A DNA stretch of 63,865 bases from a virus: positions 1-63,865 of IMG/VR virus record IMGVR_UViG_3300031857_000159; one strand, 5' to 3'. A model generated the notes under the pieces. That model saw only the letters and a program-made list of their open reading frames with translations, was not told where the DNA came from and did no database searches. Of this stretch, positions 1-63,865 are shown one piece after another. The translations under genes were made by a program, and so were the position numbers. Every line of letters starts with the position of its first letter. The first letter of the stretch is position 1.

Positions 1-246
1 CTGTACTGTAAAAAATTTATTTTTCAATCCTATTTTATTAGATCAGTTACAAATTTAGTAAGCTATTAAAACGGCTGGCAGGTAGTCAGTAAAAATATAA
101 GCCCCCCAGTAAGGCAGAGCCACCCCCGTAAAATTTTAAAGGGGTATATAGCATCCCCCAAACATTGACGCATATAACAAAAAAATGGATTTGTGTATAT
201 CATAAATAAAAAAAGCCTGCCTCAAGTATTCATATAGACGGTATTA
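1..246. other. Non-coding left end with C/G-tract hairpins
   Basis: I see no credible gene here. Three short tracts, C5 at 123-127, G4 at 141-144 and C5 at 155-159, allow two mutually exclusive hairpins: 123-127 with 141-144, or 141-144 with 155-159. Another C-run lies at 102-107. The stretch lies downstream of the minus-strand gene ending at 247, and a T-run on the minus strand (A-run near 208-214 on the plus strand) could end that transcript. Origin, packaging site or plain terminator cannot be told apart by reading. Confidence 0.4.
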
Positions 247-441
247 CTATTTTGATTTAAGGAATATTTCTTTTATTTGTTGCATTGAGTATACTTTACC
301 GTTTAGTGTATATCTAAGTTGGTAGTTTGGTGATAGTTTTTTTAGGTTGAAGCATCTGTGGTTTCTTTCGTATGGGAGGCGGTAAACATCTTCGCCGACT
401 ATTTTGTAGGGTATGTTTCCTACTATGAATGTTTGTTCCAT
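247..441 (-). CDS. Small hypothetical protein
   Basis: A 64-residue protein, mixed charge, without membrane segment or cysteine pairs. It contains a segment of the form Y-x-L-N-G-K-V-Y-S followed by a short helix (about residues 45-64), a pattern common in small phage proteins of unknown role. It is the last of three closely packed minus-strand genes (4 bp from the previous gene) that probably share the promoter near 1273-1307. I do not recognise a function. Confidence 0.6.
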   Translation of the reverse strand: MEQTFIVGNIPYKIVGEDVYRLPYERNHRCFNLKKLSPNYQLRYTLNGKVYSMQQIKEIFLKSK

Positions 442-444
442 TGA

Positions 445-681
445 TTAGTTAATATATTGTTTTATGATATTTATTAGTGATACATTTTGTTTTGTTATTT
501 GGAATTTTTTGATGTTGAAGTCGAATTTGGCTATTTTGCCGTGTTGGTTTATGAATCTTTTGGTGGTGCATAGCCTACATTCTACGCAGCGATTCAGGTC
601 TGATTTTAGCTGGTACTTCATTCTGTTTTTCTTGAACAGAAATAAAGGTTTTTTGCGCTTGCAGGTAAAACATCTTTTCAT
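445..681 (-). CDS. Small zinc-ribbon-like protein
   Basis: A 78-residue, very basic protein with two CxxC pairs (C4/C7 and C32/C35, with a further Cys at 38) separated by a lysine-rich segment, the layout of a zinc ribbon. Such proteins bind nucleic acid or partner proteins; nothing more specific is visible. The start overlaps the stop of the upstream gene (ATGA type), indicating translational coupling. The codon region is preceded by AACTATC directly abutting the ATG (plus strand 681-688), the motif shared with six other gene starts in this phage. Confidence 0.6.
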   Translation of the reverse strand: MKRCFTCKRKKPLFLFKKNRMKYQLKSDLNRCVECRLCTTKRFINQHGKIAKFDFNIKKFQITKQNVSLINIIKQYIN

Positions 682-1250
682 GATAGTTTATTTTTACATT
701 TAAAGTTTATGTATGTTTCCTCAATAACGTAACTATTAATATCTTCTATGTTTATAAATATAGAAGATAAGCAGTCTATTATTGCTCCTACTCTATGTTT
801 ATCGTCTTCAAGTATATATTTTATATTTATCCAATCATTTATATCATTAGAATGGAATGAGGTAAATCCGTCCCGCGAAGTATAATTGTCTAAAAAATAC
901 TTTTCAGCTTCGTTATTATTTTCTTTAATTAAATCTATTAATTTATTCAAGTCAACTTCTACGGATATGTTTATTGAATCGTTGGTGAAGTTATAATATT
1001 TTGGAGATTGAATATTTTGATATGTTATTTTTATTGGAAAATACATATTAAGTTCTGATTCTATTTCGCTGACAAATCTTTTTGCTATTCTTTCTCTGTA
1101 ATCAGAATAATCCCATTCAAAATCGTCATAATTAAGATTGGTATTGTTTTCTTCGTTGTACGATTCAATATCAAAATCTTCGTTATTGTATTCGTAAATT
1201 GTTCCATAAAATCCTGCGAATAATGGGGCATAAGTTTCAAATGTTTCCAT
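678..1250 (-). CDS. Hypothetical acidic protein
   Basis: A 190-residue protein rich in Asp, Glu, Asn and Tyr, especially at residues 18-50, with no membrane segment or known motif. It is the first gene of the leftmost minus-strand operon. Its ATG is directly preceded by AACTATC (plus strand 1250-1257), and the upstream region carries a TATATTTG element and a TTTGTA-N6-TACAAA palindrome, so it probably belongs to the same regulated set as the genes starting at 23443, 49201 and 55008. Function unknown. Confidence 0.65.
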   Translation of the reverse strand: METFETYAPLFAGFYGTIYEYNNEDFDIESYNEENNTNLNYDDFEWDYSDYRERIAKRFVSEIESELNMYFPIKITYQNIQSPKYYNFTNDSINISVEVDLNKLIDLIKENNNEAEKYFLDNYTSRDGFTSFHSNDINDWINIKYILEDDKHRVGAIIDCLSSIFINIEDINSYVIEETYINFKCKNKLS

Positions 1251-1272
1251 GATAGTTAGTTTTTAGTTTCTG

Positions 1273-1307
1273 CAAATATAACAAATAATTTGTAATAAAA
1301 TACAAAT
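1273..1307 (-). promoter_or_regulatory. Promoter with palindromic operator for the 1250-247 operon
   Basis: On the minus strand a perfect -7 element TATATTTG lies at 1280-1273. Upstream of it (1288-1307) is a 20-bp palindrome, ATTTGTA-N6-TACAAAT, whose TTTG half overlaps the expected -33 position. The same palindrome precedes the genes starting at 23443, 49201 and 55008. Operator function is inferred from the symmetry, position and repetition. Confidence 0.55.
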
Positions 1308-1324
1308 AATAAAAAAATAATTTA

Positions 1325-1356
1325 TTTGATTATTAAAAATTTATTTTGTAATTTTG
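1325..1356 (+). promoter_or_regulatory. Bacteroidota-type promoter
   Basis: TTTG at 1325-1328, 20 bp, then TAATTTTG at 1349-1356, matching the known Bacteroidota primary sigma factor consensus. It lies 32 bp before the small gene at 1389 and probably drives the rightward genes 1389-8692. The same spacing and -7 sequence occur in the promoter at 58900-58931. Confidence 0.6.
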
Positions 1357-1388
1357 TATAATTAAAAATAAAAGAATATATTTGTGAT

Positions 1389-1556
1389 ATGGACATTGAG
1401 AGAATCCAATGGTGGATAGAAGCTGAATCAATAAAGAAGAAGATACGCGCGGATAGGGAAAGGGCGGAGAAAGAAAAATTATTTTGCGAAGAAACTAAAA
1501 CAAAAACAAATGATAAAGACGACAAAACAGATCACGAAGATCAGGCTAAAGGATGA
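1389..1556 (+). CDS. Small basic hypothetical protein
   Basis: A 55-residue, highly charged protein starting with Met-Asp-Ile-Glu-Arg, containing Trp-Trp at residues 8-9 and a Lys/Arg/Glu-rich helix. It lies directly behind a strong promoter match and overlaps the next gene by 47 bp in another frame, so it may be a real leader gene or only a chance frame. No function is recognised. Confidence 0.4.
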   Translation: MDIERIQWWIEAESIKKKIRADRERAEKEKLFCEETKTKTNDKDDKTDHEDQAKG

Positions 1557-2286
1557 TGGCTTGAAGGGCTTGGAGGTTACTTATATGTATCCGCAAGAGA
1601 AGGACAATTTGATATGGAACAATGAGCATATCGAAAAGAGGAGGCATCCTATACACACGGGATTGGAGAACTCTATTAATGACTTGAGGAATTTCCTGTT
1701 GGAGTTGTGTGGATATTATAACGAAACGATTTCTGTTATGCACAAGGATTATCTTATTGAGGAAACTAAGATAACGGAGATTGTTGTTAATGGGACTACA
1801 TCGTTTAAGATTTCTGGGGAGATGAGAACATTGGGCGACAAGTTCATTAAAGTATCTACTCCTGATGTTGAGGCTGCTGATGGTTACGAACACTTTGAAA
1901 CTGTTTTGAAGGTAATTAATACGGTAGTTGAGGAAACTCATGAGTACATGGCAGGAAAGAAGAAATTGGATGAGGCAGAGTTCTTAAAGAAATTTGCTAA
2001 GTTAAAGAATGACGATGTACTTATTAAGGAGTTCAAGGATATGAGTAATAAGGAGAAGAGAGATAAATGTACGGAGATATTGGAGAAGATGGGAGCTGTT
2101 GTATTGATTAACGACGAATTGGAAATTGACGATGTTAATGTTCAGATTGAGAATGTTCAGTTAGAGATAATTGAACCTGTTGTGTTGGATAGCAATAACG
2201 AAGTTGTGGTTCCCGAAACAGAAACAAACAATGAGCCATTGATTATACCAGTAACTCCTACTGCATTTAAAGCCCCTGCTTTCTGA
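1510..2286 (+). CDS. Hypothetical protein paired with exonuclease; possible recombination partner
   Basis: A 258-residue protein with a mixed alpha/beta N-terminal part (about 1-190) and an acidic, proline- and valine-rich C-terminal tail that ends in hydrophobic residues (Ala-Pro-Ala-Phe). It overlaps by a TGATG junction with the PD-(D/E)XK nuclease that follows. In phages such nucleases are usually paired with a single-strand annealing or single-strand binding protein, so this protein may be that partner, but no family signature was recognised. The large start overlap with the 1389 gene does not argue against it: the reading is long and consistent. Confidence 0.6.
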   Translation: MIKTTKQITKIRLKDDGLKGLEVTYMYPQEKDNLIWNNEHIEKRRHPIHTGLENSINDLRNFLLELCGYYNETISVMHKDYLIEETKITEIVVNGTTSFKISGEMRTLGDKFIKVSTPDVEAADGYEHFETVLKVINTVVEETHEYMAGKKKLDEAEFLKKFAKLKNDDVLIKEFKDMSNKEKRDKCTEILEKMGAVVLINDELEIDDVNVQIENVQLEIIEPVVLDSNNEVVVPETETNNEPLIIPVTPTAFKAPAF

Positions 2287-3029
2287 TGAAGTTATTTGAA
2301 CCAAAAGTACAATTAGAACCGATAGAGCACAAGTATTACAACTTGGTTACGGGCGATGAATATACAAGTGTCAGTAAACTGTTGGGTGGCTTGGGAACTA
2401 AGTTTGATTCCGAAAAGGTATCAGCTATGGTTGCTAAAAAGAGAGGTGTCAGTCAGGCGGAAGTTCTGCAAGAATGGAAAGATATAGCAACTAAATCTAC
2501 TGATCACGGAACAAGAATACATAACGCTTTAGAAAGGTATAAAAAGACAGCCATTATATTACCTGAAGACGAAGATTTGAGGGATATGATAATTGATGTA
2601 TGTTCTTATTATAAGGACTACTATCAAGTTTACGATGAATTGACTTTGTATCACGACGAAACGAGAATTGCCGGGACGAGTGATATGATATGTATGATTA
2701 GCAAAACAAAGGGAAGTAAGTTTGATGTAGAGGACTATAAGACGAATATGCGTAATGGAATAGAAACTTTCAATAAGTACGGAACAAGATTAAATCCTCC
2801 ATTTGATTATTTGGAGGATTGTAACTTTGTTAAATACTCTTTGCAGTTAAGTATTTACGCGTATATGTTTGAACAATTAACAGGTAAGCAATGCAGGAAG
2901 TTAGGAATTAGATTTATTCCGCCTGATAACTACATGAATCATGTATATATGCCTGTTATGTATTTGAAGCCAGAGGTTGAGCACATTTTAAGAATAAGAA
3001 AAAAACAATTAACAAATGGAAAACTGTAA
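2286..3029 (+). CDS. PD-(D/E)XK (RecB/Cas4-type) exonuclease
   Basis: A 247-residue protein with the signature of RecB-family PD-(D/E)XK nucleases: an early H-G-T-R-I-H motif near residue 77, A-G-T-S-D-M-I near 138-144 (metal-binding Asp), then D-V-E-D-Y-K-T (the D/E-x-K motif) near 156-162, and a Q-L-S-I-Y-A-Y helix near 190 typical of the C-terminal motif QxxxY. The family digests DNA ends in recombination or DNA degradation. It is translationally coupled to the 1510 gene. A degenerate copy of the same fold seems present inside the large virion protein at 36110-41416. Confidence 0.75.
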   Translation: MKLFEPKVQLEPIEHKYYNLVTGDEYTSVSKLLGGLGTKFDSEKVSAMVAKKRGVSQAEVLQEWKDIATKSTDHGTRIHNALERYKKTAIILPEDEDLRDMIIDVCSYYKDYYQVYDELTLYHDETRIAGTSDMICMISKTKGSKFDVEDYKTNMRNGIETFNKYGTRLNPPFDYLEDCNFVKYSLQLSIYAYMFEQLTGKQCRKLGIRFIPPDNYMNHVYMPVMYLKPEVEHILRIRKKQLTNGKL

Positions 3030-3213
3030 AGAAACAATCAAGTTTTATAATGGATTATTTTTATTATTGGCGGTAGGATTTTTATTTATGTTCTGTATGT
3101 ATGTAAAAGAATACAGTAAACATCACGAAAAAGATTCCTATTGGTCAAGAAAATACGATTCATTATTGAATGAAAATAAAGTAGATGTTAGCGACACTAT
3201 AAGATTACAATAA
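3016..3213 (+). CDS. Small single-span membrane protein
   Basis: A 65-residue protein with one strongly hydrophobic segment (about residues 13-30) followed by a charged tail. It overlaps the nuclease gene by 14 bp and ends 1 bp before the next gene, so it is part of the operon. Function unknown; a role in membrane exclusion or lysis timing is possible but unsupported. Confidence 0.55.
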   Translation: MENCKETIKFYNGLFLLLAVGFLFMFCMYVKEYSKHHEKDSYWSRKYDSLLNENKVDVSDTIRLQ

Positions 3214-3214
3214 T

Positions 3215-3745
3215 ATGCTTTTTTATTTAGACGAAAAGAACGTAGCATTATTGCACCCGGACGCTGTTAAGTTATGTCCTGAATTGACTGTATTGGACGA
3301 AAAAGAAACATTGGCTATTATATTAGCTTATGACTATAAATCACCTTACAGACAATTTACTGACGCTGACAGACGAAGAAAAGCGTTGATTCACGCTTAC
3401 GGAAACGATGATAAGAATATCTTTGATAAAGACAAAATAAAGCAAGCTGCGGAAGCCTATATCAGTTTACAATACAATCCCAAAGTAGAATTAGCGCGAA
3501 CCTATCAATCAAAGATAGACCAATTGCAAGACGAAATGGTATTGGCTTCTGATGAAAAAGAAATTGCAAGGATTATTAAATCTATAAACGCTATCAGAGA
3601 ATCTATTAGGGACTTAGAAACCGAAGTTTATGACGAAGTGGCTAAGGAAGGTAAAGTTGTAGGCGGAGGTAATTTATCGTTTTTAGAGAAGTTTCAAAGG
3701 AATAGAGAAAGATATATGTCGTTATTAAGGAAAAAGAAAAAATGA
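3215..3745 (+). CDS. Probable terminase small subunit
   Basis: A 176-residue, mostly helical protein with a basic patch (D-A-D-R-R-R-K near 49-55), a predicted long coiled coil in the middle (about 100-145) and a very basic C-terminus ending in five to six Lys/Arg. It overlaps the start of the large terminase gene by an ATGA junction. Position and architecture (DNA-binding N-terminal helices plus oligomerising coiled coil) fit a small terminase subunit, the packaging-site recognition component. No sequence signature proves it. Confidence 0.45.
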   Translation: MLFYLDEKNVALLHPDAVKLCPELTVLDEKETLAIILAYDYKSPYRQFTDADRRRKALIHAYGNDDKNIFDKDKIKQAAEAYISLQYNPKVELARTYQSKIDQLQDEMVLASDEKEIARIIKSINAIRESIRDLETEVYDEVAKEGKVVGGGNLSFLEKFQRNRERYMSLLRKKKK

Positions 3746-5715
3746 GTTTACCTAAGAGCCCCTATAAAAAAGGGAAAGGATTTTGTCCGAATCCAATTGC
3801 TAAGAATGGTATTCCTAAATACGCAGATAGCAAGTACAATAAGAATGTAATAGGAACTCCTGATTGGGAAAAGTTTTGGGAAGAACAACTTTATTACATT
3901 ATACATGGCTATCAAACGGGAGGAATGTTTATACCGGGCAGGTATTACTACTATGCTAACTTTAAGATATTTGATACCGTATTAGGACCGCGTAACGCAG
4001 ATATTTGTGACTTACATTTAGAATTAGCTTACGCTATTGAGCACTGCAAAAAGAACGGATTAAACTTTATAGGACCGAAGAAACGTAGAGGAGGTTTATC
4101 GGAGGCTTTTAATAACATGGTTATTGATTATGGTTATCGTTTTATACCCGGTTACAATGCAGGTGTAGCAGCAGGACTTTCTACATATACCGAAGAGTTT
4201 ATGAAAAAGTGGGCTGTTCACGATAACATATTGGTTCCTGAATTTAGACTAAGGAGCAAAGGCACGGACGAAATAATATCATGTTACGATGTTATTGATG
4301 AGAACGGCAAACGTGAAGAAGGTACCTTTAACAAGATACACGTAGCTACCATGTTTCAAAACGCTAACTTATTTAAGGGATTGTTCTTGAACGATGTAGT
4401 TGCAGAAGAAGGTGTAGAGTTTAAAAAACTGAAAGCTTTTTATAATGCTACTAAAGCTTGTTTGATGTATGGTTCAGTTCAGAAAGGTAACTTTTGGACT
4501 TGGGCAACAGGAGGTAACAAAAGTTCGGCAGGAGAAGACTTTGAGGAAATGTGGCACAATTACGAATCTTACAATATGTATAGATTCTTTATTAAGGGAA
4601 CAAGGTTTTACCATCCATTCTTTGCAGGAGCTACTAATGACTTAGGTGAGAATGTAGAAGAGGTTCCTAATTTAAAGTTGAAGTATCAACCTTACGAGAT
4701 GTTAGGTGTTGAGGACGAAGAAGCTGCCGAAGAAAATATTAAAAAAGTAAGACAACATTTATTAGATACAGGAGATATAGAAGGCTGGATTGAGGAATGT
4801 CAAAACAATCCATTGACAATAGAAGAAGTATTCAAAAGAGTGTCAAGTAACAAGTTTGATATTGAATTACTCAATAAAGTAGGTTTTGATTTGTCGTCAA
4901 ATCCTAAAAAGTACGCTAAATACAAATTAGAATTTGTAAAAAATGACAAAGGAGAAAGAGTAGTTCCTTTTAAGGTTGAAGCTGTTCCTGCGAAAGATAC
5001 TGATTTGGAAAAAGACTGCGTATTAATTTCAATTGACGGGCACCCTATTACAACTGTAAATAATCTTTATTCAGCAGGAATAGATAGTTATGATCAAGAC
5101 CAATCTAAAACGTCTAAGTCTTTGGGAGCTATGCTAGTAATGATACGTGACCATAAATTACCTAACCAACCAAAAATGAAGCCTGTTTGTGTTGTAAGAA
5201 ATAGACCTGACAGAAAAGAAAAGTTTTATGAGATGTGTTTAAAAGTTGCTATTTATTACAATTTAACATCTTCTGTACTGGTGGACGTAGCGAAGCCAAT
5301 GGTTATTGAATATTTCAAAAGCAATGGGGGGACAAGGTATTTGGCTCGCAGACCGAAGAAATTTGAATCAGTAAATAGTGAGCAATTGCACGAATATGGT
5401 GTATCTTTGAATAAATGGTCAAGACCTGCAATGGTTTCTGTTATGCAAAGTTACATATTAGATCACGGAGAAAAGATAGTGTTTCCAACATTGATAGACG
5501 AATTAAAGGCATACGATGAATACACTAATGATTCCGATAATGACTTAGCAGATACGTTAGGTATTGCTTTGATGCAAGATATGTCAAACGCTTTAAATCC
5601 GCGTGACGAAGCAGAAAAAGATAAACTAAATAAGTATTTGTTAAACGATGATTTTAGTTTTAATTCTCCAAAATTAAAAACGATAGAACAAGATCACGAT
5701 TTATTCGGTAAATAA
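3742..5715 (+). CDS. Terminase large subunit
   Basis: A 657-residue DNA-packaging motor protein. The N-terminal ATPase shows a P-loop-like segment G-P-K-K-R-R-G-G-L-S at residues 111-120 and a Walker B-like L-F-L-N-D-V-V-A-E-E at about 214-223. The C-terminal RNase H-fold nuclease shows A-G-I-D-S-Y-D near 450, a second acidic strand (S-V-L-V-D-V near 515) and N-D-L-A-D-T-L-G near 615. The P-loop lacks the canonical GK[ST] and has G-G-L-S instead. It sits between the probable small subunit and the portal module, as in most tailed phages. Confidence 0.85.
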   Translation: MSLPKSPYKKGKGFCPNPIAKNGIPKYADSKYNKNVIGTPDWEKFWEEQLYYIIHGYQTGGMFIPGRYYYYANFKIFDTVLGPRNADICDLHLELAYAIEHCKKNGLNFIGPKKRRGGLSEAFNNMVIDYGYRFIPGYNAGVAAGLSTYTEEFMKKWAVHDNILVPEFRLRSKGTDEIISCYDVIDENGKREEGTFNKIHVATMFQNANLFKGLFLNDVVAEEGVEFKKLKAFYNATKACLMYGSVQKGNFWTWATGGNKSSAGEDFEEMWHNYESYNMYRFFIKGTRFYHPFFAGATNDLGENVEEVPNLKLKYQPYEMLGVEDEEAAEENIKKVRQHLLDTGDIEGWIEECQNNPLTIEEVFKRVSSNKFDIELLNKVGFDLSSNPKKYAKYKLEFVKNDKGERVVPFKVEAVPAKDTDLEKDCVLISIDGHPITTVNNLYSAGIDSYDQDQSKTSKSLGAMLVMIRDHKLPNQPKMKPVCVVRNRPDRKEKFYEMCLKVAIYYNLTSSVLVDVAKPMVIEYFKSNGGTRYLARRPKKFESVNSEQLHEYGVSLNKWSRPAMVSVMQSYILDHGEKIVFPTLIDELKAYDEYTNDSDNDLADTLGIALMQDMSNALNPRDEAEKDKLNKYLLNDDFSFNSPKLKTIEQDHDLFGK

Positions 5716-5717
5716 TT

Positions 5718-6350
5718 ATGGCTATATTAAATGAAAACATTCAGTCTTTTAAATGCTATGTAAGGTTATCTCATTTTACTAAAAATAAAAAAGACAACAA
5801 TAAATATCATAACGCTTATGCTTTTGGTATTCAATCAGTTACAGGAAAAATATTAACATTTCATGTTATGACTGATTATGGTATGTTAAGGTCAAGAGTT
5901 CCTTTATCAGAAATATTTATAGAGAAACCTAAAAAAGATATACCATTTCACTTTAAACAATTATGGGATTGTTTTTCGGAGAATGTTACTGTAACTAAAT
6001 ATGAATATTTGTCTGAAAAAAGATGTGAAATTGTACTAAAAGACAAATCAAAAGTATGGGCAAAATATTTAATGACTATTGATTGGTATGATAACGCTTA
6101 TTCTAATGAGCCGTCTGATTACAAGTGCGGTCATATTTTAATTTCGGACGATGGCTATTTACTTTGCCAACCAAACAATAGAATATTTTGGAAAGATTCT
6201 AATTGGATAACGAATAAATTTCCTGTTGATGTAAAAAACATAAAAGTTGACAATGAGTTATTTTCCGTTGAAGCCGTTTCGGATAGGTGGATAGCAGACA
6301 ACAATGATTGTTTTTATTACAATATGAATAATGCAAACCATAAAAAATAA
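5718..6350 (+). CDS. Hypothetical protein between terminase and portal
   Basis: A 210-residue protein with many aromatic residues (Trp, Tyr, Phe) and alternating beta-strand-like segments, no membrane segment, no recognised motif. It starts 2 bp after the terminase stop. Position suggests a packaging or head-assembly accessory, but this is only inference from neighbours. Its AT-rich codon use is somewhat stronger than in the terminase. Confidence 0.6.
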   Translation: MAILNENIQSFKCYVRLSHFTKNKKDNNKYHNAYAFGIQSVTGKILTFHVMTDYGMLRSRVPLSEIFIEKPKKDIPFHFKQLWDCFSENVTVTKYEYLSEKRCEIVLKDKSKVWAKYLMTIDWYDNAYSNEPSDYKCGHILISDDGYLLCQPNNRIFWKDSNWITNKFPVDVKNIKVDNELFSVEAVSDRWIADNNDCFYYNMNNANHKK

Positions 6351-6352
6351 AT

Positions 6353-6427
6353 ATGTTAATAAATAACAATGAGAAAAAATCATTATTATTTGTATTTTTA
6401 GGCAAAATTTACCAACGGGGTAAATAG
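6353..6427 (+). CDS. Possible very small ORF
   Basis: A 24-codon frame in the 101-bp gap between the 5718 gene and the portal gene; it starts 2 bp after the previous stop and would encode a short basic peptide with a hydrophobic middle. Nothing besides spacing supports it. Confidence 0.15.
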   Translation: MLINNNEKKSLLFVFLGKIYQRGK

Positions 6428-6451
6428 GTTAAATAACGAAATTTAATTATA

Positions 6452-8692
6452 ATGATCTTTCCAAAACAGGATATTCCAGACAAGGATAAGACGTTAGCAT
6501 GGGTGAAACTTCACTTAAACTACGCAGAAACTATCCTTAACAGAAGAAACAATATCTATTCAATAATGAGTAGATTGTATAATACTTATAATGGTATTAA
6601 AAATGCTGACGCTTTACGATTCATAGGTAAAACGTATGGAAGAGAAAATAAATCTAAATTTATATCATACCGATTAGGCAGAAACAAGTTAGAATTACTT
6701 AAAGGTGAATACCTTAATCAAGCGCTTAAACCAACAGTTACCACAATAAATTCAGATGCTAAGACTAAGAAACTTGACGAGGCTGATTTAGTTCGCGGAG
6801 CATTAATTGCTCGTAAAGAATTATCTAAGTTAAAAGAAGTTGGGGTTGATGTATTGGAAGGAATGGAATTACCGGAGGGCGATCCAGATGAGGTATGGAA
6901 CCAAATGACTTTCAAGGATAAGAATGAGCACGTTATGCAATTGATATTGGAAAACGGTATCTCTGAATTAGACATGAAGAATAAGCTTTCTAAGAATTTT
7001 CTTGACCTTGAAATTACATCAATGTGTTATGGTAAGATTGATATTGATTTAGAAGGTAACGTTAATTACATTAAGATTGACCCTCGTGATGCTATTTTTG
7101 ACGAAATAGAAGGTGACGACTTTATTGAAAGAGCGCCATTAAAAGGAGCAAGATACAGAATGACTATTTCCGAAATATTAAGGAAATACGATTTGACAAA
7201 AGAACAAAAAGAAATGTTGAAAGGTCTTGAGAATACCGGTAACCAAAATGCAGGTACAAGAAGAGCAACAACATATCAGATAAACGGTGACTTATGTATG
7301 GACGTAGTGCATATAGAATGGATTTCTTATGTTCCGACTTATTATAAGCTATCTCCAAAAACACAAAAACAATTAGAGTTAGATCCAAGTTCTGAATACT
7401 ACACAATTCAAATGGACGCTGCCGAGTATGAGAACAATAGAGAATATTACGATAAGCTTGTAGAAAAAGGCAAGTTACTAGCAATAGAAACTAAATGGGC
7501 AGAAGATATTAGAGAGGCTGTTAGAATTGGCGGTATTATAAGTGTTGACTTAGGACGTAAAAAATTTCAGCCTAGAAGAGTTGATAACCCTAATAGGGTA
7601 GTTGATATGTCTTATGTTGGATACTTATTTAATACGGTAGACGGAATAAGAGTATCATTACAGCAAATTGTAGAGAATTTTGATTCAGCTTTTGATATTT
7701 GTATGTATCAAATTCTTAAAGAATTGAACATTGCAAAAGGAAAAGTTATAGGTTATAACAGAGCAGCTTTACCGCAAAAAAGAACAATGAAAGAAATTAT
7801 TTACGACGTAGTAAATGATGGTTTTGTTGACTTCGATACTTCTGCGGATGGTAACGAATCTGGTAGAGAATTGAATTTAAGAGATTTGATTCAAGTATTA
7901 GATATAGGTTTATCTAGTTCATTCCAACAATTAATCATGTTAAAGAATGATATACGTCAAACTTTAGATTTAATTACAGGGATTAACGAAAACAGACAGG
8001 GTGATATTGCGGCAAGTTCTACCGTTACGAACGCTCAAATAGCAATTACAGCATCTAAAAACATTACTACTCCATTGTTCTACGGAATGAATAAGTTTAC
8101 CGAAAGAGTATTAATGAAAATGTGTGAGTATTATAAATTGTCTTATGGTTTCTTTAAAGTAGAAAAAGGTAAGCAGATTTTAGGCGATACACAACAAAGA
8201 TTTTTGGTAGTTGAAAAAGAAATAGGTTATCAGGATTATGGTGTTGCAATTCAAGACGGCGGAAGATACGCTGAAATGAAAAATAAGATTATGGCTTTGG
8301 CTCAAGTATCATTAAACGCAAAAGAAATAAGATTAGAAGATTTGATGCAATTAGAAACTGCTGAATCATATACTGAAGCTAAAAACATATTAAAGAATGC
8401 GTGGAAGTCTATACAACAAGTGGCTGCTGAACAGCAACAAAGACAGATAGAAGCACAACAGCAAATGCAACAACAACAATTGCAAATGCAACAACAAATG
8501 GCTTTAGAGAATAGAGAAGATATGCAAGCTTCAAGAATTGATGAGATTAATGCTAAAACAGAAGGTCAAATAAGAATTGACGATAACAAAATGGGTAAAC
8601 AAATGATTGTTGATACAAATAATATAGAACAAAAATCTGTTTATAGCGATAAAAATATGGGAGGCACACAGCCCCCAATTCCTCCGATGTAG
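6452..8692 (+). CDS. Portal protein
   Basis: A 746-residue protein following the terminase, the usual place and size for a podovirus or crAss-like portal that forms the dodecameric DNA gate and packaging docking site. The N-terminus has D-K-T-L-A-W-V and a helical region; the middle carries alternating strands and helices (e.g. D-P-R-D-A-I-F-D-E-I near 210, D-L-I-T-G-I-N-E-N-R-Q-G near 505, the conserved helix before the clip region). The C-terminal 100 residues are extremely Gln-rich and helical (about 650-700), as expected for a barrel/crown. Followed by a terminator at 8717. Confidence 0.8.
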   Translation: MIFPKQDIPDKDKTLAWVKLHLNYAETILNRRNNIYSIMSRLYNTYNGIKNADALRFIGKTYGRENKSKFISYRLGRNKLELLKGEYLNQALKPTVTTINSDAKTKKLDEADLVRGALIARKELSKLKEVGVDVLEGMELPEGDPDEVWNQMTFKDKNEHVMQLILENGISELDMKNKLSKNFLDLEITSMCYGKIDIDLEGNVNYIKIDPRDAIFDEIEGDDFIERAPLKGARYRMTISEILRKYDLTKEQKEMLKGLENTGNQNAGTRRATTYQINGDLCMDVVHIEWISYVPTYYKLSPKTQKQLELDPSSEYYTIQMDAAEYENNREYYDKLVEKGKLLAIETKWAEDIREAVRIGGIISVDLGRKKFQPRRVDNPNRVVDMSYVGYLFNTVDGIRVSLQQIVENFDSAFDICMYQILKELNIAKGKVIGYNRAALPQKRTMKEIIYDVVNDGFVDFDTSADGNESGRELNLRDLIQVLDIGLSSSFQQLIMLKNDIRQTLDLITGINENRQGDIAASSTVTNAQIAITASKNITTPLFYGMNKFTERVLMKMCEYYKLSYGFFKVEKGKQILGDTQQRFLVVEKEIGYQDYGVAIQDGGRYAEMKNKIMALAQVSLNAKEIRLEDLMQLETAESYTEAKNILKNAWKSIQQVAAEQQQRQIEAQQQMQQQQLQMQQQMALENREDMQASRIDEINAKTEGQIRIDDNKMGKQMIVDTNNIEQKSVYSDKNMGGTQPPIPPM

Positions 8693-8716
8693 TTTAGTTT
8701 TACTTTGACAAAAGAG

Positions 8717-8744
8717 AGCTCTGATTAACGTCAGGGCTTTTTTT
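8717..8744 (+). terminator. Intrinsic terminator after portal gene
   Basis: An 8-bp stem (8717-8724 with 8731-8738, one G-T pair), TTAACG loop, followed by seven T. It separates the packaging operon from the scaffold-capsid operon. Confidence 0.75.
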
Positions 8745-8784
8745 GTATATATTTATAAATGTTTATTACTTTTCAACAAGTTAT

Positions 8785-8824
8785 CCTTATTTAGACTAAT
8801 TAAAAACAAAATTATTTATATTTG
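8785..8824 (+). promoter_or_regulatory. Candidate late promoter of the capsid operon
   Basis: TATATTTG at 8817-8824 (Bacteroidota -7 element) with the 11-mer CCTTATTTAGA at 8785-8795, 21 bp upstream. The same pair, spaced by 20 bp, lies before the abundant virion gene at 13609, so this may be a late-promoter form in which the usual TTTG is replaced. Confidence 0.55.
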
Positions 8825-8839
8825 TTTAAAATTCATTAA

Positions 8840-10006
8840 ATGCAAAAGAAATATTACAGCCCCGATGAAGCCACTGGAGGTGGTGAGGCAACGGCGACAG
8901 CGCCCAATTTCGAGCTTTTGACCGAAGATTTATTTGAACCAAATTACAATGCAACTGCGGTAAAAGAGGAAAAAAAGATTGAGGAAAAGTTAGAACAAGA
9001 AACAAAAGAACAAGTTCCTGTGGATTTAAACTTACAGGAAGAAATTAAAGAAACAAAAAAGGAAGAGGTAAAAAATGAAGAAAAGAATACTGAAACCAAG
9101 CAAGAAGCATCAGCCGAAACTACATCAAATGATTTCGAATTAAAGTTAGACGACACTAACATTAATGGAGATGAAGAAAGTAGTGTTTGGGTTGAAACTG
9201 CTAAAGAATTGTTTGGACTTGAGGTTCAAGAAAACTCTTACGAGGCATTTGTGGAAGCCGCTAAAGTTGCGGTAGAGCAAGCTGAATTAAGAGGAATGGA
9301 AACAACTCTTCAAAAAGAAGTAGCCGAACTACCAATAGAAGCTCAAGTTGATTTCTTGTTATTACGTGAAGGTTATACAAGAGAACAAATAAATGAGCCA
9401 ACAAAAGAAATTGATACATTATTAAATTATAGCAATATAGACCTTGTAAAAAAAGATTTAGAATTACAGGGAATGAGTGAAAGTTTAATAGAAAAAGAAA
9501 TTGAATTATTAACCGAAAAAGGATTAATAGATCACGAAGCCGAAAAACTTAAATTAGTTTTGCATAATGCAAGAGAATCGGTTTTAACAGAAAGACAGCA
9601 ATTAGCGGAACAAGTTGCAACAAATTATCACGCAAGATTGCAGACTGAAAGACAAGCCCAAGCTGAACTCATGTCAAACGCCTTTAACACAGTTAAGGAT
9701 TTCATGGGACAACCAATTAACGAGAATGCTCGTAAACAATTGGCTAACAGATATGCAGAGGGTGCGTACGACAGTATTTTCAATGATCCTGTTAAAAAAG
9801 CCGAGTTCATCATGTATCATCACTTTGGCGAGCAAGCTGCAAAGAACATACGCAACAAGGCGTTAGAAGAAGGCAGGGAGAAAGTAACTAAACATCTTTC
9901 AAACGTCCCTCCTGTTCCGCAGCAAAACAACGCTAAACCTATTGCAAAACAAAATGCTAAGACAACTTCAGGCTTTGAATCTTTAAGTTCTATGTTTGGT
10001 GATTAA
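8840..10006 (+). CDS. Scaffold protein
   Basis: A 388-residue protein located between portal and major capsid genes. The N-terminal third (about 30-110) is almost entirely Glu/Lys/Thr and low complexity; the remainder is long helices rich in Glu, Gln and Leu with coiled-coil character, ending with a short F-E-S-L-S-S-M-F-G-D tail that could bind capsid protein. Position, acidity and helical build match phage scaffolding proteins that template procapsid assembly. I see no protease motif. Confidence 0.7.
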   Translation: MQKKYYSPDEATGGGEATATAPNFELLTEDLFEPNYNATAVKEEKKIEEKLEQETKEQVPVDLNLQEEIKETKKEEVKNEEKNTETKQEASAETTSNDFELKLDDTNINGDEESSVWVETAKELFGLEVQENSYEAFVEAAKVAVEQAELRGMETTLQKEVAELPIEAQVDFLLLREGYTREQINEPTKEIDTLLNYSNIDLVKKDLELQGMSESLIEKEIELLTEKGLIDHEAEKLKLVLHNARESVLTERQQLAEQVATNYHARLQTERQAQAELMSNAFNTVKDFMGQPINENARKQLANRYAEGAYDSIFNDPVKKAEFIMYHHFGEQAAKNIRNKALEEGREKVTKHLSNVPPVPQQNNAKPIAKQNAKTTSGFESLSSMFGD

Positions 10007-10054
10007 ATCAAATAACCCAAAATAAACAATAAATAAAAAACAAAAACAAAAGCC

Positions 10055-11524
10055 ATGAATATTAATATTAACAGAGGCACATGGTCAGGCGATTGCACTG
10101 ACGAAAACGATTTGATGTTAAATCAAATTAAATATCCAGCAATTAGAAAAATGTTGGAATACAAAGATCAACGTATGGTTTCTACATTACTAGTAAACGG
10201 AGCGGTTGGTCCTTACGGAGTAAAAGACGTACCTAGTTCATATCTTCCTTCATTAGAAGAAGGTAAAATGGTAGCTGATAATGCTTACCGTTTTAACATT
10301 ATGGGTCGTATCCAAAAAGCTTCTAACATTTTATCACAAGTTGGAGCTACATCTTCTGATGGAACTTTCCAATTAGTATTATCTGATAACTATTTAGTAC
10401 CGGGAATGAACGCTGTATTTTATGGTGGTCGTTTTACTGCTCGCGTAATGGGATACCCTGTTGGAACTTCAGGAAACTATACTTACACTTTCCAATCTCC
10501 AAACGGTGAATTATTTAACTACGCTACTCATGTTGCTGCACAACCGGGCGTTAAAACTTGTTTTGGAAGTTATTCTTCTTACGGAGAGGCTTCTTTACGC
10601 GGTTACGGACGTTCACATTTCCCTGATACTTATATCAACCACACTACTATCCAACGTAAAACTGTTTCTATCACTGGTACAGCTTTATCTGATGTATTAT
10701 GGTATGAAGTTGAATCGGAAAATGGACCAATAAAAGGATGGATGTATGAGCAATTACAACAAGCTCGTGCGCAATTCTTAATGGAGCGTGAATACCAAAG
10801 ATGGTTCGGTATCTCTACAATGAAAGATGCTAACGGTGCTTTATTACCTATATCGCGTTTAATTGACCCTGAAACAGGAAAAGGAATTATTGCAGGTGAT
10901 GGTTTAGAAGAGCAAATCAAAGGTGGTAACGAAATTTACGGTTCAGGTGTAAACGGAGAAGCTACTGAAGATGATTTCTCTGATATGATGAAAGCTATCC
11001 GTAAAAAATCGGATATGATTTCAGGTTTAACTTACGTGTTTGTAACAGGTGAAGATGGTTTCTCTAATGCACAGAAGAAAATGGCTGCATTAAACGTTAA
11101 TCAAAACATTCAGTTATTCCGTAACGTTGCTGATGTAAACAAAGCAGGTGGCGACCAACCACAAGCGGGTGTTACTTTCTCAAACTTCAACATTGATGGT
11201 GATACTGTATGGTTCATCAAGCATCCAATGTTTGACGATGAAGAGCGTTTCCCTGAAAGAGGTAATGACGGTAAATTATTAATGTCTTCTAACTACTACT
11301 GTTTAACAGTTGGTCAAGGTGCATCTAAAAACATGGATGTATTTGCTAAAGGTGGTAAGAATGGTGTTAATCGTTCATTCGTTAATCAAGAGTTCAATGG
11401 TATGACTGGTTCTCAAGGAGCTATCATGTCTGAAGAAGATGCAAAAAAATATGCAATGTTAACTGAAGACTTACTTGTTATCTACAATACTAACAAGTGT
11501 GGTATCATTTACAAATCTGCATAA
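10055..11524 (+). CDS. Major capsid protein
   Basis: A 489-residue protein right after the scaffold gene and followed by a strong terminator. The composition is that of a shell protein: evenly mixed, rich in Gly, Tyr, Asn, with an E-loop-like region (about 80-190) and long spine-like helix (M-Y-E-Q-L-Q-Q-A-R-A-Q-F near 230-245). Codon use is the most biased in the window (GGT, GCT, CGT, AAC, ATC), as expected for the most highly expressed gene. Length and gene order resemble capsid genes of crAss-like and other Bacteroidota podoviruses; HK97 fold is inferred. Confidence 0.8.
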   Translation: MNININRGTWSGDCTDENDLMLNQIKYPAIRKMLEYKDQRMVSTLLVNGAVGPYGVKDVPSSYLPSLEEGKMVADNAYRFNIMGRIQKASNILSQVGATSSDGTFQLVLSDNYLVPGMNAVFYGGRFTARVMGYPVGTSGNYTYTFQSPNGELFNYATHVAAQPGVKTCFGSYSSYGEASLRGYGRSHFPDTYINHTTIQRKTVSITGTALSDVLWYEVESENGPIKGWMYEQLQQARAQFLMEREYQRWFGISTMKDANGALLPISRLIDPETGKGIIAGDGLEEQIKGGNEIYGSGVNGEATEDDFSDMMKAIRKKSDMISGLTYVFVTGEDGFSNAQKKMAALNVNQNIQLFRNVADVNKAGGDQPQAGVTFSNFNIDGDTVWFIKHPMFDDEERFPERGNDGKLLMSSNYYCLTVGQGASKNMDVFAKGGKNGVNRSFVNQEFNGMTGSQGAIMSEEDAKKYAMLTEDLLVIYNTNKCGIIYKSA

Positions 11525-11546
11525 TTAGTTCTTTAAAATAATAAAG

Positions 11547-11575
11547 TCCCCCTTTGAAATATAAGGGGGATTTTT
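11547..11575 (+). terminator. Intrinsic terminator after capsid gene
   Basis: Perfect 8-bp GC-rich stem TCCCCCTT/AAGGGGGA (11547-11554 with 11563-11570) followed by TTTTT. Confidence 0.85.
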
Positions 11576-11597
11576 AATAAACAAAATAATAAAAAAA

Positions 11598-12695
11598 ATG
11601 AATACACTTCAATTATCTGACAGTGGAGCTGTCATGGAAGAAAATGCGCCGATGTTTAAAGTTATTAAAGACGGACACGGCTTTGAATTAAAAGTTGCAA
11701 ACTTAGACAATCCAACATGGTGCCCTAATACAGGGATTGTAAAAATAGAAGCAACAAAGATAAGTTCAAGAAATAATAAAAATGTAATTATTAAGACTGT
11801 TAACGATAAGCAAACTGGAGCGATATTCGGTATTGATATTGGAGTTGATAGAGTTACAAAAGATATTATTTGGGAACGAATCAATTTAAAAGAATTTGAG
11901 TTCTTTGATTTATCAAACAGAAAAGAAAGAGCAAGGTACATCGTATTAAGTCGTCATTACACAATGGAGGGAAGTCCTAATCAATTCGGTAAACCTAATT
12001 GGAGAGTAATTGACCAACAAAGAAAAGCAAGCACTTATCTTGAAGAAAGAGGAGAAAGAAAGAGAGCTGCTGAAGTTGCCGAGAACTTAACGTACGAACA
12101 AATGGTAGATTTAGCACCTGCATTTGGTATTCGTCCTGAAGCTCATTCACAAACTATGCTAACGGCTGAAATTTACAAAATAGCTGATACTGACCACAAG
12201 AAGTTCTTGACAATTTGGGACAACCCTGACAAACAAGGAATGGTTGTATTCAAAAGAGCGTTGAAAAACGGATTAATATCTTTTGACCAAACTTACGGAT
12301 ATACTTACGAGGGTCAAGTATTGGGTAAAACAGAACCGCAAGCATTCTCTTATTTAACTAGAAACATACAATTACTTTCTGCTATTGATATGTTATCAAA
12401 AGAAAAAGAAACTAATTCAAGCCATTCTTACAGCCCGGTAGTTCCTAAACAGGTTAATCCTATGGAAGAACTTAAAAAGCAATTAGAGGCAAAAGAAAAA
12501 GAATTAGAAGAATTAAAAAAGAAAGTAGTTATAACAAATACAACGGTTAACACTGTAACTGCCGAAACAAATCCTGAAAAAGAAGAGCTTGTAAAAGAAG
12601 CTAAAAATTTAGGAATAAAAGGTAGTCATTTATTTGGTTTGCAAAAACTAAAAGATGAAATAGAGAAAGCCAAAAAAGAACAAGAAACAAAATAA
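11598..12695 (+). CDS. Virion-associated protein with C-terminal coiled coil
   Basis: A 365-residue protein. Residues 1-120 look beta-rich; a helical central part follows; residues 290-325 form a Lys/Glu/Leu coiled coil, and the last 35 residues (L-V-K-E-A-K-N-L-G-I-K-G) resemble a small SAP/HeH/LEM-like helix-extension-helix fold. It lies alone between two terminators immediately after the capsid gene. A capsid-bound or capsid-maturation protein is the best guess; the family was not recognised. Confidence 0.6.
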   Translation: MNTLQLSDSGAVMEENAPMFKVIKDGHGFELKVANLDNPTWCPNTGIVKIEATKISSRNNKNVIIKTVNDKQTGAIFGIDIGVDRVTKDIIWERINLKEFEFFDLSNRKERARYIVLSRHYTMEGSPNQFGKPNWRVIDQQRKASTYLEERGERKRAAEVAENLTYEQMVDLAPAFGIRPEAHSQTMLTAEIYKIADTDHKKFLTIWDNPDKQGMVVFKRALKNGLISFDQTYGYTYEGQVLGKTEPQAFSYLTRNIQLLSAIDMLSKEKETNSSHSYSPVVPKQVNPMEELKKQLEAKEKELEELKKKVVITNTTVNTVTAETNPEKEELVKEAKNLGIKGSHLFGLQKLKDEIEKAKKEQETK

Positions 12696-12701
12696 ATAAA
12701 G

Positions 12702-12722
12702 GCGGCTATATGCCGCTTTTTT
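12702..12722 (+). terminator. Intrinsic terminator
   Basis: Stem GCGGC/GCCGC (12702-12706 with 12712-12716), extended by a G-T and A-T pairs, loop TATAT, followed by a run of T to 12722. Confidence 0.8.
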
Positions 12723-12735
12723 AAATTTTATAAGC

Positions 12736-13518
12736 ATGAATATTATTCAAATGATGGAAAGAATTGACTTTTACAATGATAGGTATAAGTCAGCGCGTTT
12801 TGCGGATTCAAATTACATGGACGCTATAAACGCATCTGTAAACTCTTTATTTAAAGACAAAACAGACAACAAAAAGTTGTTTAGAAGATATTCTTTTCAG
12901 AGTAATGAACAAGTAAGGCGTGAATTATACACGTTAATTAAAACTTCAACAATAGTTCCAACAGCAAACAAGAATGTAGTTTACCCTGCTGATTTTTATT
13001 ATTTTGGAAATATGTACACGACTGTTGATGGAAATGTAATTTATTGTAAGCCTACTAATTTAAACGAAATAGGACCAATACAATTTGATCCTTTCCGTAA
13101 ACCAACTCCTAAAAAAACATATTACATTGAGAATGATTTAGGATTGGACGTTTATTTCGGTAATGGTTCGTTTACGAGCGCAACTATGACTTATTTAAAA
13201 ACTCCTGATACCGTATCAATAGGTACAGAAAGTGATAAAAAATATCCAGCTTCAACATTAACTTCAGGCGTACAATACATAGTATATGAGGATTGCGTTT
13301 TTAATGGTGTAACTTATTACGTAGGAAGTATTTTTACGGCAAGCGTAACGGCTGCATTAACGTCGGGTGTTGTTATTCCAAATTCAGTAATTGTTAATTG
13401 CGATATGCCAGAAAACATTCATGACGAAATATGCAAAATGGCTTCTGAAATAATGAATGGAACTATTGAAGATTACAATAAATCCGTGTTCTTACAAAAG
13501 GAAATTGAAAAACAATAA
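12736..13518 (+). CDS. Head-tail connector (neck ring) protein with inserted beta module
   Basis: A 260-residue protein. Residues 1-60 are helical and the middle is beta-rich; the C-terminal 30 residues form a helix (I-H-D-E-I-C-K-M-A). Such helix-beta-helix layouts downstream of the capsid gene are usual for connector ring proteins. An insertion at about 172-215 has the pattern G-V-Q-Y-x-V-Y-E ... Y-Y-V-G-S-I-F-T, which recurs in the gene at 24032 and three times in the gene at 26023. Connector role is inferred from position and architecture. Confidence 0.55.
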   Translation: MNIIQMMERIDFYNDRYKSARFADSNYMDAINASVNSLFKDKTDNKKLFRRYSFQSNEQVRRELYTLIKTSTIVPTANKNVVYPADFYYFGNMYTTVDGNVIYCKPTNLNEIGPIQFDPFRKPTPKKTYYIENDLGLDVYFGNGSFTSATMTYLKTPDTVSIGTESDKKYPASTLTSGVQYIVYEDCVFNGVTYYVGSIFTASVTAALTSGVVIPNSVIVNCDMPENIHDEICKMASEIMNGTIEDYNKSVFLQKEIEKQ

Positions 13519-13537
13519 TTTGTTGAAAAGTAACAAA

Positions 13538-13576
13538 CCTTATTTAGATTTAGATTAATTATAAATAATATATTTG
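13538..13576 (+). promoter_or_regulatory. Candidate late promoter of the 13609 gene
   Basis: CCTTATTTAGA at 13538-13548, 20 bp, TATATTTG at 13569-13576. Same two elements as at 8785-8824. Confidence 0.55.
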
Positions 13577-13608
13577 TAATATTATAAACCAATTAAAAAC
13601 AAGAAAAC

Positions 13609-15228
13609 ATGAGTTTAAAACCAGCACTTCAGTCTATCTTGTTGAAGACATCTTCAGCAGCAGACTTAAAGTACAGTGGTAGAGAGTTAACTATCACAGG
13701 GGCTAACCGTGCAATTAATGTTGATAGAATCGTTTCTATTAAACAAGAAAAGTACAGAGCCGAAGTAGTACAAGTTGTAGAAGCAGGATTAGGATCTTAT
13801 ACTCCTACTGCATCAACTAAGTACACAATTTTATTAGGGGATGTTAATCGTGTAATTCAAGGTGGTCACGAAGTATTGTTGCCATACTCTTACACAACTC
13901 CTTCAGATTTAACATTAATCGGATTAAGTGCTGCTACGCAACGTGAGTACATTCACGGCAGAATCATTGACGCTATTAATGCAAATCTAAACAATTACGT
14001 AACTGCCGCTACTTTAACAGGTGGTGCAGGATTTACAATCACTGACGAATCAGGTTACTATCCTGTTCACGGACAAAACCAATCAAATCGTTTAGGAGCA
14101 ACGACAGTTATTCCTGCAATGAACAATGATGGTTCAGGTTTCGGTTCGGCTTCTGTGGCTGTAACTACTGCTGCTGTTTATTCATTCGGTGTAGGTGAAG
14201 AATTGTTAGCTCAAAAACCTGTAATGTATAACATGGCAGGAAACCTTGCAACTGGTGTATTTACTGCTCCAAGAACTGCAAATGGTCAATACGCTGTAAG
14301 TGGACAAAATTACGATGGTTTCCGTATCGAAACATTGGAATTACAATCTGCTCATAACGTAACAGGTCAGTGGGCTTTAGTTCCTTACGAAACAATCGTT
14401 TACGTTGATAATGGTACAGGTGGAAACCCTACTAACCTTGCAGGATTTGAAGCTTTTGAAAGAGCTTTCCATGCTTTGGTTATTAAATATTTTAGTGCAA
14501 GTCCTTCAACTTTCGCAACTTTATTTAGTTCACCTGCTGCATTTTCAAGTGTAAAAGTTGCTTTAACAGGTGTTCCTACCGTGAACGGAGTTCCTTCAGG
14601 CGCAACAGGTGATATTAACGCTATCCAAAATGACGAAGCGACATTATCTTATTCAATTCTTGGTGCGGGTCAAACTAAAATTGTACCTACTTTCACTAAT
14701 ACAGGATTGCAGTTAGATTTAGACGCTGCTAATAACGAAGGCGCTGAATACTCTGCTCCTTTAGAAACAAATTGTCCAAAAGAGTTTGTTGTAGGAAAAC
14801 AAGCATTTTCATTAGTTACTAAATTGAGCATTGCTGACGTGTCAAGCACAGATGATTGCGCATTTGGTTTCCGTAAAAAAGAAGCTTATCAAGCGAATAT
14901 TGATGATTATAACGATATGGCTTGTTTAAATGTTATTTCAGGTGATATTAAAATTGAAACAATTTTAAATAACGCTGCAACAACCACGACTGACACAACT
15001 GAAAACTGGGCAGATACAGAAACTCATACTCTTGAAGTTTATGTAGATGTTAATGGTGCAGTAACTTACAAAATTGATGGTTACGCTCCTGCTACAACCG
15101 CTGCATTTAGCTTTACAGCAGATACGGTTTTAGTTCCTTTTGGTTACGTTTTAAATGCTGCTGCTTCAGCGCCGACAGTTGTTGTTAGCGAGTTTGCTGC
15201 ATTACCTTCTAACGATTGGAGAATCTAA
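13609..15228 (+). CDS. Abundant virion surface protein (unknown fold)
   Basis: A 539-residue protein rich in Thr, Ala, Val, Gly and Asn, with almost no Cys and a beta-strand pattern throughout. It has its own promoter and terminator and a codon bias approaching that of the capsid gene, so it is probably made in large amounts. The N-terminus (about 1-110) contains a short helix-rich part; the C-terminal 180 residues (from about residue 355) look like a jelly-roll/concanavalin-type domain (L-Q-L-D-L-D, F-S-L-V-T-K-L, T-L-E-V-Y-V-D-V-N-G). Candidate roles are head decoration or head fibre. Family not recognised. Confidence 0.6.
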   Translation: MSLKPALQSILLKTSSAADLKYSGRELTITGANRAINVDRIVSIKQEKYRAEVVQVVEAGLGSYTPTASTKYTILLGDVNRVIQGGHEVLLPYSYTTPSDLTLIGLSAATQREYIHGRIIDAINANLNNYVTAATLTGGAGFTITDESGYYPVHGQNQSNRLGATTVIPAMNNDGSGFGSASVAVTTAAVYSFGVGEELLAQKPVMYNMAGNLATGVFTAPRTANGQYAVSGQNYDGFRIETLELQSAHNVTGQWALVPYETIVYVDNGTGGNPTNLAGFEAFERAFHALVIKYFSASPSTFATLFSSPAAFSSVKVALTGVPTVNGVPSGATGDINAIQNDEATLSYSILGAGQTKIVPTFTNTGLQLDLDAANNEGAEYSAPLETNCPKEFVVGKQAFSLVTKLSIADVSSTDDCAFGFRKKEAYQANIDDYNDMACLNVISGDIKIETILNNAATTTTDTTENWADTETHTLEVYVDVNGAVTYKIDGYAPATTAAFSFTADTVLVPFGYVLNAAASAPTVVVSEFAALPSNDWRI

Positions 15229-15245
15229 TCAACCCAATAAATAAT

Positions 15246-15278
15246 AAGGGGTGATGTAAAAGTCCCCCTTTTTTTTTA
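15246..15278 (+). terminator. Intrinsic terminator
   Basis: Stem AAGGGG/CCCCTT (15246-15251 with 15265-15270) followed by a T-run to 15277, right after the 13609 gene. Confidence 0.75.
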
Positions 15279-15289
15279 AAAAATAAAAA

Positions 15290-15745
15290 ATGGCAAACAT
15301 TGTTGAAATAATAAAAACATTTAATGTTCAATTGGCATTAAAAAACATCTATTCTAAAATAGATGAAATTATCAGAAAATTAAACGATAGTGAACCTAAG
15401 TATAAAGTATATACTGCCTTATTAACTCAAACAGGAATAGACGCTCCTGTTGCTACTGTATTAGAAAATACTTTAGGTTATAATATAACTTGGGAATATG
15501 TAAACATTGGTGTATATAAATCATTAGGTATTGTCGGTACTTTTAAAGATGGTAAATTTGGACTTATTCAAGGAGCAGGAAATTCAAGCAGTTTGGTTTC
15601 TTTATGGGGTTATAATAGTTCAATGGACTTTTCAGAAATGTTATTAGAGTGTTATGACTTAGGAAATGTAAATTCACCTGGTGGATTGCAGTTAAAAGAT
15701 GATATCCTAGTGAATCAGTTTATAGAAATAAGAGTATATAACTAA
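15290..15745 (+). CDS. Small fibre-type protein with shared N-terminal anchor
   Basis: A 151-residue protein. The first 35 residues (M-A-N-I-V-E-I-I-K ... K-I-D-E-I-I-R) are nearly the same as those of the gene at 16101, forming an amphipathic helix pair followed by unrelated C-terminal sequences: a modular anchor plus variable tip, the usual design of phage fibres. Residues 40-150 are beta-rich (e.g. Y-T-A-L-L-T-Q-T-G). Likely part of the head or tail fibre set. Confidence 0.55.
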   Translation: MANIVEIIKTFNVQLALKNIYSKIDEIIRKLNDSEPKYKVYTALLTQTGIDAPVATVLENTLGYNITWEYVNIGVYKSLGIVGTFKDGKFGLIQGAGNSSSLVSLWGYNSSMDFSEMLLECYDLGNVNSPGGLQLKDDILVNQFIEIRVYN

Positions 15746-15759
15746 TTAAAATATAAAAA

Positions 15760-16098
15760 ATGAATACTCAAGATAAAAACACATTATATAGATTATTAGC
15801 GGGTAAAGATTTGATAGCTTGCGGATATGAAAAATTATCATTATCGGCAGGCGCAGAAGCTTTAACTATTCCTACGGGAGCAACTTACGCCGAATTAAGA
15901 TTAGAAAGTGATGTAACTACTCAAGTTGCAGCAAGATATTTAATGTTAGGAACTACAACATTACCTACATCTTCGGTAGGCATGGCGTTAAACAATTTAG
16001 ATTTTTTCGACATTAATAACGGAACCAACTTAGTTAATTTTAGAATCATACAAGCTGTTGCAGGAACTCACGTATTGCATATCCAATACTACAAATAA
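15760..16098 (+). CDS. Small beta-structured virion protein
   Basis: A 112-residue protein; residues 20-112 alternate hydrophobic and polar residues (A-L-T-I-P-T-G-A-T-Y-A-E-L-R-L-E), typical of a compact beta domain seen in phage fibres and their decoration proteins. It lies between the two genes sharing the M-A-N-I-V-E-I anchor. Function unknown. Confidence 0.5.
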   Translation: MNTQDKNTLYRLLAGKDLIACGYEKLSLSAGAEALTIPTGATYAELRLESDVTTQVAARYLMLGTTTLPTSSVGMALNNLDFFDINNGTNLVNFRIIQAVAGTHVLHIQYYK

Positions 16099-16100
16099 CA

Positions 16101-17003
16101 ATGGCAAATATCGTAGAAATAATAAAGAATTATAACGTTCAATTAGCGTTAAAAAATATATTTTCTAAGATTGATGAAATTATTAGGTATATTAACAGTA
16201 ATCCAAGTGGAGGAGGTTCGGTAACAAGCGTAACAGCAAGTTCACCATTAACGTCTTCCGGAGGTGATAATCCTAATATTAGCATTTCTTATACGCCTGA
16301 AAATTTAGCAAATAAAGGGGTAGCAAACGGATATGCTCCACTAAGTAGCGATGCAAAAGTAGATGCTGCTTATTTACCTGCTTATGTAGATGAGGTTTTA
16401 GAATACGCAAACTTAGCAGCGTTTCCAGTAACAGGAGCAAGTGATAAAATTTATATCGCATTAGACACGAATAAGGTTTATAGATGGTCAGGTAGTGTTT
16501 ATATTGAAGTAGCTGCAAATAGTGGAGTTTGGGGTGCAATAACAGGAACATTAAGCAACCAAACGGATTTACAGGCTGTTTTAGATTCTAAAAAAGGTTA
16601 TGCTTTACAAATAAGGACTGTTAATGTTTTTAATCCAGCGGATGCAACTAATTATTTTTTAGGCAATGAATCTACACCATTTACATCAAATTCTTGTTTA
16701 GCTGTTTTTCCACCTATTAATGGAACGATAAAAAACATAGTGATAACATCAAGAAATGGGGCAGGAGCTTCAAGTCAAGCGTCTACATTTTCACTTAATA
16801 AATTTGGAGGTGGAGGAGCTGATGTTTTAGTACAGACATTAACGACTACTTACACTTTTAGTTCGGCACAAAACAATCAAAACATAAGTACTAGCATAGC
16901 AGTAACCACATCGGATGCTTTATATATAAAATGGGTTACACCAACATGGACGCCAACTAATCCAACACAAGTTAGATTTAATATTATTTTATACATAGAA
17001 TAA
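16101..17003 (+). CDS. Fibre protein
   Basis: A 300-residue protein: the N-terminal 35 residues repeat the anchor of the 15290 gene; a Gly/Ser linker (S-G-G-G-S near 36-41) leads into S-V-T-S-V-T-A-S-S-P-L-T-S-S-G-G, a motif widespread at fibre shafts; then A-P-L-S-S-D-A-K-V and a region like phage head-fibre proteins (D-K-I-Y-I-A-L-D-T-N-K-V-Y-R-W), and a beta-rich C-terminal tip (about 190-300). The shared anchor suggests both fibres dock to the same virion site. Confidence 0.65.
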   Translation: MANIVEIIKNYNVQLALKNIFSKIDEIIRYINSNPSGGGSVTSVTASSPLTSSGGDNPNISISYTPENLANKGVANGYAPLSSDAKVDAAYLPAYVDEVLEYANLAAFPVTGASDKIYIALDTNKVYRWSGSVYIEVAANSGVWGAITGTLSNQTDLQAVLDSKKGYALQIRTVNVFNPADATNYFLGNESTPFTSNSCLAVFPPINGTIKNIVITSRNGAGASSQASTFSLNKFGGGGADVLVQTLTTTYTFSSAQNNQNISTSIAVTTSDALYIKWVTPTWTPTNPTQVRFNIILYIE

Positions 17004-17149
17004 TGAATGAATATGAAATAAAATTTGAAAACGAAAAGTATAATATTTATTATTATACGGATGGGAATTTAGAAACAATAGAATTTTATGGTTATTCTTT
17101 AGATGAACCGCAATTAATAATTAGATACGGTTACAAACAAAAACAATAA
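17003..17149 (+). CDS. Small hypothetical protein in the fibre cluster
   Basis: A 48-residue, Tyr/Glu-rich protein whose ATG overlaps the stop of the fibre gene (TAATG) and which ends 3 bp before the next gene. The tight coupling supports translation. It is mostly beta-prone, without membrane segment; it might be a fibre accessory. Function unknown. Confidence 0.5.
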   Translation: MNEYEIKFENEKYNIYYYTDGNLETIEFYGYSLDEPQLIIRYGYKQKQ

Positions 17150-17152
17150 AAA

Positions 17153-18355
17153 ATGATTTCAGCAATAAAAGATAGCAAGAGAATATTCTCTCAAAACGGA
17201 GGGGGAAGCGGAGGGTCATCAGGTGGTGGCATAACTAATTTTATAGCTTCAGGAACAGATACTTATACGGGTACTGTTACAGGAGTTACAGCCTATAACG
17301 ATGGAGATGCTTATATTGTTAGATTCACTAATGGTAATACAACTTCTGCCACATTAAACATTAATAGCTTAGGTGCTGTTTCATTATATAGAAATAATAA
17401 CGGACCATTAATTGGTGGCGATATTGTTGACGGAGGAGAAATGATTTGTATCTACAATTTAGTTTTAAATGGATTTCAAGTTATCGGAACCGCTCCAAAC
17501 ACTTTACTCTCTTATGTTACAAACGATGATTCTGTAACTTTAACAAAGGGTATGCCTGTATATGCTTTTAGTGGAACAGGAGATAGAATGACTGTAAAAA
17601 GAGCAAATAATACATCTGACGCTACTTCTGCTCAAACTGTTGGACTTGTGTTATCAGCATCTATTGCCGCAGGTCAAAAAGGATTAATAATGATGCAGGG
17701 TTTATTGGACGGATTGTCTATATTGCCTACTGCAACATTTACGGATGGTGACGCTGTATATTTAGGAGCAACAGCGGGAAGTATTACAAATATTAAACCT
17801 TCTGCACCAAACCATTTAGTGTATTTGGGAGTTGTTACAACAGCGAGCAATGGTAGTTCGGGCAGAATGTATGTACGTGTTCAAAACGGGTACGAATTAC
17901 AGGAGCTTCATAACGTTAGCATTAACGCTGGAACATTAGCCAACAATCAAGTTTTAACATACGAATTAGCAACTCAATTATGGAAAAACAAGGGGTCTTT
18001 AATAGAGATACAAGTTGCGGCATCTGATGAAACAACTGCCTTAACAACAGGAACCGCAAAAGTAACATTTAGAACTCCATGTGCAATTACCGTAACGGCA
18101 GTAAGAGCTTCTTTGACAACCGCACAAACAAGTGGAAGTATATTTACGGTTGATATTAATGAGGGAGGGACATCAATATTAAGTACAAAATTAACTATTG
18201 ACAATACTGAAAAAACATCAACAACAGCAGCGACTCCTCCCGTTATAAGTGACACTGCTTTGGCGGATGATGCTGAAATGACTATTGATATAGACCAAAT
18301 AGGTGATGGTACAGCAAAAGGTTTAAAAGTAACTATTATTGGAACAAGAGCATGA
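17153..18355 (+). CDS. Fibre protein with glycine-rich linker
   Basis: A 400-residue protein: a short N-terminal helix, then a 15-residue Gly/Ser linker (about 17-27), then beta-rich domains. Residues 30-110 (T-Y-T-G-T-V-T-G-V-T-A-Y, G-D-A-Y-I-V-R-F-T-N-G) and 125-225 look like repeated fibre beta modules; the last 120 residues are Thr/Ala-rich and start with I-E-I-Q-V-A-A-S-D-E-T, a receptor-binding-type C-terminal domain common in tail fibres. ATGA overlap with the next gene. Confidence 0.65.
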   Translation: MISAIKDSKRIFSQNGGGSGGSSGGGITNFIASGTDTYTGTVTGVTAYNDGDAYIVRFTNGNTTSATLNINSLGAVSLYRNNNGPLIGGDIVDGGEMICIYNLVLNGFQVIGTAPNTLLSYVTNDDSVTLTKGMPVYAFSGTGDRMTVKRANNTSDATSAQTVGLVLSASIAAGQKGLIMMQGLLDGLSILPTATFTDGDAVYLGATAGSITNIKPSAPNHLVYLGVVTTASNGSSGRMYVRVQNGYELQELHNVSINAGTLANNQVLTYELATQLWKNKGSLIEIQVAASDETTALTTGTAKVTFRTPCAITVTAVRASLTTAQTSGSIFTVDINEGGTSILSTKLTIDNTEKTSTTAATPPVISDTALADDAEMTIDIDQIGDGTAKGLKVTIIGTRA

Positions 18356-19122
18356 TAATAAATCCTTACGTATTTGCAGGACCAACTTATGATACCGATG
18401 CACAGGCTTACTTTACTGCTAACACAGCAATAACAAGTTCAGCAGATAAAAACGCAATTAACAGCTTTTATTTAGGTCTTAAAACTGATGGTGTTTATAC
18501 AAAGATAAATGCAATGTATTTACCATTGTGGAGTTCGGCAACAGCTAACAAATGGAATTTAAAAAATCCATTAGATACAACTGGAGCTTATAGATTAACA
18601 TTCTCAACAGGATGGACACACGCAAGTAGTGGAATGACACCTACAAACGCATACGCTGACACATTTATTTCGGGTACTACTTTTTCAACTACTGTTCATT
18701 TATCTTTTTATTGCGGAACACAAACAGCTTCAGCAGCAGCTGAAATGGGTTCTGTAAGTGCAAGTTCTAATTTATCAATTAGAGTTGGTTCATTGGCTGC
18801 ATTAGGCGGTACAACAACAGTAAGTTACACAACAACAGCAGATAAAAGGGGATGGTGGTTAGCATCAAAACGCAGTAATTCGGACAGAGAATTATACAGA
18901 AATGGAGTAAGTGAGGCAACATTAGCCACATTAATAACAAATGCTTTTGCATCAGGTAATATTTGGATTGGTGCAAATAATAATGGTGGTGCAATTCAGT
19001 TTGCATCTACAAAACAGTGTAGATTTGCATCTATTGGTTTAGGCTTAACAGATACAGAAGCAAGTAATTTTAGCAACAGAGTAAATACATTAATGACTTA
19101 TTTCGGTTTAAATACTTATTAA
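18352..19122 (+). CDS. Lectin-like fibre tip, copy 1
   Basis: A 256-residue protein beginning M-I-I-N-P-Y-V-F-A-G-P-T-Y-D. It consists of one unit of a roughly 250-residue repeat: D-A-Q-A-Y-F-T-A-N-T-A-I-T-S, a Y-T-K-I-x-A-M-Y-L-P-L-W motif, W-x-L, then a beta-sandwich-like part with S-T-G-W-T-H and a C-terminal F-A-S-I-G-L-G-L-T-D-T-E-A. The same unit occurs twice in the 19338 gene. The layout suggests a LamG/concanavalin-type carbohydrate-binding domain. Confidence 0.6.
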   Translation: MIINPYVFAGPTYDTDAQAYFTANTAITSSADKNAINSFYLGLKTDGVYTKINAMYLPLWSSATANKWNLKNPLDTTGAYRLTFSTGWTHASSGMTPTNAYADTFISGTTFSTTVHLSFYCGTQTASAAAEMGSVSASSNLSIRVGSLAALGGTTTVSYTTTADKRGWWLASKRSNSDRELYRNGVSEATLATLITNAFASGNIWIGANNNGGAIQFASTKQCRFASIGLGLTDTEASNFSNRVNTLMTYFGLNTY

Positions 19123-19335
19123 ATGCAATACGGAAGAATAGTAACCAACGAACAAGCAGAACAATTACAGGGAGTATTCTTTGATAGTGATACTTTTTTT
19201 AATTTCGTTCAGGATATAAATGGAGTTTATTTTTTATTTTTAAGTGAACAGGATGAAATTGATATTTTGCCAACTGAATACGCGTATTTATTAGAAATTC
19301 CTTTAAGTCCATACACACCACCAATAGATTATTAA
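19123..19335 (+). CDS. Small fibre-associated protein, copy 1
   Basis: A 70-residue acidic protein immediately after the lectin-like gene (stop TAA then ATG). It contains Q-D-I-N-G-V-Y-F-L-F-L-S and a proline-rich end (P-L-S-P-Y-T-P-P). Its near-identical paralogue lies at 20899 after the second lectin-like gene. Pairing suggests a cognate fibre-assembly or capping protein. Confidence 0.6.
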   Translation: MQYGRIVTNEQAEQLQGVFFDSDTFFNFVQDINGVYFLFLSEQDEIDILPTEYAYLLEIPLSPYTPPIDY

Positions 19336-19337
19336 TT

Positions 19338-20888
19338 ATGATAATAAATCCTTACGTATTTGCAGGACCAACTTACGACCCCGATGCACAGGCTTACTTT
19401 ACTGCTAACACGGCAATAACAAGTGATGCAGATAAAACAGCTATTAATACCTTTTATTTAGGTCTTAAAAGTGATGGTGTTTATACTAAGATAAAAGCAA
19501 TGTACTTGCCATTGTGGAGTTCAGCAAGTTCAAATAAATGGAATTTAAAAGACCCAAGAGATTTAGATGCGGCTTTTAGACTTACTTTTTCAACAGGATG
19601 GACACATTCAAGCGGTGGAATGACACCAAATGGGACAAGTGCCTATGCAAATACTTTTATTCCTGGCAACACTTTTTCTTCAAATGTTCATTTATCTTTT
19701 TATTCAGGCACTCAAACTGTAGGTGGGGCTTTTGAAATGGGAAGTTCGGATGGTACCACTACAACATTAAGTAATAGACCTGCTGTGAATTGTGGATTGG
19801 GTGGACTAACAACAATTAATTTTACAACAACAACGGATGCTCGTGGTTTTTGGATAGGTTCAAAACGTAGCAATACGGACAGAGAGGTATACAGAAATGG
19901 AGCAAGCCAAAATACAGTAACAACATCTATTACTAATGCTTTTGCATCCATGAATATATGGATAGGTGGTGTTAATAGTAATAATTCTTTAGGTTTTCCA
20001 TCATCCAAACAATCAAGATTTGTTTCTATTGGTTTAGGCTTAACAGATACAGAAGCAAGTAATTTAAGCAGTAGAGTTAATACATTAATGGCTTACTTTG
20101 GTATTAATACTTACCCTGTTGTTTCAGATGCAGATGCGCAAGCTTATATAAATGCTAACGAGGCAATAACAAGTCAGTCAGATGCTAATGCAATAAATAC
20201 ATTCTTTACAGGATTAAAAACTGACGGAATTTATACTAAGATAAAAGCAATGTATCTTCCAATTTGGGGCAGTGCTGCATCTTCAAAATGGAATTTAATA
20301 AATAATAGAACTTTTGATTTAACTTTTACAACTGGGTGGACTTTTTCAAGTGGAGGTGCTTTGCCAAATGGAACAAGTGCATATGCTAATACCTTTTTAA
20401 CTCCATCTTCACATTTATCGTTAAATTCTGCACATTTATCTTTTTATTCACGCACTAATTCAACAGGAAATTTTGCTGACATGGGGGTTGCTAATAATAG
20501 TACAAATTTATCAGCAATACTAATAATGTCTAAATGGAGCGATAATAAATTTTATGGTCAAGTTAATGATTATGATTTTACTGATAACAGTGTTGCTGAT
20601 AGTTTAGGTTTTTTCTGTGGTTCAAGAACAGCAAGTAATGTGCAAAAAACATTTAAAAATGCAACTATTGTAACAAGTAAATCAGCAGCATCAACCGTAT
20701 TAGTGGGTTATCAAATCCCAATTGGAGCAAGATATATTCAAAATGTATCTGGTAGTCCAGGTTACACAAGTTATTCAAATCGACAATGTTCTTTCGCATC
20801 AATTGGTGATGGATTAACAGATGCAGAAGCAAGTAATTTTTACACAAGAGTAAATACATTAATGACTTATTTTGGAATAAACGTTTAA
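19338..20888 (+). CDS. Two-unit lectin-like fibre tip, copy 2
   Basis: A 516-residue protein with the same first residues as the 18352 gene, and two units of the repeat (about 1-255 and 256-516). Unit 2 starts at S-D-A-D-A-Q-A-Y-I-N-A-N-E-A. Units keep A-M-Y-L-P-[LI]-W and the ending G-[LD]-G-L-T-D-[TA]-E-A-S-N, while central surface regions differ. This is a tandem duplication with divergence, as expected for receptor-binding proteins under selection. Confidence 0.6.
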   Translation: MIINPYVFAGPTYDPDAQAYFTANTAITSDADKTAINTFYLGLKSDGVYTKIKAMYLPLWSSASSNKWNLKDPRDLDAAFRLTFSTGWTHSSGGMTPNGTSAYANTFIPGNTFSSNVHLSFYSGTQTVGGAFEMGSSDGTTTTLSNRPAVNCGLGGLTTINFTTTTDARGFWIGSKRSNTDREVYRNGASQNTVTTSITNAFASMNIWIGGVNSNNSLGFPSSKQSRFVSIGLGLTDTEASNLSSRVNTLMAYFGINTYPVVSDADAQAYINANEAITSQSDANAINTFFTGLKTDGIYTKIKAMYLPIWGSAASSKWNLINNRTFDLTFTTGWTFSSGGALPNGTSAYANTFLTPSSHLSLNSAHLSFYSRTNSTGNFADMGVANNSTNLSAILIMSKWSDNKFYGQVNDYDFTDNSVADSLGFFCGSRTASNVQKTFKNATIVTSKSAASTVLVGYQIPIGARYIQNVSGSPGYTSYSNRQCSFASIGDGLTDAEASNFYTRVNTLMTYFGINV

Positions 20889-20898
20889 TAAATAAATT

Positions 20899-21120
20899 AT
20901 GGAAGGCAGAATAGTAACAAACGAACAGGCAGAACAATTACAGGGAGTGTTTATTGATGCCGACACATTTTTTAATTTCGTTCAAGATATAAACGGAGTA
21001 TATTTTTTATTTTTAAGTGAACAAGACGAAGCGGATATTGCACAAACAGAATACGCATCTTTATTGCAAATACCTTTAAGTCCTTACACACCACCACCAA
21101 CACCACCAATAGATTATTAA
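20899..21120 (+). CDS. Small fibre-associated protein, copy 2
   Basis: A 73-residue paralogue of the 19123 protein (same R-I-V-T-N-E-Q-A-E-Q-L-Q-G-V-F start and P-L-S-P-Y-T-P-P end, a few substitutions, an extra P-T-P-P repeat). It follows copy 2 of the lectin-like gene, so the duplication covered the gene pair. Confidence 0.6.
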   Translation: MEGRIVTNEQAEQLQGVFIDADTFFNFVQDINGVYFLFLSEQDEADIAQTEYASLLQIPLSPYTPPPTPPIDY

Positions 21121-21122
21121 TT

Positions 21123-21437
21123 ATGAAAGAATTTATTGAGCAGTTAGGAATAAATATAGCAATATCAATTGCTGGATTATTTGGCTCGTTATTAATGATA
21201 GGAAAAAACGCTGCTCAAACTTGGAAGACAACTATATTTTCTATGCTTTCAGGCGTAGCTTGCGCCAACTATATAACTCCTATAATTTTAGATATGACAA
21301 GAATGGATGTTAAGTATCAGGTATCTGTTGGTTTTGTATTAGGCTTTTTAGGGTTACGCTCTGTTGAAATGGTAAGTAAAAAATTAATTAAAGAAGAAAA
21401 AAATGGAAACAAATCAAGTAATAAATCTGATAGCTAA
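21123..21437 (+). CDS. Holin-like membrane protein 1
   Basis: A 104-residue protein with two to three hydrophobic segments (about 8-28, 38-58, 67-82) and a charged, Lys/Ser-rich C-terminal tail, the build of a holin. It opens a run of membrane proteins directly upstream of the amidase. The start overlaps nothing; its end overlaps the next membrane gene by 35 bp. Holin function is inferred. Confidence 0.5.
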   Translation: MKEFIEQLGINIAISIAGLFGSLLMIGKNAAQTWKTTIFSMLSGVACANYITPIILDMTRMDVKYQVSVGFVLGFLGLRSVEMVSKKLIKEEKNGNKSSNKSDS

Positions 21438-21687
21438 TATACTTTTAACAATAGGTATTACATTATTTATGGTGTTTATTTATGGTCGTTCTACTATGAT
21501 TGACAAACTTCCTTTTTTAGAAAGAATAATAATAAAAATTGCATTAGCTATGAGTGCTTGTGGAGCCTTTTTTAATGTTCTAACAATTACAGCATCTCAT
21601 AATTCGGAGATACTTTTTAATTCAGGATTAGCTGTTGTGTTTATTTGGGCAGCATGGTTCCATTTTAAGTATTTTGTTAAAAAGTAA
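21403..21687 (+). CDS. Holin-like membrane protein 2
   Basis: A 94-residue protein with three hydrophobic segments (about 6-26, 41-62, 70-88), short loops, basic C-terminus. It starts inside the previous gene in another frame. One of this pair may be holin and the other antiholin or a pinholin. Confidence 0.5.
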   Translation: METNQVINLIANILLTIGITLFMVFIYGRSTMIDKLPFLERIIIKIALAMSACGAFFNVLTITASHNSEILFNSGLAVVFIWAAWFHFKYFVKK

Positions 21688-21726
21688 AATAATATTAAAA
21701 GATAAAATAAATTAAATTTGAAAAAA

Positions 21727-21939
21727 ATGGAAATGGATCAGACAATATACAGATTGTTACTTTGGGCGATACCTATTTTGCTTGGAATATTGGGATTTAT
21801 AGGTTCTTTAGCGGTAAAAGCATTAATGAAATTATCTGAAGATGTTAACGAGATTAAACTTGATATTAGAGAAGTTGCTGTTAAACATGAAGATTTAGAA
21901 GACAGAATTGTTAGAATAGAAAACAAGGTTTTTACATGA
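21727..21939 (+). CDS. Small membrane-anchored coiled-coil protein (XhlA-like)
   Basis: A 70-residue protein: one transmembrane segment (about 8-31) followed by a charged amphipathic helix with heptad pattern (L-S-E-D-V-N-E-I-K-L-D-I). This is like hemolysin XhlA-type phage proteins but with the membrane segment first. It overlaps the amidase gene by 4 bp (ATGA), so it is translationally coupled to it. I chose the ATG at 21727 instead of an upstream TTG. Confidence 0.5.
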   Translation: MEMDQTIYRLLLWAIPILLGILGFIGSLAVKALMKLSEDVNEIKLDIREVAVKHEDLEDRIVRIENKVFT

Positions 21940-22595
21940 AATTAACTCAAACTACTTTTTCTGCAAATCAATATATCGCGGAAGAGCATCCAAAAAAACA
22001 AATTTATTTACATCATACGGCAGGGTCAGCAGACCCTTTTGCAGTTTTTAAGATGTGGGAAAATAATCCAGAAAAGATTGCGACTTGCGTAACTGTTGGC
22101 GGTAAGCCAACTAAAACAGCAAAGTGGATTGACGGCGAAGTAGTTCAAGGATTTAGTAGTAAACATTGGGCATATCATTTAGGGTTAAAAGAATCTACAT
22201 TCCAAAAATTCAAATTACCTTACAAATCATTAGATAAAATATCGTTAGGGATTGAAGTTTGTAACTTTGGCGGATTGACTTATAAAGAAGGAAAGTATTA
22301 TACTTACGTTAATTCTGTGATACCGCAAGAAGATGTTATAACGCTACCAAAAGAATACAAAGGCTATAAGTATGTTCACGCTTATACCGATGCTCAAATA
22401 CAAGCAATAAAAGAATTGTTGTTGTTATGGAAAGAAAAATATAATATTCCATTAACTTATAACGAAGATATTTGGGACGTTACCGCAAGGGCGTTAAAAG
22501 GCGATGCTGGAGTTTATACTCATAATTCTGTACGTTACGATAAAATTGACGTAACTCCGCAGCCTAAACTAATAGAAATGCTTAAATCGCTATGA
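21936..22595 (+). CDS. Endolysin: N-acetylmuramoyl-L-alanine amidase
   Basis: A 219-residue Amidase_2/T7-lysozyme-type enzyme that cuts the bond between N-acetylmuramic acid and the L-alanine of the peptide. Zinc ligands fit: H26 in L-H-H-T-A-G, H196 in Y-T-H-N-S-V-R, and D205 in K-I-D-V-T-P in place of the ligand in the D-P-G motif. It has no signal peptide, so it depends on a holin. Neighbours on both sides are membrane proteins and a spanin, forming a full lysis cassette. Confidence 0.85.
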   Translation: MKLTQTTFSANQYIAEEHPKKQIYLHHTAGSADPFAVFKMWENNPEKIATCVTVGGKPTKTAKWIDGEVVQGFSSKHWAYHLGLKESTFQKFKLPYKSLDKISLGIEVCNFGGLTYKEGKYYTYVNSVIPQEDVITLPKEYKGYKYVHAYTDAQIQAIKELLLLWKEKYNIPLTYNEDIWDVTARALKGDAGVYTHNSVRYDKIDVTPQPKLIEMLKSL

Positions 22596-22879
22596 AAGAA
22601 TTATACGCTAAACTTATAGGTTCTTTTGATACTGTAACTAAAAATTCTTTTTCTGCAAGAAAATTAACAGCGTTTACCATTGTAATAATGGTTGTTGTAG
22701 CTCATGTTATTTGGATTAAGAATAGTCATTTAAAATCAGATTTTAGTTTGTTACCCGAAATACTACTTATTGATTACGGAATGATTTCGGTATGCTTAGG
22801 ATTAACAACGTTTGAAAATATAAAACTGAAAAATGAAAAAAAATCTACTGATAATAATACTGCTACTAACACTCCTTAA
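22592..22879 (+). CDS. Small two-span membrane protein of the lysis cassette
   Basis: A 95-residue protein with two hydrophobic segments (about 28-46 and 54-72), a basic N-terminal region and a polar Asn/Thr-rich end. It overlaps the amidase stop (ATGA) and itself contains the start of the spanin gene. Size and position suit a holin or antiholin. Confidence 0.5.
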   Translation: MKELYAKLIGSFDTVTKNSFSARKLTAFTIVIMVVVAHVIWIKNSHLKSDFSLLPEILLIDYGMISVCLGLTTFENIKLKNEKKSTDNNTATNTP

Positions 22880-23345
22880 TGGTTGTGTGTCCGAAAAGAA
22901 AAGACAGCAAATTTGCCAAAAGTGTCCCGTTAAAATAGAAAAAGAAGTACACGATTCTATTATTGAAAAATTAAGAGATACTACAATTTACATTACCCAA
23001 CAAGGACCAACACAATTTTTAGAAAATCCATGTAAAAATCTTTGCGATAGTTTAGGAAATTTAAAGCCTGTAAAAATAGAAACTAAAAAGAATGGCATTA
23101 AATCAACTATTAAATCACAAGGCAACTCTTTAATCTTTGAGTGCGAAACAGACAGCTTAAAAGCCGTTATAAATGGCTTAAAAGAAACTATAAGAATCAC
23201 TAAGGAAAAGGAAGTTAAAGAGGTTCCTGTTTGTCATTTAGATCACAAAACAAAATTTGATGGTTTTACTTTTTGGTGGTTTTGGATTACGGCTTGCGCT
23301 ATTGCAATTAAGTTTGTAGTAAATAAAATTCAAAGTAAAATATAA
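22833..23345 (+). CDS. Unimolecular spanin (u-spanin) candidate
   Basis: A 170-residue protein with a lipoprotein signal peptide (hydrophobic 5-15, lipobox L-N-G-C with C18) and a C-terminal transmembrane segment (about 146-165, rich in Trp/Phe/Ile), with a periplasmic span between. This is the topology of T1-type u-spanins, which join outer and inner membrane and fuse them after murein loss. The gene starts inside the preceding membrane gene in another frame, the nested arrangement often seen for spanins. Several Cys in the periplasmic part could form disulfides. Confidence 0.75.
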   Translation: MKKNLLIIILLLTLLNGCVSEKKRQQICQKCPVKIEKEVHDSIIEKLRDTTIYITQQGPTQFLENPCKNLCDSLGNLKPVKIETKKNGIKSTIKSQGNSLIFECETDSLKAVINGLKETIRITKEKEVKEVPVCHLDHKTKFDGFTFWWFWITACAIAIKFVVNKIQSKI

Positions 23346-23390
23346 AATAATTATACTGACTATCAGTTAATTACAAAATAATGTTTTTAA

Positions 23391-23439
23391 ATTTGTAACT
23401 TTATACAAATATTTGCGTTAAACATTATAAAAACTATCA
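23391..23439 (+). promoter_or_regulatory. Phage promoter/operator module and AACTATCA element
   Basis: Palindrome ATTTGTA-N6-TACAAAT at 23391-23410; TTTG inside it is 18 bp from TGCGTTA (23414-23420); AACTATCA at 23432-23439 lies 3 bp before the ATG at 23443. This module is nearly the same before the minus-strand gene at 49201 and similar before 55008. Confidence 0.55.
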
Positions 23440-23442
23440 AAC

Positions 23443-23772
23443 ATGAAAACAACAATCAAAAATCAAGACTACTTTAATGGGTTAATTCAAGGCGTTGTCG
23501 CTATGTATAAATTAGGCGAATGTATAAGTGACGACTTAAATCTTGAGTGGAGAATCGAATTTGTAGACAGTAAAAAAGCAAATGTTTATTGCGATTATTC
23601 ATCTTATTCTTGTTATGTATTAGCAAATCCCGGTGATGAGGATTTTGCGCCAGAGTACGAACATATTAATGTTAGAGATACAATGGTTACTCAAATAGAT
23701 AACATTGAAGATGTTGATCATATAATAGACAGAATTACAATAGGAATATTAGCAGAATTACCAAACGTTTAA
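23443..23772 (+). CDS. Hypothetical acidic protein
   Basis: A 109-residue acidic protein with no membrane segment or known motif, located between the lysis cassette and the second structural block. Its promoter module is the one shared with the early genes at 49201 and 55008, so it is probably an early or middle gene placed inside the late region. Function unknown; position and promoter would fit an anti-host or regulatory protein. Confidence 0.6.
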   Translation: MKTTIKNQDYFNGLIQGVVAMYKLGECISDDLNLEWRIEFVDSKKANVYCDYSSYSCYVLANPGDEDFAPEYEHINVRDTMVTQIDNIEDVDHIIDRITIGILAELPNV

Positions 23773-23784
23773 AAATTAATAATT

Positions 23785-23985
23785 ATGAATATTTTATTTG
23801 AATTTTACGGACAAACAGTTACAGTTGATTGTTATGTTGATAATTATAATCAAGTTGATTATGAGTATGAAGAAACTTTATTTACTGACGAGCAAGTAAT
23901 CGAAATAGATAAAAAGTTGAATAGTTTAAATTCTGAAATAAGAGAAACTATTAAAAAGCGTAATATGTTAGGGATTGATTGTTAA
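23785..23985 (+). CDS. Small acidic hypothetical protein
   Basis: A 66-residue protein, with a beta-prone acidic first half (many Tyr, Asp, Glu) and a helical Lys-rich end. It lies 12 bp after the 23443 gene and probably shares its transcript. Not recognised. Confidence 0.55.
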   Translation: MNILFEFYGQTVTVDCYVDNYNQVDYEYEETLFTDEQVIEIDKKLNSLNSEIRETIKKRNMLGIDC

Positions 23986-24018
23986 TAAATAACAATTCAA
24001 TAAGTATTGAAAATTCTT

Positions 24019-24026
24019 TATATTTG
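24019..24026 (+). promoter_or_regulatory. -7 element of a candidate promoter
   Basis: TATATTTG 6 bp before the ATG at 24032. No good TTTG or CCTTATTTAGA is seen at the expected distance, so the call is weaker than for 8785 or 13538; the very short leader would also be unusual. Confidence 0.35.
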
Positions 24027-24031
24027 TTTCC

Positions 24032-24874
24032 ATGACTGGAAACGAAATTACATATTCAATCATTAATATACTAACAAGATTTGGTTTCACAGACGACAGC
24101 AGGTTGGATGCCGATCAGATTGCTTTTTTTCGTGACAATGTACGTTCACAATTAATTCACGCAGAATATAATCAGACAAAGGTTGTAGACAATTCTTGGA
24201 TGCAAGATTTAGGTTTCGTGAGTACAACTCCTGTTAATTTTAATGACGACAGTAGCATTCCTTTTTGCGAATGTATTGTTTCAAAAGTTACATTACCCGA
24301 TAACATTAGTTTATACAATCCTCAATCATCTTCTGATTCAGGGCTTAAATTAATTTCATCGTGCGGAACAAGACAATTTTACTATTACCCAATAGAGCTA
24401 TTAGCTCAAATACCAAAAGAACACGTTAGAAACAAGTTCTACTATTATTATAAGATTGGCAACGCTTATTACATCAATAAGCAAATGGACAAAGTAAGAG
24501 CTATAATGGTTCTTAATCGTCCTAAAGATACTTCTGTTATAAATACAGAATTTGTATCTTCAGGTAATTTAGTAGTTGGCACAAGCTATACGGTTTACGA
24601 AGCGCAGGTTGTTCATAACAGTTTAGGTTATAATCCCGGACAAACATTCACTGCTGTAAATGCAAATTATACAGGATTAGGGAAAGTTAAAACAACAAGT
24701 AGAACATCTGCATACACAGAAGATAGTCCATATCCTGTTCAAGGAGATATGGCAAGACAAATAATTTTAGAAGTATTGTCAAAAGAATTTGGAATTGAAG
24801 AAACGAAAATTGTAGACGTTAAGAATAATTCGGAGGACGATGAGCAAGAACGTAAAAAAGCAGTTACTCCTTAA
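24032..24874 (+). CDS. Neck/connector protein with inserted beta module
   Basis: A 280-residue protein: helical N-terminus (about 1-50), beta-rich middle with many Tyr, and a C-terminal helix (about 235-260) with a charged tail. An insertion at about 175-215 (L-V-V-G-T-S-Y-T-V-Y-E ... Y-N-P-G-Q-T-F-T-A) is the same module found in the 12736 and 26023 proteins. This layout resembles ring proteins of the crAss-like neck; function inferred. Overlaps the next gene by 35 bp. Confidence 0.5.
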   Translation: MTGNEITYSIINILTRFGFTDDSRLDADQIAFFRDNVRSQLIHAEYNQTKVVDNSWMQDLGFVSTTPVNFNDDSSIPFCECIVSKVTLPDNISLYNPQSSSDSGLKLISSCGTRQFYYYPIELLAQIPKEHVRNKFYYYYKIGNAYYINKQMDKVRAIMVLNRPKDTSVINTEFVSSGNLVVGTSYTVYEAQVVHNSLGYNPGQTFTAVNANYTGLGKVKTTSRTSAYTEDSPYPVQGDMARQIILEVLSKEFGIEETKIVDVKNNSEDDEQERKKAVTP

Positions 24875-25292
24875 CAGAAAGTCTGCCAATAGAGGCAGGA
24901 AAATGATAAGGAAAGTAACGAAAAAAAGCGTAAAGCGTTCTGAAGTATATAAGGTTTGGGAATCATATTTAGATTTGTTCTATGAAAATTTGTTGACGGG
25001 TAAAGAGGTAAAAGGAATGGCTAACGTAGGAACTTTTGTTGTAGAAAAAAGCAAAGTTTCTGAATCTACTAAAAAGTTAAGAGCAAAAGGATTAGTTGCT
25101 AAAAAAGGAAAATTAATGCCTTTAAAAGTATTGAATCTTAACAATTTAGATTATGCCTTTAAGGTTAATTACTATAAAGGAAAATCAATAGTAGACGGAG
25201 TTAAGTTTTACCCTTGTCAGAAATTAAGGAAAAAAATATTTGAAACAGTAAGTAAAGGAAAAGATTTTAGAGAATGTCAATTAACAGATTAA
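24840..25292 (+). CDS. HU/IHF-like structural protein candidate
   Basis: A 150-residue, very basic protein. The core (about 40-140) has the order helix, K-E-V-K-G-M-A-N-V-G-T-F-V-V, basic arm, and C-terminal helix K-L-R-K-K-I-F, reminiscent of HU/IHF folds (V-x-[IL]-x-G-x-G-T-F). crAss-like phages carry IHF-like genes near neck genes, so a virion or DNA-binding role fits. The match is by eye and weak. The frame overlaps both neighbours slightly. Confidence 0.4.
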   Translation: MSKNVKKQLLLNRKSANRGRKMIRKVTKKSVKRSEVYKVWESYLDLFYENLLTGKEVKGMANVGTFVVEKSKVSESTKKLRAKGLVAKKGKLMPLKVLNLNNLDYAFKVNYYKGKSIVDGVKFYPCQKLRKKIFETVSKGKDFRECQLTD

Positions 25293-26023
25293 TATCAATA
25301 AGGAATCCAATTATAGACGCTATGGATATGGTTGGCGCAGACAGGTCTGTTGATATGCCTGTATTTACCAATTGGGCGGTACAGGCAGAAAAAGAAATAG
25401 CTAGTAGATTTGCAATGGTAGTTAGTAAAAAAGTATTAACTATTCATGGATGCGCTGCTGAATTACCATGCTGTGCGGTAATATTGCAAAGAGCAATTAT
25501 GGGAGATCATGGTTGTGATTGTGATAGTTTGTTTAGCACTTGTTTTCAAGGAGCTGGTAATTATTTCATCAACAATACAAATCAATATAGTTCGGGATTT
25601 TTAATAGTGGATTACGACCCTAATTCTGTAAACTACTTTAATGGATTTATTGACTATCAAGTTCAAAACAATCAGTTGCTTTTTAGAAGAAACTTAGATG
25701 GAAAAAAAGTAACCATTGAATATGTAGGTTATCAAGAAGACGAGAACGGATTCATAATGATTTCAGAAAATCATACAAGAGCGATTACAGAATTTATTTT
25801 GTGGAAGTACGGCGTAAGAAGTGAGTATTCTGCAAGACCATTATCTCCTGCGATGACAATAGAGCATAAAAGGGAATGGTTTAGATTATGCAAACACTCA
25901 AGAGCTCAAGACAACATATTGACTGAATCAGACAGAGAAGAAATAGCACAAGTTATAAATAATCCTTACAAAGGAAGAGGATTGTGGGTAGGAATGTATC
26001 CAACAGGTTATAGTTATTACTAA
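25274..26023 (+). CDS. Neck/tail adaptor protein
   Basis: A 249-residue protein with a helical start (P-V-F-T-N-W-A-V-Q-A-E-K-E-I), a beta-rich centre and a conserved-looking C-terminal helix (E-H-K-R-E-W-F-R-L-C). Cys-rich stretch near 58-95 (C-A-A-E-L-P-C-C, C-D-C-D) is unusual. It lies between the connector and the large tail protein, with which it overlaps by 1 bp. Probably a head-to-tail adaptor ring, by position. Confidence 0.5.
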   Translation: MSINRLISIRNPIIDAMDMVGADRSVDMPVFTNWAVQAEKEIASRFAMVVSKKVLTIHGCAAELPCCAVILQRAIMGDHGCDCDSLFSTCFQGAGNYFINNTNQYSSGFLIVDYDPNSVNYFNGFIDYQVQNNQLLFRRNLDGKKVTIEYVGYQEDENGFIMISENHTRAITEFILWKYGVRSEYSARPLSPAMTIEHKREWFRLCKHSRAQDNILTESDREEIAQVINNPYKGRGLWVGMYPTGYSYY

Positions 26024-29000
26024 TGGAAATTACAAATACGTTTGAAGGTGGTTTAACCAAAGATAGCAATATATTATTGCAACCTAGAGGAACTTACAGG
26101 GACATGAATAATGGAATGTTGGTTTCTTATGATGGCAATGATTATGTTATTGAGTTACCAAAAGGCACAAAAGTAACGTTTACTATTCCGCCGATATATA
26201 ATGCAGTCTATACTTCTAAACAAGCATTACCTTCTGTAATAGGATATATATCATTTATTGATACGCTAGTAGTATTTTCTACAAACGTAGACAGTGGTGG
26301 TTATGGCGAAATAGGTCAAGTAACATTTGATAAAGACGGAATTGGGACTTACGTTCCTTTGTACGGTCATGCAGAATTAAATTTTGGCAGAGAAAATCAA
26401 ATAACAGGATTTACGTTTGAAGAAAACGACAGAATAAAAAGGGTTTATTGGACTGATAATTATAATCAACCGAGAGTATTAAACGTTAAAGACCCTGCTT
26501 TTATTGAAGTAAATTCGGGCGATTTAGATAACGGAGAACAATACATGGTTGTTGGTGGCGCTATTAGCTATAATGATGGTTCAGGTTTAAAAAATTATGG
26601 ACCGGGATTAACAGATACAAACATATTTACAGCAGGAGCAACAACTACTTATACTGTTATTGATGGTAGTCCAAAAGTTTATCAATACATAGATTATAAA
26701 GCTTTAAGTTGGTACCCTGACAGAATAAATCCTGAAATAGATTTTAATAAATATGTACCGGGAACTCTTTATGGAGGTTCTAAATCTTATTTTGTAAGAT
26801 TAAGTATAGAAAGTCAAGGACTTAAAACATCATGGAGTTACGGTTCGTTTCCTATAAATGTTTATAGCATCAATTCTTTTGGTAGCTATAACTTAGTTCA
26901 AGGGACTGGCGCAGGAGGTGTATTAACGGCTACTACGGTAGGTGTAGAATTAAAAATTTCAGGATTAGACACGTCTTATTTTGACACTATTGAAGTTGCT
27001 GTTGCTGAATACGATCAAGCATATAACGTTTTAAGGTCAGCTAATATATTTGCTACTGAAAAAATAACAAGCGACACGATGTATATTCAACATATCCGAG
27101 AGGGTGGTACTGAATTATCGTTAAATGAATTGACATTATTTCCTGCAAGTATATTAAGAGCAAAAGATATTACTACTAATAAAAACTTTAATGTAATTGG
27201 AAACATTACTGAAAGAGGAGAGTTGGAAAAGTTTGATAAAGCATCTGTAACAATAAACGATTTAAGCTATTTAGTTCCTGCTGATTATTGGTGGGATGTT
27301 ACTGTTGCGCCTCCAACTTCTCCTATGAACGCAGGTTTACCTGCGCAACCTTCTACTGGAGTAGCGTCAGGTCTTCTTTTTATTGATGGTCACTATTTAG
27401 TTACGGGAGGCGTAGTGAATTATGGCGGTACAAATTATGGCGATTCACAGCCTCAAAACACTTTTCAAACAACAACCGCGTTAGGTGTAGCTTATACTAT
27501 TGTTTCAGGAACTCCATCAGTAAGGGCTTGTATAAGAACTAAAAGATATAAAACGTTTGCGGGTGTTGACAAATGGAAATCCATACCCTTAAACGATGAT
27601 TATTTTGATTATCGGGGAATGGCATCTACTCAATATTTAAGACAATATTGGAGTAATGAAACGTATAGATTTGCAGTAGTCCCTTACGATAAAAAAGGCG
27701 ACCCAATGTACGCAAGATGGTTAGGGGATTGGCAAGTTCAATCTTTAGCTGACAAAGGTGGTCCTATGAAGTATAACGCATATCAAAATCACTCTTTAAG
27801 AATCAATGGAATTAGGATAAGCGGATTAACATTTGCTCCTGAAGACATTGACAAGATGAGTGGATTTAGTATAATGAGAGCTCCAAGAGATAAACAATAT
27901 CAAGCGCAAGGTATTTTATTTCAAACTTGCGGAACATCAATTTCTCCAAATGGAACTATACAGCAATTACCGTTAGCTACATTAGAATCTTCTGCTGAAT
28001 ACATGGCAAATCCTTCGGGCTACATATATAAGAATGTAATGAATTGGCATAGTCCTGATGCTGTTTTTGATTATTACGCTTTATCCTCTGGAAAGTTTTT
28101 ACAGGGCGATTGTTTTGTAAAAATACCGAATAACGCAACAGTAGCTTCTTTGTATAGTCAAAATGGGGTTGATGAATATAATTCTAAGTGGTACGAATAT
28201 CAAGGAGCAACACTTCAGCAATTTACTATAAACAAAATACAAGGAGTAAATCCGGGAGGTAGCATAAATAGCTTTTATGTAGGAACTACTTTTGATAATA
28301 ATTTAACCGAAATAAATGGGGCATATCCTGTTTCTAATGGAGAAAAGTCCGTTGGCTGTAAGACGTTTGTATTAGAACTCAATGGAAATCCAAATTTTCC
28401 AAACGGAAACTTAATGGGTGATTATGCTGAAAAGAGTGAAACAGCTAAACCGTTAATGAATTTTTATACTCCAAAAACAAATTTATACGGCGGAACATCG
28501 CCAAGCGCTCTTGCTAACACTATTTATATCCCAACAGGACACTATCAAAAAATAGATAGTTCTGTTAAGGCTGATACGTTTAATGGAACTAATTATGTGT
28601 TTAATGAGATAGATGTTTTTGGAGGGGATTCGTTTTTAGGAATTTTTAGTATAGGTAAGTCTTTGTATGATAATGTTCAATATCCTAAGGCACTTATTCC
28701 TCCTCCATTTGGTACTTTTTCTTATGGTATATTTTTTCCAATAGAATCTAATGTAAATCATTATTTAAGACAAGGATTAAATATTCAGCAATTCGGAATG
28801 CACAATAATCCTTCAGGAGTTTATTATAACAATAGTGGAAGTACAAATCCAGAACAATTTTTAGTAAACGGTGGTTATACTTCAGATGGCGTTGTTGCGT
28901 ATCCTGCGTTACCCGTGACCCCGTTAACAGATAAATTTCCTTATAGAGTAAGATGGGCAGGACCAAAAGTATTAGGGGAAACAATAGATACATTTAGAAC

Positions 29001-30198
29001 GTTTCCGCAAAATCAATTTAGAGATTTAGATGGAAACAAAGGACAAATAAATAACGTTCGTAATAGGGACGGTAAAGTGTTTTTTTGGCAAGACAATTCG
29101 GTAGGTTATTTGCCTATGCTTGAAAGACAATTAATAGGTGGTAGTGTAGGGGAAGCTACTCAATTAGGCGTAAGTGGAGTTATTGATAGATTTGATAACT
29201 TTAATACGTTTTTTGGAAATCAGCACAAGTTTGGATTAATAGAAACTGAATACGGATTTGCGTGGTTTGATTTTAGAAGAAAAGCGTTTTTAGTAATGAC
29301 TGTTGGCGGAGGAATACAAGAAGTATCTTTTGTGAAAGGATTAAGAACATTCTTTAATAATCCGCAATTGTTTTATGCAAGCCAACTAAATAATACTTAC
29401 GAATTAAAGAATAATGATACGCCGTTAATGGGTATAGGTATTTCGGGTGTATATGATCCGAATTACAAAATGACCTATATGAATTTCAAATGGGCTGAAG
29501 GAGAGGATGAAGAGCCTAAATATTGGAAAAACTTAACAATAGGTTATCATCACTCAAGAAATGTATTTGTAGGTTTCTTTGATATAAAAGGAGCTGTATG
29601 GCAGAATCACAATAATTTAGTTGTAGCTAATAAAGATATACAATCTGATTTAATAGTTGCGGATACACAGTATTTAATAGGTAGCAATGTTACTAAAAAC
29701 AATATAGAATATGTTTGTATAAAAGACTTTACTACGAGTATTCCTGTTGCCGCAAATCAACAACCTGATTATGTTGGAAGTATTTATTGGGCTAAAACAA
29801 CTCAATCAAACGAAACTCATTTGTTATTTTCAACAACTAACTTTGCTAAGTTTTTTGGACAAGTTTACAATCACGATATAGAATTGATTGTTAATCCAAA
29901 AACAGGTAAACCATTTACTGTTGATAACTTTCGTCAAAAAACAAATGAGTACAATTACGATATAATAGAATGTACTACTGACGATGACAATGTTGCGGAA
30001 TTAACTGATAATAAATGGTACAGATATATTGATAAAAGTTGGAACAGTAGTGCGCCTTTGGGTAGCAAGGGAAGGTTAGTAGATTTTTATTTAAAAGTAA
30101 AATTAACGTTTAAAAATTATACAAATAATCCAACAAATAGTCGTAACTTGCAAAAGGTGTTTGAATATATAACTTCAGTATTTAGAGTAAAAAAATAA
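26023..30198 (+). CDS. Large tail/stabilisation protein
   Basis: A 1391-residue, mostly beta-structured protein beginning E-I-T-N-T-F-E-G-G-L-T-K-D, followed by L-L-Q-P-R-G-T-Y-R-D-M-N-N-G; this G-G-L-x-x-D start is typical of phage stabilisation/tail-hub proteins of podoviruses and crAss-like phages. The sequence up to about 330 looks beta-propeller-like. Three small modules at about 166-226, 450-503 and 1210-1255 share the pattern seen in the 12736 and 24032 connectors. It is likely the main tail tube or hub component. Confidence 0.6.
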   Translation: MEITNTFEGGLTKDSNILLQPRGTYRDMNNGMLVSYDGNDYVIELPKGTKVTFTIPPIYNAVYTSKQALPSVIGYISFIDTLVVFSTNVDSGGYGEIGQVTFDKDGIGTYVPLYGHAELNFGRENQITGFTFEENDRIKRVYWTDNYNQPRVLNVKDPAFIEVNSGDLDNGEQYMVVGGAISYNDGSGLKNYGPGLTDTNIFTAGATTTYTVIDGSPKVYQYIDYKALSWYPDRINPEIDFNKYVPGTLYGGSKSYFVRLSIESQGLKTSWSYGSFPINVYSINSFGSYNLVQGTGAGGVLTATTVGVELKISGLDTSYFDTIEVAVAEYDQAYNVLRSANIFATEKITSDTMYIQHIREGGTELSLNELTLFPASILRAKDITTNKNFNVIGNITERGELEKFDKASVTINDLSYLVPADYWWDVTVAPPTSPMNAGLPAQPSTGVASGLLFIDGHYLVTGGVVNYGGTNYGDSQPQNTFQTTTALGVAYTIVSGTPSVRACIRTKRYKTFAGVDKWKSIPLNDDYFDYRGMASTQYLRQYWSNETYRFAVVPYDKKGDPMYARWLGDWQVQSLADKGGPMKYNAYQNHSLRINGIRISGLTFAPEDIDKMSGFSIMRAPRDKQYQAQGILFQTCGTSISPNGTIQQLPLATLESSAEYMANPSGYIYKNVMNWHSPDAVFDYYALSSGKFLQGDCFVKIPNNATVASLYSQNGVDEYNSKWYEYQGATLQQFTINKIQGVNPGGSINSFYVGTTFDNNLTEINGAYPVSNGEKSVGCKTFVLELNGNPNFPNGNLMGDYAEKSETAKPLMNFYTPKTNLYGGTSPSALANTIYIPTGHYQKIDSSVKADTFNGTNYVFNEIDVFGGDSFLGIFSIGKSLYDNVQYPKALIPPPFGTFSYGIFFPIESNVNHYLRQGLNIQQFGMHNNPSGVYYNNSGSTNPEQFLVNGGYTSDGVVAYPALPVTPLTDKFPYRVRWAGPKVLGETIDTFRTFPQNQFRDLDGNKGQINNVRNRDGKVFFWQDNSVGYLPMLERQLIGGSVGEATQLGVSGVIDRFDNFNTFFGNQHKFGLIETEYGFAWFDFRRKAFLVMTVGGGIQEVSFVKGLRTFFNNPQLFYASQLNNTYELKNNDTPLMGIGISGVYDPNYKMTYMNFKWAEGEDEEPKYWKNLTIGYHHSRNVFVGFFDIKGAVWQNHNNLVVANKDIQSDLIVADTQYLIGSNVTKNNIEYVCIKDFTTSIPVAANQQPDYVGSIYWAKTTQSNETHLLFSTTNFAKFFGQVYNHDIELIVNPKTGKPFTVDNFRQKTNEYNYDIIECTTDDDNVAELTDNKWYRYIDKSWNSSAPLGSKGRLVDFYLKVKLTFKNYTNNPTNSRNLQKVFEYITSVFRVKK

Positions 30199-30202
30199 TA
30201 AT

Positions 30203-32854
30203 ATGAAATCAGAATTATTAAGAAGAGCGTTAATGTCTAAAATGGCAAATGGCGGTAATGTAGGTGGGGATAATCCTAATGCCGATGTAAATTTTTTTAC
30301 GCAACAGAAAATGACGCCTCAACAATGGGTTGATTATGCGAAAAAACAAGGATGGGAATTGTTTGAATCTAAACTTAGCGCCCCAATGGAAGAACAAATT
30401 AAAAGAGGTAAATATTTTGAATATGTTAATCCAAAAGAATATACAAGAATGCCTGATGGTCGACTTGTTAAAATTTCAGATGTCGGAAAAACTACTGTTG
30501 ATTACAAAGGTGATTCAACTTATAAACCTATTATATCTTACGGCTATAAAGATACAGATATAAAAGATAAAACAATTGAGAGTAAGCCTAAAGGTTCGGC
30601 AGTTGTACTGTCAAAAAAGCCCGATATATATTTTTCTGAAAAAAATCCAAATGTTACAACTTTTGTAAAAAAAGGAGATTTTGGTCAAATGGATACAAAA
30701 ATTTATAAAGACAATAAAACTGGAAAAGAAATAGATGTGTATAAATCATATTCAGAAGGTGGAAAATACAATCCTGTTTTTATTGAAGAACAACAACCTA
30801 CTGTTCAGTCTAAAATGGCTATTGGTGGCAATGTAGGAATGGAAGGTAATTTAGGTGGTGATGATAAAGACAAACCAAGAACAAGAAAAATTGGTCAATC
30901 AGGAGTTGATTTAACTGCTGATATTATCATTAATAAAGACCCAAGCCAAATACCAAAAGATGTTAATTATGGAGGGTGGAATGCTTTTCAAAGTTTTGTA
31001 AAAAAACAAACATTAGATGGTGAACCATTTGTAGGGAATCCAAGACTAAATACAACTGAAGGCAAGCAGTTAGGTCAAAACATGATTGATACTTTTAATA
31101 GTTCTGATTATGTTAAAAAATTTCCTCAAAACAAAATAACTCCAGAACAAGTTCAAGCTGTTCAGCAATATCATAAATTAGCTGATCCAAACGTTCAGAC
31201 AGAGGGGTGGTTTGGTAGCCAAACATCAAGAATGAGGTATCCTCAAGCTACTGTATATTATATGGAAGATAAGGATAAAAATATTATAAGCAAAGAAGGT
31301 TATGTTCCTGTTACGTGGGGAAATAAACAATATGTTACGCCTGCGTCTTCAACTGGAAATGTTCAAGCTTATGAACTTTACGACCCAAAGAAACACGCTA
31401 ATTTATTGCAAAAACCTATTGGGTCAGCATATCAGTCATACGCCAATGTTTATAACCAATTTGTTCCTAAACAAAACGCTTCTGTTCAACCTAAAAATAA
31501 AGGTGGGGTAATTAATAAATATCAAAACGGTACAACTAAAGACGGTGTAGGTGAAAGCAAACCTGATTTAGCAGGAATATCGTCATTAGGGGGTGAACTA
31601 ATTGGTACAGGTATTGATGCTTATGATAGAAGAGAAGGAAGAAGTTCTATTGCGGGTCAATCTGCTTCAGGTTTTTATAAAGGAGCTGGAAAAGGTGCGG
31701 CTTTTGGTATGAAATTAGGTGGACCAAAAGGGGCAGCTATTGGTGCTGCCGTTGGGGGATTATATGGCGGAATAAGTGGTGCCATGTCAGGCAAAAAAGA
31801 AAAAGAAGAGCGTTTAGGTGCTGTAAAACAAGAAGCTTACGCGAAAGCAACAGGGGCTCAAGAATCAATGAATCCAAATAGAGGTCCTGTTAAATTAGAA
31901 TCATATAATGAACAAGATACTAAAACCGGATTAGCTGGATTATTCGCAAAAGGCGGAACCATTAAAGGCGAAGGCACAGGAACTTCTGATAGCATAGTTA
32001 CTGATATAAACAAAAGAGGTATTCCTGAAGGTAGTTTTATTACTCCTGCTAAGAATAATGAAATGGCAAAAGGAATTAGAAGAATAATATTAGGACAAAA
32101 TCCTGATAAAGTTGCTGAATTTAAAAAAGGAGGTACTACTAACTCTGATAAAGTTGCTGTAAGTAATGGCGAACATTTGTTTACTCCTGCTGAAAAAGAA
32201 AAAATCATTAAGTATTTAGGAAAAGAAATATTAGAAAAGTTAGCTCCTGAAGCCGAAGAAAATGAAATGGAAAAGAAAAAAGGTGGCATGATTAAACGCG
32301 CCGATGGTTCCTATTCAAAAAGAGGATTATGGGATAACATTAGAGCAAATACAGGTAGTGGTAAAAAACCAACTGCTGAAATGCTTAAACAAGAAAGAAA
32401 AATTGTTGCTGAAAAAGCAAAAGGTGGTTACGTAGTAAAAAGGTCAAGTGAAAGAAAAGGTAAAACTCACGTAGTAACTGGACCTGACGGAACTAAAAAA
32501 TACTTTGGAGATTCTAATTTAGGACAACATCCTAATGACCCTGCAAGAAAAAAAGCTTTTTATGCAAGACACGAAAAGAATTTGAAAAAAAATCCGTACT
32601 TTAGAGCATTCGCAAGAGAAACATGGGCAGAAGGCGGAACGGTAGGAAGTAAGATGAATAAAGCAAAAGGTGGCGAATTAACGAAGTCAAAAGCAAAAGA
32701 AATATTACACGATAAATCTGTTCACGGAAAGCCACTGACTGACAAGCAAAGAAAGTACATGGGCTATGTAGCAGGAGGCAAAAAGAACATGGGCGGTATT
32801 GTAGGAAAATACGCTATGGGAGGAAATGTAAACAGAGATTGGGATTGGGGTTAA
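30203..32854 (+). CDS. Internal virion protein with repeated Lys-Gly-Gly motifs
   Basis: An 883-residue basic protein with at least ten short repeats of the type [MAK]-x-x-G-G-[NTGY]-[VI] (e.g. near residues 13, 208, 434, 583, 647, 693, 735, 812). A glycine-zipper segment near 495-530 (G-A-A-F-G-M-K-L-G-G-P-K-G-A-A-I-G-A) could form a membrane pore. The last 130 residues include a domain with G-D-S-N-L-G-Q-H-P-N-D-P-A-R and Y-A-R-H-E-K-N. Likely packaged and ejected or lining the capsid; inferred from position and composition. Confidence 0.5.
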   Translation: MKSELLRRALMSKMANGGNVGGDNPNADVNFFTQQKMTPQQWVDYAKKQGWELFESKLSAPMEEQIKRGKYFEYVNPKEYTRMPDGRLVKISDVGKTTVDYKGDSTYKPIISYGYKDTDIKDKTIESKPKGSAVVLSKKPDIYFSEKNPNVTTFVKKGDFGQMDTKIYKDNKTGKEIDVYKSYSEGGKYNPVFIEEQQPTVQSKMAIGGNVGMEGNLGGDDKDKPRTRKIGQSGVDLTADIIINKDPSQIPKDVNYGGWNAFQSFVKKQTLDGEPFVGNPRLNTTEGKQLGQNMIDTFNSSDYVKKFPQNKITPEQVQAVQQYHKLADPNVQTEGWFGSQTSRMRYPQATVYYMEDKDKNIISKEGYVPVTWGNKQYVTPASSTGNVQAYELYDPKKHANLLQKPIGSAYQSYANVYNQFVPKQNASVQPKNKGGVINKYQNGTTKDGVGESKPDLAGISSLGGELIGTGIDAYDRREGRSSIAGQSASGFYKGAGKGAAFGMKLGGPKGAAIGAAVGGLYGGISGAMSGKKEKEERLGAVKQEAYAKATGAQESMNPNRGPVKLESYNEQDTKTGLAGLFAKGGTIKGEGTGTSDSIVTDINKRGIPEGSFITPAKNNEMAKGIRRIILGQNPDKVAEFKKGGTTNSDKVAVSNGEHLFTPAEKEKIIKYLGKEILEKLAPEAEENEMEKKKGGMIKRADGSYSKRGLWDNIRANTGSGKKPTAEMLKQERKIVAEKAKGGYVVKRSSERKGKTHVVTGPDGTKKYFGDSNLGQHPNDPARKKAFYARHEKNLKKNPYFRAFARETWAEGGTVGSKMNKAKGGELTKSKAKEILHDKSVHGKPLTDKQRKYMGYVAGGKKNMGGIVGKYAMGGNVNRDWDWG

Positions 32855-32871
32855 TATAAAAACATTATACC

Positions 32872-33783
32872 ATGAAAGAGAAAAGAAGAATAACATCGGA
32901 CGGTTACTTTGAAGTAAGTAAAGATGGCGGTAAGAGTTATGAAAAAACAACAATGAAGCCTACGCGTCAAGAAGTTTCAGAATGGAGTAATATGCAAAGC
33001 TTTAAAGACGGAGGAACTCCTAAGTCTAAAAAAGGAGGCGTAAGAGAAAAATATTATTTCGATAATATGATACCAAAAGAAGTTACTTTGCCTGTTGGGG
33101 GTACAGATTTTTCAAAAATGTTTGAAAAAACTTCTAAGCCAAATAATCTTGAAGACATGGATGTTAAAGACACTGAACTACCAAGTTTAACTTCTTTATA
33201 TCCTAAAAAACCTGTTGCGGAAAGAAAATACGGATCAGGATTAGAAACCTTATTAGGTGCAGCGCAAGCAGGTTATGGCTTACAGCAATTAATGAAAGAT
33301 AAACGACCTGTTGGTGAAATTGACCCTACGTTTAGCAGATTAACGGATGAGGCTGTTGCTGCTTCAAGATACGGATTTACTCCTGAACAAAGAGCAGCAT
33401 TAAATCAAGATATAGTAAACGCAAGAATAGCTCAACAGGCTCAAATTAATCAATTAGCAGGTGGTAGCGCAGGTGTTGGATTAGCAAATGTAAGAGCAGC
33501 ATTGAACGAAGAATTAATGAATAAATACAAGCTTGCGTCGGAAGACGAACAAAGACGTATGCAAAAAGCACAACAAGCGGCAGGATTATCGGCGTATAAG
33601 GCACAAATGAGTAGAGGGTTATTTCATGACAAAATGAATGAATTTATGCAGAAACAACAAGCTGGTGCCGAGTTATTAGGCGCAGGTATTCAAAATGTTG
33701 TTGGAGCAAGAAGATACCAACGTGAAAGAGAAGCACAGGATCAGATAAATAAAATGATGTACGGAAATTCATATTTAGGATAA
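32872..33783 (+). CDS. Internal virion protein
   Basis: A 303-residue protein: charged N-terminus with two G-G-x motifs like those in the 30203 protein (D-G-G-T near 47, K-G-G-V near 55), then from about 150 a long Gln/Ala-rich helical region, ending in a tail with Q-I-N-K-M-M. The composition is that of internal (ejection) proteins of podoviruses. It lies just before the homing endonuclease. Confidence 0.5.
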   Translation: MKEKRRITSDGYFEVSKDGGKSYEKTTMKPTRQEVSEWSNMQSFKDGGTPKSKKGGVREKYYFDNMIPKEVTLPVGGTDFSKMFEKTSKPNNLEDMDVKDTELPSLTSLYPKKPVAERKYGSGLETLLGAAQAGYGLQQLMKDKRPVGEIDPTFSRLTDEAVAASRYGFTPEQRAALNQDIVNARIAQQAQINQLAGGSAGVGLANVRAALNEELMNKYKLASEDEQRRMQKAQQAAGLSAYKAQMSRGLFHDKMNEFMQKQQAGAELLGAGIQNVVGARRYQREREAQDQINKMMYGNSYLG

Positions 33784-33787
33784 TATT

Positions 33788-34636
33788 ATGGCAGAATTTG
33801 GAATCAGACGGGGCTTGGTTATAGACGAATCTATTGAGGATTTTCTTAATATTTCTTGTATTTATAAAATTATTAATCCTTCAAACAAAATATATATTGG
33901 TCAAACTATAAATCTTAAAAAAAGAATAGATAAATATAATAGATTAAATTGCAAATGTCAATCAAGATTGTATAATTCATTTAAAAAATATGGATTAGAA
34001 AATCATAAAATATACTTAGTGACAAAATGTGATATTGACAAAATGAATGAAACGGAAAGATATTATCAAGAATTTTATGATGTAATTGGGAAAAGCGGAT
34101 TGAATTGTAAATTAACATCTACAAAAGATAAAAAATTAATTCATAGCGAAGAAACAAGAAAAAAAATGTCTGAAAAGTCAAAAGGAAGAAAAGACGCAAA
34201 AGAAGAAATAGAAAGAAAAAGATTATTTCAAACAGGGAGAAAAATGCCAAGAGAAGGGGTATTAAAAAGCGTAGAAAAAAGAAAAGGATTTAAGCATTCA
34301 GAAAAAACAAAACAAAAGTTAAGAGAAATATCTTTGAGGGATAGAGATAAAATATCTAATAGGATGAAAGGTAAAAAACTTTCTGAAGAAACAAAATTAA
34401 AAATATCTATTTCTCAAAAAGGTAAAAAAAGAAATTATTCATTTTATAAAGATAAAAATATTTTGCGTAAAAGAGTTTTATCTAATCCGCAAACAAAATT
34501 AGTTGTAAATTTAGAAAGTGGAATTTTTTATGATTGCACAAGAGATTCTTCTATTGCTTATGGAGTTAATTATAGCTATTTAATTCAGCAATTAAATGGA
34601 AGTAAAAAAAATAAAACATCATTAATGTATATATAA
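33788..34636 (+). CDS. GIY-YIG homing endonuclease with NUMOD3 repeats
   Basis: A 282-residue nuclease. The GIY-YIG domain (about 23-105) shows C-I-Y-K-I at 24-28, Y-I-G-Q-T at 36-40, Arg46, and the catalytic Glu90 in N-E-T-E-R-Y-Y. Three NUMOD3-like DNA-binding helices follow (about 119-135, 170-183, 199-213), then a C-terminal IENR1-like segment. Its first ten residues (M-A-E-F-G-I-R-R-G-L) copy the start of the next gene (M-A-E-Y-G-T-R-R-G-L). It is therefore an in-frame intruder at the 5' end of a structural gene. AT-rich codon use. Confidence 0.9.
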   Translation: MAEFGIRRGLVIDESIEDFLNISCIYKIINPSNKIYIGQTINLKKRIDKYNRLNCKCQSRLYNSFKKYGLENHKIYLVTKCDIDKMNETERYYQEFYDVIGKSGLNCKLTSTKDKKLIHSEETRKKMSEKSKGRKDAKEEIERKRLFQTGRKMPREGVLKSVEKRKGFKHSEKTKQKLREISLRDRDKISNRMKGKKLSEETKLKISISQKGKKRNYSFYKDKNILRKRVLSNPQTKLVVNLESGIFYDCTRDSSIAYGVNYSYLIQQLNGSKKNKTSLMYI

Positions 34637-34637
34637 T

Positions 34638-36107
34638 ATGGCAGAATATGGAACCCGGCGCGGATTAGCCCAATCATTCGGTTTTGACCAAGCGACGGCA
34701 GATTTAGCAAGACAGCAAGACCAAATGCGTCAAGCTAAGATTTATGCTGAAAATAAGGCTAAAATGTTGGCAGAAGATTTTGATTATAACAGCGCTATAA
34801 ACGCGTGGGATAATACTGCTATTAAAGAATACGCTCAAGGCAAAATAAAAGAGTTAGGGGCTTTTGTAAGAGAGAATCCTGACTACTTATATAATGTAGA
34901 TAAAAGAATCGCTTACAATAACATTAAAAGAGAATTAAAAGATAGTAAACCTTTAATGGAAGGCTTACAGGTTGATGCTAACGTTAAGGAAATGGAAAAA
35001 TGGAAAAATGATCCTAAGAACGCTCCCTTGTTAGATACGCCTGAATTTCAAAAAACATTACAAGACTATCAAAATTACGTTAAGACAGGTAGTACGGACG
35101 GAAATACTGCTAACAGAAAATTGTTCACATTCTATCCTCCTGAAGAAAGGATGGATACATGGGGAGAATTAAATAAAATTGCAAAAGCAACACAATTAAA
35201 GGGAGAAAGCGCTTCTTATTTAAGAGGAACAAAAACAACTAAAAAATTTGTTACCGAAGCCGATAAGTTAGATCAAGCAAGGTTAGCATTATCAAACTTA
35301 AATTTAAGAAGAGGATTAGAGCATGAGTATAATAAGTATTTAGAAAGTGGCGTTCCTGAAGGTCAGAAGCCATTGACGTTAGAAAGATATGTTTACGCTA
35401 ATATGAAAAACTTATTCCCTAACGATGAATATCGTGATACTCATTTCCAAGTAAAAGAAGAAAGAGAGCCAAGAACGACAGGTGATGGAACCAAAAAAGC
35501 GGATAATTTAGGGCTTTATACTAATATTGTAGATGTAGCAACATTAAATCCGGGTAAACCTGTTCAAGCAAATCCTAAAGGCGCAAGAGGTATAATTGCT
35601 GGCGCAGATCAATCAATTGATATAGGAAATGGATTTTTCAAAACTCCTGATGGTAAATATATTCCTATGAATAATTTATCTACTTCTAATTTTAGAACAA
35701 ATAAATCGGAAATTATTTACGACCCTGCAAGAAAACAACACTATATATCAGCTGATGTTACGCTAAATGAAAATGATGCCGAAAACGCGTTTCAAGAAAT
35801 TAAACCTGTTGACACTCCTTTTGTTCATTGGTTTTGGTTAGATGAAACTAATATAGATCCTGAATATCAAGACAATATATCTTTACAAGGAACAGATGTA
35901 AATTTTAAAGTTTACTTCCCTATTCAAAAAGAAAATACAAGTTTAGCCGCAGCATATAATCACGAAGCTGGTCAAACATTGGAAAAGTCTGATACTAATC
36001 AGCCAAGTCAAGTGTATAGTAGAAGTCAATTAAAATCACAAGGGTACACGGACGCTCAAATAGATGATTTTAAAAAGAATTATAATGCTAATGTAACTGA
36101 AGATTGA
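34638..36107 (+). CDS. Internal virion protein, 5' end duplicated by homing endonuclease
   Basis: A 489-residue protein with a helical N-terminal half (Q-D-Q-M-R-Q-A-K-I-Y-A-E-N-K-A-K) and a mixed C-terminal half. The start ATGGCAGAAT is shared with the upstream endonuclease, while codons 6-8 and following use GC-rich synonymous or near-synonymous codons (ACC CGG CGC GGA), unlike the AT-rich rest. Structural role inferred from neighbours. It overlaps the spurious TTG of the next frame but the next ATG is at 36110. Confidence 0.55.
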   Translation: MAEYGTRRGLAQSFGFDQATADLARQQDQMRQAKIYAENKAKMLAEDFDYNSAINAWDNTAIKEYAQGKIKELGAFVRENPDYLYNVDKRIAYNNIKRELKDSKPLMEGLQVDANVKEMEKWKNDPKNAPLLDTPEFQKTLQDYQNYVKTGSTDGNTANRKLFTFYPPEERMDTWGELNKIAKATQLKGESASYLRGTKTTKKFVTEADKLDQARLALSNLNLRRGLEHEYNKYLESGVPEGQKPLTLERYVYANMKNLFPNDEYRDTHFQVKEEREPRTTGDGTKKADNLGLYTNIVDVATLNPGKPVQANPKGARGIIAGADQSIDIGNGFFKTPDGKYIPMNNLSTSNFRTNKSEIIYDPARKQHYISADVTLNENDAENAFQEIKPVDTPFVHWFWLDETNIDPEYQDNISLQGTDVNFKVYFPIQKENTSLAAAYNHEAGQTLEKSDTNQPSQVYSRSQLKSQGYTDAQIDDFKKNYNANVTED

Positions 36108-36109
36108 TT

Positions 36110-39100
36110 ATGGGAAAAAAAGACGTATTAAATCCGATAGCCCTTCAGTATGGCGTAACTCCAAAAGAAGAAAATGGAGAAGAAGAAAATCCAATAGCAA
36201 GGGACATTAGGTTAGGCATAATTGGGGGATCAAGACCTACTAAAATTGAAGAATTATCACTTGAAGAATTAAAACAAAAAAACATAGAGGATTTTAGGCA
36301 AGCCGAAGTTCAAGAAGAAGCTTTAAGAAAAGATTTAGATCAATACGTAGGATTAAATGAACAAGAAAAAAAATATTTAATAGATAAAAATCTTAAAGGT
36401 GAATTAAAGGGAGCAGATTTTTCTCAAACTTTATTTACTATGGCGGGATTGATGCCTGAACAACAAAAGGTATTAACTAAAGACGCAAAAGGAAATAAAA
36501 TATATGCGGACGAGAAAGATATGTTTGACATAATTGAAGAGCAAAAAAAAGATTTTAATTACGACAAATTAGTTTCTGATTTAACTTCAAAAACACAAAC
36601 ATCAAGTAAGAACAGTTATTACATGAAAGACAAGGGTGACGGGACACTGATTGCCGTTCCTTTGGCTATAAACGAAAAACCTGAAGCGAAAGACGTTAAA
36701 GACGCTCAGGTATTTTCAAGTTTAGATGATGATGCTATTGGCGACAGTAGACTTGCTGACATTGCTAAAAAAGCATATAACATAATACCTTCCGTAGCGC
36801 AAGGATTTATTTCAATTCCTGAAACAGTTCAAGGGTTAGTTACGGGTAAAACAGGAGGAACTTATAAATTATTAAAAAGCATATTAGAAGAAAGTAAATT
36901 TAAAACCACACAAGAATATCAAAAAGGAATTTTAGACACTGAAAAAATAGATGAATTTTCAGATTTTTTATCTAAGGACGTTTATGATTTGTCAGGTGAT
37001 AAGATTTTAAATACGGTAGTAAACGTAGCATCTTCGTTAGCCGAATTTGGATTAACGAGAAAAATGGTTCCTATTAAAGGAAAAGCTGGAATTTTTGCGG
37101 CAGGCATTGCTATGAATATAAAGGAGCCTTTACAGGCGGCAGAAGATGCGGGAGTAGAAGGTAGAGGGAAATATGCTGTTGCGGCTACTTACGCTTTGGC
37201 AGCAAGTGGATTAGAAACTTTTTTAGGTATCGAAGGTAAATTATTTGACGATGCTGCTACTACTGCTAAAAAAGAAATGATTAATAAAATCATTAAAGAC
37301 AATGTAGAAGTAGTGGGAGGTAAGTTAACAAAAGAATCAGTAGAAAATCTTTATAAAGAAACTTTAAAAGAAATTCCAAGTTTTTACGCTAAGTATGCAA
37401 AAAATACTGTTGGTGATGTTACCGATGAGGTTGTGCAAAACATGATGCAAAATGCTACGCAGGAAATTCATGATATTGTAATGAGAGATGAGCCTGAAGC
37501 CGCAAAATTCAATACAAAGTTTTGGTCGCCTAAAGCATTAGGAGAATATATAAATTCTGCGGCAGGTGGACTTATAGGCGGTATGGGAGGTTCGTTGTTT
37601 ATAAAAAACAAACAATCACAAACTGCTTACGATGCTATTAAAGACGGAAAAGAAAATGAATTAAAAGTTCAATTAACTTCGGGTTTAAAAGAAGGTAGAT
37701 TAACTCAAGAAGATTATGATAGGGCTATATTTAAAATTGATTCCTATAAAAGTTATTACGAAGCTACTAAGGACAGAAATGTTACAGACGAAGAAAAAAG
37801 AAAGATATTTGATTTAACATACGAAAAAGAAAATACTAAGTCGGGAGTAGAAAGATTAAAACAAAATAATCCCGGCGGAATTAACGATGGATTAATTGCT
37901 GCAAAAGAACAAGAAGTTAGGGATTACACGCAACAAATAAATGATATTTGGTCAACTGCCGAAGCTAGAACATCTGAATCACCTGTTGAAGAAGCGAAAG
38001 TAGAAGTTCCTCAATGGAGGACTGCTATGGACGATTTTTCTAAAGAAATTGGGAACAAAGACAAACGACAATCAATAAACAATTCAACAAGAGATCAGAT
38101 ACAAACAGTTGTTGGGGCTTCTCCAGAATTAAATAAATTAGCAGAGCCATTTAGCGTTGACTTTACCTCTCCACATTTGCCTGAAGAATCAACGATACAA
38201 ATTAGAAATGGTATTTTATATGAACCATATTTAGTAAAACAAGAAGGCAAAGAGGATGTTATTGAAACAAGGCAATTACCTGTTTATGCTATGGAAGATA
38301 AAGATGGTGGAACGTGGTTATTTGCAGTAGGGCAAAAAACGGAAACAGGCGCAGAAGACGTAACTTATTTAATTAAGTTAGACGAAGAGGGTAAATATGA
38401 AGGTCATCAAGAATTTAAGTATCGTACAGCTAAAAAGAACGAATTAACTTTTGATGATATTAAACCTGCATTTGATAAATTAGGTATTCAAGCCGCATCT
38501 TTAACAAGTGAAATAAAAGGAATAGAAAATATTCCTCAAGCTGAATTTGAAGAAGTAGAAGAGTTTGAAGAAATTCCTGAAGAAAAAGGCATTGTTGAAT
38601 CCGAACAATTTAAAAATGTTTACGAAAAAGTAAAGGCGGGTGTAAGTAAAGCAAAATTAAAATTACTACCAAACAATACTGTCGGAGTAACCATTGACGG
38701 AGAAGATGTTCCTTTTGCTTCACAAAGATATTTAAACAAAGAAGAATTGCCTTCGGGTGACGTAGAAGTTAATGTAAGAGTAGTAGAAAACATAGATGGT
38801 AAATACGGACGTGGCGTATTGATTGAAACTCAAGAAGGAGTTCCTTTGGGATACATTAGACGTGCAGGAAAAGAAACAGGAAGAGTTGCTGCTGAAAAAA
38901 TATCACCAACAGAAGATGTTGATATTGATGTTCCTGTTGAGTTAAGTGATGTTGCAAAAGAAAGATTACAGCAAATAGAAAAAGACCAAGAGAATTACGA
39001 ATTAGTAGAGGACGAATTAAGTCGCAGATATGTAAATAAAAAAACAGGCGAATCTTATACTTCTGTAAGTACATTTGTAAGTGGTAAATCTGGTGGCGAT

Positions 39101-41416
39101 TTTGAAGGAAAAAATCAATTAAGAGAAACAGCATTTAAGGTAGGTAATATCATTAATGGAATAGTAAGAGATTTCTTTAACGGCACTATTAAGTCATATT
39201 CTAATTACGCGGAAAATATGTCCCGTGACGATTACGATGATATTATTAGGCAATTACAAGACGTAATTCAATATGCAAAAGACAAAGGATATTCTATTGT
39301 TACTAAGCCATTGATTATTGCAGACGATGTAAATAAAATTGCAGGTCAGCCAAACTTATTAATGGTTGATGAAAATGGTAAATTTTATGTTTACGATGTG
39401 GCTACATTAAGAAATACAAAAGGATTAGAAACAAAAGAGTTACTGAATAGAAGATACAAAGACAGACCAACAAACGCCGAAAGAATATCTGCTCAAGTAA
39501 ACATATTGGCTGATATTTTAAATAACAAATACGGATTAGAAGTAGGTAGAGTTGGGGTAATTCCTTTTGATGTAGATTATGAAGTTTTATCAAAAGATAA
39601 ACCTGTTCAAATTACTCATGCGGTAAGAACTAAAAGAGTTGACTTTAAGCGTAAACAAATATTGAAACCAACAGGCAAAACATCTACTGCGGAAGTAAAA
39701 GAAAAAGTAGAAGAAGTAAAACCTATTGAAAAGAAAGCAGAAGAAAAACCAAAAGAAGCTAAGCCTGCCGAGAAAGAAGTTGTTAAGGAAAAAGTAAAAA
39801 CGGAAGAGGAAGAAGCGAAAGAGCAGTTAAAAGAAACCGAAAATTTATTATCAGGCGATGCTGAAAAAAATAGAAAAGCAGGCAAATTTGTAAAGAACGG
39901 AATTGAATTTGTAAGAAACAAAAAAGGCGAGGGAGAAAAAGGAAGTCAAGGTCAAGTTAGGTTTACTAATGAGGCAGGAGGAGCAGGAGTTGTTGTTCCG
40001 TTTAGGTATAAAATTATAGAAGCCGAAACGTTACAACCTTCTCATGAAGGAGGAATTAGAAACCCATTACACTTTATTCCTGAAGCACAACCTAAAAACA
40101 GAAACGATGCGGGAAGTTTGCAAGCAGAAGATAGTTTTGCTGAAAATCCAAGATTTAATGAATTAGGCGAAAACACAAATGCTTACAGTGGAGCTCCAAT
40201 AGTTAATGAAAGAAACGAAGTTATTCAAGGAAACAATCGTTCGGCAGGATTAAGAAAAGGTTATAAGCAAGGAAATGAAAAGTATAAAAACGATTTAGTT
40301 GATAATGCTGAAAAATTTGGATTTACTAAAGAGCAAGTATCTAAATTTAAAGAACCTATTCTTGTAAGAGAAACTGCTGTTACAGATGAATTTTCAATAG
40401 AGTTAGGAAACTACGATGCAAAAGATTTGGAAACAGGAGGTAAAAGAAGAATTGATTCTATTGCTGTTGTAAGAAGAATGCCTTTTGATGTAAAAGGTAA
40501 AATAGCAAACATATTATTTAGAGAAGAAGATAAAACATTAAATCAGGCTATTAGAGATAATATTAAGGATTTTATTAATTTAATTAATCCTTATTTGAAT
40601 CAGGCGCAAAGAAACACTATATTCAAAGATGGTGAATTAACTGAAGCTGGAGCAAAAGATTTAGAAAGTGTAGTTCAACAATTTTTGTATGACGGCGGAG
40701 ATGTTGCGTTACCTGAATTGTTTGAATCATTGTCTTATAATCAAAAGGAGGGAATTAAAAAATCGTTGCCAAATATATTTTCTGTTGGTTACGAAAAATC
40801 AATAATTCCTGAAATACAAGAAGCTATAATAGCTTTAAGTAGCTTTAATGCAAGTGGAGTTGATAAGATCAACAATTGGTTAACTCAACAAGACATGTTC
40901 GCTGAAGGTAAAACTCCAAAAGAAATATATACTCCCGTTGCAATAGAGTTAGCTAAATCATTAAATTCTGCTACATCACAAAAACAAATACAAAAGATTT
41001 TTGCTGAATACGCAAGTTTAGTAAAGGATAAGCCTGCCGATATGTTTGATGAAGCAAAAAAGGGATTAACAAAAAAAGAAGGTATAAAACAAATATTTAA
41101 CGTAGAATATGAAGAATCAAAAAAAATTAGTGAGAGAGGCGGTATTGAGATTGATAAAAAGCCGTCAGCCGAAGGAGGCGAAGATGTTGCCCAGCAAAAA
41201 GCAAAATCAGTCAAATCAATCTTTGATGAAGCCGTAAAGTTATTCTATAAGATACGCGGAACAGAAGGAGCTGCTAAAAAAAGAAATTTAACACAAGAAC
41301 GTAAAGAACTTTTAAAAGAAAATCCTACTGTAAGGTTTATAGATAACAATATAAGTTCTATCTTTGAACAATTAGAAAATAAAAACATTATTAAACGTAA
41401 GGGTAACTGCCCATAA
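36110..41416 (+). CDS. Large polyvalent virion protein with degenerate nuclease and ddrB-ParB-like domains
   Basis: About 1768 residues from the ATG at 36110. Regions: charged N-terminus; a helical, partly Gly/Ala-rich middle (about 250-500); a beta region (about 650-960); a PD-(D/E)XK-like region (about 975-1165) with Y-T-S-V-S-T, A-G-Q-P-N-L-L and Y-V-Y-D-V-A-T-L, where catalytic Asp and Lys are replaced; a Lys/Glu/Ala-rich linker (about 1190-1250); and a ddrB-ParB-like domain (about 1265-1510) with E-A-E-T-L-Q-P-S-H and G-N-N-R-S-A-G. Polyvalent proteins are injected with DNA and protect or modify it; that role is inferred. Confidence 0.65.
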   Translation: MGKKDVLNPIALQYGVTPKEENGEEENPIARDIRLGIIGGSRPTKIEELSLEELKQKNIEDFRQAEVQEEALRKDLDQYVGLNEQEKKYLIDKNLKGELKGADFSQTLFTMAGLMPEQQKVLTKDAKGNKIYADEKDMFDIIEEQKKDFNYDKLVSDLTSKTQTSSKNSYYMKDKGDGTLIAVPLAINEKPEAKDVKDAQVFSSLDDDAIGDSRLADIAKKAYNIIPSVAQGFISIPETVQGLVTGKTGGTYKLLKSILEESKFKTTQEYQKGILDTEKIDEFSDFLSKDVYDLSGDKILNTVVNVASSLAEFGLTRKMVPIKGKAGIFAAGIAMNIKEPLQAAEDAGVEGRGKYAVAATYALAASGLETFLGIEGKLFDDAATTAKKEMINKIIKDNVEVVGGKLTKESVENLYKETLKEIPSFYAKYAKNTVGDVTDEVVQNMMQNATQEIHDIVMRDEPEAAKFNTKFWSPKALGEYINSAAGGLIGGMGGSLFIKNKQSQTAYDAIKDGKENELKVQLTSGLKEGRLTQEDYDRAIFKIDSYKSYYEATKDRNVTDEEKRKIFDLTYEKENTKSGVERLKQNNPGGINDGLIAAKEQEVRDYTQQINDIWSTAEARTSESPVEEAKVEVPQWRTAMDDFSKEIGNKDKRQSINNSTRDQIQTVVGASPELNKLAEPFSVDFTSPHLPEESTIQIRNGILYEPYLVKQEGKEDVIETRQLPVYAMEDKDGGTWLFAVGQKTETGAEDVTYLIKLDEEGKYEGHQEFKYRTAKKNELTFDDIKPAFDKLGIQAASLTSEIKGIENIPQAEFEEVEEFEEIPEEKGIVESEQFKNVYEKVKAGVSKAKLKLLPNNTVGVTIDGEDVPFASQRYLNKEELPSGDVEVNVRVVENIDGKYGRGVLIETQEGVPLGYIRRAGKETGRVAAEKISPTEDVDIDVPVELSDVAKERLQQIEKDQENYELVEDELSRRYVNKKTGESYTSVSTFVSGKSGGDFEGKNQLRETAFKVGNIINGIVRDFFNGTIKSYSNYAENMSRDDYDDIIRQLQDVIQYAKDKGYSIVTKPLIIADDVNKIAGQPNLLMVDENGKFYVYDVATLRNTKGLETKELLNRRYKDRPTNAERISAQVNILADILNNKYGLEVGRVGVIPFDVDYEVLSKDKPVQITHAVRTKRVDFKRKQILKPTGKTSTAEVKEKVEEVKPIEKKAEEKPKEAKPAEKEVVKEKVKTEEEEAKEQLKETENLLSGDAEKNRKAGKFVKNGIEFVRNKKGEGEKGSQGQVRFTNEAGGAGVVVPFRYKIIEAETLQPSHEGGIRNPLHFIPEAQPKNRNDAGSLQAEDSFAENPRFNELGENTNAYSGAPIVNERNEVIQGNNRSAGLRKGYKQGNEKYKNDLVDNAEKFGFTKEQVSKFKEPILVRETAVTDEFSIELGNYDAKDLETGGKRRIDSIAVVRRMPFDVKGKIANILFREEDKTLNQAIRDNIKDFINLINPYLNQAQRNTIFKDGELTEAGAKDLESVVQQFLYDGGDVALPELFESLSYNQKEGIKKSLPNIFSVGYEKSIIPEIQEAIIALSSFNASGVDKINNWLTQQDMFAEGKTPKEIYTPVAIELAKSLNSATSQKQIQKIFAEYASLVKDKPADMFDEAKKGLTKKEGIKQIFNVEYEESKKISERGGIEIDKKPSAEGGEDVAQQKAKSVKSIFDEAVKLFYKIRGTEGAAKKRNLTQERKELLKENPTVRFIDNNISSIFEQLENKNIIKRKGNCP

Positions 41417-41427
41417 AATAAAACAAA

Positions 41428-41931
41428 ATGAAAAAACCTAAAAAATTACCACAAGAAATTGTAGATTTATTACTGCCAAGATTAAAGGACGAGTTTACTG
41501 CTTATTATCATTATAGGGCGCTTTCTAACTATTGTCAAGGTGTAGGGTTTATGAAGGCTGCAAAGTTCTTTCAGGGAGAATCTGATAACGAATTAGGACA
41601 TGCTAAAAAGATTGAAAACTATTTAGTTGATTGGAATGTAAATCCACAATTACCAAAAATTGATGAACCTAAGATTGAGTTCAAAGGATTGTTAGAAGGT
41701 ATTGAAATGTCTTATAGTATTGAATACGCTTTGTACGAAGATTACGAAGATACATCAATGAAAATTTTCAAAGAGGGTGATGTTTGTACTTTTGACTTTT
41801 TACAATTTTTCAGAACCGAACAAACTGCTGCTGTTGCAGAATACTCTGATATGTTAAATATGTTAGAAGGAACTGATACTGCAAGTAAATTTGAATTATT
41901 AATGCTTGAAGAAAAATTATTTGGAGAATAA
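41428..41931 (+). CDS. Ferritin-like protein
   Basis: A 167-residue four-helix protein matching bacterial ferritin FtnA with a constant offset of five: E22, E55, H58 (N-E-L-G-H), E99 and Q132 (E131-Q132) correspond to E17, E50, H53, E94 and Q127 of E. coli FtnA, and T-F-D-F-L-Q-F-F parallels T-F-N-F-L-Q-W-Y. The ferroxidase centre therefore seems kept; the residue equal to FtnA E130 is Ala (135). It oxidises and stores iron in the family. Here it lies between two virion-type genes, 11 bp after the first and touching the second (TAATGG). Confidence 0.85.
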   Translation: MKKPKKLPQEIVDLLLPRLKDEFTAYYHYRALSNYCQGVGFMKAAKFFQGESDNELGHAKKIENYLVDWNVNPQLPKIDEPKIEFKGLLEGIEMSYSIEYALYEDYEDTSMKIFKEGDVCTFDFLQFFRTEQTAAVAEYSDMLNMLEGTDTASKFELLMLEEKLFGE

Positions 41932-44900
41932 TGGCTAATTGTATTATTGTATATAATGGCAAAGAATATGACTACGCTGCGTTCGCAACAATGTTGCACG
42001 ATGGCTTATTGCAGAAATTTGTATCCGATAAAGCCGTAAATAAAAACGAGCTTAAAGGCGACAAAACTTTCTTAAAAGAAGCTGTTAAACGTAGAGAGCA
42101 AGTTCGTGAGAAAATCAACAAAGTGGTTGATGCTCTTAAAAAAGCAAATCCTAATTTAGTAATAGAGGAGGACGAAACTATTGTTGATAAAGATGGTCAA
42201 CCATTGGCGGGTATCGTTATGAAAGACAAAGACGGTAAAGTAGTAGTTAAGATTAATCCTAATTACGCCGGATTAGATACTCCTATTCACGAGGTAGGTC
42301 ATATATTCATTGATGCCATTGGTTACGATAATAAAGTAATACAAGCTGCTATTAACCAACTAAAAGATACTAAACTTTGGAATGATACAAAGAAAAGGTA
42401 TCCTGAATTAAGTGAAAAGAATTTAGGCAAAGAGGTGTTGGCTGAAGCTATTGGTAGAGAAGGTGCTGACATATTTGAAAAAGACGAGCAAAAGAGTAAG
42501 TTCAAACAATTTTTGGATTACATCTTTGACAGGGTTAAGAGTTTATTTGGTATTCAAAAGAATCTTGCAAAAGAATTAGCTAAACAAGTATTGGCAGGTA
42601 AGTTTGAAGTTGCTGAATTAGAAGAAGAATCATACGAGCAAAGGACTGGTAAAACTCCTAAATTGACGCGTTCTGAATTTTTCAGTAAGGCTTACGGAAG
42701 AGTAGGTATGCAGTTAGAAACATTTGAAACAGAAATTGCAAGACTTGAAAACAAATTAAGACAGACGCTTACTGTATCTGAAAGAAAAGAAACTCAAAAG
42801 AAATACGATATTGCTAAATCAAGATTAGAAGATTTTGAAAAGGCTTTTAAAAAATATTCATTTGATTACAATAAGATAAACCGATTAAGGTTGTCGGAGG
42901 GTGATTTAGATAATAAGAGTTTAGACGAACTAACCGATTTATATAACTTAACGGTAGAGTTTGATCCTAATTCTGACAATGCCTTTTTAGCAGAGGTAAA
43001 ATACAGAATAGCTTATTTAGTTTCTGAAAAACAAAGAGAGTTTTTAGAAAACAAAGGTGCGGATGTTTCTCGTGCTAAATTTGAAGATTTAAAAGGTAAG
43101 GACGTTATCATGAAGGCTTTAGGTCACATGAGTGAAGCTTTCCCTGAATTGCAGTCGTTAAGCAAAATGTACGACAAGCAGGTTAATGATATGCAGACCG
43201 AAAGGAATGAGAAAAAACAAAAGTTACAAGAACTTGCGAAAGATGTTATTGCAGAAGAAAGTAAAAACATAGGCGTTAAGGTTAAAGACTTTACAGTAGG
43301 TAACGCTCACAAATTCTTTGCGTGGATGGATGCGGGTAACGGAGAATATATTTCTATTGCAAAGGCAAGAAGTATGAGTGAGGCAAAAGGTAAGTTCTTA
43401 GAGTATATGTTAAAGCTCAAAGAAGATTACAAAGACTTACAAGAAAAAACTCCTGCTGGATATAGTCCTTTGGAGGTAATTATGACTGACCCTAGTGTTG
43501 TAGAGAAATTTGAATCAAGCGGAATAGTAGGCGCTGCGCAACAATATTTAGGTACAAACGAAAGATTACGTCAAGTTAAAATAAAATACACTGATAGTAA
43601 TGGTAAAACATCTTTAAAGACTTTTGGAGAAATAGAACAAGAGTTACAAAAAGATTCTAAGGCAGGTAAAATATCAAAAGCTATTGCAGTATCAAAATCA
43701 CTTTATTACAACCGTAAAGCAAAGGCTTTATTGAAAAAAGGTGTAGATGAAAGTGGCGAAGAAATAAACGCTTTACGTGCCGATTATATGCTTAATAAGC
43801 AAGGTAAGTTAGTCAATAAGTTTGGATTAAAAAGACCTGTTGATTTTGATTACTCACGTAATTTTTATGCTGCTGCGGTGCAGTATATTGATGATATGAC
43901 TTGGAATAAGTATATTCAACCAATAGTTCCTGTTGTAGAATCAATAGAGCATTTTAACAACACTACTGGTATTGATAGAGCGCCAAAACCAAACATTGTA
44001 AAATGGTTACAGATTTGGAAAAAGATGCACGTTTATCAAGAAAGACAAGACACTTTATTGCCTCCTGAAGTAAACTACTTAATGAGAACATTAAGACACA
44101 TGACTTCATTAATACGATTAGGGTTTAACGCAAAAGCATCTTTAGTCAACTTAATAGCAGGTCAACAGAATAACTTCCGTGAATTAGGCGGTAAGGCATT
44201 GGTTAAAGGTCAATTAAGAATGTTAACGCCGACAAAAGGTGGAGCAATGAAATACTCTACTAAGGCATTTAATATGGTTAAAAAATATAATGTTGTTTCT
44301 ACTGATTACGATGAAAAAGCAACGGTATCTGCAACAGGTATTTTCAATACATTAGCTCAAGGATTAACGGTATTAGCCGAACATAATATTCAGGGAGCAA
44401 TGTTCTTAGGGCAATTTTCTACTGCTGAATGGAATGATTTTGATAGTCAAGGAAATTACAAAGGTAGTGATCCTAATATGGCTCAAAAGATTGAAGAATA
44501 TAAGAAAAGAACTTCTGATACTCATGGTAAGTACGCTGCGAAAGATAGAAGAAACTTTGAGTATTTTGAATTAGGTAAATTTATCGGGCAGTTTAAAACA
44601 TGGGTTCCTGATTGGTGGAAGCAAAGATTTGGTAGCCGATATATTGACAGGGACGGAAAAGAACATTACGGAAGCTGGAGAGTTATTCAGTATGAGGGAT
44701 TAAAGCAAATAAGAAAAGATATAGTTGACCCTGATTTTTGGAGGTCTGATAAGGCTTCAGCGGTTGCAATGAGAAAAAATTTAAGGTCTGCATTAATGAT
44801 GGGAGCTTTATTAGCTGTATCATTAGGTGGCGATGACGATGAAAGAAAACGTAAAAAAGGCGATGTGCTTTCTCAATCAATAAACAACTTAACTTTTATA

Positions 44901-45119
44901 TTCAATCCTGAACAAGCTAAATTTATGATTAAACAATCTGCGGCAGGTACAGGATTATTATATGACTTTATAGATGCTTTAGATAGCGGAATAAAAGCTG
45001 AAAGATATAAGTCAAAAACAAGTAAACACGACAAAGGTGACTTAGTAGCGTTTGATAAGGCTACAAGGTTAATACCGGGAACGAAAGTTATTAACGATAT
45101 AACAGAAGAAAAAAAATAA
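41931..45119 (+). CDS. Large polyvalent protein with zincin metallopeptidase domain
   Basis: A 1062-residue protein. Near the N-terminus (about 85-180) is a zincin signature: H120-E-V-G-H124 with a downstream Glu172 (V-L-A-E-A-I), preceded by G-L-D-T-P-I, the layout of the MPTase-PolyVal family. A charged helical region follows to about 700. The C-terminal 330 residues (L-P-P-E-V-N-Y-L-M-R-T, M-T-S-L-I-R-L-G-F-N) resemble LPD38-type large polyvalent-associated domains. Substrate may be a phage virion protein or a host protein after ejection. Confidence 0.7.
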   Translation: MANCIIVYNGKEYDYAAFATMLHDGLLQKFVSDKAVNKNELKGDKTFLKEAVKRREQVREKINKVVDALKKANPNLVIEEDETIVDKDGQPLAGIVMKDKDGKVVVKINPNYAGLDTPIHEVGHIFIDAIGYDNKVIQAAINQLKDTKLWNDTKKRYPELSEKNLGKEVLAEAIGREGADIFEKDEQKSKFKQFLDYIFDRVKSLFGIQKNLAKELAKQVLAGKFEVAELEEESYEQRTGKTPKLTRSEFFSKAYGRVGMQLETFETEIARLENKLRQTLTVSERKETQKKYDIAKSRLEDFEKAFKKYSFDYNKINRLRLSEGDLDNKSLDELTDLYNLTVEFDPNSDNAFLAEVKYRIAYLVSEKQREFLENKGADVSRAKFEDLKGKDVIMKALGHMSEAFPELQSLSKMYDKQVNDMQTERNEKKQKLQELAKDVIAEESKNIGVKVKDFTVGNAHKFFAWMDAGNGEYISIAKARSMSEAKGKFLEYMLKLKEDYKDLQEKTPAGYSPLEVIMTDPSVVEKFESSGIVGAAQQYLGTNERLRQVKIKYTDSNGKTSLKTFGEIEQELQKDSKAGKISKAIAVSKSLYYNRKAKALLKKGVDESGEEINALRADYMLNKQGKLVNKFGLKRPVDFDYSRNFYAAAVQYIDDMTWNKYIQPIVPVVESIEHFNNTTGIDRAPKPNIVKWLQIWKKMHVYQERQDTLLPPEVNYLMRTLRHMTSLIRLGFNAKASLVNLIAGQQNNFRELGGKALVKGQLRMLTPTKGGAMKYSTKAFNMVKKYNVVSTDYDEKATVSATGIFNTLAQGLTVLAEHNIQGAMFLGQFSTAEWNDFDSQGNYKGSDPNMAQKIEEYKKRTSDTHGKYAAKDRRNFEYFELGKFIGQFKTWVPDWWKQRFGSRYIDRDGKEHYGSWRVIQYEGLKQIRKDIVDPDFWRSDKASAVAMRKNLRSALMMGALLAVSLGGDDDERKRKKGDVLSQSINNLTFIFNPEQAKFMIKQSAAGTGLLYDFIDALDSGIKAERYKSKTSKHDKGDLVAFDKATRLIPGTKVINDITEEKK

Positions 45120-45135
45120 TTAATAAATTTGAAAC

Positions 45136-45798
45136 ATGGCATTAGTATTAAAATCAACTGTAACAGTAATAGATGGTTGTTACGGTTTTAACTTTATAGA
45201 TAGTACAGGAGATTACTCCGAAGAAAATCCCGGAGGATACGGAGGCGATAATCCTAAAATAGACAGCGTTCTTAATTGCACGATAAAAGTTTATCCTCCA
45301 AACTCTACAATTCCTTATGTATTTTATTTTGAATGGGATAAATTTACATACAATTATACACTAGCTACATTAACAAAGCCTGATGGAACTGTTGTAGATA
45401 TTTTAGCGGATGTATCAAGTTTGTATTTTCCTTTTTCGGTAGATAACGAATTTGAAATAAAAGAAACATATTTAGACTACGAAGACAATACATCAATAAT
45501 TGATGGCGCGTGGACTATAAATTATGAAATTATAGTTGAAGAAGGAGAAGATGTTGAAATTACTTATTCTACTAACAGCTATCAATTAACAACTTGCGGT
45601 GCTTGCTGCTGTATTCAGAAATTATTCATTAATTTACCTGATTGCGGTTGTGACGATGGTTATTTTAGAACTGCTCAATTGGCGGACGCTTATTTGAACT
45701 CGGCTATTTATTCAGCTAACATGGGTTACATGGAAAGAGCTCAAAAGAATATAGATAAAGCAAATGAAATTTGTAGTGGTAATTGTAAAACGTGTTAA
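45136..45798 (+). CDS. Cysteine-rich virion-associated protein
   Basis: A 220-residue protein: an N-terminal immunoglobulin/Ig-like beta domain (about 1-150), then a Cys-rich C-terminal region with C-G-A-C-C-C (about 155-160), D-C-G-C-D-D and C-S-G-N-C-K-T-C. The Ala/Tyr-rich helix between contains A-Y-L-N-S-A-I-Y-S-A-N-M. It precedes the collagen-like gene, which starts with C-S-C-N ... C-N-C-N. Disulfide or metal-linked assembly is a reasonable guess. Confidence 0.5.
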   Translation: MALVLKSTVTVIDGCYGFNFIDSTGDYSEENPGGYGGDNPKIDSVLNCTIKVYPPNSTIPYVFYFEWDKFTYNYTLATLTKPDGTVVDILADVSSLYFPFSVDNEFEIKETYLDYEDNTSIIDGAWTINYEIIVEEGEDVEITYSTNSYQLTTCGACCCIQKLFINLPDCGCDDGYFRTAQLADAYLNSAIYSANMGYMERAQKNIDKANEICSGNCKTC

Positions 45799-45815
45799 TT
45801 TAAAAAATAAAAGAA

Positions 45816-46694
45816 ATGAGTTGTAGTTGTAATATTAGCTGTAATTGTAATACGGTAATTCAAAAAGGAGATATAGGACCTCAAGGTCCAATTGGTCCAC
45901 AAGGACCGCAAGGGGTACAAGGTGAACAGGGCGAACCGGGTGAAAATGGAAATACAATATTGAACGGAACTACTGATCCTTTGTTTCAAGGAGAAATTGG
46001 TGATTTTTATATAAACACAGCTACCAATGAATTGTATGGTCCTAAAACAGAATCAGGATGGGGGAGCCCAACAAGTTTAATTGGTCCACAAGGTCCTCCG
46101 GGTCCAAGTGGAAATTGTTGTTTTGAATATGAAATAGGGGAATATGTAAGTGCTGAAGGCGGAGTAGTGTTTCATAGATGGTTATCAACTACTTCTTACG
46201 GTATTCCTGAAAACGGAACAGTTCAAAATTACTTAATTGTATCATTAGAAGACGTTTCTACAACAATGGAATGGATAAACGTAGCTTTAGATACTACATA
46301 TATATCAGGAGCAACAAGTAATTGGAACGGTGAATCAAACACGAACGCTATTATGACCGCAGGGGCAACAAGTGGAGCTGCTTATGATTGCTCTAACTTT
46401 ACAGGCGGAGGAAAATCTGATTGGTATTTACCTGCAATAGATGAAATGTGGAAATTATACAATAATAGATGGGAAGTTAATCGCGGATTAGCAAGTGTAT
46501 CTCCAACAGCTTACGATTTAATAGGGTATAAAGTTAGTTATTGGACAAGTAATAATGATAGTAACGATGCTACAACCGCTTATCTATTTTATACAGGACC
46601 AAGTTCTTCTCCGGGTAATCCTACTTTTCAGCAATTATTAAAGTCTGATTTATATGATGTAAGAGCAGTTAGAAAATTTACATTTACGCCTTAA
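45816..46694 (+). CDS. Collagen-like fibre with Lcl/DUF1566-type C-terminal domain
   Basis: A 292-residue protein: Cys-rich start (residues 3-11), then Gly-x-y triplets (about 18-46, Gly-Pro-Gln/Gly-Glu-Gln), a second short triplet stretch (G-P-Q-G-P-P-G-P-S near 90), then a C-terminal domain with W-Y-L-P-A-I-D-E-M-W-K-L-Y (about 205-217) and Y-W-T-S ... V-R-A-V-R, typical of the DUF1566/Lcl C-terminal domain found in the Legionella collagen-like adhesin. It probably forms a trimeric surface fibre that binds a glycan. Confidence 0.75.
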   Translation: MSCSCNISCNCNTVIQKGDIGPQGPIGPQGPQGVQGEQGEPGENGNTILNGTTDPLFQGEIGDFYINTATNELYGPKTESGWGSPTSLIGPQGPPGPSGNCCFEYEIGEYVSAEGGVVFHRWLSTTSYGIPENGTVQNYLIVSLEDVSTTMEWINVALDTTYISGATSNWNGESNTNAIMTAGATSGAAYDCSNFTGGGKSDWYLPAIDEMWKLYNNRWEVNRGLASVSPTAYDLIGYKVSYWTSNNDSNDATTAYLFYTGPSSSPGNPTFQQLLKSDLYDVRAVRKFTFTP

Positions 46695-46705
46695 TATAAA
46701 TTAAT

Positions 46706-47020
46706 ATGTTTGAATACGTAAATCCTCAATTGCAAACAAGTACGGTAAATACTGTATTGATTCTTAAATCATGGTTAGCAAATAAGTCTGTTGAAACAAT
46801 AACAAAAGAGCAGATGGGTGAAGATATTTGTGAGTGTTGTAATGGTAAATTAGTATTAGCTACTAAATACATTCAATATATGCAATGTTATCAATTTTCT
46901 TATTATGAAATAAATGAAGAAAAAGAATTGGTAATTGTAAATCCTTATAATTGTTTAACTGAAAAAGAGTTGAAAACTTTGTTAGAAAAATCTAATATAC
47001 TTACTACACAGAAATGCTAA
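46706..47020 (+). CDS. Small cysteine-containing protein
   Basis: A 104-residue protein with C-E-C-C near residue 47-50, further Cys near 65 and a C-terminal Cys. Last gene of the plus-strand block before the convergent terminator. Tyr-rich helix T-K-Y-I-Q-Y-M-Q-C-Y-Q-F. Could belong with the two Cys-rich neighbours. Not recognised. Confidence 0.55.
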   Translation: MFEYVNPQLQTSTVNTVLILKSWLANKSVETITKEQMGEDICECCNGKLVLATKYIQYMQCYQFSYYEINEEKELVIVNPYNCLTEKELKTLLEKSNILTTQKC

Positions 47021-47083
47021 AAAGTATTATCTTTGTAAAGATTTCTTCATAGTTGTTTTAATTAGATTGATTAATTAGTTCTT

Positions 47084-47107
47084 AAAGCGGGGTTTATTCT
47101 CCGCTTT
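47084..47107. terminator. Bidirectional terminator at convergent gene ends
   Basis: AAAGCGGGG-TTTATT-CTCCGCTTT forms a nine-pair stem (one G-T), with T-run on the plus strand and an A-run giving T's on the minus strand. It separates the rightward structural block from the leftward replication operon and overlaps the stop codon of the minus-strand HNH gene. Confidence 0.8.
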
Positions 47108-47513
47108 TTGATTTATAATACTCTTCTTTAAGCATTTGAGCAATTTCTCTTTTTAAAGCGAATTTAGGATGGTTTCTGTCGCCAAACTCCCACTCTGAAT
47201 GACAAGTGGCGCAAACTATAAACACGTTTCTTTTATCTAAACGGTAGGACGGATATGCACCTTTAGATAGAATATGGCTAAAATTAATTGGAGATAAATT
47301 AAATATTGGAACTTTACAACATTGACAAACTGAATTTGTTTTTTTTGCTATTTCTTTAAATAAATCAATTTCGCCTGTTTTCTTTTTAAACTTTATTTTA
47401 GGTTTAGATTTGCCTTTTTTTAGCTCATTACATCGCTTACAATAACCTTTCTTAACAACAATCATTCTTTGTTGTTTACATTCAATACAAGTGCTGTAAT
47501 TAGGTTTAAACAT
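47094..47513 (-). CDS. HNH endonuclease, NinG-like
   Basis: A 139-residue protein with C9/C12 and C25/C28 pairs (zinc ribbon), C63-x-C-C, and an HNH region: H80 in F-S-H-I-L-S-K-G, N96 and H105 in C-A-T-C-H (C101/C104). It is like phage NinG/Rap and other recombination-associated HNH proteins. It lies in the same operon as a RusA-type resolvase with overlapping junction (47513), as in the lambda nin region. A homing or packaging-associated HNH is the alternative. Confidence 0.65.
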   Translation of the reverse strand: MFKPNYSTCIECKQQRMIVVKKGYCKRCNELKKGKSKPKIKFKKKTGEIDLFKEIAKKTNSVCQCCKVPIFNLSPINFSHILSKGAYPSYRLDKRNVFIVCATCHSEWEFGDRNHPKFALKREIAQMLKEEYYKSKSGE

Positions 47514-48079
47514 TATTTGCCTTCTATTTCAATTATTACGCATCCTCCTGTTCCAAAAAACTTTCTTACGTTATCTTCGCCCCAAATTATACTATCGTCT
47601 GAATAAACTAACTCGCTCATTGAATCTAACACTAATTTTTTGAGGTTGTCGCATACGTCTGGACGAGTTGTCTTTGGAAACAATTTACCTTCTCTTATTT
47701 CCTCCATTCGTCCTTTTATTTTATGGAAAGCTTTTAATGGAGCATAAATGAAATGAAGTTTAGTGATACGCGCTTCTTCAGTAAACATTTGAAAATCTTT
47801 CGGGAGCTGATTTGTTATTTGTCTGCGATAATCTTTTTCCCGATCAATATACTTTTTAGGCTGAAAGAAATGACCTGACTTAGTGGCTCTGACTGATTGT
47901 TTAGCCATTGGTTCACCGAACAAAGTAAAAGAAACTTTTCTTAACTCATTACTTGCAACAGGAATTATTTTTTCTCTAGGTTGCTGAACTGTTTTCGCTT
48001 TTGAGTAACTCCCATCGCTATTGCGAACAAGTCCCATTTGCAATAAAGTTTCTTCTGATATAGATTGTTTTTTAGCCAT
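47513..48079 (-). CDS. RusA-type Holliday junction resolvase
   Basis: About 188 residues using the ATG at 48079 (an upstream in-frame start would add 11 residues but lacks support). The RusA core (about 48-188) has G-E-P-M-A-K-Q-S-V-R, P-K-T-T-R-P-D141-V-C-D144-N-L-K-K-L-V, and Y-S-D161-D-S, the four Asp region of the family's active site, with Lys173 after. RusA resolves four-way DNA junctions. Adjacent genes are an HNH nuclease and replication genes. Confidence 0.75.
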   Translation of the reverse strand: MAKKQSISEETLLQMGLVRNSDGSYSKAKTVQQPREKIIPVASNELRKVSFTLFGEPMAKQSVRATKSGHFFQPKKYIDREKDYRRQITNQLPKDFQMFTEEARITKLHFIYAPLKAFHKIKGRMEEIREGKLFPKTTRPDVCDNLKKLVLDSMSELVYSDDSIIWGEDNVRKFFGTGGCVIIEIEGK

Positions 48080-48121
48080 GTTTTTTAAATAAGTCGCTAT
48101 AAAGTAACGCAAAGATGTAAG

Positions 48122-48496
48122 TTATAAGTAGTTGTCATAAAATATCTTTACAACCTTTAAAGTTTCTGTTTCAGCAAAAGTAATCATTTCTTCTTCTTTG
48201 TTAATCCAATCGTCATTAAATATTATTCCTGAAAGGTGCATCATTTCGTGAAAAACAGTAGATGTTGTTGTTATCGTATCGGTACATCTGTTTAAATTAA
48301 TAAATACAAACGGACTATTATTAATTGGAGAAAGATTGCACCATCCTGCTATATAAGATTGTTCTTTATTGTTAATATGCTTTTTGCAATCTTCAGCGTT
48401 TAATCCGTGCATTTCTTTAGTGTTATAATATTCAAATATTTCACACGGATTAAAGCTTAATAAAAGAATGTAATTATCATTAATTATTGTTATCAT
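48122..48496 (-). CDS. Small zincin-like protein (HExxH)
   Basis: A 124-residue protein with V-F-H-E-M-M-H-L-S-G (HExxH at about 82-86), then I-x-x-x-x-W-I-N-K-E-E-E-M-I, the compact pattern of small phage metallopeptidases and of wss/peptidase-like minizincins. Preceding T-S-T strand and E-E-E after support a zincin fold. Function unknown; possible target is a host or virion protein. Confidence 0.55.
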   Translation of the reverse strand: MITIINDNYILLLSFNPCEIFEYYNTKEMHGLNAEDCKKHINNKEQSYIAGWCNLSPINNSPFVFINLNRCTDTITTTSTVFHEMMHLSGIIFNDDWINKEEEMITFAETETLKVVKIFYDNYL

Positions 48497-48524
48497 ATAA
48501 AGAATAATCTTATAGTTATTTCAA

Positions 48525-48665
48525 TTATGGTAATTTATTAGGGTTTTCGTTTAGTTTAGCTTTTATAATTTTAATGTAAAGATTGTAGTTAAATTGTTGA
48601 CGTACTGAATTTTCAGTCTTTTCGCTCCAAAATTGGAGGCAACTCATAAGATTAAATTGTTTCAT
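48525..48665 (-). CDS. Small hypothetical protein
   Basis: A 46-residue protein found by reading the gap between 48496 and 48677: starts M-K-Q-F-N-L, contains F-W-S-E-K-T and ends N-P-N-K-L-P. It lies 11 bp after the stop of the secreted protein gene and shares the operon direction. No motif. Confidence 0.45.
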   Translation of the reverse strand: MKQFNLMSCLQFWSEKTENSVRQQFNYNLYIKIIKAKLNENPNKLP

Positions 48666-48676
48666 ATTTATTTGTT

Positions 48677-49201
48677 TTATTTAGTCCAATCAAATTTTAA
48701 ATAATTAAAAGATAACAAATGGTATTGAAAAAATTTTTCGTGATGTTTGTCTGGTATATAAGTTTTGTGTCTAAGCTTAATTGATTTTATAGGAACAACA
48801 AACTCTTCAGGCTTTAAATTTTCTTCCGTAGTCAAATACCATGTAAAGTCTAAGGGATTTAATAATTCTTTACTTAATTTAAAGTTTACAGTTTTATCTG
48901 CAAGCTCAAACTGAATAACTCTTAAATCATCATAATCATAATTGTTTATGGTTTGAAATCCTAACGCAATTACTTTTACGTTATAGTCTACATCATACTT
49001 AACAACTAACCAAACGAACAATGTATCTTCTATATCGTTCTGATTAATGAATCCACTTAACATTTTTGATGTAAAATAAACTCCATCTTCGTAAACAGAA
49101 TCAATAGTTTCAAATTTTTCGTACAAATCTGTAATTGGACCCTCTTGAGCGCTAATTGTAAGCCCTGCAAACAATAAAGCTGTTGTGATTAATTTTTTCA
49201 T
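48677..49201 (-). CDS. Exported protein of unknown function
   Basis: A 174-residue protein with a Sec signal peptide (M-K-K-L-I-T-T-A-L-L-F-A-G-L-T-I-S-A-Q, cleavage likely after Ala18 before Gln-Glu, the site style of Flavobacteriia). The mature part is acidic and beta-rich (D-Y-D-D-L-R-V-I-Q). No lipobox. The gene has its own phage promoter module (49205-49255). Exported phage proteins made early may alter the envelope or block superinfection; here that is only a suggestion. Confidence 0.65.
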   Translation of the reverse strand: MKKLITTALLFAGLTISAQEGPITDLYEKFETIDSVYEDGVYFTSKMLSGFINQNDIEDTLFVWLVVKYDVDYNVKVIALGFQTINNYDYDDLRVIQFELADKTVNFKLSKELLNPLDFTWYLTTEENLKPEEFVVPIKSIKLRHKTYIPDKHHEKFFQYHLLSFNYLKFDWTK

Positions 49202-49204
49202 GAT

Positions 49205-49255
49205 TGATAGTTTTTATATAACCTTTAACGTAGTAATTTGTATAAAGTTACAAAT
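49205..49255 (-). promoter_or_regulatory. Phage promoter/operator module and AACTATCA element
   Basis: Minus strand: palindrome ATTTGTA-N6-TACAAAT at 49255-49236, TACGTTA at 49232-49226 (18 bp after TTTG), AACTATCA at 49212-49205, 3 bp before the ATG at 49201. The module is almost identical to that at 23391-23439 despite unrelated genes. Confidence 0.55.
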
Positions 49256-49276
49256 AATTTTATAAAAAAATAATTT

Positions 49277-50614
49277 TTATTTGTAATAATTCATATAAGG
49301 TTGATAATCAGTAAATTTAGTTTTTTCATGCTCAAACGTTAACATTACATCTGCCAGTGGTCCGTTACGATGTTTGGCGATAATAAACATTGCCATTCCT
49401 GAAGTAGAGTTTCCTTTTTCGTCTTGCATTATACCATAATATTCAGGGCGATATAAAAACGAAACAACGTCTGCATCCATTTCTATACTGCCACTTTCGC
49501 GCAAATCAGAAAGCATAGGTCTTTTATCTTGTCTTGATTCAACGGCTCTACTTAATTGTGATAGCGCTATAACAGGCACTTTTAATTCTTTTGCAATATT
49601 TTTTAAAGACCTTGAAATTATACCTATTTCTTGTTCTCTATTACCTTTGTGATCAGGAACAGTTATTAATTGCAAATAATCAACTACAATTAGCCCTAAA
49701 TTCTTTTCTCTTTTAAGTTTACGGCATTTATTTTTTAAATCAAATATTGATATTCCTGCTGTATCATCAATGAATATAGGGGCTCCAATAAGTCCTGCGC
49801 AATTATTAGTCAATTGGGTCATTTCATATTCATTTAATCCTGTTCTTAAAATTTTCTCAACAGGAATACCGCTTTGCTGTGATTGCATTCGTGCATAAAA
49901 TTGTGATGTTGACATTTCAAGAGTGAATAAAGCAACTGATTTTCCTTGAGTAATCGCAGGATTTGTAACAAGTTGTGCCGCTAATGAAGATTTTCCCATT
50001 CCCGGACGTGCAGCAAGTATAACCAAATCAGGCTCCTGCCACCCTGCTGTAATTTTATCAATACCATTAAATCCAGAAGTAACTCCTAATTTTCCACCAT
50101 TCTCCAATATTAACTTGTTTCTCTCAATCATATTTGCATAAATTTCACGAGAAGACGCTATATTGTTTCCTGTTAAGTTAGTAGTTATTTCTGTTAAATT
50201 CTTTTCGTATTTATCAATTAAGTCAGCTATTTTACATTGAGGATTATAGGCTTCAGTAAGTGTAGAGGATGCTATATTTATAACGTCACGCAACATCTTT
50301 TTTTCAACTAATATATCGCAATGTTTTTCAATATTGTCGTGTGATAATACGTTGTCTGTTAGTTTTGTTATAAAATACGCTCCGCCAATGGAATCTAAAT
50401 ACTTGTTATCTTTTAGCGCTTGAATAACAGTAACGTATTCAATAGGCTTTTTTGTATCGTATAACCACTTACAGCATTTGAATATAATGGCGTGTGAAGG
50501 GTGATAAAAATGTTCGTGAGTAAGCCTATTAACTACTTCGTCTATTGCTTTCGGAAAGTAAAGTATTTGCCCTAAAACTATGGCTTCTATATCTGTTGCT
50601 TGAGGTATGTTCAT
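49277..50614 (-). CDS. dnaB: DnaB-type replicative helicase
   Basis: A 445-residue hexameric helicase: N-terminal DnaB helical domain (about 1-115), then RecA-type ATPase with Walker A A-R-P-G-M-G-K-S-S (202-210), Walker B G-L-I-V-V-D-Y-L-Q-L (307-316), L-S-Q-L-S-R motif (351-356) and the R-E-S-G-S-I-E-D-like motif (372-380) followed by an Arg finger region. It unwinds the template ahead of the polymerase. It overlaps by ATGA the start-side gene, the probable loader. Confidence 0.9.
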   Translation of the reverse strand: MNIPQATDIEAIVLGQILYFPKAIDEVVNRLTHEHFYHPSHAIIFKCCKWLYDTKKPIEYVTVIQALKDNKYLDSIGGAYFITKLTDNVLSHDNIEKHCDILVEKKMLRDVINIASSTLTEAYNPQCKIADLIDKYEKNLTEITTNLTGNNIASSREIYANMIERNKLILENGGKLGVTSGFNGIDKITAGWQEPDLVILAARPGMGKSSLAAQLVTNPAITQGKSVALFTLEMSTSQFYARMQSQQSGIPVEKILRTGLNEYEMTQLTNNCAGLIGAPIFIDDTAGISIFDLKNKCRKLKREKNLGLIVVDYLQLITVPDHKGNREQEIGIISRSLKNIAKELKVPVIALSQLSRAVESRQDKRPMLSDLRESGSIEMDADVVSFLYRPEYYGIMQDEKGNSTSGMAMFIIAKHRNGPLADVMLTFEHEKTKFTDYQPYMNYYK

Positions 50615-51123
50615 CGTTTGTATATTTTAGGCTCAAATGATATTCCTGTTGATTGATTAACTATTTTATGTTCTTCTTTCATCCAATTAGCAATCATTTT
50701 TTGTTTCCAATTAATAACTTTATCGCCGTTACGATCTTTCCAATCAGCCACCGAATAATACTCAAACGCTTTTTTGGCTTGAATATCTGAATACCCTTTT
50801 TCCTTGAAATATGAAACGACTTGTTCCTGCGTTGGCGGTATAAATTCATTTTTACTTTTTTTACGTTTAGGTTTCTTAAAAAAGTTTAACCATTTGTCAG
50901 TAGGTTGATTTTCAATTAATAGTCCTTTTTCTCTTAACAAAGATATGTAAGGAACTATCTTATCAAATTCAATAGCAATATATTCAATAGATTTATCTGC
51001 TGGATTCTCATTTTTTTCAAAACATAAATTCATAAAATCCATTACAACGTATTGCTGAAGAGATAAATCTAAATCAACTCTTACTGAATGATTAATCGTT
51101 GTTACTCCCGTTATCTTTATCAT
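50611..51123 (-). CDS. Probable helicase loader / replication initiator (DnaD/DnaT-like)
   Basis: About 170 residues from the ATG at 51123. N-terminal winged-helix-like part (about 1-85), basic linker K-K-P-K-R-K-K-S-K (about 88-96), then P-T-Q-E-Q-V-V-S-Y-F ... A-F-E-Y-Y-S-V-A-D-W-K-D-R-N-G ... W-K-Q-K-M-I-A-N-W, the C-terminal pattern of DnaD/DnaT-like and phage replication proteins. Overlap by ATGA with the DnaB gene strongly suggests it loads that helicase. Confidence 0.6.
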   Translation of the reverse strand: MIKITGVTTINHSVRVDLDLSLQQYVVMDFMNLCFEKNENPADKSIEYIAIEFDKIVPYISLLREKGLLIENQPTDKWLNFFKKPKRKKSKNEFIPPTQEQVVSYFKEKGYSDIQAKKAFEYYSVADWKDRNGDKVINWKQKMIANWMKEEHKIVNQSTGISFEPKIYKR

Positions 51124-51253
51124 TATCAAATACGCTTACAAATATTACAAAAAACCACATGAATAACCACATTGAACTCCCTGTCATTATTGATACAACA
51201 ACAGGTAGATAAAGTGTTGTGAGTAGAAAAAATGCTTTAATTATATTAATCAT
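51092..51253 (-). CDS. Small two-span membrane protein
   Basis: A 53-residue protein read in the gap between the 51250 and 50611 genes; two hydrophobic segments (about 5-22 and 28-41) and an acidic tail. It overlaps both neighbours (4 bp upstream, 32 bp downstream), as expected for a compact operon. Function unknown. Confidence 0.5.
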   Translation of the reverse strand: MINIIKAFFLLTTLYLPVVVSIMTGSSMWLFMWFFVIFVSVFDNDKDNGSNND

Positions 51254-51624
51254 GGCTTTATTAAATTAAGTTTTTTAACATCATCCTTAGTAGCTAATTT
51301 GATTTTCTTTTTCTTGGTGTAGTCTTCTTGATTTTTATTAGCTAAAAGATATTGAGCTACTTCTGCCATGCAATTAACTACTTCAAGTTTTAACTTACGC
51401 ATTTTTTCTATTCTGTCGCGTTTTTCTTTTTTCTGTTTTTCGTTATAAACATTAGAAAGTTTAATGGCTTCCATGTTATCGTTTAATACTTGATCTACAA
51501 TCATGAATGCAGCCAAATTGTGCTCGTTTGTTTGGTCGTATGATATTTCATAGCCTTGCAATGTTAAAGTCATTTTAAATCCAATTTGACTTTCAATTTT
51601 GAGTGATTTTTCTTCTTGTTTCAT
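51250..51624 (-). CDS. Hypothetical protein
   Basis: A 124-residue protein, basic and helical in its second half (K-K-E-K-R-D-R-I-E-K-M-R-K-L-K), with a beta-rich first half (I-G-F-K-M-T-L-T-L-Q). The ATGA overlap with the HTH protein gene suggests translational coupling. Function unknown. Confidence 0.55.
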   Translation of the reverse strand: MKQEEKSLKIESQIGFKMTLTLQGYEISYDQTNEHNLAAFMIVDQVLNDNMEAIKLSNVYNEKQKKEKRDRIEKMRKLKLEVVNCMAEVAQYLLANKNQEDYTKKKKIKLATKDDVKKLNLIKP

Positions 51625-51971
51625 TTTGTTCCGGGAAATAATAATTTTAATTTTTTTAAACTTTGTTCTTCGTTAAATTCTTTTACAGCAAATTTTATTT
51701 TACCGTTCTCGTCAATTTCAGGACTACCAATTGTTAAGTTGATAAACACTCCGTAACGAGTTGCAAGCCAAATAATCTGATCTTCTCTTAATGAGCCTTT
51801 CATATCGCCGTGCTTTAAATATCTGCTAATCATATCAACAGGTAATTTATACCCTCTTAAAGCTGCATCGTTTATAACGTCTTGTTGCGTTAATTTAAGT
51901 ATATTAATCCTATCAATTATCGCCTGTCTTATTTTTTGGTTAGTCTTAATAACCGAATATTTTCTACCCAT
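51621..51971 (-). CDS. Helix-turn-helix DNA-binding protein
   Basis: A 116-residue protein whose N-terminal 70 residues fit an XRE-type HTH: I-R-Q-A-I-I-D-R-I, L-T-Q-Q-D-V-I-N-D-A-A, Y-K-L-P-V-D-M-I-S-R-Y-L-K. The C-terminal half is a small beta domain. It could be a regulator of the early promoters carrying palindromes, but no binding evidence exists. It overlaps the upstream gene by 8 bp. Confidence 0.6.
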   Translation of the reverse strand: MGRKYSVIKTNQKIRQAIIDRINILKLTQQDVINDAALRGYKLPVDMISRYLKHGDMKGSLREDQIIWLATRYGVFINLTIGSPEIDENGKIKFAVKEFNEEQSLKKLKLLFPGTK

Positions 51972-52254
51972 TTTCTCGTTCCTCCAAAATTTTATCTATG
52001 TTATCAATCATGTAGTTAAATTGCTTATCAACTTGTTCTGAAGTTAATGGCGATGTAAATAGCAAGGAAAATATAATTTCTCCCCTTACTGCGTGTTCTA
52101 TTGATGCAAAAGAATAAACATCGCCGAACGATTTTGTTTTTGCGACTGAATCGGAATAACACATTACCTTAGCAATATATTCTTCTCCGTCTTTATCTTT
52201 TACTCTTTGGATTTTTGCCATTTCAGGCTCTTTCCCTTCAATGTTTAGTTTCAT
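51964..52254 (-). CDS. Hypothetical protein
   Basis: A 96-residue protein; beta-rich N-terminus (K-D-G-E-E-Y-I-A-K-V) and helical C-terminus (V-D-K-Q-F-N-Y-M-I-D-N-I). ATGA overlap with the upstream gene. Not recognised. Confidence 0.55.
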   Translation of the reverse strand: MKLNIEGKEPEMAKIQRVKDKDGEEYIAKVMCYSDSVAKTKSFGDVYSFASIEHAVRGEIIFSLLFTSPLTSEQVDKQFNYMIDNIDKILEERENG

Positions 52255-52445
52255 AATTTATTCACTAAGTTTGTTAATTTTACAAATTCACTTCTTTCTA
52301 CTTCAAACTGACTAATTACTTTTTCGTCTTTATCTAATCCGCTTATTACAACGCTTTTTTCGTTAAGATAAAAACATATTTCTTCTATTCTTTCATCGTA
52401 TAATATAGCGTATTCAGTAGCCTTTAATCTTAATTCAACTTCCAT
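52251..52445 (-). CDS. Small hypothetical protein
   Basis: About 64 residues from the ATG at 52445 (a GTG two codons earlier is possible). Mixed beta strands with several charged residues; V-E-L-R-L-K-A-T-E-Y. The start overlaps the preceding gene by 11 bp. No motif recognised. Confidence 0.5.
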   Translation of the reverse strand: MEVELRLKATEYAILYDERIEEICFYLNEKSVVISGLDKDEKVISQFEVERSEFVKLTNLVNKL

Positions 52446-52890
52446 TTTCACTTAATTTTAAATAATAATCTTCTGGCGACAATACTTCTATTCCAAATTC
52501 AACAGCTAACCATGCCAATACTTTTTCTATGAATTTACTCATATCTTCCTTAGATAAAGATGAAGTACTCGTAACCTCTAATTTGTCCCAACGTATATTT
52601 TTCAGTCTAATAGGTTTAATGTAAGATAAAAACATTGGAGCTATAACATCTTCATGAATATCATCCGCTTTATTAAAATGGCTAAACGATTCGTGCTGAT
52701 GAGCTGTTTGCAATATAGCTCCCCTGTAATATGCGTGTTGGTCAGTAGAAACTTTCTTATATCTTTTTTTAATAATCTCTTCAAACTCTTGACCTTCTAA
52801 TGATTCAAGTTGTTTCTTATACAATTCGGTATTGTAGTAAATCTTTTTACCATTCTGTATCTTTCCATAATGTCTTACTATTAAACTCAT
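52435..52890 (-). CDS. NinB-like recombination mediator
   Basis: A 151-residue protein with the pattern of phage NinB/Orf-like proteins: S-T-D-Q-H-A-Y-Y-R-G (about 48-57), a central helix I-H-E-D-V, then S-T-S-S-L-S-K-E-D-M-S-K-F-I-E (about 108-122) and W-L-A-V-E-F-G-I. The family loads recombination protein on SSB-coated DNA. NinB, RusA and NinG-like proteins together mirror a recombination set of lambdoid phages, though spread over 5 kb. ATGA overlap with the OB-type gene upstream. Confidence 0.5.
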   Translation of the reverse strand: MSLIVRHYGKIQNGKKIYYNTELYKKQLESLEGQEFEEIIKKRYKKVSTDQHAYYRGAILQTAHQHESFSHFNKADDIHEDVIAPMFLSYIKPIRLKNIRWDKLEVTSTSSLSKEDMSKFIEKVLAWLAVEFGIEVLSPEDYYLKLSENGS

Positions 52891-53294
52891 ACGTATATTT
52901 CTGATGTTATGTAAGTATAATTCTTTCCTGCTGGCTTGTAGTTTACTATTTTCATAGTGTATTCACCCGTTTCCTTGTTGATAATCTTTTGTATGAATAT
53001 ACAAACCTTTTTACCTATCACATCGTTTCTGCTAAAAGCAATATCTTTTTTAAGAACTCCCAATATAGCAAGTAACTTTTTAAAAGTTTTATATTCAAAC
53101 TGATCCCCAATACGGAATGCTTTTTCAAAAATATTACCGTTACAATTAAAAGAAAAAACTACACAAGGCGAAGCAAGGTATGTTATTAAATCTCCGTTTG
53201 CATCTTTTAAAGCATAAACATTGTCAATAACACATTCGTGAACTCCGTGCGGAATTTCTTCTTTCAATTGCGGTATAGTAACAGATAGTCCCAT
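52887..53294 (-). CDS. OB-fold-like protein, possible single-strand DNA binding
   Basis: A 135-residue beta-rich protein (M-G-L-S-V-T-I-P-Q-L), with D-V-I-G-K-K-V-C-I-F-I-Q-K and other strands as in DUF669/SSB-like phage proteins. It is preceded directly by a second SSB-like gene that starts M-G-L-S too, so the two may be related or paired. No acidic tail. Confidence 0.4.
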   Translation of the reverse strand: MGLSVTIPQLKEEIPHGVHECVIDNVYALKDANGDLITYLASPCVVFSFNCNGNIFEKAFRIGDQFEYKTFKKLLAILGVLKKDIAFSRNDVIGKKVCIFIQKIINKETGEYTMKIVNYKPAGKNYTYITSEIYV

Positions 53295-53296
53295 GT

Positions 53297-54091
53297 TTAG
53301 AACGGCGCACCTTGATTATCGTCAATAAAAATACCTGTCTGTGGAGCGTTCATTTGAGGAGGAGCCTGTTGCTGAAATACATTATTTTGTTGGAAAGGTA
53401 CCTGTTGTTGAACAGGAGCTTGCTGTTGTACTGGTTGCGTAAAAACAGGTTGTTGATATTGTGGAGGCTGAAACGTTTGAACAGGCTGTTGAGGCATTGC
53501 TTGACCAACTTGTGGTTCAGGACCAAACTTAGTAATAATGTTTTGCCAATCTTGTGATTCTCTGATTTTCTTCTGAACGTATTGCCATAAAGAATGAAAT
53601 TGTTGCCATGAAAACTTATCTAAATCGAATAAGAACGGCGCGTTTTTAGGTTGACCATAATTACTTGTCGGAGGCATAATCATTGTTCCTGATGCAGCTA
53701 TGTTAGCGTAGGTAATATCGTCCTTTTGAGTGTGAACAACCATTACTTGACATGACTGCCCTAAGTATGCAGGTAAGTCTTTTGCTAAATCAATTTTAGC
53801 TACCCCTCTCCATTGTTTAAGCATCTTGCAAAGGTTAGCCTTTTCATCTGAATAGAAATTGTAATCTTGCATAATAGATAATCTTTGAGGTCCTCTTGTT
53901 TCGTCAAATACCTGTTCAGGTAATGTTGGAAACTCGAAGCAGAACTTTACTTTAGGCTTACTGCTTACGTTGCCTTTGAAATTTTCTTGATGCGTACCCA
54001 TATCAATTATTGCATAGCAAATTGCTGGGTGTAATCCTGCTGGAGGAATTGGCTTTTGGGTTCTTTGACCCTGTGGTGTTGATAGTCCCAT
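53297..54091 (-). CDS. Single-strand DNA-binding-like protein with Q-rich tail
   Basis: A 264-residue protein: N-terminal beta-rich part (about 1-150; K-P-K-V-K-F-C-F-E-F-P, C-Q-V-M-V-V-H-T), then a Gln/Pro-rich disordered tail (about 195-255) and an acidic end with D-D and aromatic last residues (A-P-F). This resembles SSB layout: OB fold, disordered linker, acidic tip recruiting partners. Position next to NinB-like and helicase genes supports it. Confidence 0.55.
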   Translation of the reverse strand: MGLSTPQGQRTQKPIPPAGLHPAICYAIIDMGTHQENFKGNVSSKPKVKFCFEFPTLPEQVFDETRGPQRLSIMQDYNFYSDEKANLCKMLKQWRGVAKIDLAKDLPAYLGQSCQVMVVHTQKDDITYANIAASGTMIMPPTSNYGQPKNAPFLFDLDKFSWQQFHSLWQYVQKKIRESQDWQNIITKFGPEPQVGQAMPQQPVQTFQPPQYQQPVFTQPVQQQAPVQQQVPFQQNNVFQQQAPPQMNAPQTGIFIDDNQGAPF

Positions 54092-54115
54092 CTTGTTTTT
54101 GTTTTTGTTTGTTTA

Positions 54116-54409
54116 TTAATAAATTAATTTATCCGTCTTTAACTCTTGTTTCCTTTTGTAATTAGTTAGTTTCTTAGTAATTCTCTTTCTCAATAACGTT
54201 GCTGACTTTCTCATCTTAGCATTGCTTTTAAATTCAAATCTGCCTAAACCTTTAACTGTTATTGATACTGCTGAAACATCTGACTTTTTCCTTTTAAACC
54301 TATCAGATATTCCCGTCCAAAAAGGATACAGCATAAAATATAATTCTTTGCGTGTGTATTGCGGAAACATACTGATAAGTTTGTCGGGAACTTGTTTGTC
54401 TTTTGCCAT
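54116..54409 (-). CDS. Small basic DNA-binding-like protein
   Basis: A 97-residue, very basic protein. P-D-K-L-I-S-M-F-P-Q-Y-T-R-K-E-L then V-S-I-T-V-K-G-L-G-R-F-E-F-K (about 48-61), a HU-like G-x-G-x-F pattern, followed by a Lys/Arg-rich helix. Probably nucleoid-like DNA binding. ATGA-type contact with the upstream gene (54409). Confidence 0.45.
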   Translation of the reverse strand: MAKDKQVPDKLISMFPQYTRKELYFMLYPFWTGISDRFKRKKSDVSAVSITVKGLGRFEFKSNAKMRKSATLLRKRITKKLTNYKRKQELKTDKLIY

Positions 54410-55008
54410 TACTTAGTAACTACTGATACTTCTTTGTAAAACTTAATACCTGCAATAATATCACCATCGTTAAGTGATTCTTTGTTAGCCTTAATCCATT
54501 CACGAACTTTTGCCTCGTCAACCATTAAGAATTGAACAGGAACTCTGCTAAGGTCAACAACATCAAATTTCCAATTGTGTCTGATGTTAGATGCTTTTTG
54601 TGATTCTAACATAGCTAACTCATGGTTAATGCTGTCTTCAAATAAACTGTTAGCTGGAGCTTGCTGTTTAAGTTCTTGCTCTCTTCTTAGTAATTCTAAG
54701 TTCCATTCCTTAATTTGATTTTTAAGGTACTGAATAGAATTGTTAAGAGGTTCAGATAAATCTTTAGCAACTGCATCAACTTTTTTACCTGCATCAAGGT
54801 AAGGCTTTTTAAGTTCTGTCCTTTTCTCTTCAATCAGTTTTAAGTGATTGTTTACTGCGGATAACTTTTGATTTGCAATAGCTAAAGATACATCGTCTGT
54901 AACTTTAATTTGTAACGCTTCTTCAGATAACTGAATGAATACGTCTTTTGTAGATTGTAGTTTACTCCATTCTAAATCTACTCTGTCGGTTGTTGTGATT
55001 GTGTTCAT
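54409..55008 (-). CDS. Coiled-coil early protein
   Basis: A 199-residue protein: helical coiled coil from about 35 to 125 (Q-K-L-S-A-V-N-N-H-L-K-L, L-K-N-Q-I-K-E-W), then a beta-rich C-terminal domain. It looks like phage recombination-associated Gp157/DUF1351-type proteins. Its ATG follows a phage promoter module and the AACTATCA element. First gene after a promoter, so it probably heads the replication operon part 55008-47094. Confidence 0.5.
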   Translation of the reverse strand: MNTITTTDRVDLEWSKLQSTKDVFIQLSEEALQIKVTDDVSLAIANQKLSAVNNHLKLIEEKRTELKKPYLDAGKKVDAVAKDLSEPLNNSIQYLKNQIKEWNLELLRREQELKQQAPANSLFEDSINHELAMLESQKASNIRHNWKFDVVDLSRVPVQFLMVDEAKVREWIKANKESLNDGDIIAGIKFYKEVSVVTK

Positions 55009-55011
55009 GAC

Positions 55012-55100
55012 TGATAGTTTTTATATGTATAACGTAAAAATTTGTACAATGTTACAAAATTAATAATCAATTTGCAAATTATTTTTGTAAAATCTTACAA
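55012..55100 (-). promoter_or_regulatory. Phage promoter with two palindromes
   Basis: Minus strand: TTTGTA-N6-TACAAA at 55058-55041, TACGTTA at 55036-55030 (18 bp after TTTG), AACTATCA at 55019-55012, then GTC-ATG. A second palindrome, TTGTA-N6-TACAA, lies at 55100-55085, about 42 bp upstream, right at the stop codon of the GroES-like gene. Confidence 0.55.
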
Positions 55101-55559
55101 TTATTTTTTCTTACTAAACTTTTTCTTTGCTTCCGACTTAACTTTATCAAGACTGTTTAGTTCTCTTTTGTAGTTCTCGTTCAGTCTTTTTTGTTCGTTC
55201 TGTAACTTTGCTTCGCGGTCTTTAACACGTTTGCTGATGGTTTCAGGCATCAATATAGCTTCGTCAGGCAATACACAGAATAAAGCTACTTCGTGCATAA
55301 TAAAGTAATAGTTACCTTCAAAACGAATAGTTCTGTTTTCAAGGATGTTAAACATTACTTTGCTTCCTACTTTGATACGAGGATCACAATTATCAGCAAC
55401 AGCCATTACTCTACCAATATTATTTTCTTCGGCGCTTTCTGTTAAGATAATTTTTGATACTTCTTTTTCTTCTTTGATTTTTTCTAAAATCACTGACTTG
55501 TTTAGTGGAATCGGAAATCCTGCCGGAACATCGAATCCTTTTTTTGTTGTTTTACTCAT
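55101..55559 (-). CDS. GroES-like co-chaperonin with C-terminal coiled coil
   Basis: A 152-residue protein. Residues 17-98 fit Cpn10: P-L-N-K-S-V-I-L-E-K near 18-27, a mobile loop (29-42) containing I-I-L at 37-39 (the I-V-L GroEL-binding tripeptide), G-R-V-M-A-V-A (49-55), K-V-G-S-K-V-M-F (63-70) and Y-Y-F-I-M-H-E (84-90). Residues 105-150 are a charged coiled coil not found in GroES. As with T4 gp31 it probably acts with host GroEL to fold the capsid protein. The gene is in the early operon. Confidence 0.8.
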   Translation of the reverse strand: MSKTTKKGFDVPAGFPIPLNKSVILEKIKEEKEVSKIILTESAEENNIGRVMAVADNCDPRIKVGSKVMFNILENRTIRFEGNYYFIMHEVALFCVLPDEAILMPETISKRVKDREAKLQNEQKRLNENYKRELNSLDKVKSEAKKKFSKKK

Positions 55560-55824
55560 GTTTATTTGTTTTATATGTTTTCCATTCTCCCATTATTGTG
55601 TCTGCTATTGTATATGCTACAATTTCTTTTTCTTTGTTATAAAAATTAATCCTGTATGACCCGTAGTTATCAGAAGTAAATAATCCCATTTCAACATCAA
55701 GTTTTAAATCATTTCCAAATTCAAGAATAATGTAATTTTCAATAATTTCTTTTAATGTTTTTACAAAATCTTTTTGTCTATTTTTCCAGTAATTATCTAA
55801 CGTAGTAGTTGTTGTGTAGTTCAT
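55552..55824 (-). CDS. Small hypothetical protein
   Basis: A 90-residue protein with a Tyr/Thr-rich start, central helix and beta-rich end (Y-G-S-Y-R-I-N-F-Y). It overlaps the GroES-like gene by 8 bp. No function recognised. Confidence 0.5.
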   Translation of the reverse strand: MNYTTTTTLDNYWKNRQKDFVKTLKEIIENYIILEFGNDLKLDVEMGLFTSDNYGSYRINFYNKEKEIVAYTIADTIMGEWKTYKTNKHE

Positions 55825-56027
55825 TTTCTTAAATCTATAAAGTAATTAGTTCTAACATTCATTAATTCATTTTTTACTCCGTGCCAATAAGGAACTTTGT
55901 TTTGTTTACAATTTTCCATTATTTTTTCTACTGATAAAATAGAACATTCTTTTGCTAGTTCTAATGTTTTGCAAACTTTTAAATACTGATTAAGTATGTA
56001 ATTTGCTTCGTTTTCTACTGTTTTCAT
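55821..56027 (-). CDS. Small helical hypothetical protein
   Basis: A 68-residue protein, helical, with two Cys (K-E-C-S and N-C-K) and a W-H-G motif. ATGA overlap with the next gene, and 38 bp overlap with the upstream gene in another frame. Function unknown. Confidence 0.5.
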   Translation of the reverse strand: MKTVENEANYILNQYLKVCKTLELAKECSILSVEKIMENCKQNKVPYWHGVKNELMNVRTNYFIDLRK

Positions 56028-56184
56028 GCTCTTTGATTATTAAGTTAACAATATTTTCAGCATCCTTTTTTACATTTACCCAATGTTTATTTGTTTGACT
56101 TGGGTCATGCCACCTATTATCTAATTTTAAATCGTAACATAAATAGTTGTAAACCATTTCAATTAATTTTTGTTTTGTTTTCAT
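55990..56184 (-). CDS. Small hypothetical protein
   Basis: A 64-residue basic protein containing Y-N-Y-L-C-Y-D-L-K and D-N-R-W-H-D-P-S. Overlaps the next gene by 38 bp. Function unknown. Confidence 0.45.
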   Translation of the reverse strand: MKTKQKLIEMVYNYLCYDLKLDNRWHDPSQTNKHWVNVKKDAENIVNLIIKEHENSRKRSKLHT

Positions 56185-56185
56185 G

Positions 56186-56398
56186 TTATTTGTTTTTAGT
56201 TGTGTTCATGTTAAACGTGTGATTAAAGCATAGCTTAATATCATTACTGTTGTAATGCTTAATTACGCCAGTATTCTCAAGAGCTACTGCCCAAATAGTA
56301 TTTTCGTGTGGACCATAATCAATAATGAATAAAGCCATTCCGTCCCCGTGAGGCGTTGATACCCACAATATTTGTTTGAACTCATGTATTGTTGTCAT
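56186..56398 (-). CDS. Small hypothetical protein
   Basis: A 70-residue protein, beta-rich: H-E-F-K-Q-I-L-W-V, H-G-D-G-M-A-L-F-I-I-D-Y, and N-T-G-V-I-K-H-Y. It looks like short phage proteins of unknown function. ATGA overlap with the previous gene. Confidence 0.55.
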   Translation of the reverse strand: MTTIHEFKQILWVSTPHGDGMALFIIDYGPHENTIWAVALENTGVIKHYNSNDIKLCFNHTFNMNTTKNK

Positions 56399-56697
56399 TT
56401 CTTTTCGCTTAATATCATATCTAACAATACTGCGTAGTTAGCTAAGTCCAATACGCTATCTCTTATGCTCTCATTATTAGGTTCACCTTTATTGTTCAGT
56501 AAAACTCCCAATCTTGCAACCTTAGTAGCTATCAACGATAAACAATTAATTTCAGGGGAAACTCCTACTATTGCTCCTGCTGTTTTAAAGTTACTCAAAC
56601 GGTCTGCGTTGGCATAATCGTTTCCTTTGCTCATCATTACTTCCGCCATTCTGTTAATCATTCTTTCGAAGTGGCGATGCTGTTGTTCTGTTGTCAT
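56395..56697 (-). CDS. DUF1599/Nmad1-like protein (MazG-type helical)
   Basis: A 100-residue protein fitting DUF1599 (nucleotide modification-associated domain 1): K-G-N-D-Y-A near 24-29, L-S-N-F-K near 34-38, K-V-A-R-L-G near 63-68, and D-S-V-L-D-L-A-N-Y-A near 84-93. The family is thought to act on modified nucleotides, with a MazG-like helical fold. It suggests dNTP-pool or DNA-base modification work by the phage. Confidence 0.65.
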   Translation of the reverse strand: MTTEQQHRHFERMINRMAEVMMSKGNDYANADRLSNFKTAGAIVGVSPEINCLSLIATKVARLGVLLNNKGEPNNESIRDSVLDLANYAVLLDMILSEKK

Positions 56698-56831
56698 TTT
56701 GTATTTAGAAATTTATCGTCAATTAATTTTATAATTTTATCAGACTTCTTTTTAGCAAATATTGATGTCTTTGATATTGACTTTGCAATTTTCTTTATTT
56801 GCTCTAATTCTTGATGAGTTATTTTAAACAT
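56694..56831 (-). CDS. Small basic hypothetical protein
   Basis: A 45-residue helical protein (M-F-K-I-T-H-Q-E-L-E) lying between the helicase and the DUF1599 gene; ATGA overlap with the latter, so translational coupling is likely. No function recognised. Confidence 0.5.
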   Translation of the reverse strand: MFKITHQELEQIKKIAKSISKTSIFAKKKSDKIIKLIDDKFLNTK

Positions 56832-56833
56832 GA

Positions 56834-58438
56834 TTAAAAGAATGGATTACCATTATTGTTAGGTGTGTATTTATTTACTACTTCTTTATTTTCTCTTTTT
56901 TCTATTTCGTTAAGCGCCATTTTAAATTCAGATATTGTTACTCCATTACTAACGTCGTAACCTTTCCATTTTAATAAACCAATTTGTTTTTCTGTTGCTG
57001 GTTGTGCGCTGATAATTTCACTACACATTTTCTTTGTGTATTCTACATTAACTGTATCATATCCTAAACGAGCTATCCATGCTAATTGTTTTTCGGTAGC
57101 AGGCTCTTCCATCTTAATAGAGTTACTAATATAAACTTTTGGTAACGCGAATAAATCAACTTTAACGTCTTTTTTAGATGTAGCTACTACATAGGCTATC
57201 TTTCTTTCTCTTTCATCAATTAAGGCTTTCTTTTTAGCCTTAGTCATGAATACTTTCTCTTCCGTTGCTTTGCCTGAATCTAAGCTCCAAGCGTTAATTA
57301 GCTTGTGCCTTGTTGTACTATCAACAAAATCAAGTATGACACAATTCTGCCCGTATTTAGCAATAAAGTTCTCATCTTTTAAACGGGTGCCTCTGCCGAT
57401 ACATTGCAAATATTTAGATAACGACTTAGTCGGAGCGCAATTACCTATAACTCCCGTGTTTCTGTGATCGAATCCAGTAGTTAAAATACCTACATTAGTT
57501 AATACTTGTATTTTACCCGCTTTAAAATCTTTAATGGTTTGTGACCTATCTCCTGTTGATTCTTCATCAGACGAAACAGCATTACAAATAATTCCTTGTG
57601 ATTTAAACTCTTCTGCTAAATGTAAGCTATGTTTAATATCAACACAAAAGAAAATACCCTGTCTTCCTTCTGCGTATGTTTTGTACGAATCTACAATTAG
57701 TTTATTCCTTTGAGGTATATCTACTTCGTTTGATAAATCTTTAGCGTTAAATTCACCGCCTGTTGTTCTGACGTTATCAAGTGATAAATCAGTTTTAATT
57801 CTTACAGCATCTAACTCGCACAAGTAACCGTCTTTAACTCCGTCCGCAATATCGTAACTATAAACTATTTTATCAAACATATTACCTAACTGCATACCAT
57901 CTAAACGCGTAGGCGTTGCCGTTAATCCCAATAATAGTTTAGGTTCAAAGTATTTTAAAGGATCGGAGAATGTACGACTAAGGAATAGGTGAGCTTCGTC
58001 ACAGATAATAGCATCAAAATGGTCTTTTGGTAATTTATCTAATCTTCTGTATAGCGTTTGAGCAGAAGCCATTACTACGCTTCCATCAGGATAAAAAGCA
58101 TCTGCCTTTATTAATCCCATTCTGAATTTAATACCTCTACATCCGAACATTCCCGAACCATTATGGACCCAATTAATGAATCCTATATCTTCAACAGCAT
58201 CAGTAAGCTCCTTATCAAACTTTTCGGATAAAAAGGCTAAGGCTGATTGTTGTACTAATTCTTCGGTATGGGTAATCCACAATACACGCTGAAAGTTAAA
58301 TTGTTCTATGGCTTTAACGGCGGTAAAGGTTTTGCCTGTGCCGGTTGCCATTACTAATAACTGTTTCTTAACGCCATTGTCAAGTTCTTTCTTAACAGCA
58401 TCAATAGCTTTGATTTGATAATCTCTTAATGGTTTCAT
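56834..58438 (-). CDS. SF2 DNA helicase (UvsW/SSL2-like)
   Basis: A 534-residue helicase: Q motif-like L-R-D-Y-Q-I-K-A-I at 4-12, motif I A-T-G-T-G-K-T (31-37), motif II D-E-A-H (147-150), L-L-G-L-T-A-T-P-T (about 169-177), G-I-L-T-T-G-F-D-H (near 325) and motif VI Q-C-I-G-R-G-T-R-L (near 350). A C-terminal region of two short repeats (E-K-Q-L-A-W-I-A-R-L-G-Y-D and E-K-Q-I-G-L-L-K-W-K-G-Y-D) may bind DNA. It likely handles branched DNA during replication or recombination. It is the first gene of the leftward operon and is preceded by a long leader. Confidence 0.85.
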   Translation of the reverse strand: MKPLRDYQIKAIDAVKKELDNGVKKQLLVMATGTGKTFTAVKAIEQFNFQRVLWITHTEELVQQSALAFLSEKFDKELTDAVEDIGFINWVHNGSGMFGCRGIKFRMGLIKADAFYPDGSVVMASAQTLYRRLDKLPKDHFDAIICDEAHLFLSRTFSDPLKYFEPKLLLGLTATPTRLDGMQLGNMFDKIVYSYDIADGVKDGYLCELDAVRIKTDLSLDNVRTTGGEFNAKDLSNEVDIPQRNKLIVDSYKTYAEGRQGIFFCVDIKHSLHLAEEFKSQGIICNAVSSDEESTGDRSQTIKDFKAGKIQVLTNVGILTTGFDHRNTGVIGNCAPTKSLSKYLQCIGRGTRLKDENFIAKYGQNCVILDFVDSTTRHKLINAWSLDSGKATEEKVFMTKAKKKALIDERERKIAYVVATSKKDVKVDLFALPKVYISNSIKMEEPATEKQLAWIARLGYDTVNVEYTKKMCSEIISAQPATEKQIGLLKWKGYDVSNGVTISEFKMALNEIEKRENKEVVNKYTPNNNGNPFF

Positions 58439-58439
58439 T

Positions 58440-58894
58440 TATTACCTGATAGTTTAATGTTCTAAAAGCGGTTTTAAATAGCCGTAGACCGCTACTACGC
58501 TAACTTACGATTTAGTTTCTTAGTGGTTGGTTGTGAATGCTATTCACATTAACCAAACTTGAAAGCTTACGTTCTCTGCGCGCATCAGAGATTTTGTAGC
58601 CAAGACAGGTACTGCCCCTGTTTCTTAGTATTTTGCTTTTTATCGCGCAACTATGAGTTACTTTTACTCTACCTGACTATGTAATCGCGCTTCAAGTTAT
58701 TTGTTTCTTACGATACGTGTAGCACCTATATTATTACATTAATGCTATTCTACGCTATGTAATAAGCCTCAACCATCAATCACAAACCTGCATAAAACAG
58801 GACTTACTTGAAACGCAACAATTTCGCAGGGGCTATGATTTTCTTACGGGAATAGAGCATAACAATTACCCTGCAATGCTTTTAAAGAACTAAT
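58440..58894 (-). ncRNA. Large structured RNA candidate (helicase leader)
   Basis: About 455 nt between a good promoter and the helicase ATG with no gene. On the minus strand at least eight hairpins can form: 58826-58831 with 58869-58874; 58787-58790/58798-58801; 58731-58739/58757-58765 (9 bp); 58645-58651/58684-58690 enclosing 58655-58658/58666-58669; 58605-58609/58617-58621; 58573-58578/58586-58591; 58527-58538/58542-58556 (12 bp, 3-nt bulge); 58467-58472/58488-58493. A long-range helix 58691-58697/58806-58812 encloses two of them. UAAGAAA occurs four times outside these stems. Less AT-rich than neighbouring non-coding DNA. Confidence 0.6.
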
Positions 58895-58899
58895 TTGTG

Positions 58900-58931
58900 C
58901 AAAATTACAAATAAAATCATTACTTTCCAAA
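58900..58931 (-). promoter_or_regulatory. Promoter of the structured RNA/helicase operon
   Basis: Minus strand: TTTG at 58931-58928, 20 bp, TAATTTTG at 58907-58900. Same spacing and -7 sequence as the promoter at 1325-1356. Predicted transcript start near 58894. Confidence 0.65.
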
Positions 58932-59259
58932 TAAATTTTTACAAAAGAATAATGATTGTTGAAAACATTATTTAATTACCTGTATTTATAAGCTATTTTA
59001 ATACCTCCTCAGAACTATCGGTATGTTACAAATTAATTTAGAATAAATCTAAACAAGTATCAATTTATCAGATAGTTAAGTATTAAATTGTAAAAACTTT
59101 ACAATTACATAAAAATAATCAGCTTAATTATCAGACAGTTACAACTTATGTTAATGTAAAATTGTAATATGTATTGATTTTAAGCGTTTTATATTTTACA
59201 TTTGCGTATAAATTTTGAATATTTTCAGAATTTATATAAATAATATAAAAACTATCAAA
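58932..59259. promoter_or_regulatory. Divergent early control region
   Basis: About 330 bp between the leftward RNA promoter and the rightward gene at 59260. It has a 21-bp palindrome (59086-59106: nine-base arms around AAC), two copies of TTATCAGAyAGTTA (59065 and 59128, 63 bp apart) and further TTGTA/TACAA half-sites. A -7-like element TAAATTTTG lies near 59209-59217 for the rightward transcript; AACTATCA is at 59250-59257, just before the GTG. No gene is present. Operator, origin, or both are possible. Confidence 0.5.
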
Positions 59260-59814
59260 GTGGGAATCAACAGACAGGGAAACAATCGCAGGGTTCAAAA
59301 GACTGAAATTGAAACTTTATTGGATTTTAGAGAACTATCAATTCATAAATCCAATAGAGTTATTACTAAAAACTTTACAGCGTATATAACAGGATCCGAA
59401 ACAAATCTTGCAAGACTACTGACGTTTTTAATATTTGAAGCAAAGAGAAATAACGTATTAGAATTTAATACTCACTTGTTAGTTAAGTACGGGCAATATT
59501 TAGAAGCTGTTCAAAATAAGTTTGGTAATGAAGTTAAGACGCGTAAAACGGTAATGTTTAACAGAAATGATTTTCAGCAGTTAGTAAGGTTAGGAATTAT
59601 CATCCCAATTGTACCTAAAGAGAAATTGTTTTTAATAAACCCGGCGTTAACATACCATGAAGGTTACTACAATGAACAAGCAACTTACATGAAAGCTTAC
59701 GAGAACATCTATGCGCTGTATGTTTTTGGAGGATACGATAAAAAGGTATTACATTCTTTAATAGTAACGGCGGCAAAAGAGTTTTATAATAATTGTTTAA
59801 ATAAAAATATATGA
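59260..59814 (+). CDS. Early protein with winged-helix-like fold; possible replication or regulatory protein
   Basis: About 184 residues from the GTG at 59260, chosen because AACTATCA precedes it in the same position as in other genes. The centre (V-K-Y-G-Q-Y-L-E-A) is helical and the last third contains F-L-I-N-P-A-L-T-Y-H-E-G-Y-Y, a pattern seen in RepL/RepA-like winged helix proteins. It opens the rightward early operon. Function is inferred only from neighbourhood. Confidence 0.55.
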   Translation: MGINRQGNNRRVQKTEIETLLDFRELSIHKSNRVITKNFTAYITGSETNLARLLTFLIFEAKRNNVLEFNTHLLVKYGQYLEAVQNKFGNEVKTRKTVMFNRNDFQQLVRLGIIIPIVPKEKLFLINPALTYHEGYYNEQATYMKAYENIYALYVFGGYDKKVLHSLIVTAAKEFYNNCLNKNI

Positions 59815-60119
59815 TAAATTGGAAAAAAGGAACTAAACTGGTTTGCATCAAATCATTTAGAGGAATTAACAAGATGGGACAAAAGTTGTCCTTTATACCT
59901 CCGCAAAAAGACGTAATCTATACGTTTGATAGAGTAAAAGGTTATGACGATACATTTTCTTGTTGGTACATAATGCTTGAAGAGTTTCCGGGAACAGGCG
60001 GATACAATCATTCTCATTTCAAGCCACTGAAAGACGTATTAGATTCTCAAAGTGAAGAGTTGGTAAAAGAATTAGAGGAAGAAATTAACCAAGAACAAAT
60101 GATTGAACATGAAAGATAA
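59811..60119 (+). CDS. Small SH3-like/phage-conserved-type protein
   Basis: A 102-residue protein beginning M-I-N-W-K-K-G-T-K-L-V-C-I; later I-P-P-Q-K-D-V-I-Y-T-F, then I-M-L-E-E-F-P-G and H-F-K-P-L, a compact beta layout resembling SH3-like small phage proteins. Acidic helical tail. ATGA overlap with the previous gene. Function unknown. Confidence 0.55.
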   Translation: MINWKKGTKLVCIKSFRGINKMGQKLSFIPPQKDVIYTFDRVKGYDDTFSCWYIMLEEFPGTGGYNHSHFKPLKDVLDSQSEELVKELEEEINQEQMIEHER

Positions 60120-60459
60120 TATGTGGTCCACAGCTATAAGTGTTTGCGTTGACATATTGGAGCGCAGAAACTTTGAGAAGAAATTACCTGCTACTCATGG
60201 AGGAATATTCTATGACTATGTAGTTACTAAGTTTCCTATTGAGTTTTCAATGGAAGAGAAAGGTAAGATATGGTCTGATGTAATTAAGGAGTATAAACAA
60301 AAGAACGGATCTTATTCAGAACTATTTAAAACAGACTTAAAAGAAAACAGGACTTGTTTAAATATTTACAAGGGTGAGTTAGTAAGATTGTTTTTTAAGA
60401 ACAACAAAGAGTTATTAAACGAATTTAAACCAAATCAAGATGTTAACAAAACTGATTGA
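60109..60459 (+). CDS. Hypothetical early protein
   Basis: About 116 residues from the ATG at 60109 (M-K-D-N-M-W). Mostly helical, rich in Lys/Glu/Phe; I-F-Y-D-Y-V-V-T-K-F near 33-42. It overlaps both the previous and next gene slightly. Not recognised. Confidence 0.5.
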   Translation: MKDNMWSTAISVCVDILERRNFEKKLPATHGGIFYDYVVTKFPIEFSMEEKGKIWSDVIKEYKQKNGSYSELFKTDLKENRTCLNIYKGELVRLFFKNNKELLNEFKPNQDVNKTD

Positions 60460-60769
60460 AATACCCGCCGAAACAAATAATGAAAAGATAGACTTTTTAT
60501 GCAGATTAATATCAATAACTGCTGATCCTGAAATCTTTGTCATCAAGACGTTGTTTAATATCAATAATGGTAAGCAATGCTTAATGGATACATACGCAAA
60601 GAATGTAGCCTGCATAAATGGTGATGTAAACATAAACACGTTTAATGTATCTTTGTCGCGGTTAATGAAAAAGAATGTAGTTGCTAAAATAGGTAAACTT
60701 TATTCGTTACATCCGATATTTTTAGGTATTAATGAATCAGAATCAATAACAATAAAATGGAAAAATTAA
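60440..60769 (+). CDS. Small winged-helix-like protein
   Basis: A 109-residue protein with helical N-terminus and a winged-helix-like end: N-V-S-L-S-R-L-M-K-K-N-V-V-A-K-I-G-K-L-Y-S-L. That pattern resembles wHTH regulators or replication proteins. It overlaps neighbours by 20 and 13 bp. Function unknown. Confidence 0.5.
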   Translation: MLTKLIEIPAETNNEKIDFLCRLISITADPEIFVIKTLFNINNGKQCLMDTYAKNVACINGDVNINTFNVSLSRLMKKNVVAKIGKLYSLHPIFLGINESESITIKWKN

Positions 60770-61224
60770 TAAATAAATTTTTAGACTTATCAAAGTCAAT
60801 AGAGTATCACTATCAGTTAGGCTTGAAAGATAAAATGGAACTATATAACTATTGCGACTACATAGGTAAGATAGATTTATATATTTTTTTCCTAAACGAG
60901 AAAATAACTTTAAATAAATTAATGTATGGTTTAACAAAAGAAAATTCTGGTAAAGGCAGGAGCGTTCCTACAAAGAAATATTTAAAAGACGGTAAACAAA
61001 TAAATACATTTACTTATAAAAGTATGAGTAAGCATCAATATCATATTGAGCGTAAAAAGACTTATAAGCTAATAGATAATATTAAGTATTTACACTCATA
61101 TAAAAAGAATCTGAATGTTTACTTTCTAGACAATAACCTGTATTCTAATAATGAAAGTTTAATAAAGAGAATAGTTGCTGAATTAAATAATATTGATGAA
61201 TTTATAAGAAAAAACAAACCATGA
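60757..61224 (+). CDS. Hypothetical early protein
   Basis: A 155-residue, Lys/Tyr-rich, mostly helical protein. A basic stretch with K-K-Y-L-K-D-G-K-Q lies in the middle. ATGA-type overlap with the next gene (61221-61224). No motif recognised. Confidence 0.5.
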   Translation: MEKLINKFLDLSKSIEYHYQLGLKDKMELYNYCDYIGKIDLYIFFLNEKITLNKLMYGLTKENSGKGRSVPTKKYLKDGKQINTFTYKSMSKHQYHIERKKTYKLIDNIKYLHSYKKNLNVYFLDNNLYSNNESLIKRIVAELNNIDEFIRKNKP

Positions 61225-61433
61225 GCAAAGCAGAAGAAATCCGTAAAAAGTTCGGAGTTAAAAGTGAGCAAACTACCGAAGTAAAACAAATCTATGACGA
61301 AATAGAAAGAATAGCCGATAAGTGTAAGTCTTTAATTTGGCACGATCAGATAAGCCATAATGCTATGAAGGAGTTGAAGAAACAAGGTTTCTCGGTAGGA
61401 TATGAAAATAATTGTTACATAATAACTTGGTAA
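61221..61433 (+). CDS. Small hypothetical protein
   Basis: A 70-residue protein: M-S-K-A-E-E-I-R-K-K-F-G-V-K then an acidic region and W-H-D-Q-I-S. Helical, without membrane segment. Belongs to the rightward early operon. Confidence 0.5.
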   Translation: MSKAEEIRKKFGVKSEQTTEVKQIYDEIERIADKCKSLIWHDQISHNAMKELKKQGFSVGYENNCYIITW

Positions 61434-61435
61434 TT

Positions 61436-61648
61436 ATGAAGCCTGAAGAAAAAGCGAAAGAACTTTATTTAAAATATTATATTCCTGATTATTGTTTTGC
61501 TAAAGCCGGCATGAGTTCAGATTGGAGACAAACAGCATCTAAAAAATACGCAACAATGGTAGTTGATGAAATAATTGACAACGGGATAAAGTGGATGCCT
61601 GAAGTTGACTGGTGGATTGAAGTAAAAAAACAAATACAATTAATATGA
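61436..61648 (+). CDS. Small early protein, paralogue A
   Basis: About 70 residues from the ATG at 61436: K-A-K-E-L-Y, V-V-D-E-I-I-D-N, W-W-I-E-V-K-K-Q-I. The C-terminal half resembles the neighbouring 61645 protein (V-V-D-E-I-L, Y-W-I-D-V-K-G-E-I). This sequence style is common in Bacteroidota phage proteins of unknown role. ATGA overlap with the next gene. Confidence 0.55.
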   Translation: MKPEEKAKELYLKYYIPDYCFAKAGMSSDWRQTASKKYATMVVDEIIDNGIKWMPEVDWWIEVKKQIQLI

Positions 61649-61827
61649 TACCTAAAAAGAAAGCAGAGAACTTAAAAGAAAAGTTCGGTAAAGAAACAGC
61701 GTTTAAAGTAGTAGATGAGATACTTGATGCTATTAAGGAATATCAGTACAGTGCTTTAATACATAAGCAGGTATTTGATTATTGGATAGATGTAAAAGGC
61801 GAAATAAAAAAGTTGCCTGCAACATAA
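61645..61827 (+). CDS. Small early protein, paralogue B
   Basis: A 60-residue protein resembling paralogue A (K-K-A-E-N-L-K-E-K-F, F-K-V-V-D-E-I-L-D-A, Y-W-I-D-V-K-G-E-I). Tandem duplication with divergence. Last gene before the small-RNA/attenuator region. Confidence 0.55.
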   Translation: MIPKKKAENLKEKFGKETAFKVVDEILDAIKEYQYSALIHKQVFDYWIDVKGEIKKLPAT

Positions 61828-61844
61828 AAATTTAACACTTTTTA

Positions 61845-61876
61845 TTTGGAAATTAAATAATCATTTCCTAAATTTG
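61845..61876 (+). promoter_or_regulatory. Promoter of a small RNA or attenuated leader
   Basis: TTTG at 61845-61848, 20 bp, TAAATTTG at 61869-61876: a full match to the Bacteroidota consensus, with the same spacing as at 1325 and 58900. The transcript would begin near 61881. Confidence 0.7.
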
Positions 61877-61880
61877 CATT

Positions 61881-61938
61881 CATACACTTTTTTAAAGTAG
61901 AGCGGGGAAGTTTACCTGATAGTTCTTCTCCGCTTTTT
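61881..61938 (+). ncRNA. Candidate regulatory small RNA ending in a terminator
   Basis: About 58 nt. A 10-bp stem (61901-61910 with 61925-61934; one G-T) with a 14-nt loop (61911-61924), followed by TTTTT: an intrinsic terminator. The loop contains TTACCTGATAGTT, fully complementary to 13 nt of the helicase leader (minus strand 58454-58442), and its TGATAGTT is complementary to the AACTATCA element before six other gene starts. The alternative is an attenuator for the gene at 62003. Confidence 0.55.
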
Positions 61939-62002
61939 AAAGTTAAAAACATTCAGGGACGAAAGTTAACAGAGTATCGTTTTTTTAAACGCAACAACAA
62001 AA

Positions 62003-62860
62003 GTGAAAGACATTGTTTACACACATACAGAAATTAGCTCTGCCGTAAAAGATGGTCAAAAACCATTGCGTAAAGTTGTTGTTACGCCGGAGGGCTTTCG
62101 TCATTTAAGAATAAATCCGCAAGTAGTTAAGGTTATATCCGATGAGGGTAATTTAAAGTTACTTGCGGTATTTTTAAGACTAAAATCTGTTTACAGTAAT
62201 TCTTGCATATACAATGTAACTGACAGTAAATTGGCGGCGATATTAAAAGTATCACGTCAGACAGCAAACAGGTTAAGAAACCGTTTAGAGCGTTTAGGCT
62301 GGGTAAAGTATCACGGTAACAACTTAATGTTATTAAAGGTAACAGAAATAAGCCATGAGTATATTCAGAAAGACGTTGAAGGTTTCAGCAGAAAGGCTAA
62401 TGTATATTTAGAAGTAAAGAGTAAACAATTAAAAGACATTGAAACCTATTTAAGGTATTTAATAATAAAGCAGAAGGAGATAAACAAGAACTACTTATTG
62501 GAGTTACGTCAAGACCTATCTAATCCGAAGAGTGTTAAGCAATTTAAAAAGTTAGCAGAGCGCTGTAAGAAATTAGGCATAACAGCCTTAAACGGTGAAA
62601 TTGACTATCAGCTTCAAATAAGTTATAAAGGACTTGCAAAGCTTCTAAACTGTTCAGTAGGATCCGCCTACAATTACCTCCGTAACCTCGCGCGGAAAGA
62701 AGTTCTCAAAGTACACACCAAAAGAGAAGTAATAAAGAAGAACATACAAGAACATATATGGAACGACTTCCTGTCCTACCAAGATGTATATAAGAACTGC
62801 TTCTACTCCTACGGATACATAATAAAGAACCACTGCAATAAATATAACCTATTAGCATAA
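62003..62860 (+). CDS. Two-HTH DNA-binding protein (replication initiator- or regulator-like)
   Basis: A 285-residue protein starting with GTG. Two winged-helix-type segments are visible: about 72-110 (V-T-D-S-K-L-A-A-I-L-K-V-S-R-Q-T-A-N) and about 207-240 (I-S-Y-K-G-L-A-K-L-L-N-C-S-V-G-S-A-Y-N). A helical linker lies between. Similar layouts are seen in plasmid or phage replication initiators and repressors. The second half uses C-ending codons (TAC, AAC, TTC, TCC) far more than the first half, which matches the C-rich DNA that follows. It is preceded by the small-RNA/terminator region. Confidence 0.6.
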   Translation: MKDIVYTHTEISSAVKDGQKPLRKVVVTPEGFRHLRINPQVVKVISDEGNLKLLAVFLRLKSVYSNSCIYNVTDSKLAAILKVSRQTANRLRNRLERLGWVKYHGNNLMLLKVTEISHEYIQKDVEGFSRKANVYLEVKSKQLKDIETYLRYLIIKQKEINKNYLLELRQDLSNPKSVKQFKKLAERCKKLGITALNGEIDYQLQISYKGLAKLLNCSVGSAYNYLRNLARKEVLKVHTKREVIKKNIQEHIWNDFLSYQDVYKNCFYSYGYIIKNHCNKYNLLA

Positions 62861-63246
62861 TGCTCATATTTTGAATATAATATATCCGAAGAATTCATTC
62901 CGCAAGGAATACCCTAATGTATTTTAAAAAGTATTTAAGAATCTAAAAGGATAATAAGTACCAATAAGCAATATCCTACAAGCATAACAAACCTGCCTAC
63001 CCAATCTTAAATACACCCCATAATGTCTAAATAATAGCTAAATAATGTCTAACCATACCCATCAACACCCAGTAGACATTTTATACCCCTGATTAGTATT
63101 ATATCACCTTTGGGGGAGGGATATAAAACCTACCTACCTATCTATCCTCCCTATTTACCCATTTTTCTGCCTTTTAAGAACACTTTTCCATCATTACCTT
63201 GCCTACCTACCATTAAATACATTTAAGTGGCTTAAATCGGCTAAAA
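62861..63246. other. C-rich non-coding region
   Basis: I see no gene. The plus strand is strongly C-rich and G-poor, with CCTACCTACC at 63128 and a similar run near 63202, CCTGCCTACCC near 62992, and TAATGTCTAA repeated twice about 31 bp apart (near 63021 and 63044). A G-run (TTTGGGGGAGGG) sits near 63110-63119. A small ATTCC/GGAAT hairpin follows the 62003 gene. Origin of replication or packaging site are both possible. Confidence 0.45.
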
Positions 63247-63492
63247 TCAATTATTGCAGTAATGACTGGACTGTAATCTTTCACCGTATAATTTATTTCT
63301 CAAGCCTTTTAGCTTGGCTGTTATTTGATTCTGATATATTTGAATAATCTTTTCCAGCTCATCAGGATTTAATATCTCTAGTAGTATTTTTTGGTTACTG
63401 TCTATGCCATTTTTGTACTTTTCAGGGTTTAAAATCTGTAATTGCAGTATGATAGTATGGATTAATACTGCTTTTAATTCATCTTTACTCAT
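63247..63492 (-). CDS. Small hypothetical protein
   Basis: An 81-residue helical protein, rich in Leu, Ile and Gln (I-I-L-Q-L-Q-I-L-N-P, L-N-P-D-E-L-E-K-I-I-Q). No membrane segment and no motif. It is isolated in the gene-poor right end. Confidence 0.45.
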   Translation of the reverse strand: MSKDELKAVLIHTIILQLQILNPEKYKNGIDSNQKILLEILNPDELEKIIQIYQNQITAKLKGLRNKLYGERLQSSHYCNN

Positions 63493-63657
63493 AACGTTAA
63501 ATTTTTGGTTAAAAATACACTAAAAAATTGGAAAAAAGGCATTTTTGTAACTGCTTAATTTATAAATAGTTAGTCTACTTTGTCCACCGAGCGAAGACAA
63601 AAATTTCAGCACCTAAAAATACCTTAAAAAATGGGTGCCTTTCCTACCTTATTTTAA

Positions 63658-63861
63658 CTATAAAACCATATTTAAAGACTTTAAAGTATCTGAAAAGTCT
63701 GCTACGGTACCGTTAAAATTAAATAATATATGACGCCCGGCGGAGCCATCGGCAGAACATTGCCGGCAGAAATACTCATTTTTAGCCTCATAAAACGTTA
63801 AATGATGTTTTATTGATTCTTCACCACAACATGAGCATGATTTTTCATTAGCGTCAATCAT
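63658..63861 (-). CDS. Small zinc-finger-like protein
   Basis: A 67-residue protein with C-S-C-C-G near residues 8-12 and C-R-Q-C near 32-35: a zinc-ribbon spacing. Its start codon is 2 bp from the window end, so the gene is complete but its promoter is outside. Similar to small zinc-binding proteins of phages; function unknown. Confidence 0.5.
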   Translation of the reverse strand: MIDANEKSCSCCGEESIKHHLTFYEAKNEYFCRQCSADGSAGRHILFNFNGTVADFSDTLKSLNMVL

Positions 63862-63865
63862 TGGA

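Follow-up and report, generated by a model that had tools for sequence, protein, structure and literature searches.

A predicted phage small RNA with a terminator loop complementary to a motif at phage gene starts

What could be the function of a hairpin whose loop is complementary to a sequence found in front of several genes of the same phage? Such a hairpin lies in the gap 61828–62002 of the window, the 63,865-nt stretch of DNA analyzed here (IMG/VR record IMGVR_UViG_3300031857_000159). According to the ORF list, this gap includes no ORF of at least 40 amino acids. The window represents a freshwater virus, probably with Bacteroidota hosts, and has promoters of the Bacteroidota type. Matches of its large terminase (TerL) in the phage collection are all very distant, at 20–25% identity, and many of them are records of crAss-like phages. 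Among the genome contigs searched there was no TerL relative, and thus no host was identified.

The hairpin is preceded by a sequence resembling a promoter. The full promoter claimed in the preliminary description at 61845–61876 on the plus strand is indeed present: TTTG at 61845–61848 is followed by N20 and by TAAATTTG at 61869–61876. This fits the Bacteroidota −33/−7 promoter and its revised −7 consensus, TAHHTTTG (PMC6847099). In Flavobacterium johnsoniae, the G of the −7 box is at −5 (PMC6847099), and this places the putative transcription start at around 61881. The promoter pattern is seen seven times in the window against 4.25 expected, which is weak evidence by itself. Its conservation in the diverged relative G003, with a changed −7 box, counts for more than this number. 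The predicted RNA would extend on the plus strand from 61881, a start taken from the −7 box, to around 61939, an end taken from the terminator, and would be approximately 58 nt long. The transcript is thus predicted from the promoter and the terminator. In sequence, both the window and G003 have the layout of an independent transcription unit, a promoter together with an intrinsic terminator.

The terminator hairpin occupies 61901–61934 on the plus strand. The 10-bp stem and 14-nt loop described previously were both found: the arm AGCGGGGAAG at 61901–61910, the loop TTTACCTGATAGTT at 61911–61924, and the arm CTTCTCCGCT at 61925–61934, followed by a T-run. The stem is G+C-rich and begins 20 nt after the inferred transcript start. 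The segment folds with a minimum free energy of −17.7 kcal/mol (z −2.7 against shuffled sequences). The loop, which is mostly unpaired in the predicted ensemble, holds the putative seed TGATAGTT at 61917–61924.

Viral contigs were scanned with TerL, the HTH protein encoded downstream of the hairpin, and the helicase as queries. The scans gave the near-identical contigs G001 and G002, the diverged 68.6-kb contig G003, and more distant contigs. The HTH protein of G003 is 69% identical to that of the window, and a hairpin is seen at the same position, upstream of the HTH homologue. Both arms of its stem are changed, GGAGGGGA and TCCCCTCT against AGCGGGGAAG and CTTCTCCGCT in the window, and the pairing is retained as an 8-bp stem. 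Chimeric stems, with one arm from each phage, fold worse than the native ones. CCTGATAGTT in the loop is identical between the two phages. The promoter region is conserved as well, while the 5' tail is diverged and longer in G003. A changed stem around a constant loop is what selection on the loop of an RNA hairpin would be expected to leave, here seen in two lineages, as the independent hairpin sequences are only two (window/G001/G002 and G003). A loss of complementarity in related phages had been named beforehand as refuting the proposal; G003, the relative with the locus, retains the complementarity.

The gene downstream of the hairpin, at 62003–62860 on the plus strand, encodes an HTH protein (HTH_Crp_2 by domain matches, with weak similarity to a replication initiation protein and a DnaD-like loader). 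In the window as in G003, the hairpin is directly upstream of this gene, no match to the promoter pattern is seen between 61940 and 62003, and AAAAACATTCAGGGACGAAAGTTAACAG, just past the hairpin, is also conserved. These facts are consistent with an attenuator or operon terminator, in which the hairpin ends the rightward operon, controls read-through into the HTH gene, or both, and the loop has no function in trans. Attenuation of this gene, the rival already named in the preliminary description, keeps some probability, as transcription coming from upstream of 62003 is probably also ended by the hairpin. We nevertheless consider it unlikely, since it leaves unexplained the promoter directly before the hairpin, the stronger conservation of the loop than of the stem, and the exact match between the loop and the complement of the most frequent start-site motif. 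Unsystematic inspection brought up no alternative antiterminator pairing. As a separate observation, the conservation of AAAAACATTCAGGGACGAAAGTTAACAG (61946–61973) in G003 comes close to that of the loop, and neither a repeat nor a partner of it was found.

The complement of the loop, AACTATCA, is overrepresented in the window, with 13 matches against 3.58 expected; none of 100 shuffled sequences reached 13. Seven of these copies sit 0–8 nt before a start codon, all in the same orientation. The motif precedes 6 of the 87 called genes in the window and 7 of the 100 in G003, and shuffled versions of the 8-mer average 0.1. Among 8-mers with at least two G/C, AACTATCA is the commonest near starts in both phages; poly-A-like 8-mers are commoner. 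The starts with the motif are 58438, 55008, 49201, 1250, 681, 23443, and 59260, seven in total, which agrees with the earlier count of six more starts beside that of the helicase.

On the minus strand, the motif lies before the helicase ATG at 58438 (58447–58454, here as AACTATCAGGTAA), before the gene at 55008 (55012–55019), annotated as exonuclease/Gam-like based on weak PHROG matches, and before the gene at 49201 (49205–49212). It overlaps the ATG at 1250 (1250–1257), the start of a gene of PHROG 37559 with unknown function, and the ATG at 681 (681–688), where it falls within the last part of the preceding coding sequence. On the plus strand, it is 3 nt before the ATG at 23443 (23432–23439) and 2 nt before the GTG at 59260 (59250–59257), the first gene of a rightward operon. 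The 13-mer reported at 58442–58454 was also verified, with 3 nt between the end of its complement and the helicase ATG. The site at 681 is inside an operon, where a stop and a start overlap; this indicates that what the motif marks is the start of translation and not a promoter.

The same site bears on whether AACTATCA could be a DNA operator of a phage regulator such as the neighboring HTH protein. The HTH gene is directly downstream of the hairpin, and further ACTATC/GATAGT sites are present in the intergenic region 59014–59076. An operator, however, would hardly be expected to consist of one non-palindromic 8-mer of constant orientation whose place is fixed relative to the start codon rather than to the promoter and which, at 681, lies within the coding sequence of an operon, nor would it need matched changes of the hairpin arms around the loop. 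This explanation is highly improbable.

The leaders of the motif genes show other features of their own. Several of these genes have a longer promoter/leader block in common (23380–23439, 49205–49260, 55012–55070, G003:14240–14300, and L290 near 9868). Within the block is an inverted repeat, TTTGTAACTTTGTACAAAT...TACGTTA...TATAAAAACTATCA, which may be an operator covering the −7 box. The long helicase leader at 58460–58930 is noncoding and has hairpins that resemble terminators. Part of this leader, near GCGTAGAATAGCATTAAT...AGGTGCTACAC-TATCGTAAGAAACA, recurs in the leader of G003 and could be an RNA element or an origin.

Comparison of orthologous starts shows which part of the complementarity is kept. 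In the helicase leader, the window has aacattaAACTATCAggtaataaATG and G003 has gaaacaAACTATCAaaacaaaATG, with the core kept and the flanks changed. As the G003 leader contains AACTATCAAAAC, the conserved putative pairing is the 8-mer; the 13-nt match at the helicase is confined to the window and its near-identical relatives and is no general rule. The motif is kept in G003 before the exonuclease/Gam-like gene and the gene of the 49201 family, and similar genes of L290 (helicase 61%) have it too. Accessory small genes that differ between the phages each have AAAACTATCA adjoining the ATG. Altogether, 23 distinct gene sequences of the window and related contigs are preceded by the motif in sense orientation, at a distance of −1 to 8 nt, and no reversed copy is seen before any start in the window or G003. 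There are exceptions: the gene at 59260 is without the motif in G003, and so is the helicase of L290.

Covariation between the loop and the start motif was looked for in the more distant relatives, as had been suggested. This would have been the strongest test possible, but no paired change of loop and motif was seen in G017 or G004. In G017 (L271–L274), a relative with 46% TerL identity, a different start motif, AACCAATAA, is located 9–13 nt before around six gene starts, and G004 has ACTAAAAA. A hairpin loop complementary to AACCAATAA or ACTAAAAA was not found in these two contigs.

In G025, an unrelated virus contig, AACTATCA precedes four gene starts within 1.2 kb (32371–33556; locus L053 9606–10791). 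This 37-kb contig has no tblastn match to the window proteins, and no complementary terminator loop was found in it, which indicates that the motif can exist without the RNA. Thus, AACTATCA might be a positive element of translation starts or the site of a phage RNA-binding protein, with the complementarity of the loop being secondary or coincidental. The fixed place before start codons fits this idea, and so does the finding that adenines at set upstream positions promote initiation in F. johnsoniae (PMC6847099). A coincidence is, however, difficult to reconcile with the conservation of the loop in G003 and with the chance of such a match, estimated by hand at approximately 2e-4 (~8 loop positions in the five strong terminators of the window × 2.8e-5 occurrences per position). 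Moreover, a protein that binds AACUAUCA is not expected to recognize UGAUAGUU in a hairpin. Nor is the motif enriched in hosts: in 12 Bacteroidota genomes, 245 matches of the motif at starts were counted against 209 for the reversed control, and a host-wide start signal was rejected. Pairing of the motif with 16S rRNA was set aside as well, as four Bacteroidota genomes lack TGATAGTT in their 16S loci, to which this comparison was confined. A translation-start element with an incidental loop is therefore quite unlikely.

Several other candidates were dismissed. In two other phages, at L101:4116–4123 and L122:8590–8597, TGATAGTT is present just after a tRNA-like sequence, and some gene starts there have AACTATCA. 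These were not retained as further cases, since the motif counts barely exceed the control and a loop of TGATAGTT is not favored by the full fold. In the same contig L101, a tmRNA with an unusually long tag peptide is predicted by ARAGORN at 8643–9029. L281, found via the downstream pattern, is a chance match in the coding sequence of another phage. An IMG/VR pattern scan for the leader gave 102 stretches, mostly with single matches, and a wide spread of the leader among viruses was not accepted.

The reading as a small RNA is the best supported by computation, based on the conservation of the loop amid changes of the stem, the motif at orthologous starts, the fixed orientation and distance, and the lack of an explanation by the host or by 16S rRNA. 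An accessible and conserved seed faces several mRNA starts, seven in the window, with the motif kept in relatives. For the phage small RNA with a terminator-loop seed as originally proposed, the conserved loop and the orthologous motif sites stand; the RNA itself, its pairing, the direction of its effect and its timing are what we infer from them. We hold it moderately probable that this is a trans-acting antisense RNA, which uses its terminator loop as a seed against a phage regulon and represses it, probably by blocking translation. The locus would have a promoter of its own, from which the RNA of approximately 58 nt would be transcribed as far as the hairpin. The single-stranded UGAUAGUU of the terminator loop would pair with AACUAUCA before the start codons of the helicase, the exonuclease/Gam-like protein, the small gene family at 49201, and accessory early genes. 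Pairing just upstream of the start codon would block the loading of the 30S subunit. What matters for initiation in Bacteroidota is the stretch of bases immediately ahead of the start and a lack of structure, not a Shine–Dalgarno sequence (PMC6847099). The RNA could turn down the target set together, for example, ending early expression or restraining a second infecting phage. Since replication and recombination genes are among the candidate targets, the obvious assumption is that an early set is repressed.

The RNA might pair as proposed and yet activate its targets, by opening leaders or stabilizing mRNAs, for example. Pairing beside a start codon usually blocks initiation. The leaders in the window are mostly unstructured near the motif, with predicted unpaired probabilities of 0.67–0.86, and there would be little to open. 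On the other hand, the early genes and the RNA have the same promoter type, and one loop of RepG, a small RNA of Helicobacter pylori, represses or activates depending on the target (PMC8295292). Activation is, on balance, very unlikely. For the antisense RNA, the calculated duplexes are of little help. The 8-bp core duplex has only two G-C pairs, the duplex scores of several motif genes are unremarkable, and for G003, 19 of 300 shuffled loops score equally well. The predicted accessibility of the motif in G003, which varies from 0.26 to 0.85, also counts against the antisense RNA. Duplex energies alone are indecisive because the core is AU-rich. The system is a well-founded prediction rather than a demonstrated regulator.

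Similar mechanisms are known. RepG has its seed in the loop of an intrinsic terminator and acts in trans on an mRNA leader (PMC8295292), as is predicted here from sequence. RepG is, however, a host RNA whose C/U-rich loop pairs with a G-repeat in one leader, whereas here a phage RNA would use a non-repetitive loop against many starts. The loop TTTACCTGATAGTT and the targets AACTATCA do not show pairing of a C/U-rich loop with a G-repeat, and the mechanism may be like that of RepG without membership in its family. The C4 RNA of P1 and P7 blocks the translation of a phage mRNA by pairing in the region of its ribosome-binding site (PMC12197685). It is likewise a phage RNA, with complementary stretches probably in loops, but one target, ant, is described for it, in contrast to the seven candidate targets in one genome here. 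No C4 covariance-model match, nor any other Rfam family at the gathering threshold, was found across the whole window. P22 sar and lambda OOP are short phage antisense RNAs that lower phage gene expression; each is described as acting on one phage mRNA, whereas here the candidate targets are distant genes with a common 8-nt tag. VpdS of phage VP882 and PreS of phage lambda are phage small RNAs acting on other RNAs, in the case of VpdS on both phage and host mRNAs. These two bind Hfq, and the text consulted describes no conserved tag at many phage gene starts. In the literature searched, with preprints and subscription papers largely outside it, no phage RNA facing a tag common to many of its own gene starts was found.

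An RNA with which a phage addresses a tagged group of its own gene starts appears to be new. In the review consulted, the phage antisense RNAs described mostly target one phage gene or host RNAs. It is possible, with somewhat less than even odds, that the regulon is set by an 8-nt RNA tag and controlled by one minimal terminator-like RNA of approximately 58 nt, and that new accessory genes join it by gaining the tag. The tag makes the system directly testable, as both matching 8-nt elements can be altered at once. If one RNA governs the tagged genes of its own phage, it would correspond, at the RNA level, to an early-gene repressor. Gene control in the phages of Bacteroidota, here a distantly crAss-like one, is poorly understood, and the absence of Shine–Dalgarno sequences leaves the start region free for such a device. 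If the proposal is true, this would be a phage-owned code of start sites, read by the RNA of the phage itself, in a phylum without Shine–Dalgarno sequences.
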